Virus record (IMG/VR): IMGVR_UViG_3300024921_000004
Coordinates: 1 to 37,663 of that record
Length of the DNA: 37,663 bases
Direction: 5' to 3' (one strand)
Source of the DNA: a virus
How positions within the stretch are numbered: the first letter of the stretch is position 1; each line of letters begins with the position of its first letter. The translations under genes were made by a program, and so were the position numbers. Positions 1 to 37,663 of the stretch are shown here, in pieces. The notes beneath the pieces are model-generated. The model did no database searches. It had not been told where the DNA came from and was given only the letters and a program-made list of their open reading frames with translations.

Positions 1-12
1 GCGTAACATCAG

Positions 13-501
13 TTATTCAAAAAGACATTCACTCAAATCGGGCGTTGTCGCCGGTTTTGACATCTTGCCGTCATGGATCGCTTGAAAGGCTTTATTGAAA
101 TCCGCGTTGATAAAACTGCTCGACAAATGAGCACACAAACAATAAACGGCTGAGTAATCATCGGTGTTGCCTGAGGTGCAATTATTGATTCTGTCGGACA
201 GGATACGGATGATAGAAAGAATAAAGCCATCATGCCGCCATGTTACCGGACGGTCTGTAACATCACTTCCCCGCATCGCAATAGCGCCCAATGCACAATA
301 GGCAAGATTAACCAGTCCGGCCAGTATTTCAACCATATCGCCCGCTTTAATCGCTTTTAATACCGCGCTGCCTTCATCCATGAGTAATGCTTGACGCATA
401 ACAATATCCATATCGGATAACTTCTCATTTGCCCCATGTTCGGCTTGCGGAAGTGAAAATATGTCGTGGAATTCTCTAACTAACTTTAAGTGCTTATTCA
501 T
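13..501 (-). CDS. MazG/PRA-PH-like nucleotide pyrophosphohydrolase family protein (host)
   Basis: This 162-residue protein resembles the all-alpha NTP pyrophosphohydrolase (PRA-PH/MazG-like) superfamily. It has an acidic helix (MDEGSAVLKAI) followed by a GDMVEILAGLVNLAY helix and an ALGAIAMRG segment, the usual layout of these hydrolases. The canonical EExxE motif is only partly kept, so activity is uncertain. I start at the Met at 501, where GAGG stands about 11 bases upstream; the frame is open further up but has no better site. It lies outside the proposed prophage end, on the same strand as the DUF6494-type gene upstream, so I read it as host DNA. A phage cargo gene is the alternative if the true prophage end lies further left. 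Confidence 0.55.
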   Translation of the reverse strand: MNKHLKLVREFHDIFSLPQAEHGANEKLSDMDIVMRQALLMDEGSAVLKAIKAGDMVEILAGLVNLAYCALGAIAMRGSDVTDRPVTWRHDGFILSIIRILSDRINNCTSGNTDDYSAVYCLCAHLSSSFINADFNKAFQAIHDGKMSKPATTPDLSECLFE

Positions 502-573
502 GGTTTTTATCCTCGTCGACTTACGTCGAATTAATGTAATAACCAGGCCCAACTAAAGTTTTTTCAAAGCGAT

Positions 574-780
574 TTATTCAAGCGCTATTTTTCCCTCAAT
601 GCAATGGTTGACGCCAAGAGCGGGAGCATCCAGGGTCATTTTAATGTCTATGGTCTCGGAACCGTTCAGTTTGCCGGTTTCAATGGCTTTGAGCACGGCA
701 TGTTCGATCTCGCGTTGTGATGTGATGCCGACATGTTTGAGATATTTTCTGATTTCTAAATTTAATGTGTCTTCATTCAT
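574..780 (-). CDS. DUF6494-type small conserved protein (host)
   Basis: This 68-residue protein begins MNEDTLNLEIRKYLKHVG and continues TSQREIEHAVLKAIETGKL, the pattern I associate with the DUF6494 family of small conserved proteobacterial proteins of unknown function. A strong GGAGG site precedes the start by about 6 bases. It is a chromosomal family rather than a phage one, so it sets an outer limit for the left edge of the prophage. No function can be given. Confidence 0.6.
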   Translation of the reverse strand: MNEDTLNLEIRKYLKHVGITSQREIEHAVLKAIETGKLNGSETIDIKMTLDAPALGVNHCIEGKIALE

Positions 781-911
781 TTTGACCTCCTAAAGGCAAA
801 GTAGATTCCATCAGTATGGGCAATGGAATTTGTTTTGTGATGAAAGAACTATTCATTTTTTAATCATAAAAACTTCTTATGAACTGTATCATGTCCTGAT
901 GTTACGTACAC

Positions 912-937
912 GGCCAAAAAATAATTATTTTTTGGCC
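912..937. terminator. perfect 26-bp AT-rich palindrome, possible bidirectional terminator
   Basis: GGCC followed by an A-rich arm (GGCCAAAAAATAA) is mirrored exactly by TTATTTTTTGGCC, so each RNA strand can fold into a 13-bp stem. The T-rich arm could act as a terminator tract in either direction. It lies between the proposed left prophage end and the DUF6494-type gene, in presumed host DNA. The rest of 781-1060 shows no gene. Confidence 0.4.
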
Positions 938-1060
938 TGCAAAAAAGGGAAGTGTTGCTGATCAAAAATTATCAGGAAGCGGCGAAAACAGGTTATTAAA
1001 ATTAATAGCCTACGCCCCACTCGGGGGGCAATGTTAATCTTAAAACGCAGTAGGAGTGAG

Positions 1061-1147
1061 TGAAAGAGTAAAGCGCGTTTGAATTCCGGACAAATAGCGT
1101 TTGAATTCCGGATGAACAATAATGGCATGAACACCCTGAATTCAGGA
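1061..1147. repeat. left prophage end: terminal inverted repeat with three transposase-type sites
   Basis: The terminal repeat is 1061-1090. Inside it, TTTGAATTCCGGA at 1078-1090 is repeated exactly at 1100-1112, a 22-bp (two-turn) spacing like that of adjacent transposase sites in Mu. A weaker third copy, CCTGAATTCAGGA, is at 1135-1147. All three point inward, and the right end carries the same motif in reverse complement. Confidence 0.6.
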
Positions 1148-1160
1148 CGGGGAATAATCA

Positions 1161-1922
1161 CTACCAGTTACGGATAATCAACTCATTTGCAGCTTTACTC
1201 CGCTTGCCACCTCCTACCGTATAACTGATACCCACACTCTCCATTTCCATCCCATCAAAAGCCTTGCGCATCTCGGGGATATCATTAACAGAAATAATCA
1301 TTTTGCCTTTGATCGATTTAGCCAAGTCAGCCATCTTGGTGTATTGATCAAGTTCAAAACTAACACCATAACCCTCAGTACCCCAATATGGCGGATCCAA
1401 ATAAAACAAGGTATGGGGTCGGTCATAGCGATTAATACACGCATCCCAAGCCAAATGCTCAATATACGCCCGAGATAACCGCAAATGCGCTGCCGAAAGC
1501 TCTTCCTCAATCCGCAGTAGATTGAGTCGAGGAGCGCTGGTAGTAGCTATCCCAAAAGTCTGATTGGCAACCTTGCCGCCGAATGCCATCTTTTGTAAAT
1601 AATAGAATCGGGCCGCGCGCTGAATATCGGTCAACGTTTCATCAGGAGTTATCTTGAGCCAGCTATAAATCTGCCGACTAACCAACGCCCATTTAAACTG
1701 CCTGATGAACTCCTCAAGATGATGCTTAACCACGCGATATAGATTAACTAATTCGCCATTAATATCGTTTAACACTTCAACGTCGCATTGCTCCTTAAGA
1801 AAGAAAAGAGCCACACCTCCTGCAAAAGGTTCAACATAACATTCATGAGTTGGGAAAATTGGCAGGATGCGCTTTGCCAAGCGTCTTTTACCGCCTATCC
1901 AGGGGATGATTGGATTTGTCAT
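1161..1922 (-). CDS. D12-class DNA adenine-N6 methyltransferase (Dam-like)
   Basis: This 253-residue protein is an alpha-type (D12 class) adenine methyltransferase that uses S-adenosylmethionine. Near the N-terminus PWIGGKRRLAKRI is the GG motif before the AdoMet site, and YVEPFAGGVALFF is the PF(A)GG motif I. LFYLDPPYWG near residue 170 is the catalytic DPPY motif IV. The target-recognition segment between them is short, as in phage enzymes. It occupies the place of mom at the right end of Mu and follows com with a 35-bp overlap. The mRNA just upstream of its ATG can form a small AAAAC-GAG-GUUUU hairpin (1925-1937) around the GAGG site, which would suit translational activation by Com. It probably marks phage DNA against restriction. 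Confidence 0.9.
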   Translation of the reverse strand: MTNPIIPWIGGKRRLAKRILPIFPTHECYVEPFAGGVALFFLKEQCDVEVLNDINGELVNLYRVVKHHLEEFIRQFKWALVSRQIYSWLKITPDETLTDIQRAARFYYLQKMAFGGKVANQTFGIATTSAPRLNLLRIEEELSAAHLRLSRAYIEHLAWDACINRYDRPHTLFYLDPPYWGTEGYGVSFELDQYTKMADLAKSIKGKMIISVNDIPEMRKAFDGMEMESVGISYTVGGGKRSKAANELIIRNW

Positions 1923-2079
1923 ATAAAACCTCGTTTTCTGATGCTCTTGGCATACTGATTAGAGGCTCAACGGCCTTCAGTTGGTTAATTACCCCGCACC
2001 GAGGGCACTTGATTGACAAGCGTATAAACTCCGCTTCTGCCAGTTTCTTCCGGCAGTTCCCGCAACGAACTATTTCCAT
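1888..2079 (-). CDS. com: Com-family zinc-finger translational activator
   Basis: This 63-residue protein has the Com arrangement of two CxxC pairs: CGNC near residue 6 and CPRC near residue 25, followed by GVINQLKAVEP. In Mu, Com binds a hairpin at the start of the mom message and opens its ribosome site. Here the downstream overlapping gene is an adenine methylase, so Com probably controls that gene. The C-terminal third is low in complexity and is where the methylase gene begins. A small hairpin of inverted CTGTG/CACAG arms lies upstream near 2106-2120; I see no clear promoter. Confidence 0.8.
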   Translation of the reverse strand: MEIVRCGNCRKKLAEAEFIRLSIKCPRCGVINQLKAVEPLISMPRASENEVLYDKSNHPLDRR

Positions 2080-2213
2080 TAATTATACTCGCGTGATAGC
2101 CTATCACCGCTGTGTGCACAGCACGGTGCCTAGGCCAGACGCAGGATCCATCTGCTGAAGGTGGCTGCAAGGAGTGCTCTATCACCCTTTGCGGTCGCAC
2201 CGTCTAATAACGT

Positions 2214-2424
2214 TTATTCACCGAACGATTGCGGCCAGCCACCGGAGAAACCATAGGAGGCAGGGTCGGCACTGGATTCCATTATGCCTTTATGGGTTTC
2301 GGCATTGGCGAATAGTTGCGCATCCAAATCGCCATCAGGCCACAATGTCGAATGCAACCTGAACCGTGACATCGACAAATGAGCCGTCCATCGTTTTCCA
2401 TTTTGACGCGGCGCGCGATATTTG
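2214..2424 (-). pseudogene. decayed C-terminal fragment of a DUF4376-type tail-fibre assembly protein
   Basis: Two reading frames together spell the end of a DUF4376-like fibre chaperone. One frame gives KWKTMDGSFVDVT and then VQVAFDIVA before a stop near 2340. The next part continues in another frame as DLDAQLFANAETHKGIMESS and ADPASYGFSGGWPQSFGE. The motif KTMDGSF followed by an alanine-rich helix and ADPAS...GWP is typical of the family's C-terminus. The break and the missing N-terminus mark it as a remnant, probably from a past exchange of the fibre cassette. It lies just after the intact fibre-assembly gene. The stretch 2080-2213 between it and com holds no gene I can support. Confidence 0.6.
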
Positions 2425-2484
2425 CCGAAAACATGCGTTTCATAATACGCAAATAAATCGCATATTATGAAACTTAAGAGGTTA

Positions 2485-3003
2485 TCACCAAACAATTAGA
2501 TCGATTGTATCCACGTCCGCCAAGGATATTGCAATCAACTTTTCTTCATATTTTGCTTGCTGTGATTTGACATAGCCAGCTACTGCTTTACCAACACCCT
2601 GAATCTGTAATTTAGTATGTACCCGCCTGGCCCAAACACCATTAACATCGGCACACCAAAATCTATATTCATCACCACTGCCTGGCAATAACGATTCAGT
2701 AATTAATCCAATTAGATTAATTTGATCATCTCGTGTAGTTGGATACATATAGACCGGCCCCAGATCATTCAATTGAATCCCTGCGATAATAGCCATACCA
2801 GCTAATGCTTTAATCTCCTCAGCTTTAATGGATTTTTTAATAGCTAAAGAGCTCAATGTTGCAGGAATAGCAGGACTGCTAAATGCTTGGCCATCATAAA
2901 TATCACCAATATTAGCGTGATCGGATTGAACAGAATTTGCTAATAATTCATCTGAAATAATTACATTTACAACAATACCGTTATTTATTACAACTAATCG
3001 CAT
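2485..3003 (-). CDS. tail-fibre assembly/chaperone-like protein
   Basis: This protein of about 172 residues follows the fibre gene directly. It carries GDIYDGQAFSSP near residue 40, like the YDGQSF segment of fibre-assembly proteins, and YPTTRDDQINLIGLI in the middle, a pattern seen in DUF4376 proteins. I start at 3003 (MRLVVINNG), two bases after the fibre stop; the frame also offers an ATG 15 bases upstream inside the fibre gene. Such proteins help fold or trimerise the fibre and usually travel with it as a host-range cassette. The assignment rests on position and short motifs, not overall similarity. Confidence 0.6.
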   Translation of the reverse strand: MRLVVINNGIVVNVIISDELLANSVQSDHANIGDIYDGQAFSSPAIPATLSSLAIKKSIKAEEIKALAGMAIIAGIQLNDLGPVYMYPTTRDDQINLIGLITESLLPGSGDEYRFWCADVNGVWARRVHTKLQIQGVGKAVAGYVKSQQAKYEEKLIAISLADVDTIDLIVW

Positions 3004-3005
3004 AA

Positions 3006-3824
3006 TTAACCTATCCACTCTAATGTAACTAATCCAGATGTACCGTTTGCTCCAGAATTACCGCCAACGCCTCCACCGCCTCCTGACCCATGCCCGATAC
3101 CTGCTGATCCTCCTGCTGATCCAGTAGAGTTACCGCCGATACCACCTAAACCAAATAACGTTGATGCGCCGTTACTCCCGACATAAATGGAGCCATTTAT
3201 ACTTCCAGCAGCCTCAGAACTTTGGTAAATAAACTTATTGGGCAACGCTAAAACGCTTGCTGATGCCGCGCCTTGGTACTGAGTATTATTGTTTGGGCCT
3301 GTGTTGCCATTGCCGCCTATGCCGCCGCCCACTGAATATGTAACACCACCAATAACAATCGACGTAGAACCACCTGAACCACCAGCTGCTGGAGATGCAC
3401 TACCAGTTCCGGCCGCGCCGATTACTATTGGATATGCTGTGCTTGGCAGTAGACCGGATATATAAAACTCAACTACACCACCAGCCCCACCACCACCACC
3501 GAGAGCCATACCGCCCCCACCTCCAGCCCCACCACCTACTAGTGTTATCTTAAATATAGTAGCCGCAGTAATGGCGGTAGACGTAGTAAAATACCCACTT
3601 GATATTATCGCTATGAAATTGAATCGCTTAGCTTTTATAACCGCGAGCAATTGCGCATTATTAAGCGGGTCCAACACGCCTCCAAACCCTTCAATTACAT
3701 TAGCAATCTCCTCCTGCACCGCATTCAGCCACTCAGCCGTAATCTCCGCAGGCGGTCTATTTATCGACGGGTCTTCCGCCACAAACAGATGGCCAACATG
3801 ACCGGCGCCATTAGTTCTATGCAT
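3006..3824 (-). CDS. tail fibre / adhesin with glycine-rich receptor-binding tip
   Basis: The 272-residue protein has two parts. Residues 1-70 (HLFVAEDPSINRPPAEITAE and then EWLNAVQEEIANVIE) form the conserved base found in Mu-like tail fibres. From about residue 90 to the end the protein is dominated by glycine runs such as GGGAGGGGG and GSGGGGGVGG, separated by short variable loops. It ends SGLVTLEWIG, a conserved terminal strand of such tips. This resembles adhesins built of packed polyglycine helices (as in T-even-type gp38 tips), where the loops recognise the receptor. It starts inside the end of the gp48 homologue and is followed by a fibre chaperone. It is short for a whole fibre and may be the tip on a short stalk. 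Confidence 0.75.
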   Translation of the reverse strand: MHRTNGAGHVGHLFVAEDPSINRPPAEITAEWLNAVQEEIANVIEGFGGVLDPLNNAQLLAVIKAKRFNFIAIISSGYFTTSTAITAATIFKITLVGGGAGGGGGMALGGGGGAGGVVEFYISGLLPSTAYPIVIGAAGTGSASPAAGGSGGSTSIVIGGVTYSVGGGIGGNGNTGPNNNTQYQGAASASVLALPNKFIYQSSEAAGSINGSIYVGSNGASTLFGLGGIGGNSTGSAGGSAGIGHGSGGGGGVGGNSGANGTSGLVTLEWIG

Positions 3825-4389
3825 AACTCACCTCGCCACCTATACCTGTAATATCCTCAAACCACAAAAAAACATGAGCCTGTTTAAAATCCATCAACGC
3901 CTCCCACAATAACAGTGGATCAACCACGGACCTGTAATAACGCACCCTCAACACATAGCGACTACGAGTGCCCCATAATTGTTCACCAACATGACTGCCG
4001 ACACGAAACGGTCCAACCAAATGATCAACCTGTACCAGATCGACCGGAAACGTCAGGTCAGGAGCTGCGTGACTCCACAACCGCTGCCCAACTGTACTCC
4101 CAACGACAAAGGCTCGACGCGGCATTGTTTCAGTCACGCCAGAAATCGCTTCATTTGCCACACGACGGTACTGACTGATATGCCAGCTGCTATTCTTTGG
4201 CCGATGCAGCTCAATAGCCGTATCCAGCACTTTTTGAGTTTCGGCTTCCACTCTCGCCAGTTCCTGGGCGGTGTCCAGTAACAGTGCATCGCCAAATCCG
4301 CCTTCAGGCCAATCCCACGCAGCACCTTGAGGGAGCAGCCCTTTAATGCCATCGGCGAATTGTCTAGGGCTATGGGCTACAATCTTCAT
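3817..4389 (-). CDS. Mu gp48-like baseplate/tail protein (DUF2313 type)
   Basis: This 190-residue protein fits the DUF2313/YmfQ family, which connects the baseplate wedge to the fibres in Mu-like phages. Its opening (SPRQFADGIKGLLPQGAAWD) is the family's typical LLPxGxxW start. Two similar internal segments, VGSTVGQRLWS and VGSHVGEQLWG, are visible. The ATG at 4389 overlaps the TGA of the gp47 homologue by one base, so translation is coupled. A GTG nine bases upstream is a less likely start. Confidence 0.75.
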   Translation of the reverse strand: MKIVAHSPRQFADGIKGLLPQGAAWDWPEGGFGDALLLDTAQELARVEAETQKVLDTAIELHRPKNSSWHISQYRRVANEAISGVTETMPRRAFVVGSTVGQRLWSHAAPDLTFPVDLVQVDHLVGPFRVGSHVGEQLWGTRSRYVLRVRYYRSVVDPLLLWEALMDFKQAHVFLWFEDITGIGGEVSYA

Positions 4390-5435
4390 CACGCCCACAC
4401 GACTGGATTCAACACCAGCACTTCACCTGCCGCCACTGCCGTATCAACAAGCGGAGACAAGCGGGTGTATTGGCTGGTAACCGTAGCAATGGCGGCATCG
4501 ATTTCCGCCATGGCCAGCAACGACTCTTCGCTGGATTCGGCCAGCATAAGCGAGTTGAGTACGACAGTAATCGCCGTCCGGTTTAAAGCGGTATCAAAGC
4601 CAGGCAGTAGATGAAGGGATATAGTCACCGGCAGCACAATCGGCGCAACTACTCGCCAATCGGCGGTCGCTGGAGCAATATCCAGAAAATATGCCGACAC
4701 CGCATCAAGTACGGCTAACGTCGGCAGACGATTGCTCAAACTGTTACAAATCGGCCGAACAATCACGGTGCCCAAGCCCAACGCGTGCATTTGAACCAAC
4801 GCACCACTGACAGACGGATGCGCGCTTTTTGCCCACCAACGATAATCATCAGGCTTTCCGGATCGAGCGCCGCGAGTCGTCACCGTCCGCCATTCATCAG
4901 CAACACGTATCCGCCAAGCGTCCACCCACTCATCTTCGGCGCCGCCAGTAATACCAGTGACATCTATAGTCAACGTACTGGCACAGCCCGGCACAGGATC
5001 AATCAGCGTCAAGGCCTGGCCAGCGCTCAAATTGCCGCCGCTGCCCGTAGTGGTACAACGAATAGACACAGGGGTTGCGCCTAAACCAAGTACCACGGCA
5101 GCCAATACCGCGTAATCCAACCCATTCGGACCGCGTAATAAAGTCCCTGCCAGCAGCAGAGTTCCTGCCGTGCCGGTAGCCAGGGCATTGCCGATAGCGG
5201 CTGTCGCCAATAACCGATCAACGCCATACAGCGCCGCCCAGTCATATAACCGCTCCAGTTCACAGGTCAACGGCGAGCACTGTGCATCAATCCACTTCAA
5301 AAACCCGTGCTGACTATGACAAGCCCGCGACCACGCCGCCGACAATGGCCCCCGCAAAACAGCAGGAATACCGGCCAGATCGGTTTCGATACGGGATTTC
5401 AACTCAGCATAGGAAGGACGAAGATACGTAGTCAC
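4389..5435 (-). CDS. baseplate J-like wedge protein (Mu gp47 homologue)
   Basis: The 348-residue protein is the baseplate wedge component, with the family's pattern of an N-terminal helical start (LRPSYAELKSRIETDLAGIP), a beta-rich middle (GTAGTLLLAGTLLRGPNGLD; VSIRCTTTGSGGNLSAG) and a C-terminal PADWRV-like segment (ATADWRVVAPIVLPVTI). It begins with GTG in a GTGA overlap with the stop of the gp46 homologue. A late-type palindrome lies 60 bp upstream inside that gene, so this gene probably also has its own late promoter. Confidence 0.85.
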   Translation of the reverse strand: MTTYLRPSYAELKSRIETDLAGIPAVLRGPLSAAWSRACHSQHGFLKWIDAQCSPLTCELERLYDWAALYGVDRLLATAAIGNALATGTAGTLLLAGTLLRGPNGLDYAVLAAVVLGLGATPVSIRCTTTGSGGNLSAGQALTLIDPVPGCASTLTIDVTGITGGAEDEWVDAWRIRVADEWRTVTTRGARSGKPDDYRWWAKSAHPSVSGALVQMHALGLGTVIVRPICNSLSNRLPTLAVLDAVSAYFLDIAPATADWRVVAPIVLPVTISLHLLPGFDTALNRTAITVVLNSLMLAESSEESLLAMAEIDAAIATVTSQYTRLSPLVDTAVAAGEVLVLNPVVWA

Positions 5436-5836
5436 AGCGGTGTACTCAAAATAAACTTACGGCCATTATGCAGACCGGTGATTTCTAAAAAAACGCTGGA
5501 AACATTTCCAGTAGGCACAGCCCGCTCTGTGACATTCACCTCCGTCAATGCAGGGGAGTGGCTGATCAGAGCCGATTGCACCATTGCCAACGCTTCATGC
5601 CTGGCGGAACCACCTAAAGGTTGCCGACGCACATGCCACAAACCGCTACCGGCCTGCGTGTCGGCCCACCAGCCGCGCCGCGCAAAGCGATCAGGCTCGC
5701 GATCAACCGGCGCTTCAGCATCAGTAAATAGCGCGGCATACACCAATGTTGCTACCGCCGCATCAGCATCATTGAGAGCCGGGTCATCGAACACCAAGTC
5801 AAACACACCGTTATCAATCTGTACCAGCTTTAGCAT
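5432..5836 (-). CDS. Mu gp46-like baseplate protein
   Basis: This 134-residue protein matches the GP46 family, a small lysozyme-like wedge component (compare gp25 of T4). It opens LKLVQIDNGVFDLVFDD and contains RRGWWADTQAGSGLWHVRRQ near its middle, the GWWgD...G.lW motif of the family. The ATG at 5836 overlaps the stop of the gp45 homologue. The gene contains the palindrome at 5496-5511 in its coding sequence, which explains the stretch PTGNVSSVF. Confidence 0.85.
   Translation of the reverse strand: MLKLVQIDNGVFDLVFDDPALNDADAAVATLVYAALFTDAEAPVDREPDRFARRGWWADTQAGSGLWHVRRQPLGGSARHEALAMVQSALISHSPALTEVNVTERAVPTGNVSSVFLEITGLHNGRKFILSTPL
5465..5511 (-). promoter_or_regulatory. putative late promoter A (16-bp palindrome plus -10) for the baseplate genes
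   Basis: The palindrome CTGGAAACATTTCCAG at 5496-5511 is followed, on the minus strand, by 25 bp and then CATAAT (5470-5465), a good -10. The gp47 start lies 60 bp from the palindrome. The same element and spacing occur at three other late positions (10915, 16882 and 27996). No good -35 is present, as expected for an activator-dependent promoter. Confidence 0.6.
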
Positions 5837-6330
5837 CAATTAACCTCACTGGTCGGCGTACCGGGCGCAGTGCTGGTATGCGTATGAGTATCGCTGACAT
5901 CCTTGCCCCTAACTTTCAACCCGCCGAGTATCTCGACATTGCCGCCAATCTTCACATCATGCGTGGTCTCAAACAGCGGTACATCAGCAATTACCTTAGT
6001 TGCAGCTTTAACCTCGATAATGCCGCCGCGCTTGATGTGGACATAATTATTTTCGTCGTCATGCAGCGCCACCTCACCCTCAACCAGCTCCATCTGATAA
6101 CGCTTATCACCGATCACAATTGCCACGCCATAAGAACGGTCTCCTGAAGGGAACAGTAAATAGGTCTGACAACCAGGTTTGGGGCGATAACTAAATCCAT
6201 AAGGTTCCACACGCCGAAGATTACTTAACGGCTCGTCATCTAGTACCCGAGCCTGCACCTTATCAGCGCTGATCAGCGTACCAACGCCATGCGCCACCAC
6301 CAACCTCAACCGATTCCATATATCCTTCAT
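5836..6330 (-). CDS. baseplate central spike protein (Mu gp45 homologue)
   Basis: This 164-residue protein is the membrane-piercing spike at the base of the contractile tail. An N-terminal OB-fold-like part (about residues 1-95) leads into a repetitive beta-helix segment (HIKRGGIIEVKAA, VIADVPLFETTHDVKIGG, NVEILGGLKVRGKDV) and ends with DTHTHTS near the C-terminus. Alternating histidines at this point bind an iron ion at the tip in P2 gpV and related spikes. The start overlaps the preceding stop in ATGA. Confidence 0.85.
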   Translation of the reverse strand: MKDIWNRLRLVVAHGVGTLISADKVQARVLDDEPLSNLRRVEPYGFSYRPKPGCQTYLLFPSGDRSYGVAIVIGDKRYQMELVEGEVALHDDENNYVHIKRGGIIEVKAATKVIADVPLFETTHDVKIGGNVEILGGLKVRGKDVSDTHTHTSTAPGTPTSEVN

Positions 6331-7337
6331 CGTTTACTCCTTTTCGCAGTAGCGCCGCGCTTTCCGGGCTTTTTTTCTTCCCCCAGGAATGCTTCGCGAT
6401 GCATCACCTGCAGTTGAGTAATACTGCCGCCTTTGTCATCCAGCGTAAAAGCCCGCTCGCCGATCAAGTAAACCCCATCAATGCCCTCAGCAGGGATAAT
6501 CACCCGCACTTGCGTATTGATAGCCCACAGGCCGCCTGCATGCGTCCAGCCCACCACCTCCAAATCGATACGGTGCGCTCTGGCCAAGCGTCGATTGCGC
6601 TCCATTAGGGCGCGACGGTCACAGCCACCCAACCCTTGCCCGTGACGATCACCGACGATGTGCATCGGCCGGAAATAACCAATACCATCGTCTTTTGCCG
6701 AACCCTTTAGCGCCGCATCGTTTTCGTAGTCATAACCCTTGACCCAGTAGTCGGAAAACCGCAACTTAAATTCGTCGACCACGTCATAGCGCTTGATATG
6801 CGAACCAACTATTAAAGTGGCGACCGGCGCGGCAGCGGTAGGGCTAGTCAGGATCAGTCCGCCGTTAGGCAACGGGTGTAACATCAGATTAGATGCGCGC
6901 ACCGCATTGATCAGCGCATTGGCCGGAGACTCGCATTGCATCGCAAAATCAGGCACAACAGCCGTTTCTGCAGCAATCGTTACAGGCACTTTAAACGTGC
7001 TACAAAGCCGCTTTACAATCTCACCCAACTTTAGCCCCGATAGCGACTTGGAATATTGGCAATCGACCAGTTCCCGGCCCAATGATCGCGCATCAAGACT
7101 AATACTATGACTCTCCGCATCCACCGAGCGGCGAATTACATCAGGCCTAATTGTCGAAACCAGGATGCCGTTAACCAACACCTCAACAACAGTATTTGCA
7201 GACAACCCCAACGAGTCGCCGGTTCCGGGCCGGGTAACCGACAAACGCACCGACGCACACAGGTCATCAACAGACTCACTGACCGATATTTTCTGCCAGC
7301 GACCATAGCGCGCACCATCAAAACGAATCTCAACCAT
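6327..7337 (-). CDS. baseplate hub protein (Mu gp44 / gpD-like)
   Basis: The protein of about 336 residues resembles the hub proteins of the P2 gpD/Mu gp44 group, which sit between tube and spike. MVEIRFDGARYGRWQKISVS opens the first domain, followed by DLCASVRLSV. KRYDVVDEFKLRFSDYWVKG in the middle and GGLWAINTQVRVIIPAEG near the end fit the hub domains. I choose the ATG at 7337 because GAGG lies in front of it; the open frame continues 63 bases upstream inside the previous gene. It overlaps the gp43 homologue by 8 bp. Confidence 0.8.
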   Translation of the reverse strand: MVEIRFDGARYGRWQKISVSESVDDLCASVRLSVTRPGTGDSLGLSANTVVEVLVNGILVSTIRPDVIRRSVDAESHSISLDARSLGRELVDCQYSKSLSGLKLGEIVKRLCSTFKVPVTIAAETAVVPDFAMQCESPANALINAVRASNLMLHPLPNGGLILTSPTAAAPVATLIVGSHIKRYDVVDEFKLRFSDYWVKGYDYENDAALKGSAKDDGIGYFRPMHIVGDRHGQGLGGCDRRALMERNRRLARAHRIDLEVVGWTHAGGLWAINTQVRVIIPAEGIDGVYLIGERAFTLDDKGGSITQLQVMHREAFLGEEKKPGKRGATAKRSKR

Positions 7338-8577
7338 AAATGCGTCCTCGAACAAACAGCGGATGACGCACATTGTTCTGCGCCATAAATGTTGCCTCAT
7401 CTACACCCAACCGATGGGCCAGCACTGTAGCGGGCAGCAACGACACCACATCACGCACCGTTTGCGGTTTTAAATCCTGAGTCATTAGCGCCTCAATTAA
7501 TGCAGTACGGGCCGACACCGCAGCCTGAAAAACCGGATCAGGCAAACCAGGTAACAGCACATCAAATGCAGCTATCACACTTGCCAGCGCAGCATCTCGA
7601 TCAGCCTCCGATCGATAATCTGCCAAGGCGACTTGTGCCGCCGCAACAAGAAACAACCGACAGTGCAATGCTCGTTCTTTGATTAAATTGCGCCGCACCG
7701 CACCATCGCCAGCGGCAACGCCGCTTAATTTAGCAATACTTGTTTGCTGCGCCTGTGCTGCAAGGCATGACACCAGCCGAACCCGAGCCGTATCCGAAAA
7801 TTCCGCTTGCTGAGCGACCGCACCGGTGCCGATGGTTGCAAAGCGCGTAACCGAGTCTTGAGCAACATCGGAAAAATTCGCCGCATCGGAACCAAGACCC
7901 AAGGCATCAGTCAAGCCTCTCAGAGCCTTAGCATATTCGCCAGGCAACCCAGCCAGCGTTGCCAATTCACCCTTTACACTAGCGACCAACCCCATGATCT
8001 GCTGCGCCCATGTCAGCGGCAGCGTAGCCAGCGATATAACCTGTCGCACAACCTCCAACCCTCCCTGTACAGCGGCTACAAATGCAGTTAAACCGTCAGC
8101 ACTCATCGGTTCCAGGTCAAAATCGTCCTGCGCCGCGTCAGCTAATTTATGGGTACGGTCAACAGCAATATCGACCTTATCCGGCTCGGCGCTGTATGGC
8201 TGCTCGCCACCAGGAACAAAGGCGATTGTTAGTGTGCAGTAGCCGTTTTTGTCGCTGCTTTCTTGTCTTGACCATTGATGCGCTCGCACCCAGAGCAATC
8301 CCAACCAGGGATGAGTCAACCAACGCGCACCCGGCTGGTTGAGCTTGGCCATCAGCCCGTTGCACTCCAGATCGTAGCTGGCCCCGATGAAATAGGCGTT
8401 AATCTGAAATTCGCGAGACTTTCCGCCCATGTCTTCGACCTGCGGTTCCTCAGCACCGGGAAACTCATGCACAACTAAACGACGGCCACCTTTAGCATCA
8501 TGGCTGTCAGTTAAAAACTCAAAGCCGTCAAAATCTGCTTTAGCCCAGCGGTCACGATAGGTTTGCTGATCAGCCAT
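7330..8577 (-). CDS. Mu gp43-like tail/DNA circularisation N-terminal domain protein
   Basis: The 415-residue protein starts MADQQTYRDRWAKADFDGFE and continues EFLTDSHDAKGGRRLVVHEF and PGAEEPQVEDMGG, the hallmark of the 'DNA circularisation protein N-terminus' family (Mu gp43, N). In Mu-like phages this is a tail/baseplate component placed after the tape measure. The C-terminal half is alanine-rich and helical. Its ATG overlaps the stop of the tape measure gene. Confidence 0.8.
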   Translation of the reverse strand: MADQQTYRDRWAKADFDGFEFLTDSHDAKGGRRLVVHEFPGAEEPQVEDMGGKSREFQINAYFIGASYDLECNGLMAKLNQPGARWLTHPWLGLLWVRAHQWSRQESSDKNGYCTLTIAFVPGGEQPYSAEPDKVDIAVDRTHKLADAAQDDFDLEPMSADGLTAFVAAVQGGLEVVRQVISLATLPLTWAQQIMGLVASVKGELATLAGLPGEYAKALRGLTDALGLGSDAANFSDVAQDSVTRFATIGTGAVAQQAEFSDTARVRLVSCLAAQAQQTSIAKLSGVAAGDGAVRRNLIKERALHCRLFLVAAAQVALADYRSEADRDAALASVIAAFDVLLPGLPDPVFQAAVSARTALIEALMTQDLKPQTVRDVVSLLPATVLAHRLGVDEATFMAQNNVRHPLFVRGRIYG

Positions 8578-10853
8578 CAGGGAGCTCCATTCCAGACATT
8601 ACCGGTATTGCCTACGCTAGTACTCATATTCAACCCATTGGATTGCGTGGTTTGTTGTTGAATCACCAGGCCGGGAGCTAAACCTATATTCAAGTTAGCC
8701 GTGGCATCTATTGGCTGAGGCACTGATTTTGATTCAACGGGCGGACGCATACTGTCAAACGGCCCATTCGGGTTGAGCTTGTCGTAAAGCAAACCGCCTA
8801 GACTCTGGCTTGGATCGCCCGTGCCCCATTTCACCAGATTATTGACGCCTTTATTAGCCATCGGGCCCAGCACCTCGTACCCCAAATCCCATCCAGCCAA
8901 GGCACCTGCCGATTTTCCCAAGAAGCTGCCAGCCTTGCCCAAATAGCCGGAAATCCCGCTACCCGCACCACCCACGCCGCCACCCAGAGCCAGCGCGGAC
9001 AAACCCGCGGCGGCAGCCAGCGCCGTCAGCGGCGGCGTGGCGGTGACGACTGCCGTGCTTAATAGCGGATATTTTGTGGACAGATCGACAAACATATCGG
9101 CAACCTTGCCAATAGTCGGCGTCAATCTATCCATCGCCGACTTTACCTCCCTATCCTTGAGCTGCTCGGCATTTTGCAGCTTAGCCCCCACGCCCTGCGC
9201 CTTGGTTTGCCAGTTCAGATCGTTAGCACCGTATTCCGTGCGGTTTTGCTCGACAGCTGCACCCACCCGATCAACGACATCCTTATTGCGCATACCGAAT
9301 AACGCGCCCCTGGCCTGCATATCCTGAAAATACTGTCCGATGACTCCACCCTCGGACAGTTGTGAAATCGACTCAATCAGCGCCGTCTGCTCCGGTTTAC
9401 TTTTCGAAGCTTTCAGCTTTTTCATTGCCTCTTTCAGCAGCGGGCTTTTTTCGGATTCACGATCAATCAGGTTTAACCAGGCATCCACAGCATCGACGCC
9501 TTTCATGCGCTGCTTAACCAAAAACTCCGCCAGATCACCCCGGCCCGCCTTTTCAAAATCCTTACCGGTATCTTTTGACGCCACCTTGGCCAGCAGGTTT
9601 TTGACGTTATTACCGGCCTCATCTGTGGTGCCGCTAGTCAAAACCGAAGCCTGGTTCATGGTGAGGATTTTCTTCAGCCCGTCTAACCCAGTCATACCTG
9701 CTGATTTACCGATAGCTAGTTGTCCCGGCAAATGCTTGGCCAGATCTTTAATTTCAAAACCCCCAGCTTGGCCGGAGGCGGTAACCATGTTCAGCGCCGT
9801 TTTCAGCTCGCTGTCGGTTTTGACAACACCCTGACCCACTAATGCGCTGGACAGATTGGCAATATCAATCGGATTGGCACCACTGCCGGATGCGGTACGC
9901 ATCACCGTCGGTAAAAAATCCTTTGAGCGCTGAATTCCCAGCGTGCCCTTGCCTAGCATGGCGTCCAATGCATCAGCAGCCTGTTCGCGAGTACCGCCCC
10001 CTCCTTGCTTAAGGTCAACCGACTTGTTAATCACCGCTTCCAAATCTTTGCTACCGGCAACCCGCCCGACCGCATCGCGCTCAGGAAACGCGGTATTTGC
10101 CATGCCTAACATCTTGTCATCAAATGCGATGGCTTTTTCAGCCGGGCTTTTCAGCGTATAGGCGGCAGCCGCTAACCCCGCACCCGCCGCTACACCGCCA
10201 TTAATCCGACTCTGGATTTTTTCGTATTGCTCCGCAGCTTGGCTGGCTTTTTTCTGCGCATCGGTCAGCTTGCCCATCTCATTAGTGAGACGGGTTATTT
10301 TTGCTTGGGTTTTTTCGGCGGCTTTGGTCAGTGCGGCCTGGCTCATTGTGCCGGAGGATTCAAGGCGTCTGTAGGCGGCCTCGGTTTGCTGAATTTCTCG
10401 CCTCACGACACGCTCAGAGCGCACCCCCAGCTGCTCGCGAGCATGAGACAGTCGGTCGTAACTACTCCGCTGCTGGCTGTTAGATTGATTGACGGCGGCT
10501 TCGGTTTGCTGAGCAGCACGTTGCACCGCACGTTCTGCGCGTTGAGCTAATAATTCACGGGCACGCGACAAGCGCTCGTGACTGCCGCGTTGCTGGCTGT
10601 TGGATTGATTAACTACAGAATCGGTTTGTTGAGTAGCACGCTGTGCCGCATGTTCTGCGCGTTGCGCCAACAGCTCACGGGCGCGCGACAAGCGTTCGTG
10701 GCTATCCCGCTGCCGGTTGTTGGCTTGATTGACGGTGGATTCGGTTTGCCTTGCTGCTCTTTCAAGTCGTTGTAGATAGCGACTGATGCCGCTGCTCGTA
10801 TCTTTATCAACAAACTTTAATCTGACTTCAACGTCGGCGACGGCAGAGGACAT
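8577..10853 (-). CDS. tail tape measure protein
   Basis: The 758-residue protein sets tail length and is ejected with the DNA. Residues about 30-150 form three tandem 40-residue coiled-coil repeats built on QQTExxVNQSNSQQR and SHERLSRARELLAQR, visible in DNA as a 120-bp period between about 10400 and 10750. A helix-rich TP901-type core follows (TMSQAALTKAAEKTQAKITR and then LTNEMGKLTDAQKKASQAAE), with hydrophobic segments near residues 595-625 (LLSTAVVTATPPLTALAAAA). It has its own putative late promoter, and a strong hairpin covers its GGAG ribosome site. Confidence 0.9.
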   Translation of the reverse strand: MSSAVADVEVRLKFVDKDTSSGISRYLQRLERAARQTESTVNQANNRQRDSHERLSRARELLAQRAEHAAQRATQQTDSVVNQSNSQQRGSHERLSRARELLAQRAERAVQRAAQQTEAAVNQSNSQQRSSYDRLSHAREQLGVRSERVVRREIQQTEAAYRRLESSGTMSQAALTKAAEKTQAKITRLTNEMGKLTDAQKKASQAAEQYEKIQSRINGGVAAGAGLAAAAYTLKSPAEKAIAFDDKMLGMANTAFPERDAVGRVAGSKDLEAVINKSVDLKQGGGGTREQAADALDAMLGKGTLGIQRSKDFLPTVMRTASGSGANPIDIANLSSALVGQGVVKTDSELKTALNMVTASGQAGGFEIKDLAKHLPGQLAIGKSAGMTGLDGLKKILTMNQASVLTSGTTDEAGNNVKNLLAKVASKDTGKDFEKAGRGDLAEFLVKQRMKGVDAVDAWLNLIDRESEKSPLLKEAMKKLKASKSKPEQTALIESISQLSEGGVIGQYFQDMQARGALFGMRNKDVVDRVGAAVEQNRTEYGANDLNWQTKAQGVGAKLQNAEQLKDREVKSAMDRLTPTIGKVADMFVDLSTKYPLLSTAVVTATPPLTALAAAAGLSALALGGGVGGAGSGISGYLGKAGSFLGKSAGALAGWDLGYEVLGPMANKGVNNLVKWGTGDPSQSLGGLLYDKLNPNGPFDSMRPPVESKSVPQPIDATANLNIGLAPGLVIQQQTTQSNGLNMSTSVGNTGNVWNGAP

Positions 10854-10857
10854 AAAA

Positions 10858-10888
10858 AAACTCCGGTTACAGGATGTAACAGGAGTTT
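10858..10888 (-). terminator. hairpin with T-run that overlaps the tape-measure ribosome site
   Basis: On the minus strand, AAACTCC and GTTAC pair with GTAAC and GGAGTTT, leaving a very short loop, and seven T residues follow up to the ATG at 10853. It has the form of an intrinsic terminator, and its second arm contains the GGAG of the tape measure gene. A transcript arriving from upstream would be ended or have its ribosome site hidden. A transcript starting at putative promoter B would lack the first arm. Confidence 0.55.
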
Positions 10889-10930
10889 AAAGGAGGGCGT
10901 GATTGGCGGGCAGACTGGAAATGTTTCCAG
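10884..10930 (-). promoter_or_regulatory. putative late promoter B for the tape measure gene
   Basis: CTGGAAATGTTTCCAG at 10915-10930 is followed on the minus strand by 25 bp and then TAAACT (10889-10884). The tape measure ATG lies 61 bp from the palindrome. The predicted start, near 10877, falls after the first arm of the hairpin that covers the ribosome site. Confidence 0.6.
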
Positions 10931-10934
10931 CTAG

Positions 10935-10969
10935 TGAGTGGTCGGCTTAATTAAACTCTCGACCACTCA
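10935..10969. repeat. 10-bp inverted repeat at the end of the frameshifted chaperone frame
   Basis: TGAGTGGTCG (10935-10944) is mirrored by CGACCACTCA (10960-10969) with a 15-base loop. The loop contains the TAA that ends the -1 frameshift product. It may stabilise the transcript's 3' end, but it has no T-run on the minus strand. Confidence 0.4.
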
Positions 10970-11380
10970 TCAAAGCGGACATTTTTGCCCATAAAAAAAG
11001 CTCTACCAGCGGCAGCGCCTTTACCAACGGCAGCGACTGGTGCATCACATTCATCACCAGACAGACTGCCGCTGTTATTCTGATGACTTTTTTTCGGCGG
11101 CATCCTCGCTGTCGGCGTTTTCGTCGTCTTCCACAGAACTGTCTGCAGCTAATAGAGCATCAGCCATGCGTTCGGCGGCGAGGTAATCGGGACCATGCAA
11201 TTGTTCAATCAGTGACTCATCGGTACCGGTCAGGCTGGCAATCAGCGCTATCCGTTGCGCCACGCCACCGGTTTTATCAAACGAAAGGTAGTCGCCCGCC
11301 GTGGTGTAGTCGCGGAACTTCAGCTTATCAATCGTTTTTTTGCCGAAGGTTAGAGGGTGTTTGAGAATAAGATCAGGCAT
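10947..11380 (-). CDS. tail assembly chaperone, -1 frameshift product
   Basis: The upstream frame (MPDLILKHPLTFGKK..., ending AAEKKSSE) crosses the heptamer A AAA AAG at 11093-11087 in the correct phase (GAA AAA AAG). A -1 slip there opens an extension of about 46 codons (VITRITAAVCLVMN..., ending MSGREFN) that stops at 10947. Long and short chaperones made by such a slip, just before the tape measure gene, are a conserved feature of tailed phages including Mu. The A AAA AAG heptamer is among the most efficient -1 sites in bacteria. Confidence 0.75.
11075..11380 (-). CDS. tail assembly chaperone, unshifted form (Mu gp41-like)
   Basis: This 101-residue protein lies between tail tube and tape measure, the fixed place of the tail assembly chaperone that coats the tape measure before tube polymerisation. 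LILKHPLTFGKKTIDKLKFR is the opening seen in gp41/GpE-like proteins. The middle (AQRIALIASLTGTDESLIEQ) is helical and the tail is acidic (SSVEDDENADSEDAAEKK). A slippery heptamer near the end also gives a longer product. Confidence 0.8.
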   Translation of the reverse strand: MPDLILKHPLTFGKKTIDKLKFRDYTTAGDYLSFDKTGGVAQRIALIASLTGTDESLIEQLHGPDYLAAERMADALLAADSSVEDDENADSEDAAEKKSSE

Positions 11381-11413
11381 AGTTTGTCCTACTTATAATT
11401 AAGGTTAAAAAGA

Positions 11414-11776
11414 TTAACTAACCTGTTCAGACGAGTTAGCCATAATCGTCAGCTTGCTTTCGCCATCGCCGACACCCACCGGTTCCGTCACAAAGGCCTG
11501 ACTCATCATATGCACATGACCGTCGGCCAGTCGTATGGTGATGTCCTCGTTAACGATATCGTTCAGCGCGATCAGATCGATGCCGCCTTGCAGATTGATA
11601 TTAATCTCCAACTTGGCCGCAAAGCTGGTCTCGATAAAGCCGCCATCTTCCGCCAGTCGTCCGGCTTTATGCTCGCGCTTGAATCCGGACGGGGTAAACG
11701 TCCCCGGCTTATCGGCCAGCGGCAACTTGCCGATGGACGGCACCGATACCGTCCTGATGTTAACTAATCGAGCCAT
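11414..11776 (-). CDS. tail tube protein (Mu gpM-like)
   Basis: This 120-residue protein follows the sheath gene and fits the Mu-like tube family: it opens MARLVNIRTVSVPSIGKLPL, with GFKREHKAGRLAEDGGFIET in the middle and a SKLTIMANSSEQVS end. It polymerises into hexameric rings inside the sheath. The start lies 2 bases after the sheath stop, so the two are probably translationally coupled. No promoter is visible between them. Confidence 0.8.
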   Translation of the reverse strand: MARLVNIRTVSVPSIGKLPLADKPGTFTPSGFKREHKAGRLAEDGGFIETSFAAKLEININLQGGIDLIALNDIVNEDITIRLADGHVHMMSQAFVTEPVGVGDGESKLTIMANSSEQVS

Positions 11777-11778
11777 GG

Positions 11779-13236
11779 TTAAACCTCCTTACGAAATTGA
11801 CTGCGACCGGCCAGGATATAGAACGGCGACAGCAGTACCGGCGTGTCTAAGAAATTGAAGCGACTGGGGTTGAGCGGGTCTTGCTCCACCACCAGTTTGG
11901 CTTTGTAGTAATCGTACTTCTGTACCCAGCCGAACTCCTTCATCAACACGTGTTTGTACAGGCTCAACAGATACGCCCGCACCGAGTCCTCAGTCGTTAT
12001 GCGTAGGCCGGGTTTATAACCTTCGTCGCTCTCGGCCGCCGCCGTCCCGGCGAATCTCTTGACCGCGCCGATGCGCTGCTCGTAGCGAATCCTCTCCATG
12101 ACTTCAGCAGTATTGATATCCAAATAGGCGTCATCGGTGCTGCCATCAGGCCTGAACAGATACATCGAGATCAAGCGCTTGATGGTACAAGTCCCGTCCT
12201 TAGTGACCTGCATGATGCTCATGCCTTTAAATAACAGGCTGTTGGCTTGCGTCCAATCGTGATTGCTCTCGCCAATCATGCCGGTCAACTGAATACCTTC
12301 CAGCGACTCTACCGGATTGTTGTAGAGCTTGGGCCCGGCCGCCGCAGTCACTATGGCAGCGGCCTCCCATGTGCTGGTTGGATTGATGGACAGACTCAAG
12401 TTAGAGATATGTTCATAGTTCTTGGTCTCGCCAAAAGCTGCCGCGGCCGCGTAATCACCTCGAAATGCGGTAAAGGCGCGGAATCCGGCCTGTACAAGTG
12501 GCGAGTAACGGCGCTGGCTTTCAGTGTGCCATGCGGCCAGCGTGGCGGCATCGGTGATACCCAACGCAACATAGCGATACCAGCGACTGGAACCCATAAT
12601 AGTTTCCAGATTGCCCGGTGCAGGGTCGCCGCTACCACCGGATAGGGCGGTAATGGCCAGCCCCAATCCAACCGGCATAGCCTCGCCGTACAGGCCGAGG
12701 CGGATGTCTATATTATTGCCGCAGGTACCCTTATGCCGAGCGGTCAGTATTACGTCACTAGCGACTGCCGCCGCAGTAACCGGAATATCGATATCGGTAA
12801 AGGCGGCAGCAATAGCCGTGGCAATTTGCTCGGTAGTTTGACCGGTTGCCACCGGCGCACTAATTAATTTGCCAGCCACATACAGCGGCAACGTGCCGCT
12901 GCCGGTCGCAGCGGCCGTTACGGCAATAGTTCCGGTCGCTTGCACGCCTGCAGGCAAATCGGCGTAAGGCAGCATGAACAAATCCAGCACCGGGTCAATT
13001 GCCCGATAGCGCGCCGCCATCTGCGCCAGCATCGAACCGGTACCGGCTTTGGTCTTGGCATCTTCAACGCCGGACAGGCGCACAATCTCACCAGCCGGGG
13101 CGGTACCTGTGGCCAGCTTTTGCCCGACCAGCAATACAATCGGCATGTCGCCGCCCAGTCCGGCTTGAGAGCCGTCTATCTCGATGTAGGCTCCGGGATA
13201 GCGCAAGGCCTGCGGTATTTCTTGAAGCGAAATCAT
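11779..13236 (-). CDS. contractile tail sheath protein (Mu gpL-like)
   Basis: The 485-residue protein is a Mu-type sheath subunit: MISLQEIPQALRYPGAYIEI at the start, GDMPIVLLVGQKLATGTA next, and the C-terminal handshake region (VRAYLLSLYKHVLMKEFGWV, then DPLNPSRFNFLDTP). Its presence defines a contractile (myovirus) tail. The ATG overlaps the stop of the preceding gp37-like gene in ATGA. Confidence 0.9.
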   Translation of the reverse strand: MISLQEIPQALRYPGAYIEIDGSQAGLGGDMPIVLLVGQKLATGTAPAGEIVRLSGVEDAKTKAGTGSMLAQMAARYRAIDPVLDLFMLPYADLPAGVQATGTIAVTAAATGSGTLPLYVAGKLISAPVATGQTTEQIATAIAAAFTDIDIPVTAAAVASDVILTARHKGTCGNNIDIRLGLYGEAMPVGLGLAITALSGGSGDPAPGNLETIMGSSRWYRYVALGITDAATLAAWHTESQRRYSPLVQAGFRAFTAFRGDYAAAAAFGETKNYEHISNLSLSINPTSTWEAAAIVTAAAGPKLYNNPVESLEGIQLTGMIGESNHDWTQANSLLFKGMSIMQVTKDGTCTIKRLISMYLFRPDGSTDDAYLDINTAEVMERIRYEQRIGAVKRFAGTAAAESDEGYKPGLRITTEDSVRAYLLSLYKHVLMKEFGWVQKYDYYKAKLVVEQDPLNPSRFNFLDTPVLLSPFYILAGRSQFRKEV

Positions 13237-13712
13237 AATCTGTCTCCAGTATGGACCAGCCGGTCAAAGGCAGGCGGGTCGGGTAAATAATTGGTAATCA
13301 GTGCATCAAACTCGTAACGGTCGCGCCAGTAGATATCGCCGTCCGAATACTCCAGCACTTGGCCGCCGCCGAACTTGATCGGCTTTACTTCCGGCTCAAG
13401 CTCCCAGCCTAGCAGCAACGTTTTAACTGCCTGCCGGTACGCCAGTAGTATGTCGTCGGTTTCGCCAGGCTTATGGGTTCTGACGTTTTCAATCGCCATC
13501 ACCACATCAAATCCCAGCGTCAGGTCTTCCGCCCGCTCACCGGCGTGACTAACCTTGTCAACAGCACGCACCACCCAGCAGGCGGGTAACGGCAGCGCTT
13601 CCGGCCGTATCTGCGCAAACTCCGACGCACCGGCTACCTGCCGGAACCACAAATGCGCAAAGCCAGCAGGCTTGGGTGTCAGATGCAGAATCAACGGCGT
13701 CAGCGAGATCAT
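13233..13712 (-). CDS. Mu gp37-like tail terminator/completion protein (DUF1834 type)
   Basis: This protein lies between the gp36 homologue and the sheath, the place of Mu gp37 (tail terminator). FAQIRPEALPLPACWVVRA, LTLGFDVVMAIENVR and EYSDGDIYWRDRYEFDALIT fit the family. I choose the ATG at 13712 (MISLTPLILHL). The open frame reaches 13769, but that extension (TGNACSELVE) overlaps gp36 and contains the sequence ttcgacaagctca, which resembles a common interspersed repeat. Confidence 0.7.
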   Translation of the reverse strand: MISLTPLILHLTPKPAGFAHLWFRQVAGASEFAQIRPEALPLPACWVVRAVDKVSHAGERAEDLTLGFDVVMAIENVRTHKPGETDDILLAYRQAVKTLLLGWELEPEVKPIKFGGGQVLEYSDGDIYWRDRYEFDALITNYLPDPPAFDRLVHTGDRL

Positions 13713-13734
13713 TTCGACAAGCTCACTACACGCA

Positions 13735-14229
13735 TTACCAGTCACCCCAAAAACGGGGCGGTCCGCCATAACGACGTGGCGAACTTTCCAGCATCACCGC
13801 ATCATCAGACAATACCGGATCGGTCGGCGCGGCCGGTATCAGGCTGATAACGCCGCGGCTATGCGATTTGAGCGTATCAATCACGCCTTCATAAGCCTTG
13901 CTGACGTCATCGGTCATACGCTCCGCACCTTGCAGGTAATAGAGCGCCACGGTCGATGCCAACCTGGCCAACAGCGTAGTTTGTACTGTTGCCGGAATGC
14001 CATGGCTCAACAGTAGCTCATCGGCATCGGCCAACGCTGTGTCGATCGCATCAAGAGCCAGCGCCAGGGCGGCCCGTTCGTCAGCGGTGTAAACACTAAT
14101 ATCGCCTCCGGCAATTGCCGTGCGTAACGCATTATCCGGTGGCATTGCCTTATCGGCAGGCACCGCCAGCTGCGCCAAACGCCTGGCGTTGCTACGGGCC
14201 AGCAGATCGGCTCGGGTTGCGAAGGACAC
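13735..14229 (-). CDS. Mu gp36-like protein (DUF1320), head-tail connector
   Basis: This 164-residue protein begins with GTG at 14229 directly after the stop of the preceding gene (TAGTG). MSFATRADLLARSNARRLAQ followed by LARLASTVALYYLQGAERM is the DUF1320 pattern. In Mu-like phages it sits between the capsid and the tail terminator genes and is thought to be a head-tail joining protein. Confidence 0.8.
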   Translation of the reverse strand: MSFATRADLLARSNARRLAQLAVPADKAMPPDNALRTAIAGGDISVYTADERAALALALDAIDTALADADELLLSHGIPATVQTTLLARLASTVALYYLQGAERMTDDVSKAYEGVIDTLKSHSRGVISLIPAAPTDPVLSDDAVMLESSPRRYGGPPRFWGDW

Positions 14230-14816
14230 TACGGATTACCTTGCTCGGCTAGAACCAATACCCACACCGCATCACGGTCAGCGGCAGAGACCGACCAGCC
14301 GGTGATCTCGCTCAAAGCGTCGGCCTTGGGACTGCCAGACACTGTCCATACGTCGGTATTGGCGGGATCAAGCTGGCCGATGGCCGCCTTAATGGCATCA
14401 TGGCGCGCGACCCCATCGAGCGGTGCAGTGTTGGCGTTCTCTGCCGCAGATTTGTCACCATCAACCCCTGTGACATTGCCACCGTCATTAATTACGGCTC
14501 CCTGTGGTAAATCTGCATTTGTATTGAGCGCATCGTGGTTATCAAGTGCATCGGATGCGTCCGTTACAGACGTATCCGATGCTTGGTCAGCCGGTGCGGT
14601 ACGTTCAAACCCTTCCGGCTCCGTTTTGTTGAGACTCGCATGAGGGTCGGTATAAGTGACCTCCAGCATCTGCTCCTGTTCCAAGCGCTCGGCGGTGGCT
14701 TTGTCCACCTCGATAGGCTCTTCCGGCCATTCGCGGCTAAACCCTATGCCGCAGCGGTAAAATTTCTGCGAGGCCTGCTTGGGCTGAATGCGCCCCCAAA
14801 GGTTCACTGTCGCCAT
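14229..14816 (-). CDS. Mu gp35/HI1506-like structural protein
   Basis: The 195-residue protein follows the major capsid gene. Its N-terminus (KFYRCGIGFSREWPEEPIEV) and the ATAERLEQEQMLEV segment are the Mu gp35/FluMu N-terminal domain, which makes a small beta-fold. A low-complexity Asn/Asp/Ala linker follows. The C-terminus (HDAIKAAIGQLDPANTDVWT, then ITGWSVSAADRDAVW) resembles the HI1506-related domain. Its exact role in the head is not known. Confidence 0.7.
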   Translation of the reverse strand: MATVNLWGRIQPKQASQKFYRCGIGFSREWPEEPIEVDKATAERLEQEQMLEVTYTDPHASLNKTEPEGFERTAPADQASDTSVTDASDALDNHDALNTNADLPQGAVINDGGNVTGVDGDKSAAENANTAPLDGVARHDAIKAAIGQLDPANTDVWTVSGSPKADALSEITGWSVSAADRDAVWVLVLAEQGNP

Positions 14817-14872
14817 GATTTAATTCTCTCGTTTTAGTTAATACACCCGTCATTGTTGGCGGGAATTAGTGA

Positions 14873-15790
14873 CTACGGCGCCATCCAGGGACTAACAACC
14901 AGCTTAACCTTGTTGTAGTTGGTGTTGCTGGCACCGGCGGCGTTTTGCTGGGCCTTGAGCAGCACTTCGGCCGCCGCCATGTTGTCGGGACCCACCACCA
15001 ACGTGTCCGGCACAATGCCGAGCTTGCGGTTGCCGTCGCCCTTGAACTTCATCATCGCGGTATAGGCGGCTGTGAAGTTGGCTGCATCCAGCGCAGCCTT
15101 GCTGCCAAAGGCCAGCTGCCAGAATCCATAAACCGCATCACCACGCCAGCGACCGCCGTAACTGAACATGTCGTTTTCAAATACAGCATCGCTGTTGGCG
15201 GCGTTGGTTTTGGCTTGAAACTCAGCAACGATGCGTTCTTGCAAATAGAACGGCTGTGGCGCACGGCTGGTACACAACAACACCCACGGTTCGAGAACGC
15301 CTGCCTGCATATTGCTGACAGTGGCGGCAACACCGGTGGCGTTTTCATTCGGATAAACCGGGTGATCGCTATCGAAGAAAAACTGACCGTCATAGCAGAC
15401 CGACGAAAACCCGGCGGGTACTGCACTGAACATCAGGTCGTTTTTCAGGTCGATGACAGACTGGCCGAAACTTTCGGCAATGTCGCCGTACATGCCGTAG
15501 TTATCGTCTTCGAACGCCTCACGAGGAATATCGAGCGTGTTCTCGAACTTGCGGTTTTCAACAGTGTAGGCCTGTTTACTCGCAGTCTTGTGGGTACGCG
15601 CGCCGACCCACTCTTTAAATGCCGGAAACTGAGACAACCAGGCATAAGTATTGGATGCGCTATTGCTGCCGATGAGCTTGCCAAGTTGCTTCCAGTCTTC
15701 GGTCGCAACCGCCAAGCCTTTGTTGAACCGCGCCTTAAGCGCTGTATTAAAGGCCGCTATTTCAGCCGCCGTCAGTACTCGTGTTGTCAT
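14873..15790 (-). CDS. major capsid protein (Mu gpT-like)
   Basis: The 305-residue protein is the Mu-type major head subunit: MTTRVLTAAEIAAFNTALKA and RFNKGLAVATEDWKQLG at the start, NTLDIPREAFEDDNYGMYGD as the loop, GQFFFDSDHPVYP in the middle, LGIVPDTLVVGPDNMAAAEV near the end. The family is usually about 300 residues. A GGAG site precedes the ATG. It follows the protease/scaffold gene by 46 bp, as in Mu. Confidence 0.9.
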   Translation of the reverse strand: MTTRVLTAAEIAAFNTALKARFNKGLAVATEDWKQLGKLIGSNSASNTYAWLSQFPAFKEWVGARTHKTASKQAYTVENRKFENTLDIPREAFEDDNYGMYGDIAESFGQSVIDLKNDLMFSAVPAGFSSVCYDGQFFFDSDHPVYPNENATGVAATVSNMQAGVLEPWVLLCTSRAPQPFYLQERIVAEFQAKTNAANSDAVFENDMFSYGGRWRGDAVYGFWQLAFGSKAALDAANFTAAYTAMMKFKGDGNRKLGIVPDTLVVGPDNMAAAEVLLKAQQNAAGASNTNYNKVKLVVSPWMAP

Positions 15791-15836
15791 GTATTACTCC
15801 TGGATATGCGCACCACGTGCGCGTAGGGATTATTGT

Positions 15837-16286
15837 TTAGGTCTTTTGTGTCGCCAAAAAATCTTCAGTCGTCACACCCATTTTTGCCGCCATGTCGGCC
15901 TGCTCCTTACTTAATGCCGCAGTCCCGGTCTGTTTCCCGTCCACTTGCTTGGTTAGCAGTGCCAGTGGCTTTTTCGTGGCCAAGTATTCAGTCAGCGACG
16001 CCAACGGCTGCTTTTCCGCCCAGGCTTTTTGTGCGGGAGCTAATAGGCCTTCGGTTAACGCGGTCTGCAACAGCGCCGCATGATCTTCTTGCTCCTTAGC
16101 CAAGGCCGCTGCGGCCTTTTCTTGGTCGAGAGCGTCAACTCTGGTTTTCAGAGTGTCGCGCTCCGTGGTTAACGCTGCCACCTGAGTGCTTAGTCCATCA
16201 CGCTCGACGGTTAGCGATGCCACCTTGTTGCTCAGGCCGTCGCGCTCAACAGCCAGCGCGGCCAGCTGTTCTTTTTCAGTTGCCAT
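15837..16286 (-). CDS. nested scaffold protein (Mu gpZ-like), in-frame internal start
   Basis: An ATG at 16286, preceded by AAGGGAGAACGAT (a strong ribosome site), starts a 149-residue protein in the same frame as the protease. It begins MATEKEQLAALAVERDG and consists of heptad repeats VERDGLSxxVAxLTxER, an alpha-helical coiled coil, then a C-terminal capsid-binding-like end (KMGVTTEDFLATQKT). Mu makes gpZ from gpI the same way. The separate start gives excess scaffold over protease. Confidence 0.75.
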   Translation of the reverse strand: MATEKEQLAALAVERDGLSNKVASLTVERDGLSTQVAALTTERDTLKTRVDALDQEKAAAALAKEQEDHAALLQTALTEGLLAPAQKAWAEKQPLASLTEYLATKKPLALLTKQVDGKQTGTAALSKEQADMAAKMGVTTEDFLATQKT

Positions 16287-16823
16287 ATCGTTCTCCCTTG
16301 TGGGTTTAAGTAAATCAAAGCGCTTGGATAACGCCGCCATATCCAGTGAGTCCAAGCCATCTAAAGCGGGGGTATTGGTCAGCGCCACCGAGACGATCTC
16401 CATGACTTCACCGGTGCGTTCGTAATAAAAAAACACGGCGCTGATGTAGCGATATTCTTTTGCTTGGATACGGGCCTTGGCGGTCGCAGTCCAGCCAATG
16501 CCAACTGCGTAAAGGCCTTTGCCTTCGCGCCACTCCATCTCATGGAACCAACCCGCAGCAATCACCGGCTGACCATTCCACTCGGAACGCAGACTTTGGT
16601 GCTCATAATCAATCAGGGTGTCGTTTTTGAGTTCAGCCATGCGTGCTATCACCTGCGCGGCAATGGCCGCATCCAGCATCCAGGCATCGCATTCACGCGG
16701 GCGATCATCAGTACCGCGAAATGGACCAGGCGGCAGCAAATGCGCTTCGGTAGTGACACCGTCGGCACCGACGGCAATCTCGAAGGACAGCACGGCAAGC
16801 TTAGTGATGAGTTTGTTTGGCAT
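15837..16823 (-). CDS. prohead protease with C-terminal scaffold (Mu gpI-like)
   Basis: This 328-residue protein joins a serine protease of the Mu I family (about residues 1-180: ITKLAVLSFEIAVGADGVTT, TLIDYEHQSLRSEWNG with the catalytic-type histidine, YRYISAVFFYYERTGEVMEI) to a coiled-coil scaffold. I choose the ATG at 16823 (MPNKLITKL) with an AGAGG site; the open frame extends to 16913, but that part contains the late palindrome and is more likely promoter and leader. A second, internal start gives the scaffold alone. Confidence 0.85.
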   Translation of the reverse strand: MPNKLITKLAVLSFEIAVGADGVTTEAHLLPPGPFRGTDDRPRECDAWMLDAAIAAQVIARMAELKNDTLIDYEHQSLRSEWNGQPVIAAGWFHEMEWREGKGLYAVGIGWTATAKARIQAKEYRYISAVFFYYERTGEVMEIVSVALTNTPALDGLDSLDMAALSKRFDLLKPTRENDMATEKEQLAALAVERDGLSNKVASLTVERDGLSTQVAALTTERDTLKTRVDALDQEKAAAALAKEQEDHAALLQTALTEGLLAPAQKAWAEKQPLASLTEYLATKKPLALLTKQVDGKQTGTAALSKEQADMAAKMGVTTEDFLATQKT

Positions 16824-16850
16824 ATCGACCTCTAAAAACGTGTTGAGGTC

Positions 16851-16897
16851 ATTGTCGGGGAAACGAAGGAAACTAACAGCGCTGGAAATGTTTCCAG
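16851..16897 (-). promoter_or_regulatory. putative late promoter C for protease, capsid and tail genes
   Basis: CTGGAAATGTTTCCAG at 16882-16897 is followed on the minus strand by 25 bp and then GACAAT (16856-16851), a usable -10. The protease ATG is 58 bp from the palindrome. The region from here to the mor gene (16898-17053) holds no gene I can support; a GCCGC/GCGGC inverted repeat lies near 16934-16947. Confidence 0.65.
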
Positions 16898-17053
16898 CTG
16901 AAGGGAGGGGCAAGCGAAATAGAAGCGATTTGAGCCGCTTTAGCGGCGGCTGTCGTTAAATGGCATGAGTAAAAATCTTTGAATGCAACAGCGGCCTTTC
17001 AAATGGCATGCTGAGCCATTAGCGGGGTTTGGATGAGGCGTTTTTTGTAAAAT

Positions 17054-17089
17054 GTGAGTAGATACGCAAAATATTGCGTATCTACTCAC
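17054..17089 (-). terminator. 16-bp perfect-stem hairpin at the end of mor
   Basis: GTGAGTAGATACGCAA (17054-17069) is mirrored exactly by TTGCGTATCTACTCAC (17074-17089), with a 4-base loop. It overlaps the mor stop codon. On the minus strand it is followed by ATTTTACAAAAAA, a weak T-tract. It probably ends the early transcript and separates it from the late capsid operon. Confidence 0.6.
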
Positions 17090-17507
17090 CGAATAAATCC
17101 AACTGCCCGCCGTTATCCTTGCCTCGGATATTAGTGATCTGGCGACTGGATAGGTTATAGCGTTTTGCTTGACGGGCAATGCTTTCTTTGTGGGCATTAC
17201 CAATGATCGCCGCATTGCGGTGCATGGCCAGTAGCTTGTCGGGCTTGGGTAGCCAAATCCGGTTATTGCTGTCCAAGTGCGGCTGAAGCACGTGTCGCAA
17301 GCGGACCAGCTCATCCTCCTGCAGGCCCAACGCTCTCGATTTTTTAAGCGGGATGTGAACGTTGACCCCGCCGTAATCGCGCAGCCATTCCTGGGCTCTT
17401 GAGAATCCCAAGGCCTTGACCACCGCTCGCAATACAGGCGGCAGTGTGGCTAATAGGGCGGGATCGACATCGGGGAATTCCATATCAAAGCTTCCGCTTC
17501 TGCTCAC
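17082..17507 (-). CDS. mor: Mor/C-family middle/late transcription activator
   Basis: The 141-residue protein belongs to the Mor activator family, dimeric proteins that bind upstream of the -35 region and bring in sigma-70 RNA polymerase. The N-terminal dimerisation part includes EWLRDYGGVNVHIPLKKSR. The C-terminal helix-turn-helix is RNAAIIGNAHKESIARQAKR with YNLSSRQITNIRGK, close to the Mor/C consensus. It is the last gene of the early operon. No second activator (C) is present, so it probably acts directly on the late promoters that carry the CTGGAAAtgTTTCCAG palindrome. Confidence 0.85.
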   Translation of the reverse strand: MSRSGSFDMEFPDVDPALLATLPPVLRAVVKALGFSRAQEWLRDYGGVNVHIPLKKSRALGLQEDELVRLRHVLQPHLDSNNRIWLPKPDKLLAMHRNAAIIGNAHKESIARQAKRYNLSSRQITNIRGKDNGGQLDLFGE

Positions 17508-17512
17508 GTCCC

Positions 17513-17986
17513 TTACCTACATCCATGTAGGCAACGGCTCAACATAGCTTTAAGGGCTTCGATAATCGCCTGACACTCCTGGTCTGTCAGGCTGTCCAGG
17601 TCAGCGACGTTATGCGCGGTTTGGCGGGCGCAAAAGGTCAATAATGCAGGGCGAGTGGCATTGTTTATCTTACCCGCATCACCTAGCCGCCCCCATAGTT
17701 TGACCATCAGCCCGATTTGAGCCGACACCCTTTTCGGAGCTGCCGTCTGCTTGCTGCCGCGAAAGACTTTCTGACGTGGCCAGCCGCGCTGCGCGTAATC
17801 GTCCAGTACTGCGCCCAGCTGAGCCAGATTAAGACTGCTGGCCGAGATGCGGCTATCAATGGCGATAGCGCCATGCCGTACCAGCAGCGCGCGATGGATG
17901 TCGTCGTTCCAGCCGGACAGGTTTTTCTCTGCCCAGCCTTTGGCGATGCCTACGAGTTGTCTGTAGTGCTTGATAAGATCAGTCAT
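17513..17986 (-). CDS. gemA: GemA-family regulator (Mu gp16-like, DUF1018)
   Basis: This 157-residue protein is a GemA homologue: VGIAKGWAEKNLSGWNDDIH at the start, LGAVLDDYAQRGWPRQKVFR in the middle and ISAQIGLMVKLWGRL-like PKRVSAQIGLMVKLWGRLG. It lies directly upstream of mor, as in Mu. In Mu it alters host gene expression and DNA topology; its role here is inferred from the family. It is followed closely by mor with no visible promoter. Confidence 0.8.
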   Translation of the reverse strand: MTDLIKHYRQLVGIAKGWAEKNLSGWNDDIHRALLVRHGAIAIDSRISASSLNLAQLGAVLDDYAQRGWPRQKVFRGSKQTAAPKRVSAQIGLMVKLWGRLGDAGKINNATRPALLTFCARQTAHNVADLDSLTDQECQAIIEALKAMLSRCLHGCR

Positions 17987-17990
17987 TATT

Positions 17991-18446
17991 TTACCCAGTA
18001 TTGATTTGTTGATTTTCGGGTTCCGGCTCTATGATTTCTTTCAGTGCAGCCCGGCTTTGTTCTCGTTCGCCTTTTGTTGCCCTCATTTCTTGGCTTTTAG
18101 TCAGCCGCGCTACGATTTCACGCAATTTGGCCTTATATTGCTCGCGCTCTTCGGGCGTTAAGGGAGGCCCAGGCAATGCCTTAGGCGGCGCGCGACTGCC
18201 CAGATGATCTATAAACAGCTTGGGCGACGGCCAGTACTCGCAACTGCGAAACAACGTTGTAAATGACCGTTGCACTCTGGCACGGTCCAGCTGCTCATCC
18301 CATTGGATACGACTACTGCTGATACCCTCCAACCAGACTTCCGCCGTACCGACGATGGCATCTTCCGGCGGTGTGCCTTGCAGGCGTAGCGCCAGCAGCT
18401 TTTGCAAGCCGGTGATAATTTCTACCTTCAACCAATCAGCCGCCAT
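17991..18446 (-). CDS. early-region protein of unknown function
   Basis: I do not recognise a named family. The 151-residue protein has a helical start (EIITGLQKLLALRLQGTPPE), a central RVQRSFTTLFRSCEYWPSPK with LFIDHLGSR, and a charged helical tail (PPLTPEEREQYKAKLREIVA). The WPSP...L...L pattern recalls small early proteins of B3/BcepMu-type phages. A GGAGG site precedes the start and the ORF overlaps the previous gene by 11 bp, so it belongs to the early operon. Confidence 0.7.
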   Translation of the reverse strand: MAADWLKVEIITGLQKLLALRLQGTPPEDAIVGTAEVWLEGISSSRIQWDEQLDRARVQRSFTTLFRSCEYWPSPKLFIDHLGSRAPPKALPGPPLTPEEREQYKAKLREIVARLTKSQEMRATKGEREQSRAALKEIIEPEPENQQINTG

Positions 18447-18921
18447 TTTTTAACGCCTCCAGCGCAGCAATTCCGGCCAGTGTCTTTGACTGCTTGCCTG
18501 TATTAACCATTGCCGTCGTCGGGTCGGTAACGATCTGGCCGGGCGTAGGCCGCCAATTGCTGATCACCTTATACAGCCACCCATGCCCTTTCAGCGGCGT
18601 TTTCAATCGCCCCTCATCACGAGCGATTGTGGCTTGGTCGATAGCCCATAACCATGCTTCCAACGGTGCTTCAAACACGTGTCCATCTCGACTGATACGC
18701 TTCGCCTGAATATCCGGCGCAATCTCAGCCAGCAGCGTGCTGACCCGCTTCATGCTCAAGTCCTGCGCCTTGGGTCGGAACAGCGCCAGGTAACGCACCA
18801 ACGCCGAGCCCAGCGGCATAGACAACTTAAATAGGGTTTGTAGCGCCTCGCGGGCGCTTTCATGGGCGACCAGCGCATCCAGCGATGCAGTAGTACCGCA
18901 GCAAGGGCAGCGCGTTTTCAT
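18436..18921 (-). CDS. zinc-ribbon early protein, possibly DNA-binding
   Basis: This 161-residue protein opens MKTRCPCCGTTASLDALVAH, with a CPCC metal site, followed by a helical region (LGSALVRYLALFRPKAQDLS) and a conserved-looking LKTPLKGHGWLYKVISNW. Proteins of this shape are common in the early region of B3- and BcepMu-like phages; function is unknown. The start at 18921 forms an ATGA overlap with the previous gene. The open frame 33 bases upstream has no ribosome site. Confidence 0.7.
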   Translation of the reverse strand: MKTRCPCCGTTASLDALVAHESAREALQTLFKLSMPLGSALVRYLALFRPKAQDLSMKRVSTLLAEIAPDIQAKRISRDGHVFEAPLEAWLWAIDQATIARDEGRLKTPLKGHGWLYKVISNWRPTPGQIVTDPTTAMVNTGKQSKTLAGIAALEALKNGG

Positions 18922-19127
18922 CTGTAGCACTCTAACGCCGGGGCAACCAGCCACTGGTATAGCGTGATGAGCTGGGCTGCTACGGCGACGGCGGCAATAA
19001 CGCGGGTAACCAGAAGCGCGCGGCCCTTTTCGTCCAGCTCGCGCACTTGCTGTTCGATCAGCCTGCCGTGTATCATTAGCCGCTCGCCTAAGTCGACCAT
19101 CTTCAATTGTTGTTTTGCTGTTAACAT
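18918..19127 (-). CDS. small membrane protein of the early operon
   Basis: The 69-residue protein has a charged N-terminal helix (KMVDLGERLMIHGRLIEQQV) and one hydrophobic segment (VIAAVAVAAQLITLYQWLV) near the C-terminus, probably a single membrane span. GGGG precedes the start. I recognise no family. Its place between the B gene and the zinc-ribbon gene suggests an accessory early role. Confidence 0.6.
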   Translation of the reverse strand: MLTAKQQLKMVDLGERLMIHGRLIEQQVRELDEKGRALLVTRVIAAVAVAAQLITLYQWLVAPALECYR

Positions 19128-19136
19128 TTTATTCCC

Positions 19137-19340
19137 CTAGTGCTGTGTCTGGGATTGAGCGATTGCACCCAAGCCGACCGCTGACATGCGCCGCGCAAGG
19201 AGATCCACCAAACAATCACCCAGCTGCGTAGCGAGCGTAACGGTTTGGCCGTTCTTTATTTGCTCTGTGGTATGTATGGCGTGGGCATTTATTTTCACCC
19301 CTTCGCCGTTGTCTTCCAGTTCAAGGATAAATTTACTCAT
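19137..19340 (-). CDS. small early protein of unknown function
   Basis: This 67-residue protein (MSKFILELEDNGEGVKINAH...) is not recognised. It has a short beta-rich start, then a helical end (LGDCLVDLLARRMSAVGLGA). The start at 19340 overlaps the end of the preceding small gene (ATGAGTAA), so the two are coupled; a Met two codons upstream is possible. Confidence 0.6.
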   Translation of the reverse strand: MSKFILELEDNGEGVKINAHAIHTTEQIKNGQTVTLATQLGDCLVDLLARRMSAVGLGAIAQSQTQH

Positions 19341-19512
19341 CTTCAAGCCCCCAATTGTTGCTCATCATTCGCCAGCCAAACGCACGATAACTGTGATCCA
19401 TTGCTCGTCGCCAATGATATTCGTCATATACAAAAAACCGCTGTCTATTGCTCCTGATGCGTTTTCGTGGATTTAATCGACGTGCTTTTTCGCTTAACAT
19501 TTCTTTGCGCAT
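19333..19512 (-). CDS. small basic early protein of unknown function
   Basis: This 59-residue protein (MRKEMLSEKARRLNPRKRIR...) is preceded by a clear GAGGAG site 8 bases before the ATG. It is rich in Arg and aromatic residues (RQRFFVYDEYHWRRAMDHSY) and may bind nucleic acid. It fills the space between the B gene and the next small gene, overlapping the latter by 8 bp. I recognise no family. Confidence 0.6.
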   Translation of the reverse strand: MRKEMLSEKARRLNPRKRIRSNRQRFFVYDEYHWRRAMDHSYRAFGWRMMSNNWGLEDE

Positions 19513-19530
19513 ATATAACTTGCTCCTCTA

Positions 19531-20490
19531 TCACGCTATGGGTTTCAGGCACAGAGCCTGTTTGGCGACGGCATCAACCAGCGTCACGTTCAGTTCGCGG
19601 TCATTGCGGAATTGCTGTACAGAGGCAATCAAACCCTCTACCAGCATGCGTGCGCTGCCTCGGCAATAAGCGTACAGGCGGGCTACCACCTCATCAGCCA
19701 CCTCTTCGTCACCGAACGCCGTCTGCACCAATGCGGCAGCATCATCGGCGCTGATTTTTCGCACCGTTTCCGGCCAGAATCCGGCCCGGCTCCTGATCTG
19801 GTCAAACTGGCCATGCTCAGGCTTGATCAGAGTCGTCAAATACTCGGTGCCGCACAAGCAGATGCCGACATTGGTCATGTCGCGCAATCGGCGCAGCGTG
19901 TGCAGTACATGCGGGGTTAGCGTCTCCGCCTCATCGACAATCAGCAAACTGTCAGTATTAGCCAGCACATCAATCACGGCGCGGAACTTGTCGTCTATGC
20001 TGCCCTTACTATCTACACCCGTGACCAGCCGTGCCAGTAACTTTACCAAGCTTTGCGTGGTCATGAACGGCGTCGCCTCAATCAGATAGGTGTTAGGCGT
20101 GGTGCGCTGATAATGCTTGGCGGCAAAGGTTTTACCGGTACCGACATAAGCCGACAACACTGCAAAATTACGGTAGCGCCTAGCCATCTGGAAACAGGTC
20201 ATTGCCAGCCTGAACACGCTGGTTTCTACCGGGGCCAGCACATCCGACTCCGATTCTTCTGCGTGGCGCATGGCGTTGCTGATGCTGACCAACAGCGGAC
20301 TGGGCGAGGTTGCATAGGTGCCTTTGATGATCTGGTTTAAGCTGCTCGGCGATACGCGCGCCAATCTCGCCAGGGCAGCTTGGGTATGTTTTTTGTCAGC
20401 TCCCAGCCACGCATTAACCTCGGCGATCAGCTGTATATCTTCGGCCGTATAATGCTCGGGGTACGACACGGCATTTTTTGGTTGACTCAT
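19531..20490 (-). CDS. B: transposition ATPase B (AAA+, Mu B-like)
   Basis: The 319-residue protein is the target-selecting, transposase-activating ATPase. An N-terminal helix-turn-helix (ALARLARVSPSSLNQIIKGT) precedes the AAA domain. Walker A is SAYVGTGKTFAAK near residue 120, Walker B is SLLIVDEAETL near 170, and SRAGFWPETVRKISADDAAA lies near the C-terminus. It binds DNA and delivers transposase A to the target. The start overlaps the DUF3164 gene by 4 bp. Confidence 0.9.
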   Translation of the reverse strand: MSQPKNAVSYPEHYTAEDIQLIAEVNAWLGADKKHTQAALARLARVSPSSLNQIIKGTYATSPSPLLVSISNAMRHAEESESDVLAPVETSVFRLAMTCFQMARRYRNFAVLSAYVGTGKTFAAKHYQRTTPNTYLIEATPFMTTQSLVKLLARLVTGVDSKGSIDDKFRAVIDVLANTDSLLIVDEAETLTPHVLHTLRRLRDMTNVGICLCGTEYLTTLIKPEHGQFDQIRSRAGFWPETVRKISADDAAALVQTAFGDEEVADEVVARLYAYCRGSARMLVEGLIASVQQFRNDRELNVTLVDAVAKQALCLKPIA

Positions 20491-21173
20491 GCTTCCTCCT
20501 CAGCCGATAAAAAATCAAACTCAAACCCTTCAGGAAAATCAACCGCCGACATCGATAGCGGAATAGCAATCTTCTGTTGAGCTTCATTCATATAAAACGC
20601 ATCGATAAACCAGCAGGTCCGCACCGGTTTATAGGCTTGCAAAATAGTATTCACGCCGTCGGTAAAATTGACGTCGTTATATTCCTCTGACATCTGCTTG
20701 AGCTCCAGAACACGGCTGGCCCGTAAATTACCTTTCTGGTCTTTTTTAAGAAGCCGGAAAAGGGAATGTACAAGTTTTGATGAGTTCGGGTCTTTCGCCA
20801 AAGATTCGATATAGGTGTTGACCTTTTGGACACCCGCCGACACGGTATCATCCCAGCCATCGTTGACCCGGTAGCCGATAGTAATGCCGTACTTGTCGGT
20901 GGAAAAGGTGTGGCTCTGCTGTTTATCGACCACACCATAAACAGTCGCCTTCATCTCCAGCAGGTCTTTAAAGTAGGCAAAGGTTTCGGCTTTTATCGCG
21001 CTTAAATCGGTTGATACGTAAATCAGTTTGGCAACAGCACCAGGCACGGTGGTATTGACCAGTTCCTTGTAGGCTTTTCGGTCTTGCGCCGTCGCTTGGC
21101 GTTTTTGGCGTAATAAATCCTCAAGCTGTTGTTCCGATAGTTGGCTTGGGGCAATCAAGGTTTCTGCAGACAT
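20487..21173 (-). CDS. DUF3164-family early phage protein
   Basis: This 228-residue protein matches DUF3164: KLIYVSTDLSAIKAETFAYF early on, then TFSTDKYGITIGYRVNDGWD and INEAxxKIxIPLS-like YMNEAQQKIAIPLSMS near the end. The family is common next to transposase genes in Mu-like phages and has no settled function. Here it lies between A and B. Confidence 0.8.
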   Translation of the reverse strand: MSAETLIAPSQLSEQQLEDLLRQKRQATAQDRKAYKELVNTTVPGAVAKLIYVSTDLSAIKAETFAYFKDLLEMKATVYGVVDKQQSHTFSTDKYGITIGYRVNDGWDDTVSAGVQKVNTYIESLAKDPNSSKLVHSLFRLLKKDQKGNLRASRVLELKQMSEEYNDVNFTDGVNTILQAYKPVRTCWFIDAFYMNEAQQKIAIPLSMSAVDFPEGFEFDFLSAEEEA

Positions 21174-21183
21174 GGTTTAATCC

Positions 21184-22851
21184 TTACTTAAATGTTAAAA
21201 GGTCAATCTCAATAGGTTCCGGCAAGACGCTGGAGGTCTCTGTATTTAGCATCGCATCTGCGCCGACAACAATCGCATCGACGTCGATCACCATACCGGC
21301 GCGGTCTTGTTGCTCTATCATTTTCTGTTCCAAGCGCTTAATGGCGTCACTGGCGCGGTTGAGGCGCTTTTCTTCCATACGGTTGGGCGCAATGGCATCA
21401 ATCGCGTTGATCAAATGAGCGTCGCATATCCAGCGCCCATCCAGGGTGCGAATGATGGCCACGCTGTCATCCATCAGGTCATATTCCAAGATCACCTTGG
21501 TACCATTAAACGCTTCCAGATCGGCGTTCTTGTAACTGCGCTTGCCGTGGGCGATGCTTGCCCGCTTAACCGTCAATTCAACCGCTTGACGCTTGAGTTC
21601 TATCTCTGCCATATTCGCAGGTATCGGCACCAGCCCCTCCCATAGTGAGGCTTTGGTAACCCCTTTGTTTTCAGGGTGCGGACGGCTGGCGTAACGCTGC
21701 AACCAATCGTTAAACGCCTCGGTAAACTCGGCTTGGGTCGGCAATTGCAGTCTGCCAGCCTTAATTTCGCGCACGGTTTCCTGCAGTACCTCGGCCGCCA
21801 TGTCATGACCGCAGTAAAACCGAGGCCGCCACAGCTTTAAAAAATCCCGCTTTATCTCGACAAACAAGCGCTCGATCCAACCCTTGCCGTGCGGATTGCC
21901 AGGCAATGAATGGATGATTTCCTGCACACCGGCGCGTTTGTAGAACCCAATCTGATCATCGCTCATCAGCTTGTTCTTGTAGCCCGAGCCGTTATCGACA
22001 TAGATAAACAGCGGCACGTGATTCCAACGAGCAAAGCATTCCGCCCACATGTTCTGCACGGCTACCGTGCCTTCGTGCTCATCGGCCCGCCAGCCCACTA
22101 CTACGCGGGACCTCAAGTCAATAGCCACAGTCAGCTCAGGACGCCATATTTTTCCGGTTACCGGGTGAGCCAGATACACGTCGGCCCGATAACCATCGGC
22201 TACGTATACATCGCCGGGCAAAGCGTTATCGGTGCAGCGGCGGATATATTGCTTCTTGGTCAGCCGATACAGGTTCTTGCCGATCCGCGCCGGGCTATTG
22301 CGGCCGAGCATGGCGGGGACGCTGGTTAAATACGCCCGAACCTGATCGTAGGTGCAGGCAAATTTATCCACTTCCACCAGTTGCCTATAGACCACCGACA
22401 TTTCAGGCTGCCCCGGCTGGTTGTAATACTCCAGAGCGGGACCCCACCAAATCGGGATTTCACTCAGCACCCGGCCTTTGTGATTCTCCAGCAGCTCGAC
22501 CCTGCCGCCGCCGACTGTTTTGATCTTACGCCATTCAAAAATGGCATTACGCGCCGGGGCCAATCGATCCGCTTTGGCGGCACGCTTAAGGGCAGCTTGC
22601 AGGTATGGGTTAAGCGAACCCACTTCGGCTTTAGCCAATAAAAGCTCAATAGCCTTACTGGCGCTTAGGCCGGTTTTCTCCAGCTCAAGCACCGCTTCAA
22701 CTATATCCAGCCTGGCTGTCGCTACCTCACGCTGGCTTTCGCTGGCCTCTCTCCACGGATCGCGCTGACGTAGCGCAATCACCTGTCCTGTAGTTCTGAC
22801 GGCGGGCGTCGCTTGATCAAGCCGCTGAATAAAGGCATTCTGTTTGCGCAT
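21184..22851 (-). CDS. A: DDE transposase A (Mu A-like)
   Basis: The 555-residue protein catalyses strand cleavage and transfer for replicative transposition. An N-terminal DNA-binding part (about residues 1-200) precedes the RNase H-fold core. I place the acidic triad at DVYVADGYRAD (about 220), FIYVDNGSGYKN (about 285) and GKGWIERLFVEIKRD (about 325). A Mu-type C-terminal beta-barrel and a tail that could bind B (EQKMIEQQDRAG) follow. It is shorter than Mu A (663 residues). Its target sites are probably the TTGAATTCCGGA repeats at both ends. Confidence 0.9.
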   Translation of the reverse strand: MRKQNAFIQRLDQATPAVRTTGQVIALRQRDPWREASESQREVATARLDIVEAVLELEKTGLSASKAIELLLAKAEVGSLNPYLQAALKRAAKADRLAPARNAIFEWRKIKTVGGGRVELLENHKGRVLSEIPIWWGPALEYYNQPGQPEMSVVYRQLVEVDKFACTYDQVRAYLTSVPAMLGRNSPARIGKNLYRLTKKQYIRRCTDNALPGDVYVADGYRADVYLAHPVTGKIWRPELTVAIDLRSRVVVGWRADEHEGTVAVQNMWAECFARWNHVPLFIYVDNGSGYKNKLMSDDQIGFYKRAGVQEIIHSLPGNPHGKGWIERLFVEIKRDFLKLWRPRFYCGHDMAAEVLQETVREIKAGRLQLPTQAEFTEAFNDWLQRYASRPHPENKGVTKASLWEGLVPIPANMAEIELKRQAVELTVKRASIAHGKRSYKNADLEAFNGTKVILEYDLMDDSVAIIRTLDGRWICDAHLINAIDAIAPNRMEEKRLNRASDAIKRLEQKMIEQQDRAGMVIDVDAIVVGADAMLNTETSSVLPEPIEIDLLTFK

Positions 22852-22854
22852 GGT

Positions 22855-23919
22855 TTAACCCCCTTTTTTAGGGCGGCCTGGGCCTTTGGGCTGGTTATCC
22901 TGGCGCTTCTTCTCGCGCTCGGCCTTGGCCGCAAAGAGCTTGCGCTCAAGCAGCTGATATTCAAACAGCCAGTCTGATGCCTCGGCATCAGTCAGGCGAT
23001 GCTCGCCAAGCACCGATTCCGGCAGGTCGCTCACCGGCGCGTAGTCCTTAATTTTGTTCAGTGTGTCCATGGCACGAGCAGTAACGACATGGGCCGTTAC
23101 CCAGATTTGCTCCAGGCGCATCCGCCATTCCGGTGTTGACGTGTCCTCGTTTGCGGTCTCTTCAAACATCGCCCAAAGGCTGTTTAAAGCCAATTCGCAT
23201 TCGGCTTGGTGTACTAAACATTCCTCGCGGACAAAGTGGGTTTGCGGGCTGAACTGATACACCGGGTTGCGTTGCTTCATCTTGGCGATCACTGCATCCC
23301 GGTGCTCTATCTCGCTCTCCAGCCGCTTACCACGCTGTTCAGCGGAACGCAGGTGCTCGCGGAGTTGGCCGTAGGTCATCGTTTCGGCAACACCCAGCAT
23401 GTCCTGGTCTTTTTCGGTGCCCCGATCAAAGACCTCTTGCGGCAGCCCGGCCAGCAGTAGCGCCTGTTTTTTGCCTATCGTGAGCACCTTGCTGCGCTGG
23501 GCTTCGGGTAGCCGGGCGTAGAACCTGGCGATCTTGATGCACTCGTAAACACGCGGCTCTGATAAGCCTCTGCTCGCAATAAAATCCTTAAAGGTATCGA
23601 CTACGCCCGTCGTAGTCGCATTTATCAACACCTCTTGTGCCGCCCAAAAGGCCGCTCCAGCGCGACAGGCTTTTAATAAACTCTGGTTCAACTCCTCCGT
23701 GCCTAAGTCCATCAGCTCTTTAGCGTTCATGGAGGTAAAGCCGAAATCGTCCAGACACACTTGTAGTTGAGCCCTGCTTGCATCATCAGTAGCGAAGATC
23801 ATTTCCTCGCCAATTACCGGCTGCAATGCCCGGACTTTTATAACAGGAGCCTCATCTGCAGACGCAACTGGCGCACTGCCAATGCCTAGATCTATTTCTT
23901 CTTTGACTTTTTTAGTCAT
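22855..23919 (-). CDS. DUF3102-like early protein
   Basis: This 354-residue protein contains LLKACRAGAAFWAAQEVLIN followed by FIASRGLSEPRVYECIKIAR and LTIGKKQALLLAGLPQEVFD, a layout like DUF3102, which I associate with phage replication or regulation. A coiled coil follows (REHLRSAEQRGKRLESEIEH). The C-terminus ends KGPGRPKKGG, an AT-hook-like GRP motif that may bind the minor groove. It is coupled to its neighbours by short overlaps and gaps; the family call is tentative. Confidence 0.55.
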   Translation of the reverse strand: MTKKVKEEIDLGIGSAPVASADEAPVIKVRALQPVIGEEMIFATDDASRAQLQVCLDDFGFTSMNAKELMDLGTEELNQSLLKACRAGAAFWAAQEVLINATTTGVVDTFKDFIASRGLSEPRVYECIKIARFYARLPEAQRSKVLTIGKKQALLLAGLPQEVFDRGTEKDQDMLGVAETMTYGQLREHLRSAEQRGKRLESEIEHRDAVIAKMKQRNPVYQFSPQTHFVREECLVHQAECELALNSLWAMFEETANEDTSTPEWRMRLEQIWVTAHVVTARAMDTLNKIKDYAPVSDLPESVLGEHRLTDAEASDWLFEYQLLERKLFAAKAEREKKRQDNQPKGPGRPKKGG

Positions 23920-24472
23920 GACGTACTCCCAAGGATTTACTGCGGCAATTGATACCGGCTGTCTGAATGCGGCTCAGCATGCGTTGCACATTGCGACGAT
24001 GCTTGCCTTGCAAACCGGCGATTTCGCGCTGGCTAAAGCCGTAGTGATATAAATCCAGAGTTTCGCGCCATTGCGGATGCTTGGCGAAAATACCGTGCAG
24101 CAATTGCGTATACGCGGTGTGCTCGGTATTGAAACGGCTCATGAAGTGGTTGAATAACACTTCGGTACATTCATCCTGGTATGCCTCAATCAATGCACGT
24201 AATTCAGGCTTAACCTTGCTTGGGCTAATCGTGTACAAAAATCCCGGCAGCATAGCCAATGGCAAGCACAGCATTTCCTGCAAGCCACCGGCTGAAGGTG
24301 TCACCAGAATGGTGATACCTTTGCTGAACTTTTCATTAAGTTTGCGGTGCTGTACTTGCCACGCTAAACCCATGTTTTCGACGATTGGTTTCATCGCAAC
24401 ATACGGCTTGCCGTCACGCTCGATGGCGACAATGGTTTGTTGACGAAAGGGGATGGTGATGAGGTTGCTCAT
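23912..24472 (-). CDS. phage antirepressor-like protein (P22_AR_N type)
   Basis: The 186-residue protein opens with the antirepressor N-terminal domain: IPFRQQTIVAIERDGKPYVA and MKPIVENMGLAWQVQHRKL, then LAMLPGFLYTISPSKVKPEL. The C-terminal part (FSQREIAGLQGKHRRNVQRM) looks like a helix-turn-helix. It is the second gene under the early promoter, after the gp16-type protein, with GGAG before the ATG. It may counter the repressor encoded divergently nearby. Confidence 0.75.
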   Translation of the reverse strand: MSNLITIPFRQQTIVAIERDGKPYVAMKPIVENMGLAWQVQHRKLNEKFSKGITILVTPSAGGLQEMLCLPLAMLPGFLYTISPSKVKPELRALIEAYQDECTEVLFNHFMSRFNTEHTAYTQLLHGIFAKHPQWRETLDLYHYGFSQREIAGLQGKHRRNVQRMLSRIQTAGINCRSKSLGVRHD

Positions 24473-24486
24473 GCTGTTTCTCCGAT

Positions 24487-24657
24487 TTATTTAAGGCCGA
24501 GTGCCACGGCGACGTCGTGCGCTTTGCCGCGCCGCCCCTTGTTAACGCCGTTGAGTACGGCAATCACGGTTTTCGGTTCGAAGCCACGCTCCCGCGCCCA
24601 TTCTGAATAGGACTTGCCTTCTTTCTCAAAGCGTTGCTTTACTTGCTCTAGATTCAT
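24487..24657 (-). CDS. BcepMu gp16-family small DNA-binding protein (Ner-like role)
   Basis: This 56-residue protein (MNLEQVKQRFEKEGKSYSEW..., with ARERGFEPKTVIAVLNGVNK and GRRGKAHDVAVALGLK) is the BcepMu gp16 family, a tiny helix-turn-helix protein found next to the transposase operon. It is the first gene from the early promoter, in the place of Mu ner, and has a good GGAG site. It probably turns down the early or repressor promoter. Confidence 0.8.
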   Translation of the reverse strand: MNLEQVKQRFEKEGKSYSEWARERGFEPKTVIAVLNGVNKGRRGKAHDVAVALGLK

Positions 24658-24701
24658 TGTTAATCTCCTTTGCTATTGTTAAAAAAACTAAAGTACGGCT
24701 T

Positions 24702-24730
24702 ATTATGGGAAAGAAATCTTTCCCTGTCAA
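24702..24730 (-). promoter_or_regulatory. early promoter with operator palindrome in its spacer
   Basis: On the minus strand TTGACA (24730-24725) and CATAAT (24707-24702) are 17 bp apart, a near-ideal sigma-70 promoter. The spacer holds GGGAAAGA-AA-TCTTTCCC (24707-24724), 8-bp perfect arms. A repressor dimer there would block the promoter directly. On the plus strand TATTAT (24701-24706) could serve as the repressor's -10 with TTGTTA at 24676, at an unusually long 19-bp spacing. Confidence 0.75.
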
Positions 24731-24751
24731 CAACTAAATGGAAATATTTGC

Positions 24752-25159
24752 ATGAGTATTGGCGCAAGATTGCGAGAAGAGCGGGAACGCTTAAAGCTCT
24801 CCCAAACCCCATTTGCCGAGGCTGGTGGTGCAACAAAACAAACACAGCATGCTTATGAGTCAAACAGGACACCGCCTAAAGCCAATTATCTGGCAAAGGT
24901 CGCTAGGCTAGGGGTTGATGTAGGCTATGTAATTACCGGCATCCGTGCCGAGAATGTCGCCCATACGCCAACAGAAATGGGTTACCTTAGGCATTGTCGT
25001 GTTTTGGCCACTAAGGGACTGGAAGGTATGGGGCTAAAGGGGTTAGTTTTTTTAAGGGAATCTAATGGCCTCACATGGGACGACATGCCCGAGGTTTATC
25101 AATCAATGCAAGCGGGCGAACAAATCGACTCAACCGGGGAGAGCGAAAATGCGTCTTGA
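24752..25159 (+). CDS. XRE-family phage repressor
   Basis: The 135-residue protein has an N-terminal helix-turn-helix: ARLREERERLKLSQTPFAEA followed by GGATKQTQHAYESNRTPPKA, typical of the lytic-cycle repressors of BcepMu-type phages. It is transcribed divergently from the early genes across the operator at 24707-24724. It lacks the usual LexA-like protease domain, so RecA-driven cleavage is not expected; relief may come from the antirepressor. Its end overlaps the next gene by 11 bp. Confidence 0.85.
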   Translation: MSIGARLREERERLKLSQTPFAEAGGATKQTQHAYESNRTPPKANYLAKVARLGVDVGYVITGIRAENVAHTPTEMGYLRHCRVLATKGLEGMGLKGLVFLRESNGLTWDDMPEVYQSMQAGEQIDSTGESENAS

Positions 25160-25670
25160 TATACCGCTTGATTTACCCGGACATTCCTTTGTTGACCAGC
25201 TTAAATGGCTGGAGGGCTGGGCCTGTCTTGATGCAAGCACATTAACCAAGTGCGCTGACGACCTTGCGACAGCCGCCAAGAACGAGCCGAAAGATTTTAT
25301 CGCCATCATCTGCGAATGCGTGAATCATGCCCCGTGGCAATGGCCGGATTACACGGATTATGAGGAAGAAAACGGTCGGTTCTTTAGCGGCGACCTGCTC
25401 AAAGATATGGCTGAGCATATCTATAGCAAATACCGCTCGAACAAAATGGCGATTTATCGAAAATCGCAAATCGATGCAATTAAACACCTTCGACCCTATT
25501 GGAGCCTGTCAGGCCGTTGTGCTTCGGACGATGATAGCGTAATAACCCTAGACGCTGATGATGCTTTCTGGGAAACGCATTGTGTACCCTGGAATTGTGA
25601 AAAACTGGATTGCCGGTGCCGAGTGTCCTCGTTGTCCGAATATGAAATGCGTAACTCCCAAGCCCAATAG
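25149..25670 (+). CDS. MuF-like C-terminal domain protein beside the repressor
   Basis: I choose the ATG at 25149, overlapping the repressor end. The first 100 residues of this 173-residue protein are not recognised. The C-terminal 60 residues match the end of the MuF domain in the prophage's own F protein: AIKHLRPYW versus AVKHLRPFW, LDADDAFWETH versus LSADDPWWNTH, and DCRCRVSSLSEYEMR versus GCKCRVHSLSEFEAR. MuF is a minor head protein domain, so its presence in the lysogeny region is odd. It could be a free-standing fragment, a regulator of head assembly, or part of an immunity or toxin module with the next gene. Confidence 0.65.
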   Translation: MRLDIPLDLPGHSFVDQLKWLEGWACLDASTLTKCADDLATAAKNEPKDFIAIICECVNHAPWQWPDYTDYEEENGRFFSGDLLKDMAEHIYSKYRSNKMAIYRKSQIDAIKHLRPYWSLSGRCASDDDSVITLDADDAFWETHCVPWNCEKLDCRCRVSSLSEYEMRNSQAQ

Positions 25671-25710
25671 GTCGGGTTAACGCTGTAAGGCAATAGAATT
25701 CCGTGAGCCA

Positions 25711-26103
25711 ATGATCAAATACAGGGACGTTACCGGCGTGCTCCTCCATTTCTCGCACGAGCAAATTGAGGCCTTGGTGGAGGCGCTATCGCCGGAGCAA
25801 AGGCGGTTTTCTGCCATCCTGGGCAATACGATCAAGCAGCCGCATGAAATATGGCGGGGCTGGGTGGTCGACGAAACCGACAAAGGCCAGTGGCACAACG
25901 TTCGATCTTACTTGCAGTACCTCGATCTTTCGCAAACCGATGCTGGCGTAGCGTTCGGTGTCGCCACCCTCCAATTTGCCTACCGTTCCCGCTGGGAGCT
26001 TGCAAATGTCGGTTTGGTGTTCGGAACTCAGGAGAGCGTCATGAAGCAGGTTGACAAAAGAATCCGCATAGGAAGCATCGAGTACTCAAACATTCAGCAT
26101 TAA
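25711..26103 (+). CDS. PBECR2-like nuclease-fold domain protein
   Basis: This 130-residue protein resembles the C-terminal domain of F in this prophage: IKQPHEIWRGWVVDETDKGQ versus IEPDEVWWVWVKDHQDNGR, followed by WHNVRSYLQYLDL versus WRLKRRYLRAFEL. That domain type is known as PBECR2 (phage-Barnase-EndoU-ColicinE5/D-RelE-like nuclease), often at the end of MuF proteins. In-frame TAA at 25678 rules out a simple upstream fusion. It follows the MuF-like gene by 40 bp, so the pair reproduces the order MuF then PBECR2 as two genes. Activity is not shown. Confidence 0.6.
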   Translation: MIKYRDVTGVLLHFSHEQIEALVEALSPEQRRFSAILGNTIKQPHEIWRGWVVDETDKGQWHNVRSYLQYLDLSQTDAGVAFGVATLQFAYRSRWELANVGLVFGTQESVMKQVDKRIRIGSIEYSNIQH

Positions 26104-26179
26104 CGCGGCAGAGCGAGAGCGACTAAGACTTGCTCAAACCCCATTCGCAGCTACACCTAAATCAACCGATTACACTTAA
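26099..26179 (+). pseudogene. remnant of a second XRE repressor
   Basis: Directly after the PBECR2 gene the frame reads ERERLRLAQTPFAATPKSTD before a TAA, matching EERERLKLSQTPFAEAGGAT of the intact repressor at 24779-24840. The DNA is also alike (CAAACCCCATT is shared). No start codon is visible, and the rest of the gene is gone. It suggests that the repressor region was duplicated or replaced in the past. The following 21 bases lead into the next gene. Confidence 0.55.
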
Positions 26180-26200
26180 ACAAAGGAGCTGAAACAGCCA

Positions 26201-26689
26201 ATGAAAAACTTCGATCTGCTAATGGCCTTTATTGCTGCCACCCTGAACAAAATGCCAGACGATTGGGGAAAGCCACGCGAATTATCCGGCATGGAAGTGG
26301 TAGAGGCATTGTGGCCGCTTAACGATGTGTTCCGGCCGCATCTGCCGGATATAGGCGCATTATCTTACGACCCAGCCCTGGAGACCGAAGCGGATCAAGC
26401 GATAGAAAATTTTATTCGCGGCGATGGCGGGGCAGCTTGGGATAATTTGCCGCCCGCTATTTGGCGGATATTGTTGGAGCGTCATACTCAAGCGCTGGTT
26501 GTCGCCGCCGCTAATGAAGCGGCGGGTAATCCGCTTATGACGATACCGGAAGACTTACCGAAACATGCATGGCTAGGCGCTGCAATGTTGTTTTTAATAT
26601 ATCAAATGCAGCTCCCTTATGAAGTGAAGCATCGACTTCCAGACGAATTCCCTCCAGCCGGTTCTCCGGCATCGCACGCGCTACATTGA
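26201..26689 (+). CDS. hypothetical protein of the lysogeny region
   Basis: The 162-residue protein is not recognised. AAAGGAG stands about 11 bases before the ATG. It is mostly helical and acidic, with VVEALWPLNDVFRPHLPDIG in the middle, NLPPAIWRILLERHTQALVV and a hydrophobic AWLGAAMLFLIYQMQLPYEV near the end. It is on the same strand as the repressor and may be expressed in the lysogen. The downstream part overlaps a possible small gene on the other strand. Confidence 0.55.
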   Translation: MKNFDLLMAFIAATLNKMPDDWGKPRELSGMEVVEALWPLNDVFRPHLPDIGALSYDPALETEADQAIENFIRGDGGAAWDNLPPAIWRILLERHTQALVVAAANEAAGNPLMTIPEDLPKHAWLGAAMLFLIYQMQLPYEVKHRLPDEFPPAGSPASHALH

Positions 26690-26741
26690 AAGCTTGTTGA
26701 TGTCGGGTTTTGAGGGTGTGCAACCATTGTTGTTTGCTCAT
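26535..26741 (-). CDS. possible small protein at the end of the minus-strand cassette
   Basis: A 68-codon frame (MSKQQWLHTLKTRHQQAFNV...) starts after GGAG at a good distance and lies in line with the minus-strand accessory genes. It overlaps the last 155 bp of the plus-strand hypothetical gene, so one of the two is probably false in part. No family is recognised. Confidence 0.25.
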   Translation of the reverse strand: MSKQQWLHTLKTRHQQAFNVARAMPENRLEGIRLEVDASLHKGAAFDILKTTLQRLAMHVSVSLPVSS

Positions 26742-26771
26742 TGCTTAATACTCCAGGCTGAAAAAAAGGGA

Positions 26772-26805
26772 CTCAGCGGCCCTCTAAAGGGGCGCTCAAG
26801 GGCGC
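26772..26805 (-). terminator. weak terminator candidate after the minus-strand cassette
   Basis: On the minus strand AGGGCCGCTGAGTCCCT forms a short AGGG/CCCT stem followed by a run of seven T residues ending near 26761. It stands at the end of the accessory cassette, next to GC-rich repeats of GCGCCC type. A 20-codon frame (MKLDDKTDFRAPLSAPLEGR) ends at the same place. Confidence 0.3.
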
Positions 26806-26821
26806 TCTAAAATCTGTTTTG

Positions 26822-27085
26822 TCATCTAATTTCATGTGTGTTTTTTGGTACGTTGCCGCCCGGCAGGGCAACCCACAACGTGACGCAGGGGATAAGATTG
26901 ACGCATAACCGTCGGTTGTACGATGACCAATGGCCGCCAATCCAAAAACTACCCCATCGAAATAAAATCCCGATTTTCGGCCTGGGTAGATCGGATAAAT
27001 ATGCAATGTAGATGAATATAGCTATCCTCTCTATAAATGCCAGGGCGACACCAATGCATAGTAGCTCGGTTATGATGGGGTTCAT
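26822..27085 (-). CDS. small membrane protein of the accessory cassette
   Basis: This 87-residue protein has a hydrophobic N-terminal half (IITELLCIGVALAFIERIAI and FIYIAYL), probably one or two membrane spans, and a second hydrophobic part later (LCVNLIPCVTLWVAL). Its ATG overlaps the TGA of the gene before it. No family is recognised. Coupled translation with the previous small membrane protein suggests that the two act together. Confidence 0.5.
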   Translation of the reverse strand: MNPIITELLCIGVALAFIERIAIFIYIAYLSDLPRPKIGILFRWGSFWIGGHWSSYNRRLCVNLIPCVTLWVALPGGNVPKNTHEIR

Positions 27086-27240
27086 TGCCTCTTATCCTCA
27101 ATCTTTCGGCACTCGAAAACCTCTTCGTTAACATAAAACTTTCCAAGTTTTTTACATTCTGTGGCGATGACATGATGGGCATGTCCCCAGCCAATGATGT
27201 AGCCCAAGATGGGGCCAAGGATAAGGAAAAATACATTCAT
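27082..27240 (-). CDS. small membrane protein
   Basis: The 52-residue protein starts in an ATGA overlap with the stop of the DUF2786 gene. MNVFFLILGPILGYIIGWGH is one membrane helix; the rest is polar with two cysteines (ATECKKL and VFECRKI). No family is recognised. It is translationally linked to both neighbours. Confidence 0.55.
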   Translation of the reverse strand: MNVFFLILGPILGYIIGWGHAHHVIATECKKLGKFYVNEEVFECRKIEDKRQ

Positions 27241-27935
27241 TGTGACTGCCCCAGTTGTGCACCGCGTTTACTTTGCACCGGCTTATGAATCGATACATCC
27301 CTGGCTGCATAGGTGCCGGCCACAATCGCCTGATGATCGCTGTCTTTTTTCAGTTCAGGGGCTTTGCGGGTGTCGCTTTTCAATGAATCACCCCAACGCT
27401 GCTCTTTGTAGGCTGCGATGGCGGCTTTATCTTGCTCTGTACCGGCAAACTCCTGGACTTGCTGGCTAATGCGCCAGACCCATGCGCCACAGAAGATGTC
27501 GGCCATCCTGATTTTGTTTTCGCGCTTGTAGCGTTTGAGCGTGGCTCTGTAAGCGGCGCGGTCTTTTATGATTTGCCGACGCAGCACGTCGAATGTATAG
27601 CTGGCCAGCTCCGGTTTAATACCTAGACCCAAAAACTTCACACAGCTATCTGTCCAGCCGCTACCCGAGGAAATCACTACCTCGCAACCAAATGCCGTAG
27701 CAATGGTGTTAGTCAAGCCACAAAGATACACAGGTGGTCTGTTTTTGCTGCCGGCTTTACTGTGCGACTCATGTACTTGGGCAGCGGCCACGTCACCGCT
27801 AGTTACGTTATATTTCTTCATCAGTGCGTCGGCTTGGCGCTTGGCTGCCTCGGCTTCCCCTGGGTTGTCTGATGAGGCTAACGCAAGGCATTTGGCAATT
27901 TTGATAGCGATTCTTTTAAGCTCTTCGTTGGTCAT
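27237..27935 (-). CDS. DUF2786-family phage protein
   Basis: The 232-residue protein opens with the DUF2786 motif: RIAIKIAKCLALASSDNPGE followed by AEAAKRQADALMKKYNV. The middle (ATAFGCEVV, VKFLGLGIKPELASYTFDVL) and AYKEQRWGDSLK fit the C-terminal domain that accompanies it. The family is frequent in Mu-like phages; function is unknown. It runs against the late operon next to it, so its message probably starts in the 27936-27995 gap and is made in the lysogen or early. Confidence 0.75.
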   Translation of the reverse strand: MTNEELKRIAIKIAKCLALASSDNPGEAEAAKRQADALMKKYNVTSGDVAAAQVHESHSKAGSKNRPPVYLCGLTNTIATAFGCEVVISSGSGWTDSCVKFLGLGIKPELASYTFDVLRRQIIKDRAAYRATLKRYKRENKIRMADIFCGAWVWRISQQVQEFAGTEQDKAAIAAYKEQRWGDSLKSDTRKAPELKKDSDHQAIVAGTYAARDVSIHKPVQSKRGAQLGQSQ

Positions 27936-27995
27936 GGCGGCACCGGAGGGTTGATTTGTTGCGCATCCTACTCTGTCAATCTGTTCTTCTCCTCT

Positions 27996-28042
27996 CTGGA
28001 AATGTTTCCAGCCTAATTAAACCTCGCGCGCACGCGTAAGCT
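27996..28042 (+). promoter_or_regulatory. putative late promoter D for lysis, packaging and head genes
   Basis: CTGGAAATGTTTCCAG at 27996-28011 is followed by 25 bp and then TAAGCT (28037-28042), a poor but correctly placed -10. The first late gene starts 68 bp from the palindrome. It is the only copy of the element directed rightward. Confidence 0.6.
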
Positions 28043-28079
28043 CTAACTTCGCGTTTTACTTAACTGTTTGGAGCTTACT

Positions 28080-28424
28080 ATGAAATTACCGCGCCTGTCC
28101 CTTTGGTTGGTCATCAGTGTGTTGCTGTTGATTGTGGTCGCCGTGCTGTATCCGCAGCAACTGGGCGTTAGTCTTTACAAGCTGTCGCTGGTGTCTATGG
28201 CCGGTGTGATCGGCTACTGGTTGGATCGGGCGTTGTTTCCGTATGCCCGGCCCGATGGTTATTTGGCGCACACCCAAGTACATCGGTATAACCTGCATCT
28301 GGACGACCCAGAAGACGCTGATTACCGGGTTAATGCTGGCTACCATGTCGTGTTTGCTGCCGCGATGCTGCGACGGGTGATTATCGTAGCAGCGGCAATG
28401 CTGGCGATTGGGTTGGGGGCTTAA
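28080..28424 (+). CDS. holin-like membrane protein
   Basis: This 114-residue protein has an N-terminal pair of membrane spans (LWLVISVLLLIVVAVLYPQ; LSLVSMAGVIGYWLD) and a third at the C-terminus (VIIVAAAMLAIGLGA). A polar middle contains HTQVHRYNLHLDDPEDADYR. It lies directly before the endolysin, as holins do in BcepMu-type phages. I use the ATG at 28080 with GGAG in front; a TTG 12 bases upstream is possible. The holin role is inferred from position and topology. Confidence 0.65.
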   Translation: MKLPRLSLWLVISVLLLIVVAVLYPQQLGVSLYKLSLVSMAGVIGYWLDRALFPYARPDGYLAHTQVHRYNLHLDDPEDADYRVNAGYHVVFAAAMLRRVIIVAAAMLAIGLGA

Positions 28425-29078
28425 ATGCAAGGGCTTTGGCTGCGATCCTTGAAAGGGCATAGGCTGGAGTATTTCAGTTGGTTCCTAATAGCGGTGCTCA
28501 TGGTGGTCGTGGCAGTCTGCTTTACTCCCCCCGCAGATGCTCAGGAAATCCCCCATGCCGCAATCAAATACCGTGCCGATCTGACGCGTACAGCTCATGC
28601 AACATGGGGACTGGATGCGCCGGTTGCGGCGTTTGCTGCACAAATTCACCAGGAGAGTGGCTGGAACCCGCAGGCCGTGTCTCATGTGGGTGCGTTGGGT
28701 ATGACGCAGTTTATGCCGGACACGGCAAAGTGGTGGTGTGCCAAGACAGGTACGTCGGCTATTGATTGCCAGCCCAGTAATCCGGTCTGGGCGATGCGGG
28801 CGCTGGTGGGCTATGACCGATGGCTATTCGAGCGGGTAGCCGGTAGCTCTGATTATGACAAGCTGTGGGCGGCTTTGCGTGGCTATAACGGCGGCTTGGG
28901 ACATTGGCAACAGGAAGCCAAACTGGCTGGGTCTGTGCAGCGCGAGGCTGTGGATCTCGCTTGCGGTACGGCCCGGCGTAGTCGGCAATTCTGCCCGGAA
29001 AATCTGGGGTATCCGCAGCGGATTCTTAATCGTTTACAGCCGCTTTACCTTGGATGGGGTTTGGGGGTGTCACCATGA
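28425..29078 (+). CDS. lytic transglycosylase endolysin (SLT type)
   Basis: The 217-residue protein cleaves peptidoglycan glycan strands. An N-terminal hydrophobic segment (FSWFLIAVLMVVVAVCF) with a PADAQE end looks like a signal peptide or SAR anchor. The SLT core shows IHQESGWNP (catalytic Glu near residue 76), GALGMTQFMPDTAKWW and LRGYNGGLGHWQQ. The family and position match the BcepMu endolysin. Its end overlaps the next gene by 4 bp. Confidence 0.85.
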   Translation: MQGLWLRSLKGHRLEYFSWFLIAVLMVVVAVCFTPPADAQEIPHAAIKYRADLTRTAHATWGLDAPVAAFAAQIHQESGWNPQAVSHVGALGMTQFMPDTAKWWCAKTGTSAIDCQPSNPVWAMRALVGYDRWLFERVAGSSDYDKLWAALRGYNGGLGHWQQEAKLAGSVQREAVDLACGTARRSRQFCPENLGYPQRILNRLQPLYLGWGLGVSP

Positions 29079-29485
29079 CTCGCATTTATTTGGCTGGGCC
29101 TATGTCAGGCCTGCCGGATGAAAACTATCCGGCGTTTAATTCGGCTGCGGCACACCTGCGGACGCTAGGCTTTGATGTTGAAAATCCTGCTGAGAATACC
29201 ACACCGGCTTGCGGCAGTTGGGCGGGCTATATGCGGTTGGCTATTACGCAGTTACTGAGCTGTGATTGTGTGGTGTTTTTGCCGGGATGGAGTGTATCTA
29301 AAGGAGCATGCATTGAGCAGCGGCTAGCCGCCGACTTGTGCATACCTGGGTACATGATCAGCCGTGTACTACGCGATCCAGAGGCAGTGAAAGCGTTTAC
29401 AACTATGGTGAAGAACTCTGTGGCAAAAGGTTATTCAGTCAATAAAGTATTACCTAAACCCAATCCAGAGCAAGGTGACGTATGA
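29075..29485 (+). CDS. DUF4406 protein (nucleoside 2-deoxyribosyltransferase-like)
   Basis: This 136-residue protein opens MTRIYLAGPMSGLPDENYPA, the DUF4406 signature related to nucleoside 2-deoxyribosyltransferases (Rossmann-like fold). CDCVVFLPGWSVSKGACIEQ is the second family motif. I use the ATG at 29075, coupled to the endolysin stop. It lies inside the lysis cassette, between endolysin and spanins; the reason is unknown. Possible roles are nucleotide metabolism or signalling. Confidence 0.75.
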   Translation: MTRIYLAGPMSGLPDENYPAFNSAAAHLRTLGFDVENPAENTTPACGSWAGYMRLAITQLLSCDCVVFLPGWSVSKGACIEQRLAADLCIPGYMISRVLRDPEAVKAFTTMVKNSVAKGYSVNKVLPKPNPEQGDV

Positions 29486-29982
29486 ACTCATTAATCATTG
29501 TTGCACTTATCGCATTTTCTGCTGGTTCCGGCGCTAGCTGGTTTGTAACTGATGCTGTGTTGAGTGAGCAGATTGCGAAAATGGAGGGCGACCATGCCAC
29601 CGAAAAAGCAGCCGCTGAAAAAGTGTACCGCGAACGGTTTATGGCCAAGCAGGCGCTTGGCGATACGCTGTCTGATCGACTGGCGCAGACCGAATCCCAT
29701 TTAACCCAAAAAACCAAGGAGCTTTCCCATGCCCTTTCTAAAGTTACCACTGGCCGCGCTTGTCTTAATGGCGCTGCTGTCCGCCTGCTCAACAACACCG
29801 ACAATGATAGCAGCGCCGTGCCCCAAACCACCGGCTCATCTACTGCAGAAGATGCCGCCGTTGCCACCGATACCGACATCGCAGACTGGATCGGTTCCGC
29901 CAAAGGTCAATACGAGTCTTGTCGGGCACGATTAGGTGCCTTAATCGATTTTGAAATACTAAAGGACGTTCAGCGTGACTGA
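29482..29982 (+). CDS. Rz: i-spanin (Rz-like)
   Basis: The 166-residue protein has an N-terminal membrane helix (IIVALIAFSAGSGASWFV) followed by a long charged coiled coil (HATEKAAAEKVYRERFMAKQ; LSDRLAQTESHLTQKTKELS). It ends CRARLGALIDFEILKD, a common Rz-type tail. Together with Rz1 it spans the periplasm and fuses the two membranes in the last step of lysis. It starts in an ATGA overlap with the DUF4406 gene. Confidence 0.8.
   Translation: MNSLIIVALIAFSAGSGASWFVTDAVLSEQIAKMEGDHATEKAAAEKVYRERFMAKQALGDTLSDRLAQTESHLTQKTKELSHALSKVTTGRACLNGAAVRLLNNTDNDSSAVPQTTGSSTAEDAAVATDTDIADWIGSAKGQYESCRARLGALIDFEILKDVQRD
29729..29935 (+). CDS. Rz1: o-spanin lipoprotein (Rz1-like), nested in Rz
   Basis: A 68-residue protein in another frame, entirely inside the Rz gene. 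It starts MPFLKLPLAALVLMALLSAC, a lipoprotein signal with the lipobox LSAC, so the mature protein begins at that cysteine. A proline-rich segment follows (PCPKPPAHLLQKMPPLPPIP), typical of Rz1. GGAG precedes the ATG. The nested layout is the classic one for lambda-type spanins. Confidence 0.8.
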   Translation: MPFLKLPLAALVLMALLSACSTTPTMIAAPCPKPPAHLLQKMPPLPPIPTSQTGSVPPKVNTSLVGHD

Positions 29983-30322
29983 TACCGACAACATTATGCG
30001 CAGCATTGGTCAGCTGACCGGCTCCGTTGAAACGATGCACCAAAGCCTGACAGCGCGGATAGGCGACATCAAAGAGGACATTCGCCGTCTGGATGGCGCC
30101 AGTAATGAGCGTATGAATCGCATGGAGGAAAGTCTGGTCAGACAGATCACCGATCAGGGCGAAGCTGTGAACAAACGCATTGATGGCATGGAGGCGCGGG
30201 TATCCGACTTGGAAAAAGAGGATAAAGGCATTATCAGGGAGATTGCCAAGTTTAGTGCGATTGGCGGCGGCGCATCCGCAGCATTAGTCACTGCTGCGAT
30301 TGAACTGATGAAGAAGCTGTAA
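29975..30322 (+). CDS. coiled-coil protein with C-terminal membrane segment
   Basis: This 115-residue protein is a long helical coil (IGQLTGSVETMHQSLTARIG and then DIKEDIRRLDGAS) followed by a hydrophobic segment near the end (FSAIGGGASAALVTAAIELM). Proteins of this shape (XhlA- or DUF2730-like) are often in lysis cassettes of Mu-like phages. I recognise no exact family. Its start overlaps the Rz end and its stop overlaps the next ATG. Confidence 0.6.
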   Translation: MTDTDNIMRSIGQLTGSVETMHQSLTARIGDIKEDIRRLDGASNERMNRMEESLVRQITDQGEAVNKRIDGMEARVSDLEKEDKGIIREIAKFSAIGGGASAALVTAAIELMKKL

Positions 30323-30816
30323 TGGCGCATTCTCAAGATGTCCGAGATAAGTTGCGGCGGCTTTATATTGAGGGTCTGCCGCTTAATGGGGCCGCTTTAA
30401 GTAGCGGCGTCAGCTACGACACGGCGCGGGACTGGAAAACCAAGGCTAAAGCCAAGGGTGACGACTGGGATACCGCGCGCGCCGCCTATCGCATCAGTGA
30501 TGCGGGTATAGATGAGCTTAACCAGCAGATGGTTGAGGATTTTTCCCGGCAGATGATTACTACGTTACGGGAGCTGGAGGTGGCGGAAATTCCAGCAGCA
30601 AGTAAGGTCGGGCTGATGGCTCAGCTGTCTGACGCTAACGCTAAGTTTGCCAAGGCGTTTGCGCGGATTAATCCGGCTTTTTCCGGTTTGTCGGTTTCGC
30701 TGGATACGTTAAAGACGATTGCCGATTATTTACGTGCGAATGATCCGGCGGCATTGCGGGCGCTACAGCCGCACTTGGAGGATGTTGGGGCGATTCTGGG
30801 GAAGCGTTATGGATGA
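30322..30816 (+). CDS. small terminase-like protein (DUF1804)
   Basis: The 164-residue protein opens MAHSQDVRDKLRRLYIEGLP and continues AALSSGVSYDTARDWKTKAK, a helix-turn-helix of the DUF1804 family, followed by GDDWDTARAAYRIS. It lies directly upstream of the large terminase subunit and is thought to recognise the packaging start in BcepMu-type phages. Its last 8 bp overlap the next gene. Confidence 0.75.
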   Translation: MAHSQDVRDKLRRLYIEGLPLNGAALSSGVSYDTARDWKTKAKAKGDDWDTARAAYRISDAGIDELNQQMVEDFSRQMITTLRELEVAEIPAASKVGLMAQLSDANAKFAKAFARINPAFSGLSVSLDTLKTIADYLRANDPAALRALQPHLEDVGAILGKRYG

Positions 30817-32485
30817 TATTCAGGAGATACGCTCCTGGAAAGAGTTTGAACGCGAGCTGGCCAAGCTGGGCGAAGAAATCCGCAATCAGATTGAGCTGGA
30901 GTGCGAGGCGTTTGCTACCGATCCGGCTGCCAGCAAGGAGCGGCGGGATCGGGCATGGCATGATTATCAATTTTTTTGCCAAACCTATTTCCCGCACTAT
31001 GTACCGACGGCGTTTTTTTCGCTGTTTCAGCAGTTCTTGTTTAAGCGCTTGCCGGAAGTGATCGACGGCCCAACTGATGGCCGCGAAGTGCATCAGGCTC
31101 CGCGCGGCGAGGCTAAGTCAACTTACGAAACCCAGCTGGGTAGTTTGTGGTGCATTGTGACCGGTCGCAAGCACATGATCGGCATCATTATGAATACCGA
31201 GGAACAGGCCGCTGAGATGCTGGAGTCTATCAAGGCGGAACTGGACACCAATCCGCGCCTGGCCCAGGACTTTCCTGAGGCTTGCGGCCAGGGACGCGTA
31301 TGGCAGGCCACTATGGCCATCACGGCCAATAATACTAAGATTCGCATCGGCGGTACCGGCAAGAAAATCAGGGGCATGAAGCACGGCCCCTATCGGCCTG
31401 ATCTGATCTTCCTGGATGATCTGGAGAACGATGAGCAGGTTAAGCAGAAGGCGCAGCGCGATAAAACCCAAAAGTATGTGTTGAGTGCGGTGCTGGGTTT
31501 GGCTCCTCCGGCCGGTGGTATGGATGTGTTTTGGGTCGGTACCAGCTTGCATTACGATGCGGCTATTAACCGGGTCAGTCGCGCGCCGGGCTGGCGGCGT
31601 CGGGTTTTTCGCTCGATCATGCGCTGGCCGGACAATATGGCGCTGTGGGATCAGTGGGAGGCTATCTACATACGGGGTGGCGATGACGACGAAAAGGCGG
31701 CGGCTGAAGATGAGGCGCTGGCGTTTTATCAGGAAAACAAAGCTGCGATGGATCAGGGTGCTGAGCTCAGCTGGCCGGATGTGCGGCCGTTGTATCGGTT
31801 GATGTGTATGCGAGCCACCGATCACGATGCATTCAGTCAGGAGCAGCAAAATGAGGCGGGTAATGACGACAATGCCCCCTTTAAAAATGTTCAATTCTGG
31901 GTTAACCATTTAGATGAATGGCTGTTTTTTGGGGCTATCGACCCGAGTTTGGGGAAAAGAGCGAAAAAAGGCGATCCTTCCGCTATTTTAGTCGGTGGGT
32001 TTAACAGAAAGACCCTGATACTTGATGTCGTTGAGGCGGACATTTGTCGCCGGGTACCCGACTTGATTATCACTCGGGCTATTGATTTTCAAATTGAATA
32101 CGGCTGTATAGCCTGGGCGGTTGAAACTGTGCAGTTTCAGTATTTTTTATTTACCGAAATACTAAAACAATCGGTTGCGCGCGGCGTGGCTTTTCCCGGT
32201 GTTCCGGTAAATCCTGATAATGATAAAGATTTACGCATCATGAGTCTGCAGCCGCACGTTAACAATGGCTTGCTCCGTTTGCACCACAACCAAAAAACAA
32301 TGATTGAGCAGCTTAAATTCTGGCCGGAAGCCGATCATGACGACGGCCCGGATGCACTGGAGATGCTGCGCAATATTGCGACCCAGTTCGGCGGCGAATG
32401 GGAATACACGTCGGCAGGCGGTCGTAATCAACGGCGTTCATACAGCCGACAAAGACAGGATGAGGATGATTGGGATGAGGATTAA
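30809..32485 (+). CDS. large terminase subunit
   Basis: The 558-residue protein is the packaging motor. The N-terminal ATPase shows a Walker A-like HQAPRGEAKSTYET near residue 100 and Walker B LIFLDDLENDEQV near 200. The C-terminal nuclease begins at FFGAIDPSLGKRAKKGDPSA. DHDDGPDALEMLR near the end is another conserved acidic site. I use the ATG at 30809, overlapping the small subunit. The headful mechanism of Mu is expected. Confidence 0.85.
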   Translation: MDDIQEIRSWKEFERELAKLGEEIRNQIELECEAFATDPAASKERRDRAWHDYQFFCQTYFPHYVPTAFFSLFQQFLFKRLPEVIDGPTDGREVHQAPRGEAKSTYETQLGSLWCIVTGRKHMIGIIMNTEEQAAEMLESIKAELDTNPRLAQDFPEACGQGRVWQATMAITANNTKIRIGGTGKKIRGMKHGPYRPDLIFLDDLENDEQVKQKAQRDKTQKYVLSAVLGLAPPAGGMDVFWVGTSLHYDAAINRVSRAPGWRRRVFRSIMRWPDNMALWDQWEAIYIRGGDDDEKAAAEDEALAFYQENKAAMDQGAELSWPDVRPLYRLMCMRATDHDAFSQEQQNEAGNDDNAPFKNVQFWVNHLDEWLFFGAIDPSLGKRAKKGDPSAILVGGFNRKTLILDVVEADICRRVPDLIITRAIDFQIEYGCIAWAVETVQFQYFLFTEILKQSVARGVAFPGVPVNPDNDKDLRIMSLQPHVNNGLLRLHHNQKTMIEQLKFWPEADHDDGPDALEMLRNIATQFGGEWEYTSAGGRNQRRSYSRQRQDEDDWDED

Positions 32486-32624
32486 ATCTGATGAGTTTGT
32501 TGAGGGCCAAGATGCGGTGCTTCAGGGTATGACCGATGCAGACTGCCCTTATGTGGTTGGTAGTGATGAGGCGCTGGATTGGATGAGCGGCTTTTTAGAT
32601 GAGGGGTTTCTTAATAATGGCTAA
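32475..32624 (+). CDS. RMF/CrpP-fold-like small protein
   Basis: The 49-residue protein (MRIKSDEFVEGQDAVLQGMT...) has the pattern EGQDAVLQGMTDADCPYVVG followed by ALDWMSGFLDEG. A glycine-rich helix, CPY and a C-terminal W..GF helix are features of the ribosome modulation factor/CrpP fold. It overlaps the terminase end and the portal start. An ATG three codons upstream is also possible. Function here is unknown; the family binds ribosomes or modifies small molecules. Confidence 0.5.
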   Translation: MRIKSDEFVEGQDAVLQGMTDADCPYVVGSDEALDWMSGFLDEGFLNNG

Positions 32625-34143
32625 AAAATCAAAAAAGCCCGTTAAACCAGGGCTGGATACATTGCAGGCGGGGGCGCGTTCCACGCAAAGTACGGCGCTG
32701 AATTACGCGTCGGTTAATACGCTGGACCCGTCTCGGCTGGCGGCGGCGTTTGCTCAGGCAGACCAGGGCTATATTACCGATCAGGCGGCTCTGTTTGAAC
32801 TGATCGAGGAGCAAGACGCGCACATTTTCGGTGAGCTGGGCAAGCGGCGGCGGTCTGTAACCGGTCTGGGTTGGCAATTGCATCCGCTAGATGATGCTAA
32901 CCAGTCGGAGCTCGATCGAACTAAGGAGCTGTCCGATATGCTGATCAAGATCCCCAAGTTTGAAGATGCTCAGTACGATATTACCGACGCTATTGGCAAA
33001 GGGATAGCCGCTCTGGAAATCGACTGGCAAACCGGCAATGAGTGGGTTCCGAAGGCGCTAAACTGGGAGCCGCAACGGAATTTTCAAATCAATCGCGATA
33101 GCGGTGAGTTGATGCTGTTGAAAAACGGCATGCCTGAACCGTTGCGGAAATGGGGATGGGTGGTGCATGAGCATCGGGCCAAGTCCGGATATATCGAACA
33201 AGCCGCGCTGTTCAGGGTGTTAGCGTGGACGTATGCGTACAAGGCGTACAACATTCGCGATATGCAGCGGTTTTTGGAGATGTACGGCCTGCCGTTACGG
33301 TTAGGCAAGTATCCAGCCGGAATCGGCAAGCCGGAGCGCGATGCGTTACTACGGGCGGTGCGCAATATCGGCAACGATGGCGCGGGCGTGGTGCCATCAA
33401 CGATGACTATTGATTTTATCGAGGCCAAGGGTGGTAATGTAAAAGACTTTTTGAGTGGAGTTGAATACTGGGAACGGAAGCAGTCGATTGCCGTTTTGGG
33501 CGGTACGCTAACCAGTCAGGCCGACGGCAAGTCCAGTACTAATGCGCTGGGCTTGATCCATGACAAGGTGCGGCGTGAAATCATGCTACACGATGTGCGA
33601 CAGATTGAGCCGACTATGAATAGTCAGTTGATCGTGCCGATATCGCTTATCAATGGCATGTTCCCTGAAAACCGGATACCTGCCTTTAAATACGATACTG
33701 CCGAGCCTGTAGATCAGAAAGCTATGGTTGATCTGCTGGAAAAGGGCGCGAGCATGGGCATGGAGATTGATGTGGATTTTGCTCATCGGGCTTTGCAGAT
33801 TCCACGTGCAGGGAAAAACAGTAAGCTGTTGGTTGCTTCCGGTAAAACTGACACGGCCCCAGCTGCTAATGCGGCACTGGTGAAGTTAACCGCCTTGGCG
33901 GCAGCTGCAAAAGATAACGGTCAAGCCGATATCGCCAGTGCGTATAGTGCGCAATTGGCGGCGCTGTGTGTATCGCATGAAGAAGCGCTTATTCAGCAGA
34001 TTGCGGCGCTGGTGGCTGAGGCCGGTTCGTTTGATGAGGCTATTGCTGGTATGGAGGCGCTTAACATCAACAATTCCGCCTGGGCGGACTCGGTTGCTTT
34101 GGGCATGGCAGCGGCAAATTTGGCGGGACGGAGTGATGGTTAA
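32617..34143 (+). CDS. portal protein (DUF935, Mu gp29-like)
   Basis: The 508-residue protein forms the dodecameric DNA gate of the head. ALFELIEEQDAHIFGELGKR and VTGLGWQLHPLDDANQSE at the start, LLRAVRNIGNDGAGVVPSTM in the middle and VEYWERKQSIAVLGGTLTSQ are DUF935 motifs. I use the ATG at 32617 with GAGGGG upstream; the open frame 18 bases earlier is within the RMF-like gene. The C-terminus is helical and Ala-rich. Confidence 0.85.
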   Translation: MAKKSKKPVKPGLDTLQAGARSTQSTALNYASVNTLDPSRLAAAFAQADQGYITDQAALFELIEEQDAHIFGELGKRRRSVTGLGWQLHPLDDANQSELDRTKELSDMLIKIPKFEDAQYDITDAIGKGIAALEIDWQTGNEWVPKALNWEPQRNFQINRDSGELMLLKNGMPEPLRKWGWVVHEHRAKSGYIEQAALFRVLAWTYAYKAYNIRDMQRFLEMYGLPLRLGKYPAGIGKPERDALLRAVRNIGNDGAGVVPSTMTIDFIEAKGGNVKDFLSGVEYWERKQSIAVLGGTLTSQADGKSSTNALGLIHDKVRREIMLHDVRQIEPTMNSQLIVPISLINGMFPENRIPAFKYDTAEPVDQKAMVDLLEKGASMGMEIDVDFAHRALQIPRAGKNSKLLVASGKTDTAPAANAALVKLTALAAAAKDNGQADIASAYSAQLAALCVSHEEALIQQIAALVAEAGSFDEAIAGMEALNINNSAWADSVALGMAAANLAGRSDG

Positions 34144-34429
34144 AAAGATACAACCTACTGACTTGACACAACAAGAAATCGACCTGGTTTTGGAGTATAG
34201 AGAGAAGCAAAAAGAGCGAGCTAGACAAAGAAAAAACAGGGTTCATCTTCTCAATATCGCAAAAGCTTATGAGGAATGGTTGCAAGATAATAGCAGGGGT
34301 TCTTCGTTATCAACATTTATGGATGAATTTGGCTTTGATGGCTTGAATTCAGCTGATGTATTTCGGCTTGTCGAAGAAATTAGGCGCACCTGCGATCACG
34401 CCGAGCGACTTTGTTTTACCGAAGATTAA
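34136..34429 (+). CDS. small protein between portal and F
   Basis: The 97-residue protein starts 8 bp before the portal stop. It is charged and helical (DLVLEYREKQKERARQRKNR) with a C-terminal GLNSADVFRLVEEIRRT. I recognise no family; its AT-rich composition differs from the genes around it and may point to later insertion. It is translated with the portal gene. Confidence 0.5.
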   Translation: MVKKIQPTDLTQQEIDLVLEYREKQKERARQRKNRVHLLNIAKAYEEWLQDNSRGSSLSTFMDEFGFDGLNSADVFRLVEEIRRTCDHAERLCFTED

Positions 34430-34440
34430 CGGGGTAATTA

Positions 34441-35730
34441 GTGGTAGATTCTAAATATCCCGATATGCAACTGCCGTTTTCTGAGGCTATTGATTTTTTC
34501 AAAAAGAAAATCAAACTGCCGACATCGGGCTGGACTGATATTTGGCAAGAGCAACACAGCCATGCCTTTGTGGTGACGGGGGCAACCCATGATGCTCTGG
34601 TAGAAGATTTCTATAATGCCATAGTCAAGGCTAAGTGGGCTGGTGGTGGCTACGAGGAGTTTAAGCAGAGCTTTCAGGATATCGCCGCCAAGCATGGCTG
34701 GTCATACAATGGCTCGCCAGGGTGGCGCAGTAGAATAATCTACGATACCAACATTACTCAGTCTTATAACGCCGGGCGCTACCAGCAGATGATGGCGGTT
34801 AAGCATCTTCGGCCGTTTTGGACATATGACCATACAAGTATTGAGCATCCGCGCCTTGAGCATAAGGCATGGGACGGGTTGGTTTTATCAGCCGATGATC
34901 CTTGGTGGAATACGCACTATCCACAAAATGGCTGGGGCTGCAAATGCAGGGTGCATTCTCTGTCTGAATTTGAAGCGCGTCAGAAATGGGAGCAAAAAGG
35001 CCTGTCCGGTCCCGATCAATCCCCTCCTATCGAAATGGAGGAGAGAGTCATCGGTAAAAACGGCAGCAATCCGCGCACAGTGTGGGTACCTAAGGGTATT
35101 GACCCAGGCTTTGCCTATAATCCTGGCAAAGCTTTTCTTGAGCCCCATACTGTGCCGCCTTTACAGGGTTACGATGCGGTGCTAAAACAGCGTGGCGAGC
35201 CGTGGCCAACGGGTTTTAATCCGCCATTACCGCCCAAGCCCACTAAAGTGCCGGCTCATATCGTGCTGCCCGCCGATACGGCGCCGGAAGTGGCTGTGCA
35301 AGATTTTTTGGAAGTCTTCGGAGCAACTATGGAACAAGGCGCAGCATTTACCGATGCAGCGGGAAGTACGTTGGCAGTAACTAAGGCGCTATTTCAAGAT
35401 GGGCAGGGAGATTTCAAGTGGCTGGCTAGTGCTAAAAAAGCCGAACGACTTCGGTACATTAATCTACTGGCCATGACGCTGATTGAACCAGATGAGGTTT
35501 GGTGGGTATGGGTAAAAGATCATCAAGATAATGGTCGGTGGCGTTTAAAACGTCGTTATCTGCGAGCTTTTGAGCTTGATGGCTCTGCGGAATATGGTGT
35601 GTCGGTATTTGAGTGGGGTAGAACAGGGTGGACGGGTTCGACAGCATTCATGACAAATCAACCATCTGAGGCATTGCGCCAGGAATACTTTGATAAGCAG
35701 CGTAATGGTAGACTGGTTTATCAGAAGTAA
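34441..35730 (+). CDS. F: minor head protein F (MuF domain plus PBECR2-like domain)
   Basis: The 429-residue protein starts with GTG. The MuF domain (about residues 60-190) contains FYNAIVKAKWAGGGYEEFKQ, AVKHLRPFWTYD, LSADDPWWNTH and GCKCRVHSLSEFEAR. A linker (DPGFAYNPGKAF; PPLPPKPTKVPAHIVLPAD) leads to a PBECR2-type domain at about 340-429 (IEPDEVWWVWVKDHQDNGR; RYLRAFEL). MuF proteins sit at the portal and can be injected; the C-terminal domain belongs to a nuclease/toxin-like group. The same two domains occur as separate genes next to the repressor. Confidence 0.85.
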   Translation: MVDSKYPDMQLPFSEAIDFFKKKIKLPTSGWTDIWQEQHSHAFVVTGATHDALVEDFYNAIVKAKWAGGGYEEFKQSFQDIAAKHGWSYNGSPGWRSRIIYDTNITQSYNAGRYQQMMAVKHLRPFWTYDHTSIEHPRLEHKAWDGLVLSADDPWWNTHYPQNGWGCKCRVHSLSEFEARQKWEQKGLSGPDQSPPIEMEERVIGKNGSNPRTVWVPKGIDPGFAYNPGKAFLEPHTVPPLQGYDAVLKQRGEPWPTGFNPPLPPKPTKVPAHIVLPADTAPEVAVQDFLEVFGATMEQGAAFTDAAGSTLAVTKALFQDGQGDFKWLASAKKAERLRYINLLAMTLIEPDEVWWVWVKDHQDNGRWRLKRRYLRAFELDGSAEYGVSVFEWGRTGWTGSTAFMTNQPSEALRQEYFDKQRNGRLVYQK

Positions 35731-35831
35731 AACCCGGCTCCTGCATGAACCGGATCAATGGGTCGGATTTGAGGGTTATGCAGAACCACAGCTTCTTCAC
35801 CATACCTTTATTATATAGGCGCTAAACGATT

Positions 35832-36353
35832 ATGCAATTTGAGATTGAATTTAAAGCGGATCACCTTAAGCGCGTGATGGAAGCAGTCCGGCGAGAAATC
35901 GCTACGCCGCAGGAAATGCTGGGAAGCATGGGTGAGTCGTTACTGCGGGTGAATCGGGAGCGTCATGACAAGGGGCTGGCACCAGATGGAACTAGGTGGA
36001 AAGAATTGTCTCCACTGACCCTGGCTCAGGGGAATCGCAAGGGTGGGCCGTTGAATAAGTCTGGCGATCTATTACACAGTTTCCATTATCAGGTAACGGG
36101 CAATAGGTTGGTGTTGGGATTTGATGGCGCATTTGAAGCCAAAAAAGCTGTCTGGCACCATTTTGGAACCGACCCATACACTATCGTGCCAAAACATAAA
36201 GCAGTATTGGCATTTGCAGGTATCGTTAGTAAGCGGGTTAATCATCCGGGACTGCCGAAAAGACCTCTAGTTGGTTTTCCTGTATCTGATCAAAAATTGG
36301 TTGCTGATGTAACTGCTGATCATTTGGTACGCGTTTTAAAGCGCGTTCGATGA
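35832..36353 (+). CDS. G: virion morphogenesis protein G
   Basis: The 173-residue protein fits the Mu G/phage virion morphogenesis family: LGSMGESLLRVNRERHDKGL and GTRWKELSPLTLAQGNRKGG, then GDLLHSFHYQVTGNRLVLGF near the middle and LPKRPLVGFPVSDQKLVADV near the end. It acts in tail and head joining in Mu. It is the last gene before the right end, while in Mu the protease follows directly. The spacer 35731-35831 in front holds no gene. Confidence 0.8.
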   Translation: MQFEIEFKADHLKRVMEAVRREIATPQEMLGSMGESLLRVNRERHDKGLAPDGTRWKELSPLTLAQGNRKGGPLNKSGDLLHSFHYQVTGNRLVLGFDGAFEAKKAVWHHFGTDPYTIVPKHKAVLAFAGIVSKRVNHPGLPKRPLVGFPVSDQKLVADVTADHLVRVLKRVR

Positions 36354-36417
36354 TTGAATAAACGGCATTAAATAGGGATAAATACCCTAACTCCTGAGCT
36401 AATTTATCCTATTTTTC

Positions 36418-36479
36418 TCCCGAATTTTCCTCGTTTTTACCTCAATTCATCCGGAATTCAAGAGTTTTTTATTTTTCCA
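36418..36479. repeat. right prophage end: terminal inverted repeat
   Basis: 36450-36479 is the reverse complement partner of 1061-1090 (22 of 30 identical), with TCCGGAATTCAA at 36450-36461 mirroring TTGAATTCCGGA. A weak second site, TCCCGAATTTTC, is at 36418-36429. The region between the end of G (36353) and this repeat holds only a short TAGGG/CCCTA inverted repeat. Confidence 0.55.
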
Positions 36480-36576
36480 TGTTTCTCAGTATTTACGGGG
36501 CTTTCAGGCCATTTTTCCCTATTGTTCTTTGTCCTGTTTCTCCCCCCTCCCTACTGAAAGCTATTTGGTGAGCACT

Positions 36577-36650
36577 AAAAAAACCGCTTACCCTTCGATA
36601 AGCTCAGGGCTAACGGGATTTTTGAGCGCTCAACTGCGGTTTTCGGGTTG
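36577..36650 (-). terminator. terminator of the host kinase gene, with an interspersed repeat inside
   Basis: AAAACCGC (36580-36587) pairs with GCGGTTTT (36636-36643), with a T-run of seven at the minus-strand 3' side. Inside lie CCCTTCGATAAGCTCAGGG, a form of a repeat common in proteobacterial genomes, and the perfect palindrome TTGAGCGCTCAA (36622-36633). Confidence 0.5.
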
Positions 36651-36663
36651 ATGCGGGAACTGC

Positions 36664-37663
36664 TTAAGCGTCCTTGGGGATCCCTCGTAGCGTTGCCAGT
36701 GCGTTTTCGTAGTCGAATACCTCAATTTGTCGAGTAAAGTCAGCATAGCGACTGCCCAGCTTCACTCGCAGCAGGTCAGCGGATTCGCGGGCCAAGCCGT
36801 TGGCGCGAGCGTTGTCTTCGACAAGCAGGTTTTCCAATTCCGAGAGTACTTGTTTTAAGCATTCGGGATCGATATTGCAGGCAGTGTTTTCGATAAGAGC
36901 AACTTCCGGCAAACTCAGGATGTACTGAATCAATTGAGCCAATTCGCGATCACACAGCCTGGCCAATTCTGCGCACTCGGTTGAAGTGGCATTCTGGCGC
37001 AAGGCCTTATCCAGCAGGGTTGCCAGATCGGAAACGCGGCGAGCGCCCAGAGTGGCGGCGGCGCCTTTCAGGCCATGAGTCAGGTGTTGCGCCTCTTGGA
37101 TGTCTCCCTTATTCAGCAGTTCTTGTACACGAATCATGTCTCTACTATGGAAGTTGGCAAACATCTGCAAAAGTTGCTGATATTTCAGGGTGTCGCCCCT
37201 GACGACAGCCAGGCCCCGTGCCGCTTCCAGTCCCGGAACGGTTGCCAGTCGGCTCGGAATGTAGCTGACCGGGAGAGGGATCGGCATGAAGTCCTCCGTG
37301 AGTTCTACGGGGCGGTTTTCTAAATCTGCGGGGGGATAGTTTCGGTCAGGTGGCGACAGCCAACGCAGCAACGTAGCGTAGAGAACCTGCGGAATCACGG
37401 GTTTGGCAACAAAGTCGTTCATGCCGGCATTGAGGCAGATACGCCGGTCTTCGTCAAAAGCGTTGGCGGTCATGGCCAGGATCGGCAAGGATGCGTAGCA
37501 GGGCTGGGCGCGAATCGCTTTGGTTGCGGCCAAGCCATCCATATCGGGCATCTGCACATCCATCAGCACCAGATCGTAGCTATTCGTACCGAGCTTATCC
37601 AAGGCGACCCGACCGTTTTCCGCCGTGTCCACCGACAGACCGACCCCGTGCAGCAATTCCAGC
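36664..37663 (-). CDS. hybrid histidine kinase, C-terminal part (receiver plus Hpt), partial
   Basis: The gene continues past the right edge, so only its last 333 or so codons are seen. A receiver domain comes first: [13 protein letters not shown] carries the phosphoacceptor Asp, ILAMTANAF and VAKPV the conserved Thr and Lys. A histidine phosphotransfer domain follows: [20 protein letters not shown] with the phospho-His. This is a host signalling protein, probably a BarA- or similar hybrid kinase acting by His-Asp-His relay. The start lies outside the window. Confidence 0.85.

Follow-up and report, generated by a model that had tools for sequence, protein, structure and literature searches.

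By comparing a 37,663-nucleotide stretch of viral DNA (hereafter the window) with an unoccupied chromosomal site and with the ends of related phages, we find that positions 1067-36555 are, with a probability of roughly 0.93, an integrated transposable prophage of the type represented by the Burkholderia phage KS10, carried by a host bacterium of or near the Methylomonas family. The Mu-type phage proteins encoded between its terminal repeats include a central transposase, a MuB-like ATPase, a late activator, a head protease and a major head protein (Table 1). As in KS10-like phages generally, the genome is split: head and tail arms diverge from a central repressor/transposase region. The tail genes are read leftward as far as the D12 methylase at 1161, and the rightward set, which reaches 36353, consists of lysis, terminase, portal, gpF-like and gpG-like genes. 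The DDE/RNase H transposase with its Mu-type C-terminal domain, together with the MuB-like ATPase, identifies Mu-type transposition in the broad sense, and the best matches of the transposase in the phage collection, Curvibacter phage TJ1 (35.1%) and KS10 (34.5%), followed by the next at 29%, place it on the KS10/TJ1 branch. The gpF-like head protein also has a PBECR2 nuclease-like domain at its C terminus (Pfam, E 1.6e-29). That the element is a decayed remnant which has lost its mobility seems improbable to us, given that the transposase and structural frames are open, that both ends are present with an undecayed duplication, and that a close relative lies at another site.

A sequence-only reading of the window had noticed TTTGAATTCCGGA at 1078 and 1100; both copies are exact, lie 22 bp apart and recur nowhere else on either strand. 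Such repetition exceeds chance, as only four among 200 Markov shuffles produced an exact 13-mer repeated within 50 bp. The third form that it saw at 1135 is likewise there, as a 3-mismatch copy at 1135-1147 that corresponds to T3, as is the mirror copy, TTGAATTCCGGA inverted at 36450-36461 within H2. Stronger evidence than such shuffles comes from relatives, which show this arrangement at an equal distance from their ends. The 22-bp T1/T2 pair occurs at the tail-side end of 15/15 members scored, nine in the window's subclade and six in the KS10 subclade (14 distinct end sets, because the ends of KS10 and the KS10 prophage G039 are identical). Its two sites start 10 and 32 bases from the end in 9/9 of the former and 11 and 33 bases in 6/6 of the latter, and the 22-bp spacing stays constant across transposase divergence down to 34%.

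The remaining sites are more variable. T3 is found 66-67 bases from the end in eight of the nine members of the window's subclade (it is absent from G034), with a weak match at that position in a single KS10-subclade member, G041; since its 11.8 bits are no better than single chance matches elsewhere (11.7 and 11.6), it is by position that T3 is recognized. H2 lies at 90-92 in 9/9 of the window's subclade and at 103-116 in 6/6 of the KS10 subclade. The KS10 subclade has a clear H1, of which only the inner half, with a GGAC core, survives in the window's subclade; there it lies at the exact T1 distance, its profile score falls below 5 bits and its bases match in 42 of 54 cases, against at most 24 at 17 other offsets. 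Scanning 250 bp per end with the profile thus returned 3 + 2 sites in the window's subclade and 2 + 2 in KS10's. This is the KS10-like pattern of 15-nt sites at both ends with a tail-side pair 22 bp apart, and not the three sites at each end of Mu proper and the D3112-like phages. A search for IHF-like sites between H1 and H2 gave one loose match among the 15 members. On these sequence comparisons, T1-T3, H1 and H2 are most likely transposase binding sites. The repeats do come shortly after the stop codon of the methyltransferase gene and have some palindromic character (GAATTC), as might be imagined of regulatory elements belonging to that gene, but we consider such a role very improbable. 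They keep fixed distances from the end (10-11 and 32-33) in 15/15 members, and the motif recurs in inverted form at the opposite end. The two subclades, with transposases 34-35% identical, have different site sequences. The repeats also lie on the downstream and not the upstream side of the methyltransferase gene, which is absent from most relatives (3 of 25 records matched).

Table 1. Positions of the prophage, its genes, ends and candidate sites, and the flanking host sequence in the window
Feature	Position	Strand	Description
Host chromosome flank	1-1061		PRA-PH-like gene, DUF6494 gene; present in empty site
Target-site duplication GAAAG, left copy	1062-1066		Same as 36556-36560; single in empty site (L162:2551-2555)
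Prophage	1067-36555		35,489 bp; empty site, end profiles from 8 relatives, departure of G001 right after 36555
Tail-side end (Mu attR-like)	1067-1147	+	Terminus AGTAAAGCG, then three candidate sites
Candidate site T1, CGTTTGAATTCCGGA	1076-1090	+	Bases 10-24 from end; 24.7 bits, profile from 8 relatives
Candidate site T2, CGTTTGAATTCCGGA	1098-1112	+	Bases 32-46 from end, 22 bp from T1; 24.7 bits
Candidate site T3, ACCCTGAATTCAGGA	1133-1147	+	Bases 67-81 from end; 11.8 bits
D12 adenine-DNA methyltransferase	1161-1922	-	PF02086; last gene of tail arm
MuB-like AAA+ transposition protein	19531-20490	-	PHROG 296 DNA transposition protein, AAA_22
Transposase A	21184-22851	-	555 aa, mid-genome; MuA/TnsB-type DDE; PHROG 310 transposase, Mu-transpos_C
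Mu gpF-like minor head protein	34441-35730	+	PF04233; C-terminal PBECR2 nuclease-like domain PF18810
Virion morphogenesis protein (Phage_tail_S, Mu gpG-like)	35832-36353	+	PF05069, PHROG 26; last gene of head arm
Candidate site H2, CTCTTGAATTCCGGA	36450-36464	-	Bases 92-106 from head-side end; 17.4 bits
Candidate site H1, GGGGGAGAAACAGGA	36532-36546	-	Head-side terminal, bases 10-24 from end; degenerate outer half
Target-site duplication GAAAG, right copy	36556-36560		Same as 1062-1066; empty-site comparison
Host chromosome flank	36561-37663		Response-regulator/Hpt protein gene

Three comparisons show that the prophage ends at 1067 and 36555, with the termini AG...CT. First, a search with the left flank of 237 genomes of the Methylomonas family found one at 97% (G122) that holds the same chromosome site without a phage (L162). 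Joined with one GAAAG, the window's flanks (the left up to 1066, the right from 36561) are 96.6% identical to this empty site over 1,573 columns; taken separately, the flank matches end at 1066 on the left and start at 36555/36556 on the right, the match at 36555 being one base of chance agreement, and inward of each end the agreement is 10/40, which is chance level. Second, the metagenome relative G001 is 97.5% identical to window positions 36115-36555 and continues into unrelated DNA beyond, which is 76 bp past the right end placed by the sequence-only reading. Third, profiles made from other members pick 1067 (66.4 bits, against 7.3 for the second-best place) and 36555 (34.3 against 10.1 bits), and profiles of this kind, made from the other members alone, locate both ends in 14 prophages. 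AG stands at 30/30 ends of the 15 members, so that the group shares with KS10 termini that are not TG...CA, and the TG...CA (5'-TGT) termini of Mu proper and the D3112-like phages are absent. From the window alone the cut would be uncertain by one base, because each GAAAG copy has a T before it (TGAAAG at 1061 and 36555); when the 5-mers were slid as a control over the group, the AG position alone fitted, and the relatives therefore settle the one-base shift. Searching with the right flank against 37 genomes of the Methylomonas genus gave longest matches of 66-76% identity and no empty site, and no A1-type transposase was found in G122, by a search whose empty answer shows little.

The ends first proposed, TG at 1061 and CA at 36479, with their 30-bp inverted repeats and supposed lack of a duplication, thus retain practically no probability, even though TG...CA is usual in Mu-type elements and the 22 matches over 30 bp are as described (a best inverted match of at least 22 was reached in 0 of 300 shuffled region pairs). 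The empty site, by which that proposal had itself asked to be judged, contains 1061-1066 and nothing from 1067 onward; nor does it contain 36480-36554, a segment that the proposal assigns to the host, and G001 carries the window's 36480-36555 at a different insertion site. The similarity is real and the ends are wrong because T1, the outermost tail-side site, was paired with the inner head-side H2, which put the placement off by 76 bp at the right end and 6 bp at the left. What endures of the idea of transposon ends with paired transposase sites is that these are the ends of a transposable phage with a 22-bp pair in 15/15 members; its TG...CA termini and their placement give way to AG...CT. 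An end at 1049, where AGTAGGAGTGAG looks end-like and both it and 36555 read AGTAGG inward (AGTAGG 1049/CCTACT 36555), is rejected with equal firmness, as 1049-1061 is host sequence present in the empty site, the duplication is absent with this placement, and relatives and duplication put the end at 1067.

With the ends so placed, the prophage is flanked by a 5-bp duplication, GAAAG. The sequence-only reading had reported none, and the pentamers it compared, GTGAG and TGTTT, do adjoin the ends it assumed. Twenty-five viral records yielded relatives (49-99% identity), and titled genomes gave 16 usable loci, including four Methylomonas, Rhodoferax, Ideonella, Burkholderia, Pandoraea and Collimonas; 17 genome loci were found, L119 (29%, 135 residues) was left out, ends were retrieved for 16, and in three of these (G030, G035 and G036) the contig as retrieved does not include the tail-side end. 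Because an earlier round of end picking was circular, demanding a matching 5-mer in 8 of 14 pairs and using the 5-mer to fix the exact base in others, the duplication was counted from other-member-only profiles and from metagenomic pairs. As expected of Mu-type transposition in the broad sense, an exact 5-bp duplication is present in 13 of 14 prophages with leave-one-out ends. The end-profile scan of viral records, which covered 20 of the 25, showed both ends in five, and four of these five carry the duplication (here with a profile derived from the first prophage set). In controls, cross-pairs matched in 0/182 cases, slid 5-mers in at most 4/14, and lengths of 3, 4, 6, 7 and 8 in 0/14. The duplicated 5-mers (GAAAG, GCGGG, AAGGC, ACCGG, CCAAG, CCACC, TTCTG, GCATC, CGGCG, TTTGG, TTAGA, GCTCA and TGTGC) are all distinct, which fits scattered insertion, and no clear consensus that would indicate a target preference was seen by eye among the 13. 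One prophage (G033) and one viral record (G011) have both ends without a duplication, which could reflect recombination between copies or assembly joins. A search of relatives for GAATTCCGG gave a few scattered matches that located no ends, since trimming affects most IMG/VR records and the motif itself drifts. The tail-side end as a DNA query against the phage collection returned only 21-bp matches (E 0.4).

Sequence and structure comparisons show that the transposase belongs to the MuA/TnsB-type DDE fold family. Its best solved relative by sequence is MuA (4fcy, E 2e-11); with a model of the transposase, MuA leads a Foldseek search by E-value (1.6e-18), and VIA-align 2 puts TnsB at the top (Z 22.3; MuA 17.9). 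The model, of low confidence in places (mean pLDDT 73.8, pTM 0.47), comprises some 30 disordered residues, helical bundles at 32-112 and 136-177, an RNase H core, a barrel and C-terminal helices, and is, as predicted, similar to the portion of MuA that was crystallised; as described in PMC3562280, that portion omits the enhancer-binding domain. Judging from the model, the 555-residue protein seems to be without this N-terminal domain. D219, D286 and E327 are invariant across 29 transposase sequences, and in our reading would form the catalytic triad.

We suggest that the phage inserts by DDE transposition, in which the transposase would nick exactly 5' of AG at each end and the 3' ends (...CT-OH) would attack the target 5 bp apart, giving rise to the GAAAG duplication. 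The transposase would occupy T1, T2 and T3 on the tail side and H1 and H2 on the head side. T1 and T2, 22 bp apart, could hold adjacent subunits, as at the Mu right end, and H1 and H2, 82 bp apart, would resemble the Mu left end, with the long spacer presumably bent. We infer this occupancy and bending, as well as which subunit cuts and that growth is replicative.

Several features of the flanking DNA may be recorded here. Positions 36577-36650, host intergenic sequence around CCTTCGATAAGCTCAGGGCTAACGG, have many scattered matches in genomes of the Methylomonas genus and therefore represent a dispersed host repeat beside the insertion site. In the left host flank, 912-937 form a perfect palindrome, GGCCAAAAAATAATTATTTTTTGGCC; most of it is preserved in the empty site, and it may be a terminator. 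In G001 (L057 1-11198), inserted at a different site, about 11 kb of other DNA adjoins the head-side end, with reading frames that look ATPase- and lipase-type by eye.

What this adds for the KS10-like group is the exact position of the ends, the 5-bp duplication, the T3 site and the degenerate form of H1. No title or abstract in the open-access literature searched names a duplication for the KS10 group or a Mu-like prophage in Methylomonas. Since the end profile alone finds both ends of members, prophages and their insertion sites can be delimited automatically.

KS10 (NC_011216) shares with the window the order of head arm, repressor, central transposase and tail arm, together with 15-nt sites, a 22-bp tail-side pair and AG termini in place of TG...CA; AGAGGGGGG opens its record, which closes with the complement of AGTAGCGCG. 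It differs in its transposase (34% identical), in its site, CGTTTAATTTGACCC as against the window's CGTTTGAATTCCGGA, and in having no T3, a clear H1, and H2 at 115 instead of 92. In its account of the ends, the KS10 paper describes four 15-nt sites, remarks that TG...CA is lacking, and reports that direct repeats were not found (PMC2628397). The present comparison fixes for this group exactly where the elements end, how long the duplication is and where the sites lie, and the KS10 prophage of B. cenocepacia NCTC13227 (G039), identical to KS10 over 376 bp on the tail side, has the duplication CGGCG. Curvibacter phage TJ1 (MH766655) likewise resembles the window in gene order, including the terminal adenine methylase, and in the 22-bp tail-side pair, with a transposase that is only 35% identical. 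The deposited ends of TJ1 look slightly off, because its GenBank record (L102 1-25) starts 22 bp before the group-predicted AGGGGGGAGATG end and the terminal A is missing at the other end.

In Mu, the transposase genes lie at the left end of the genome and the R1 and R2 sites are 22 bp apart. By analogy with this spacing, the tail-side end of the prophage appears to be spaced like the Mu right end, though the genes beside the ends are rearranged. Mu further resembles the window in its DDE transposase, its 5-bp stagger and its several unequally spaced sites per end, as far as PMC3562280 and PMC3820752 describe them, and differs in its TG...CA termini, its six sites and the extra N-terminal enhancer-binding domain of MuA. 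The D3112-like Pseudomonas phages have a MuA-type transposase (27.8% identical over 89%) that, unlike the window's, is encoded near the left end; in the description given in PMC4378225 the left end has its first two sites at 10 and 93 bp, close to H1 and H2 (10 and 92). They differ in their 5'-TGT termini, in having three sites per end, and at the right end, where the sites lie at 4, 46 and 93 and R1 is inverted, so that there is no 22-bp pair. Because the D3112-like left-end sites lie at 10 and 93, and because the Mu L1-L2 spacer is given as 74 bp (PMC3820752), the head-side end of the prophage has the spacing of a Mu-type left end. Whether the KS10-like phages form a separate Mu-type branch is a thought we offer tentatively and would not yet favor: such a branch would have a MuA-like enzyme cutting at 3'-CT rather than 3'-CA, asymmetric sites (3 + 2 or 2 + 2) and no Mu-style enhancer, the last because the transposase seems to be without the domain that would bind it and because the repressor region is mid-genome, far from both ends. 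The AG...CT termini provide a clean test of how strict the requirement of MuA-type enzymes for a terminal CA is.

Follow-up and report, generated by a model that had tools for sequence, protein, structure and literature searches.

How did a scrap of repressor gene come to lie behind the intact repressor of a transposable phage, and from which repressor does it descend? The question is posed by a record of 37,663 bases that stands alone in IMG/VR (IMGVR_UViG_3300024921_000004), the whole of which was analysed and is here called the window. Its genes mark it as a transposable phage of the Mu type, with transposase A, a B-like ATPase, proteins resembling Ner and an antirepressor, a portal, MuF and further head and tail genes; genes without a family match bear names that we presume from the sequence and from general knowledge of Mu-like phages. 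Close relatives of the repressor are found in the viral records L002 (IMGVR_UViG_3300024971_000051, repressor at 2498-2902), L003 and L004, in a MAG of Methylomicrobium (L008) and in genomes from the family to which it belongs, and from where these relatives occur, the host is probably a methane-oxidising bacterium.

The resident repressor is an intact XRE-type protein of 135 aa, encoded at 24752-25159 on the plus strand (Pfam HTH_31, E 1.4e-6; HTH_3, E 7.5e-6). Divergent from it are the genes for a Ner-like DNA-binding protein (24487-24657, minus strand; phrog_925, E 3.6e-23) and an antirepressor-like protein (23912-24472, minus strand; P22_AR_N, E 5.6e-37). In some relatives the operon divergent from the repressor also holds a second XRE gene (L032 7493-7933, minus strand; L033 8386-8712, plus strand). 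Behind the repressor, and overlapping its 3' end, a small MuF-like gene of 173 aa (25149-25670, plus strand) has a C-terminus that matches phrog_220 (E 1.5e-6) and is 45% identical over 69 aa to virion MuF head proteins; the overlap places the coding sequence of a head-protein domain inside what is presumably the lysogenic operon. It is followed at 25711-26103 on the same strand by a gene for a solo PBECR2-like protein of 130 aa (PF18810, E 1.6e-5), whose 25.6 bits fall just below the family cut-off of 27.1. The virion MuF protein (34441-35730) has a full C-terminal PBECR2 domain of its own (Pfam, E 1.6e-29), and the phage thus has two PBECR2-type genes.

Beyond the PBECR2-like gene, an earlier note made from the sequence alone had reported the remnant of a second, broken repressor at 26099-26179. 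The peptide and the shared DNA on which that claim was built are indeed present, with frame and strand as given; the repressor homology is confined to 26110-26148, and the rest of the claimed span is just the surrounding open stretch. These 39 nt of the plus strand, equivalent to codons 10-22 of the gene, are a direct repeat of bases 24778-24816 of the resident repressor, matching at 29 of 39 positions on the same strand 1,332 nt away, and their translation is ERERLRLAQTPFA against ERERLKLSQTPFA in the resident protein. The agreement with the intact repressor of L002 is 34/39 bases, and a blastn search of the scrap segment against the loci of relatives returned L002 at 34/38 (E 9e-9, 51.8 bits). 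The resident 39-mer reached at most 26/39 in 60 codon-shuffled windows, and in 6 shuffled windows the best of all the in-frame 39-mers of the L002 repressor reached 27/39. XRE genes of these phages that are more distantly related reached only 16-23/39 against the scrap, that of L007 being scored without optimising the register. A comparison with unrelated XRE genes had been named in advance as the one that could overturn the claim, and against them as well as against chance the DNA identity is clearly higher, as is expected of a pseudogene fragment of this group's repressor; the broken repressor is therefore borne out.

The homology has abrupt ends. The 49 nt before the scrap and the 52 nt after it match the L002 repressor no better than shuffled sequence does (shuffles score as high in a fraction 0.73 and 0.59 of cases, respectively), and an extension into either flank was rejected. 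We also rejected a weak tblastn alignment that extended the match to the resident repressor beyond the stop codon and into the next gene (25.6% over 121 columns, E 0.002), since that gene is explained by another relative, L036, and the alignment is gapped and unconvincing past 13 codons. A 151-nt query spanning the joint, run with blastn against 311 related genomes, gave nothing above 36.5 bits and served as a null, although the scoring settings of this search and of the one that gave 51.8 bits may differ. In IMG/VR, the motif GCTCAAACCCCATTYGCNG occurred in a single contig besides the window's own record, within the intact L002 repressor, and in no other phage were the same 39 nt seen as a fragment.

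On the left, the scrap is separated by a joint of 6 nt (26104-26109, plus strand) from the end of the PBECR2-like ORF at 26103, and no homology was found for the flank upstream. The right joint (26149-26200, plus strand) spans the 52 unassigned nt already mentioned, includes a possible ribosome-binding site, AAAGGAG, before 26201, and found matches at chance level only among the 311 genomes. It leads to an ORF of 162 aa, p162 (26201-26689, plus strand), which corresponds to the C-terminal portion of a protein of 402 aa in genome G128 and whose DNA homology to L036 begins at 26204. Antisense to p162 is a minus-strand ORF of 68 aa (26535-26741), similar and likewise open in L007 (3175-3381, minus strand).

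The scrap itself must be dead. From the previous stop codon onward there is no in-frame ATG, GTG, TTG or CTG, and the frame closes at 26177-26179. Its codons 10-22 compare with HTH_3 residues 7-52 of the resident protein and cover less than one third of the helix-turn-helix domain; hmmscan assigned the 31-aa scrap frame to no family. With neither a complete helix-turn-helix nor a translatable open reading frame, and most of the DNA-binding domain missing, it cannot act as a repressor, and the working repressor is likely the intact gene at 24752.

The surroundings in which this relic lies are composite, for the nearest relative shifts almost gene by gene through the control region. It is L002 for the ParB-like gene (74%), L034 for the antirepressor (75% aa identity), L003 for Ner (91% aa) and again L002 for the repressor (83% aa, followed by L032 with 79% and by L003 and L004 with 73% each). 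It then becomes L004 for the MuF-like gene (56%), L035 for PBECR2 (54%), L036 for p162 (67% aa, with L007 at 71% over the 3' part), L007 for the ORF at 26822 (82%), L002 for the DUF2786 gene (86%) and L007 for the lysozyme-like gene (93%). At the DNA level, identity to L002 is 85% at 21937-23926 and 86% at 27240-29283, but only 76% in the repressor stretch at 24698-25133; the scrap, at 89% over 38 nt, stands at the level of the outer flanks. This pattern fits an L002-like backbone that would have lost its own repressor by exchange, although 38 nt are too short for proof. On both sides of the scrap the nearest relative changes, as at a joint of immunity-cassette exchange. Two repressors in tandem were sought in the loci of the relatives and occurred in none, so that nothing observed directly attests the insertion of a cassette in one step; nor was any relative found with the presumed pre-exchange arrangement.

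The earlier note had also spoken of the MuF-like and PBECR2-like genes as a pair, but the relatives show that they form no fixed unit. A complete relative of the MuF-like gene (56%) stands behind the repressor in L004 (6444-6971), with no solo PBECR2 gene there. The 54% relative of the solo PBECR2-like gene lies in L035 (6976-7362), 1.7 kb behind a repressor in genome G109, and a truncated one lies behind the 79% repressor of L032 (genome G122); in both cases the MuF-like gene is absent there. We therefore reject a single inherited pair, and since each gene occurs without the other, they look like separate accessory genes. The relatives of the solo PBECR2 gene came from a family-wide genome search; searches with its protein had found nothing among the contigs of genomes and viruses or in phage records, and the MuF-like gene used as a single query in viral contigs found nothing either.

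Could the scrap be a copy of the resident repressor itself? A tandem duplication that trapped the MuF-like and PBECR2-like genes between the two copies and left the distal one to decay would account for the same strand, the same order and the 29/39 identity, and a duplication was one of the origins first envisaged for the cassette. A duplicate should have the resident gene as its closest relative, and this is not the case, although nine informative sites do not make the point decisive. The scrap is as close to L032 (29/39) as to the resident gene, six other repressors reach 23-27/39, and only L002 attains 34/39, a level never reached between the intact resident and L002 repressors, whose best in-frame 39-nt window out of 120 gives 33/39. 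At the nine sites where those two repressors differ, the scrap sides with L002 at seven and with the resident allele at two; on 39 nt such a preference is only suggestive (sign test, p 0.18). In the Ala codon of LAQTPFA one base is common to the scrap and L002 only. The greater nearness to L002 disfavours duplication, as does the want of tandem repressors in any relative, and we regard this origin as improbable: on these base comparisons the scrap is more likely to derive from an L002-type gene than from the resident one.

Somewhat less improbable, though still unlikely, is the suggestion that the scrap is a stub of a repressor-like gene brought in by the donor of the PBECR2 gene, in which case it would say nothing of this phage's former repressor. 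Its start 6 nt after the PBECR2 stop codon is in keeping with such an origin, but in L035, with its solo PBECR2, and in L032, with the truncated one, the next gene is not a repressor. Hardly any credence can be given to a chance or generic XRE helix-turn-helix likeness; ERERL.L.Q is admittedly common at the start of XRE domains, yet neither the distant XRE genes nor the shuffles (at most 26-27) come near 34/39 at the DNA level, and the motif was met in just one other IMG/VR contig. It is just as hard to believe that the scrap still functions, whether as a peptide or as a short linker for recombination. The frame does remain open for 35 codons and is shared with p162; against this stand the missing start codon, the stop at 26177-26179, the loss of more than two thirds of the helix-turn-helix domain and the occurrence of the fragment in no other phage.

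Recombination between related phages, either replacing or inserting sequence, is thus the best supported explanation, and the 39 nt are likely a non-coding remnant of an L002-type repressor that stayed behind at a mosaic joint as related Mu-like phages recombined. Most likely, a repressor of the L002 type would formerly have stood in the control region or been joined to it. Pieces of related phages would have been combined here through illegitimate or short-homology recombination, so that the ner gene, the repressor and the MuF-like and solo PBECR2 genes of today came to lie left of the scrap and the truncated 162-aa ORF right of it, with all but 39 nt of the old repressor cut away. We infer recombination as the cause, as well as the order and the direction of these events; the exchange may have been a single event, and it may have changed the immunity specificity of the phage. 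Of the proposal that a cassette had been inserted or duplicated, what survives is the assembly of the control region by exchange, as the changing nearest relatives indicate; the duplication is opposed by the L002-like bases of the scrap, and a one-step insertion has no tandem-repressor relative to attest it. The broader notion that 5'-end stubs of repressors are repeated recombination points, at which MuF-like and PBECR2-like cassettes are loaded and exchanged behind the repressor in this phage group, strikes us as very doubtful.

The scrap is ordinary phage mosaicism, a real footprint of the usual shuffling of control-region genes and not a new system. The Mu-like phages of Pseudomonas aeruginosa (the D3112, DMS3 and PaMx73 group) have mosaic immunity regions with variable repressors and Ner proteins and with accessory genes (PMC4378225), and the window resembles them in its divergent repressors and Ner proteins, its accessory genes in regions of plasticity and its gene-size mosaicism. 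It differs in keeping, at the joint, a 39-nt stub of another repressor allele, and its relatives are found in Methylomicrobium-type genomes. With the L002 repressor the scrap shares the LAQTPFA residues along with 34 of its 39 bases, whereas in L002 the gene is complete and the genes behind it are unrelated. What the scrap provides is a readable trace of repressor exchange in a transposable phage, one that indicates which allele was lost or joined, and the region behind the repressor appears as a place where accessory genes settle, among them genes for head-protein and RNase-like domains. The scrap leaves the general picture of phage evolution unchanged and is of little interest outside this phage group.

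Solo PBECR domains have been described in phages, and a stand-alone form is known for the PBECR clade (PMC5512222); the neighbour of the scrap is likewise a stand-alone PBECR2-like protein. Most virion MuF-fused PBECR2 copies have an STxFM-type motif and a final R-x-G-x-L-[VF]-[FY]-K pattern. Unlike these copies, with their conserved C-terminal motif, the solo genes (25711-26103 here; L035 6976-7362) have neither, and judged by these motifs they may lack activity, or may act against the virion copy. A further rearrangement concerns a Mu gpG-like ORF that follows MuF in the window (35832-36353); its relatives in L007 (3476-4003) and L032 (9549-10103) instead lie on the minus strand in the control region, and the L007 gene separates two stretches that are adjacent in the window at 26812/26819.
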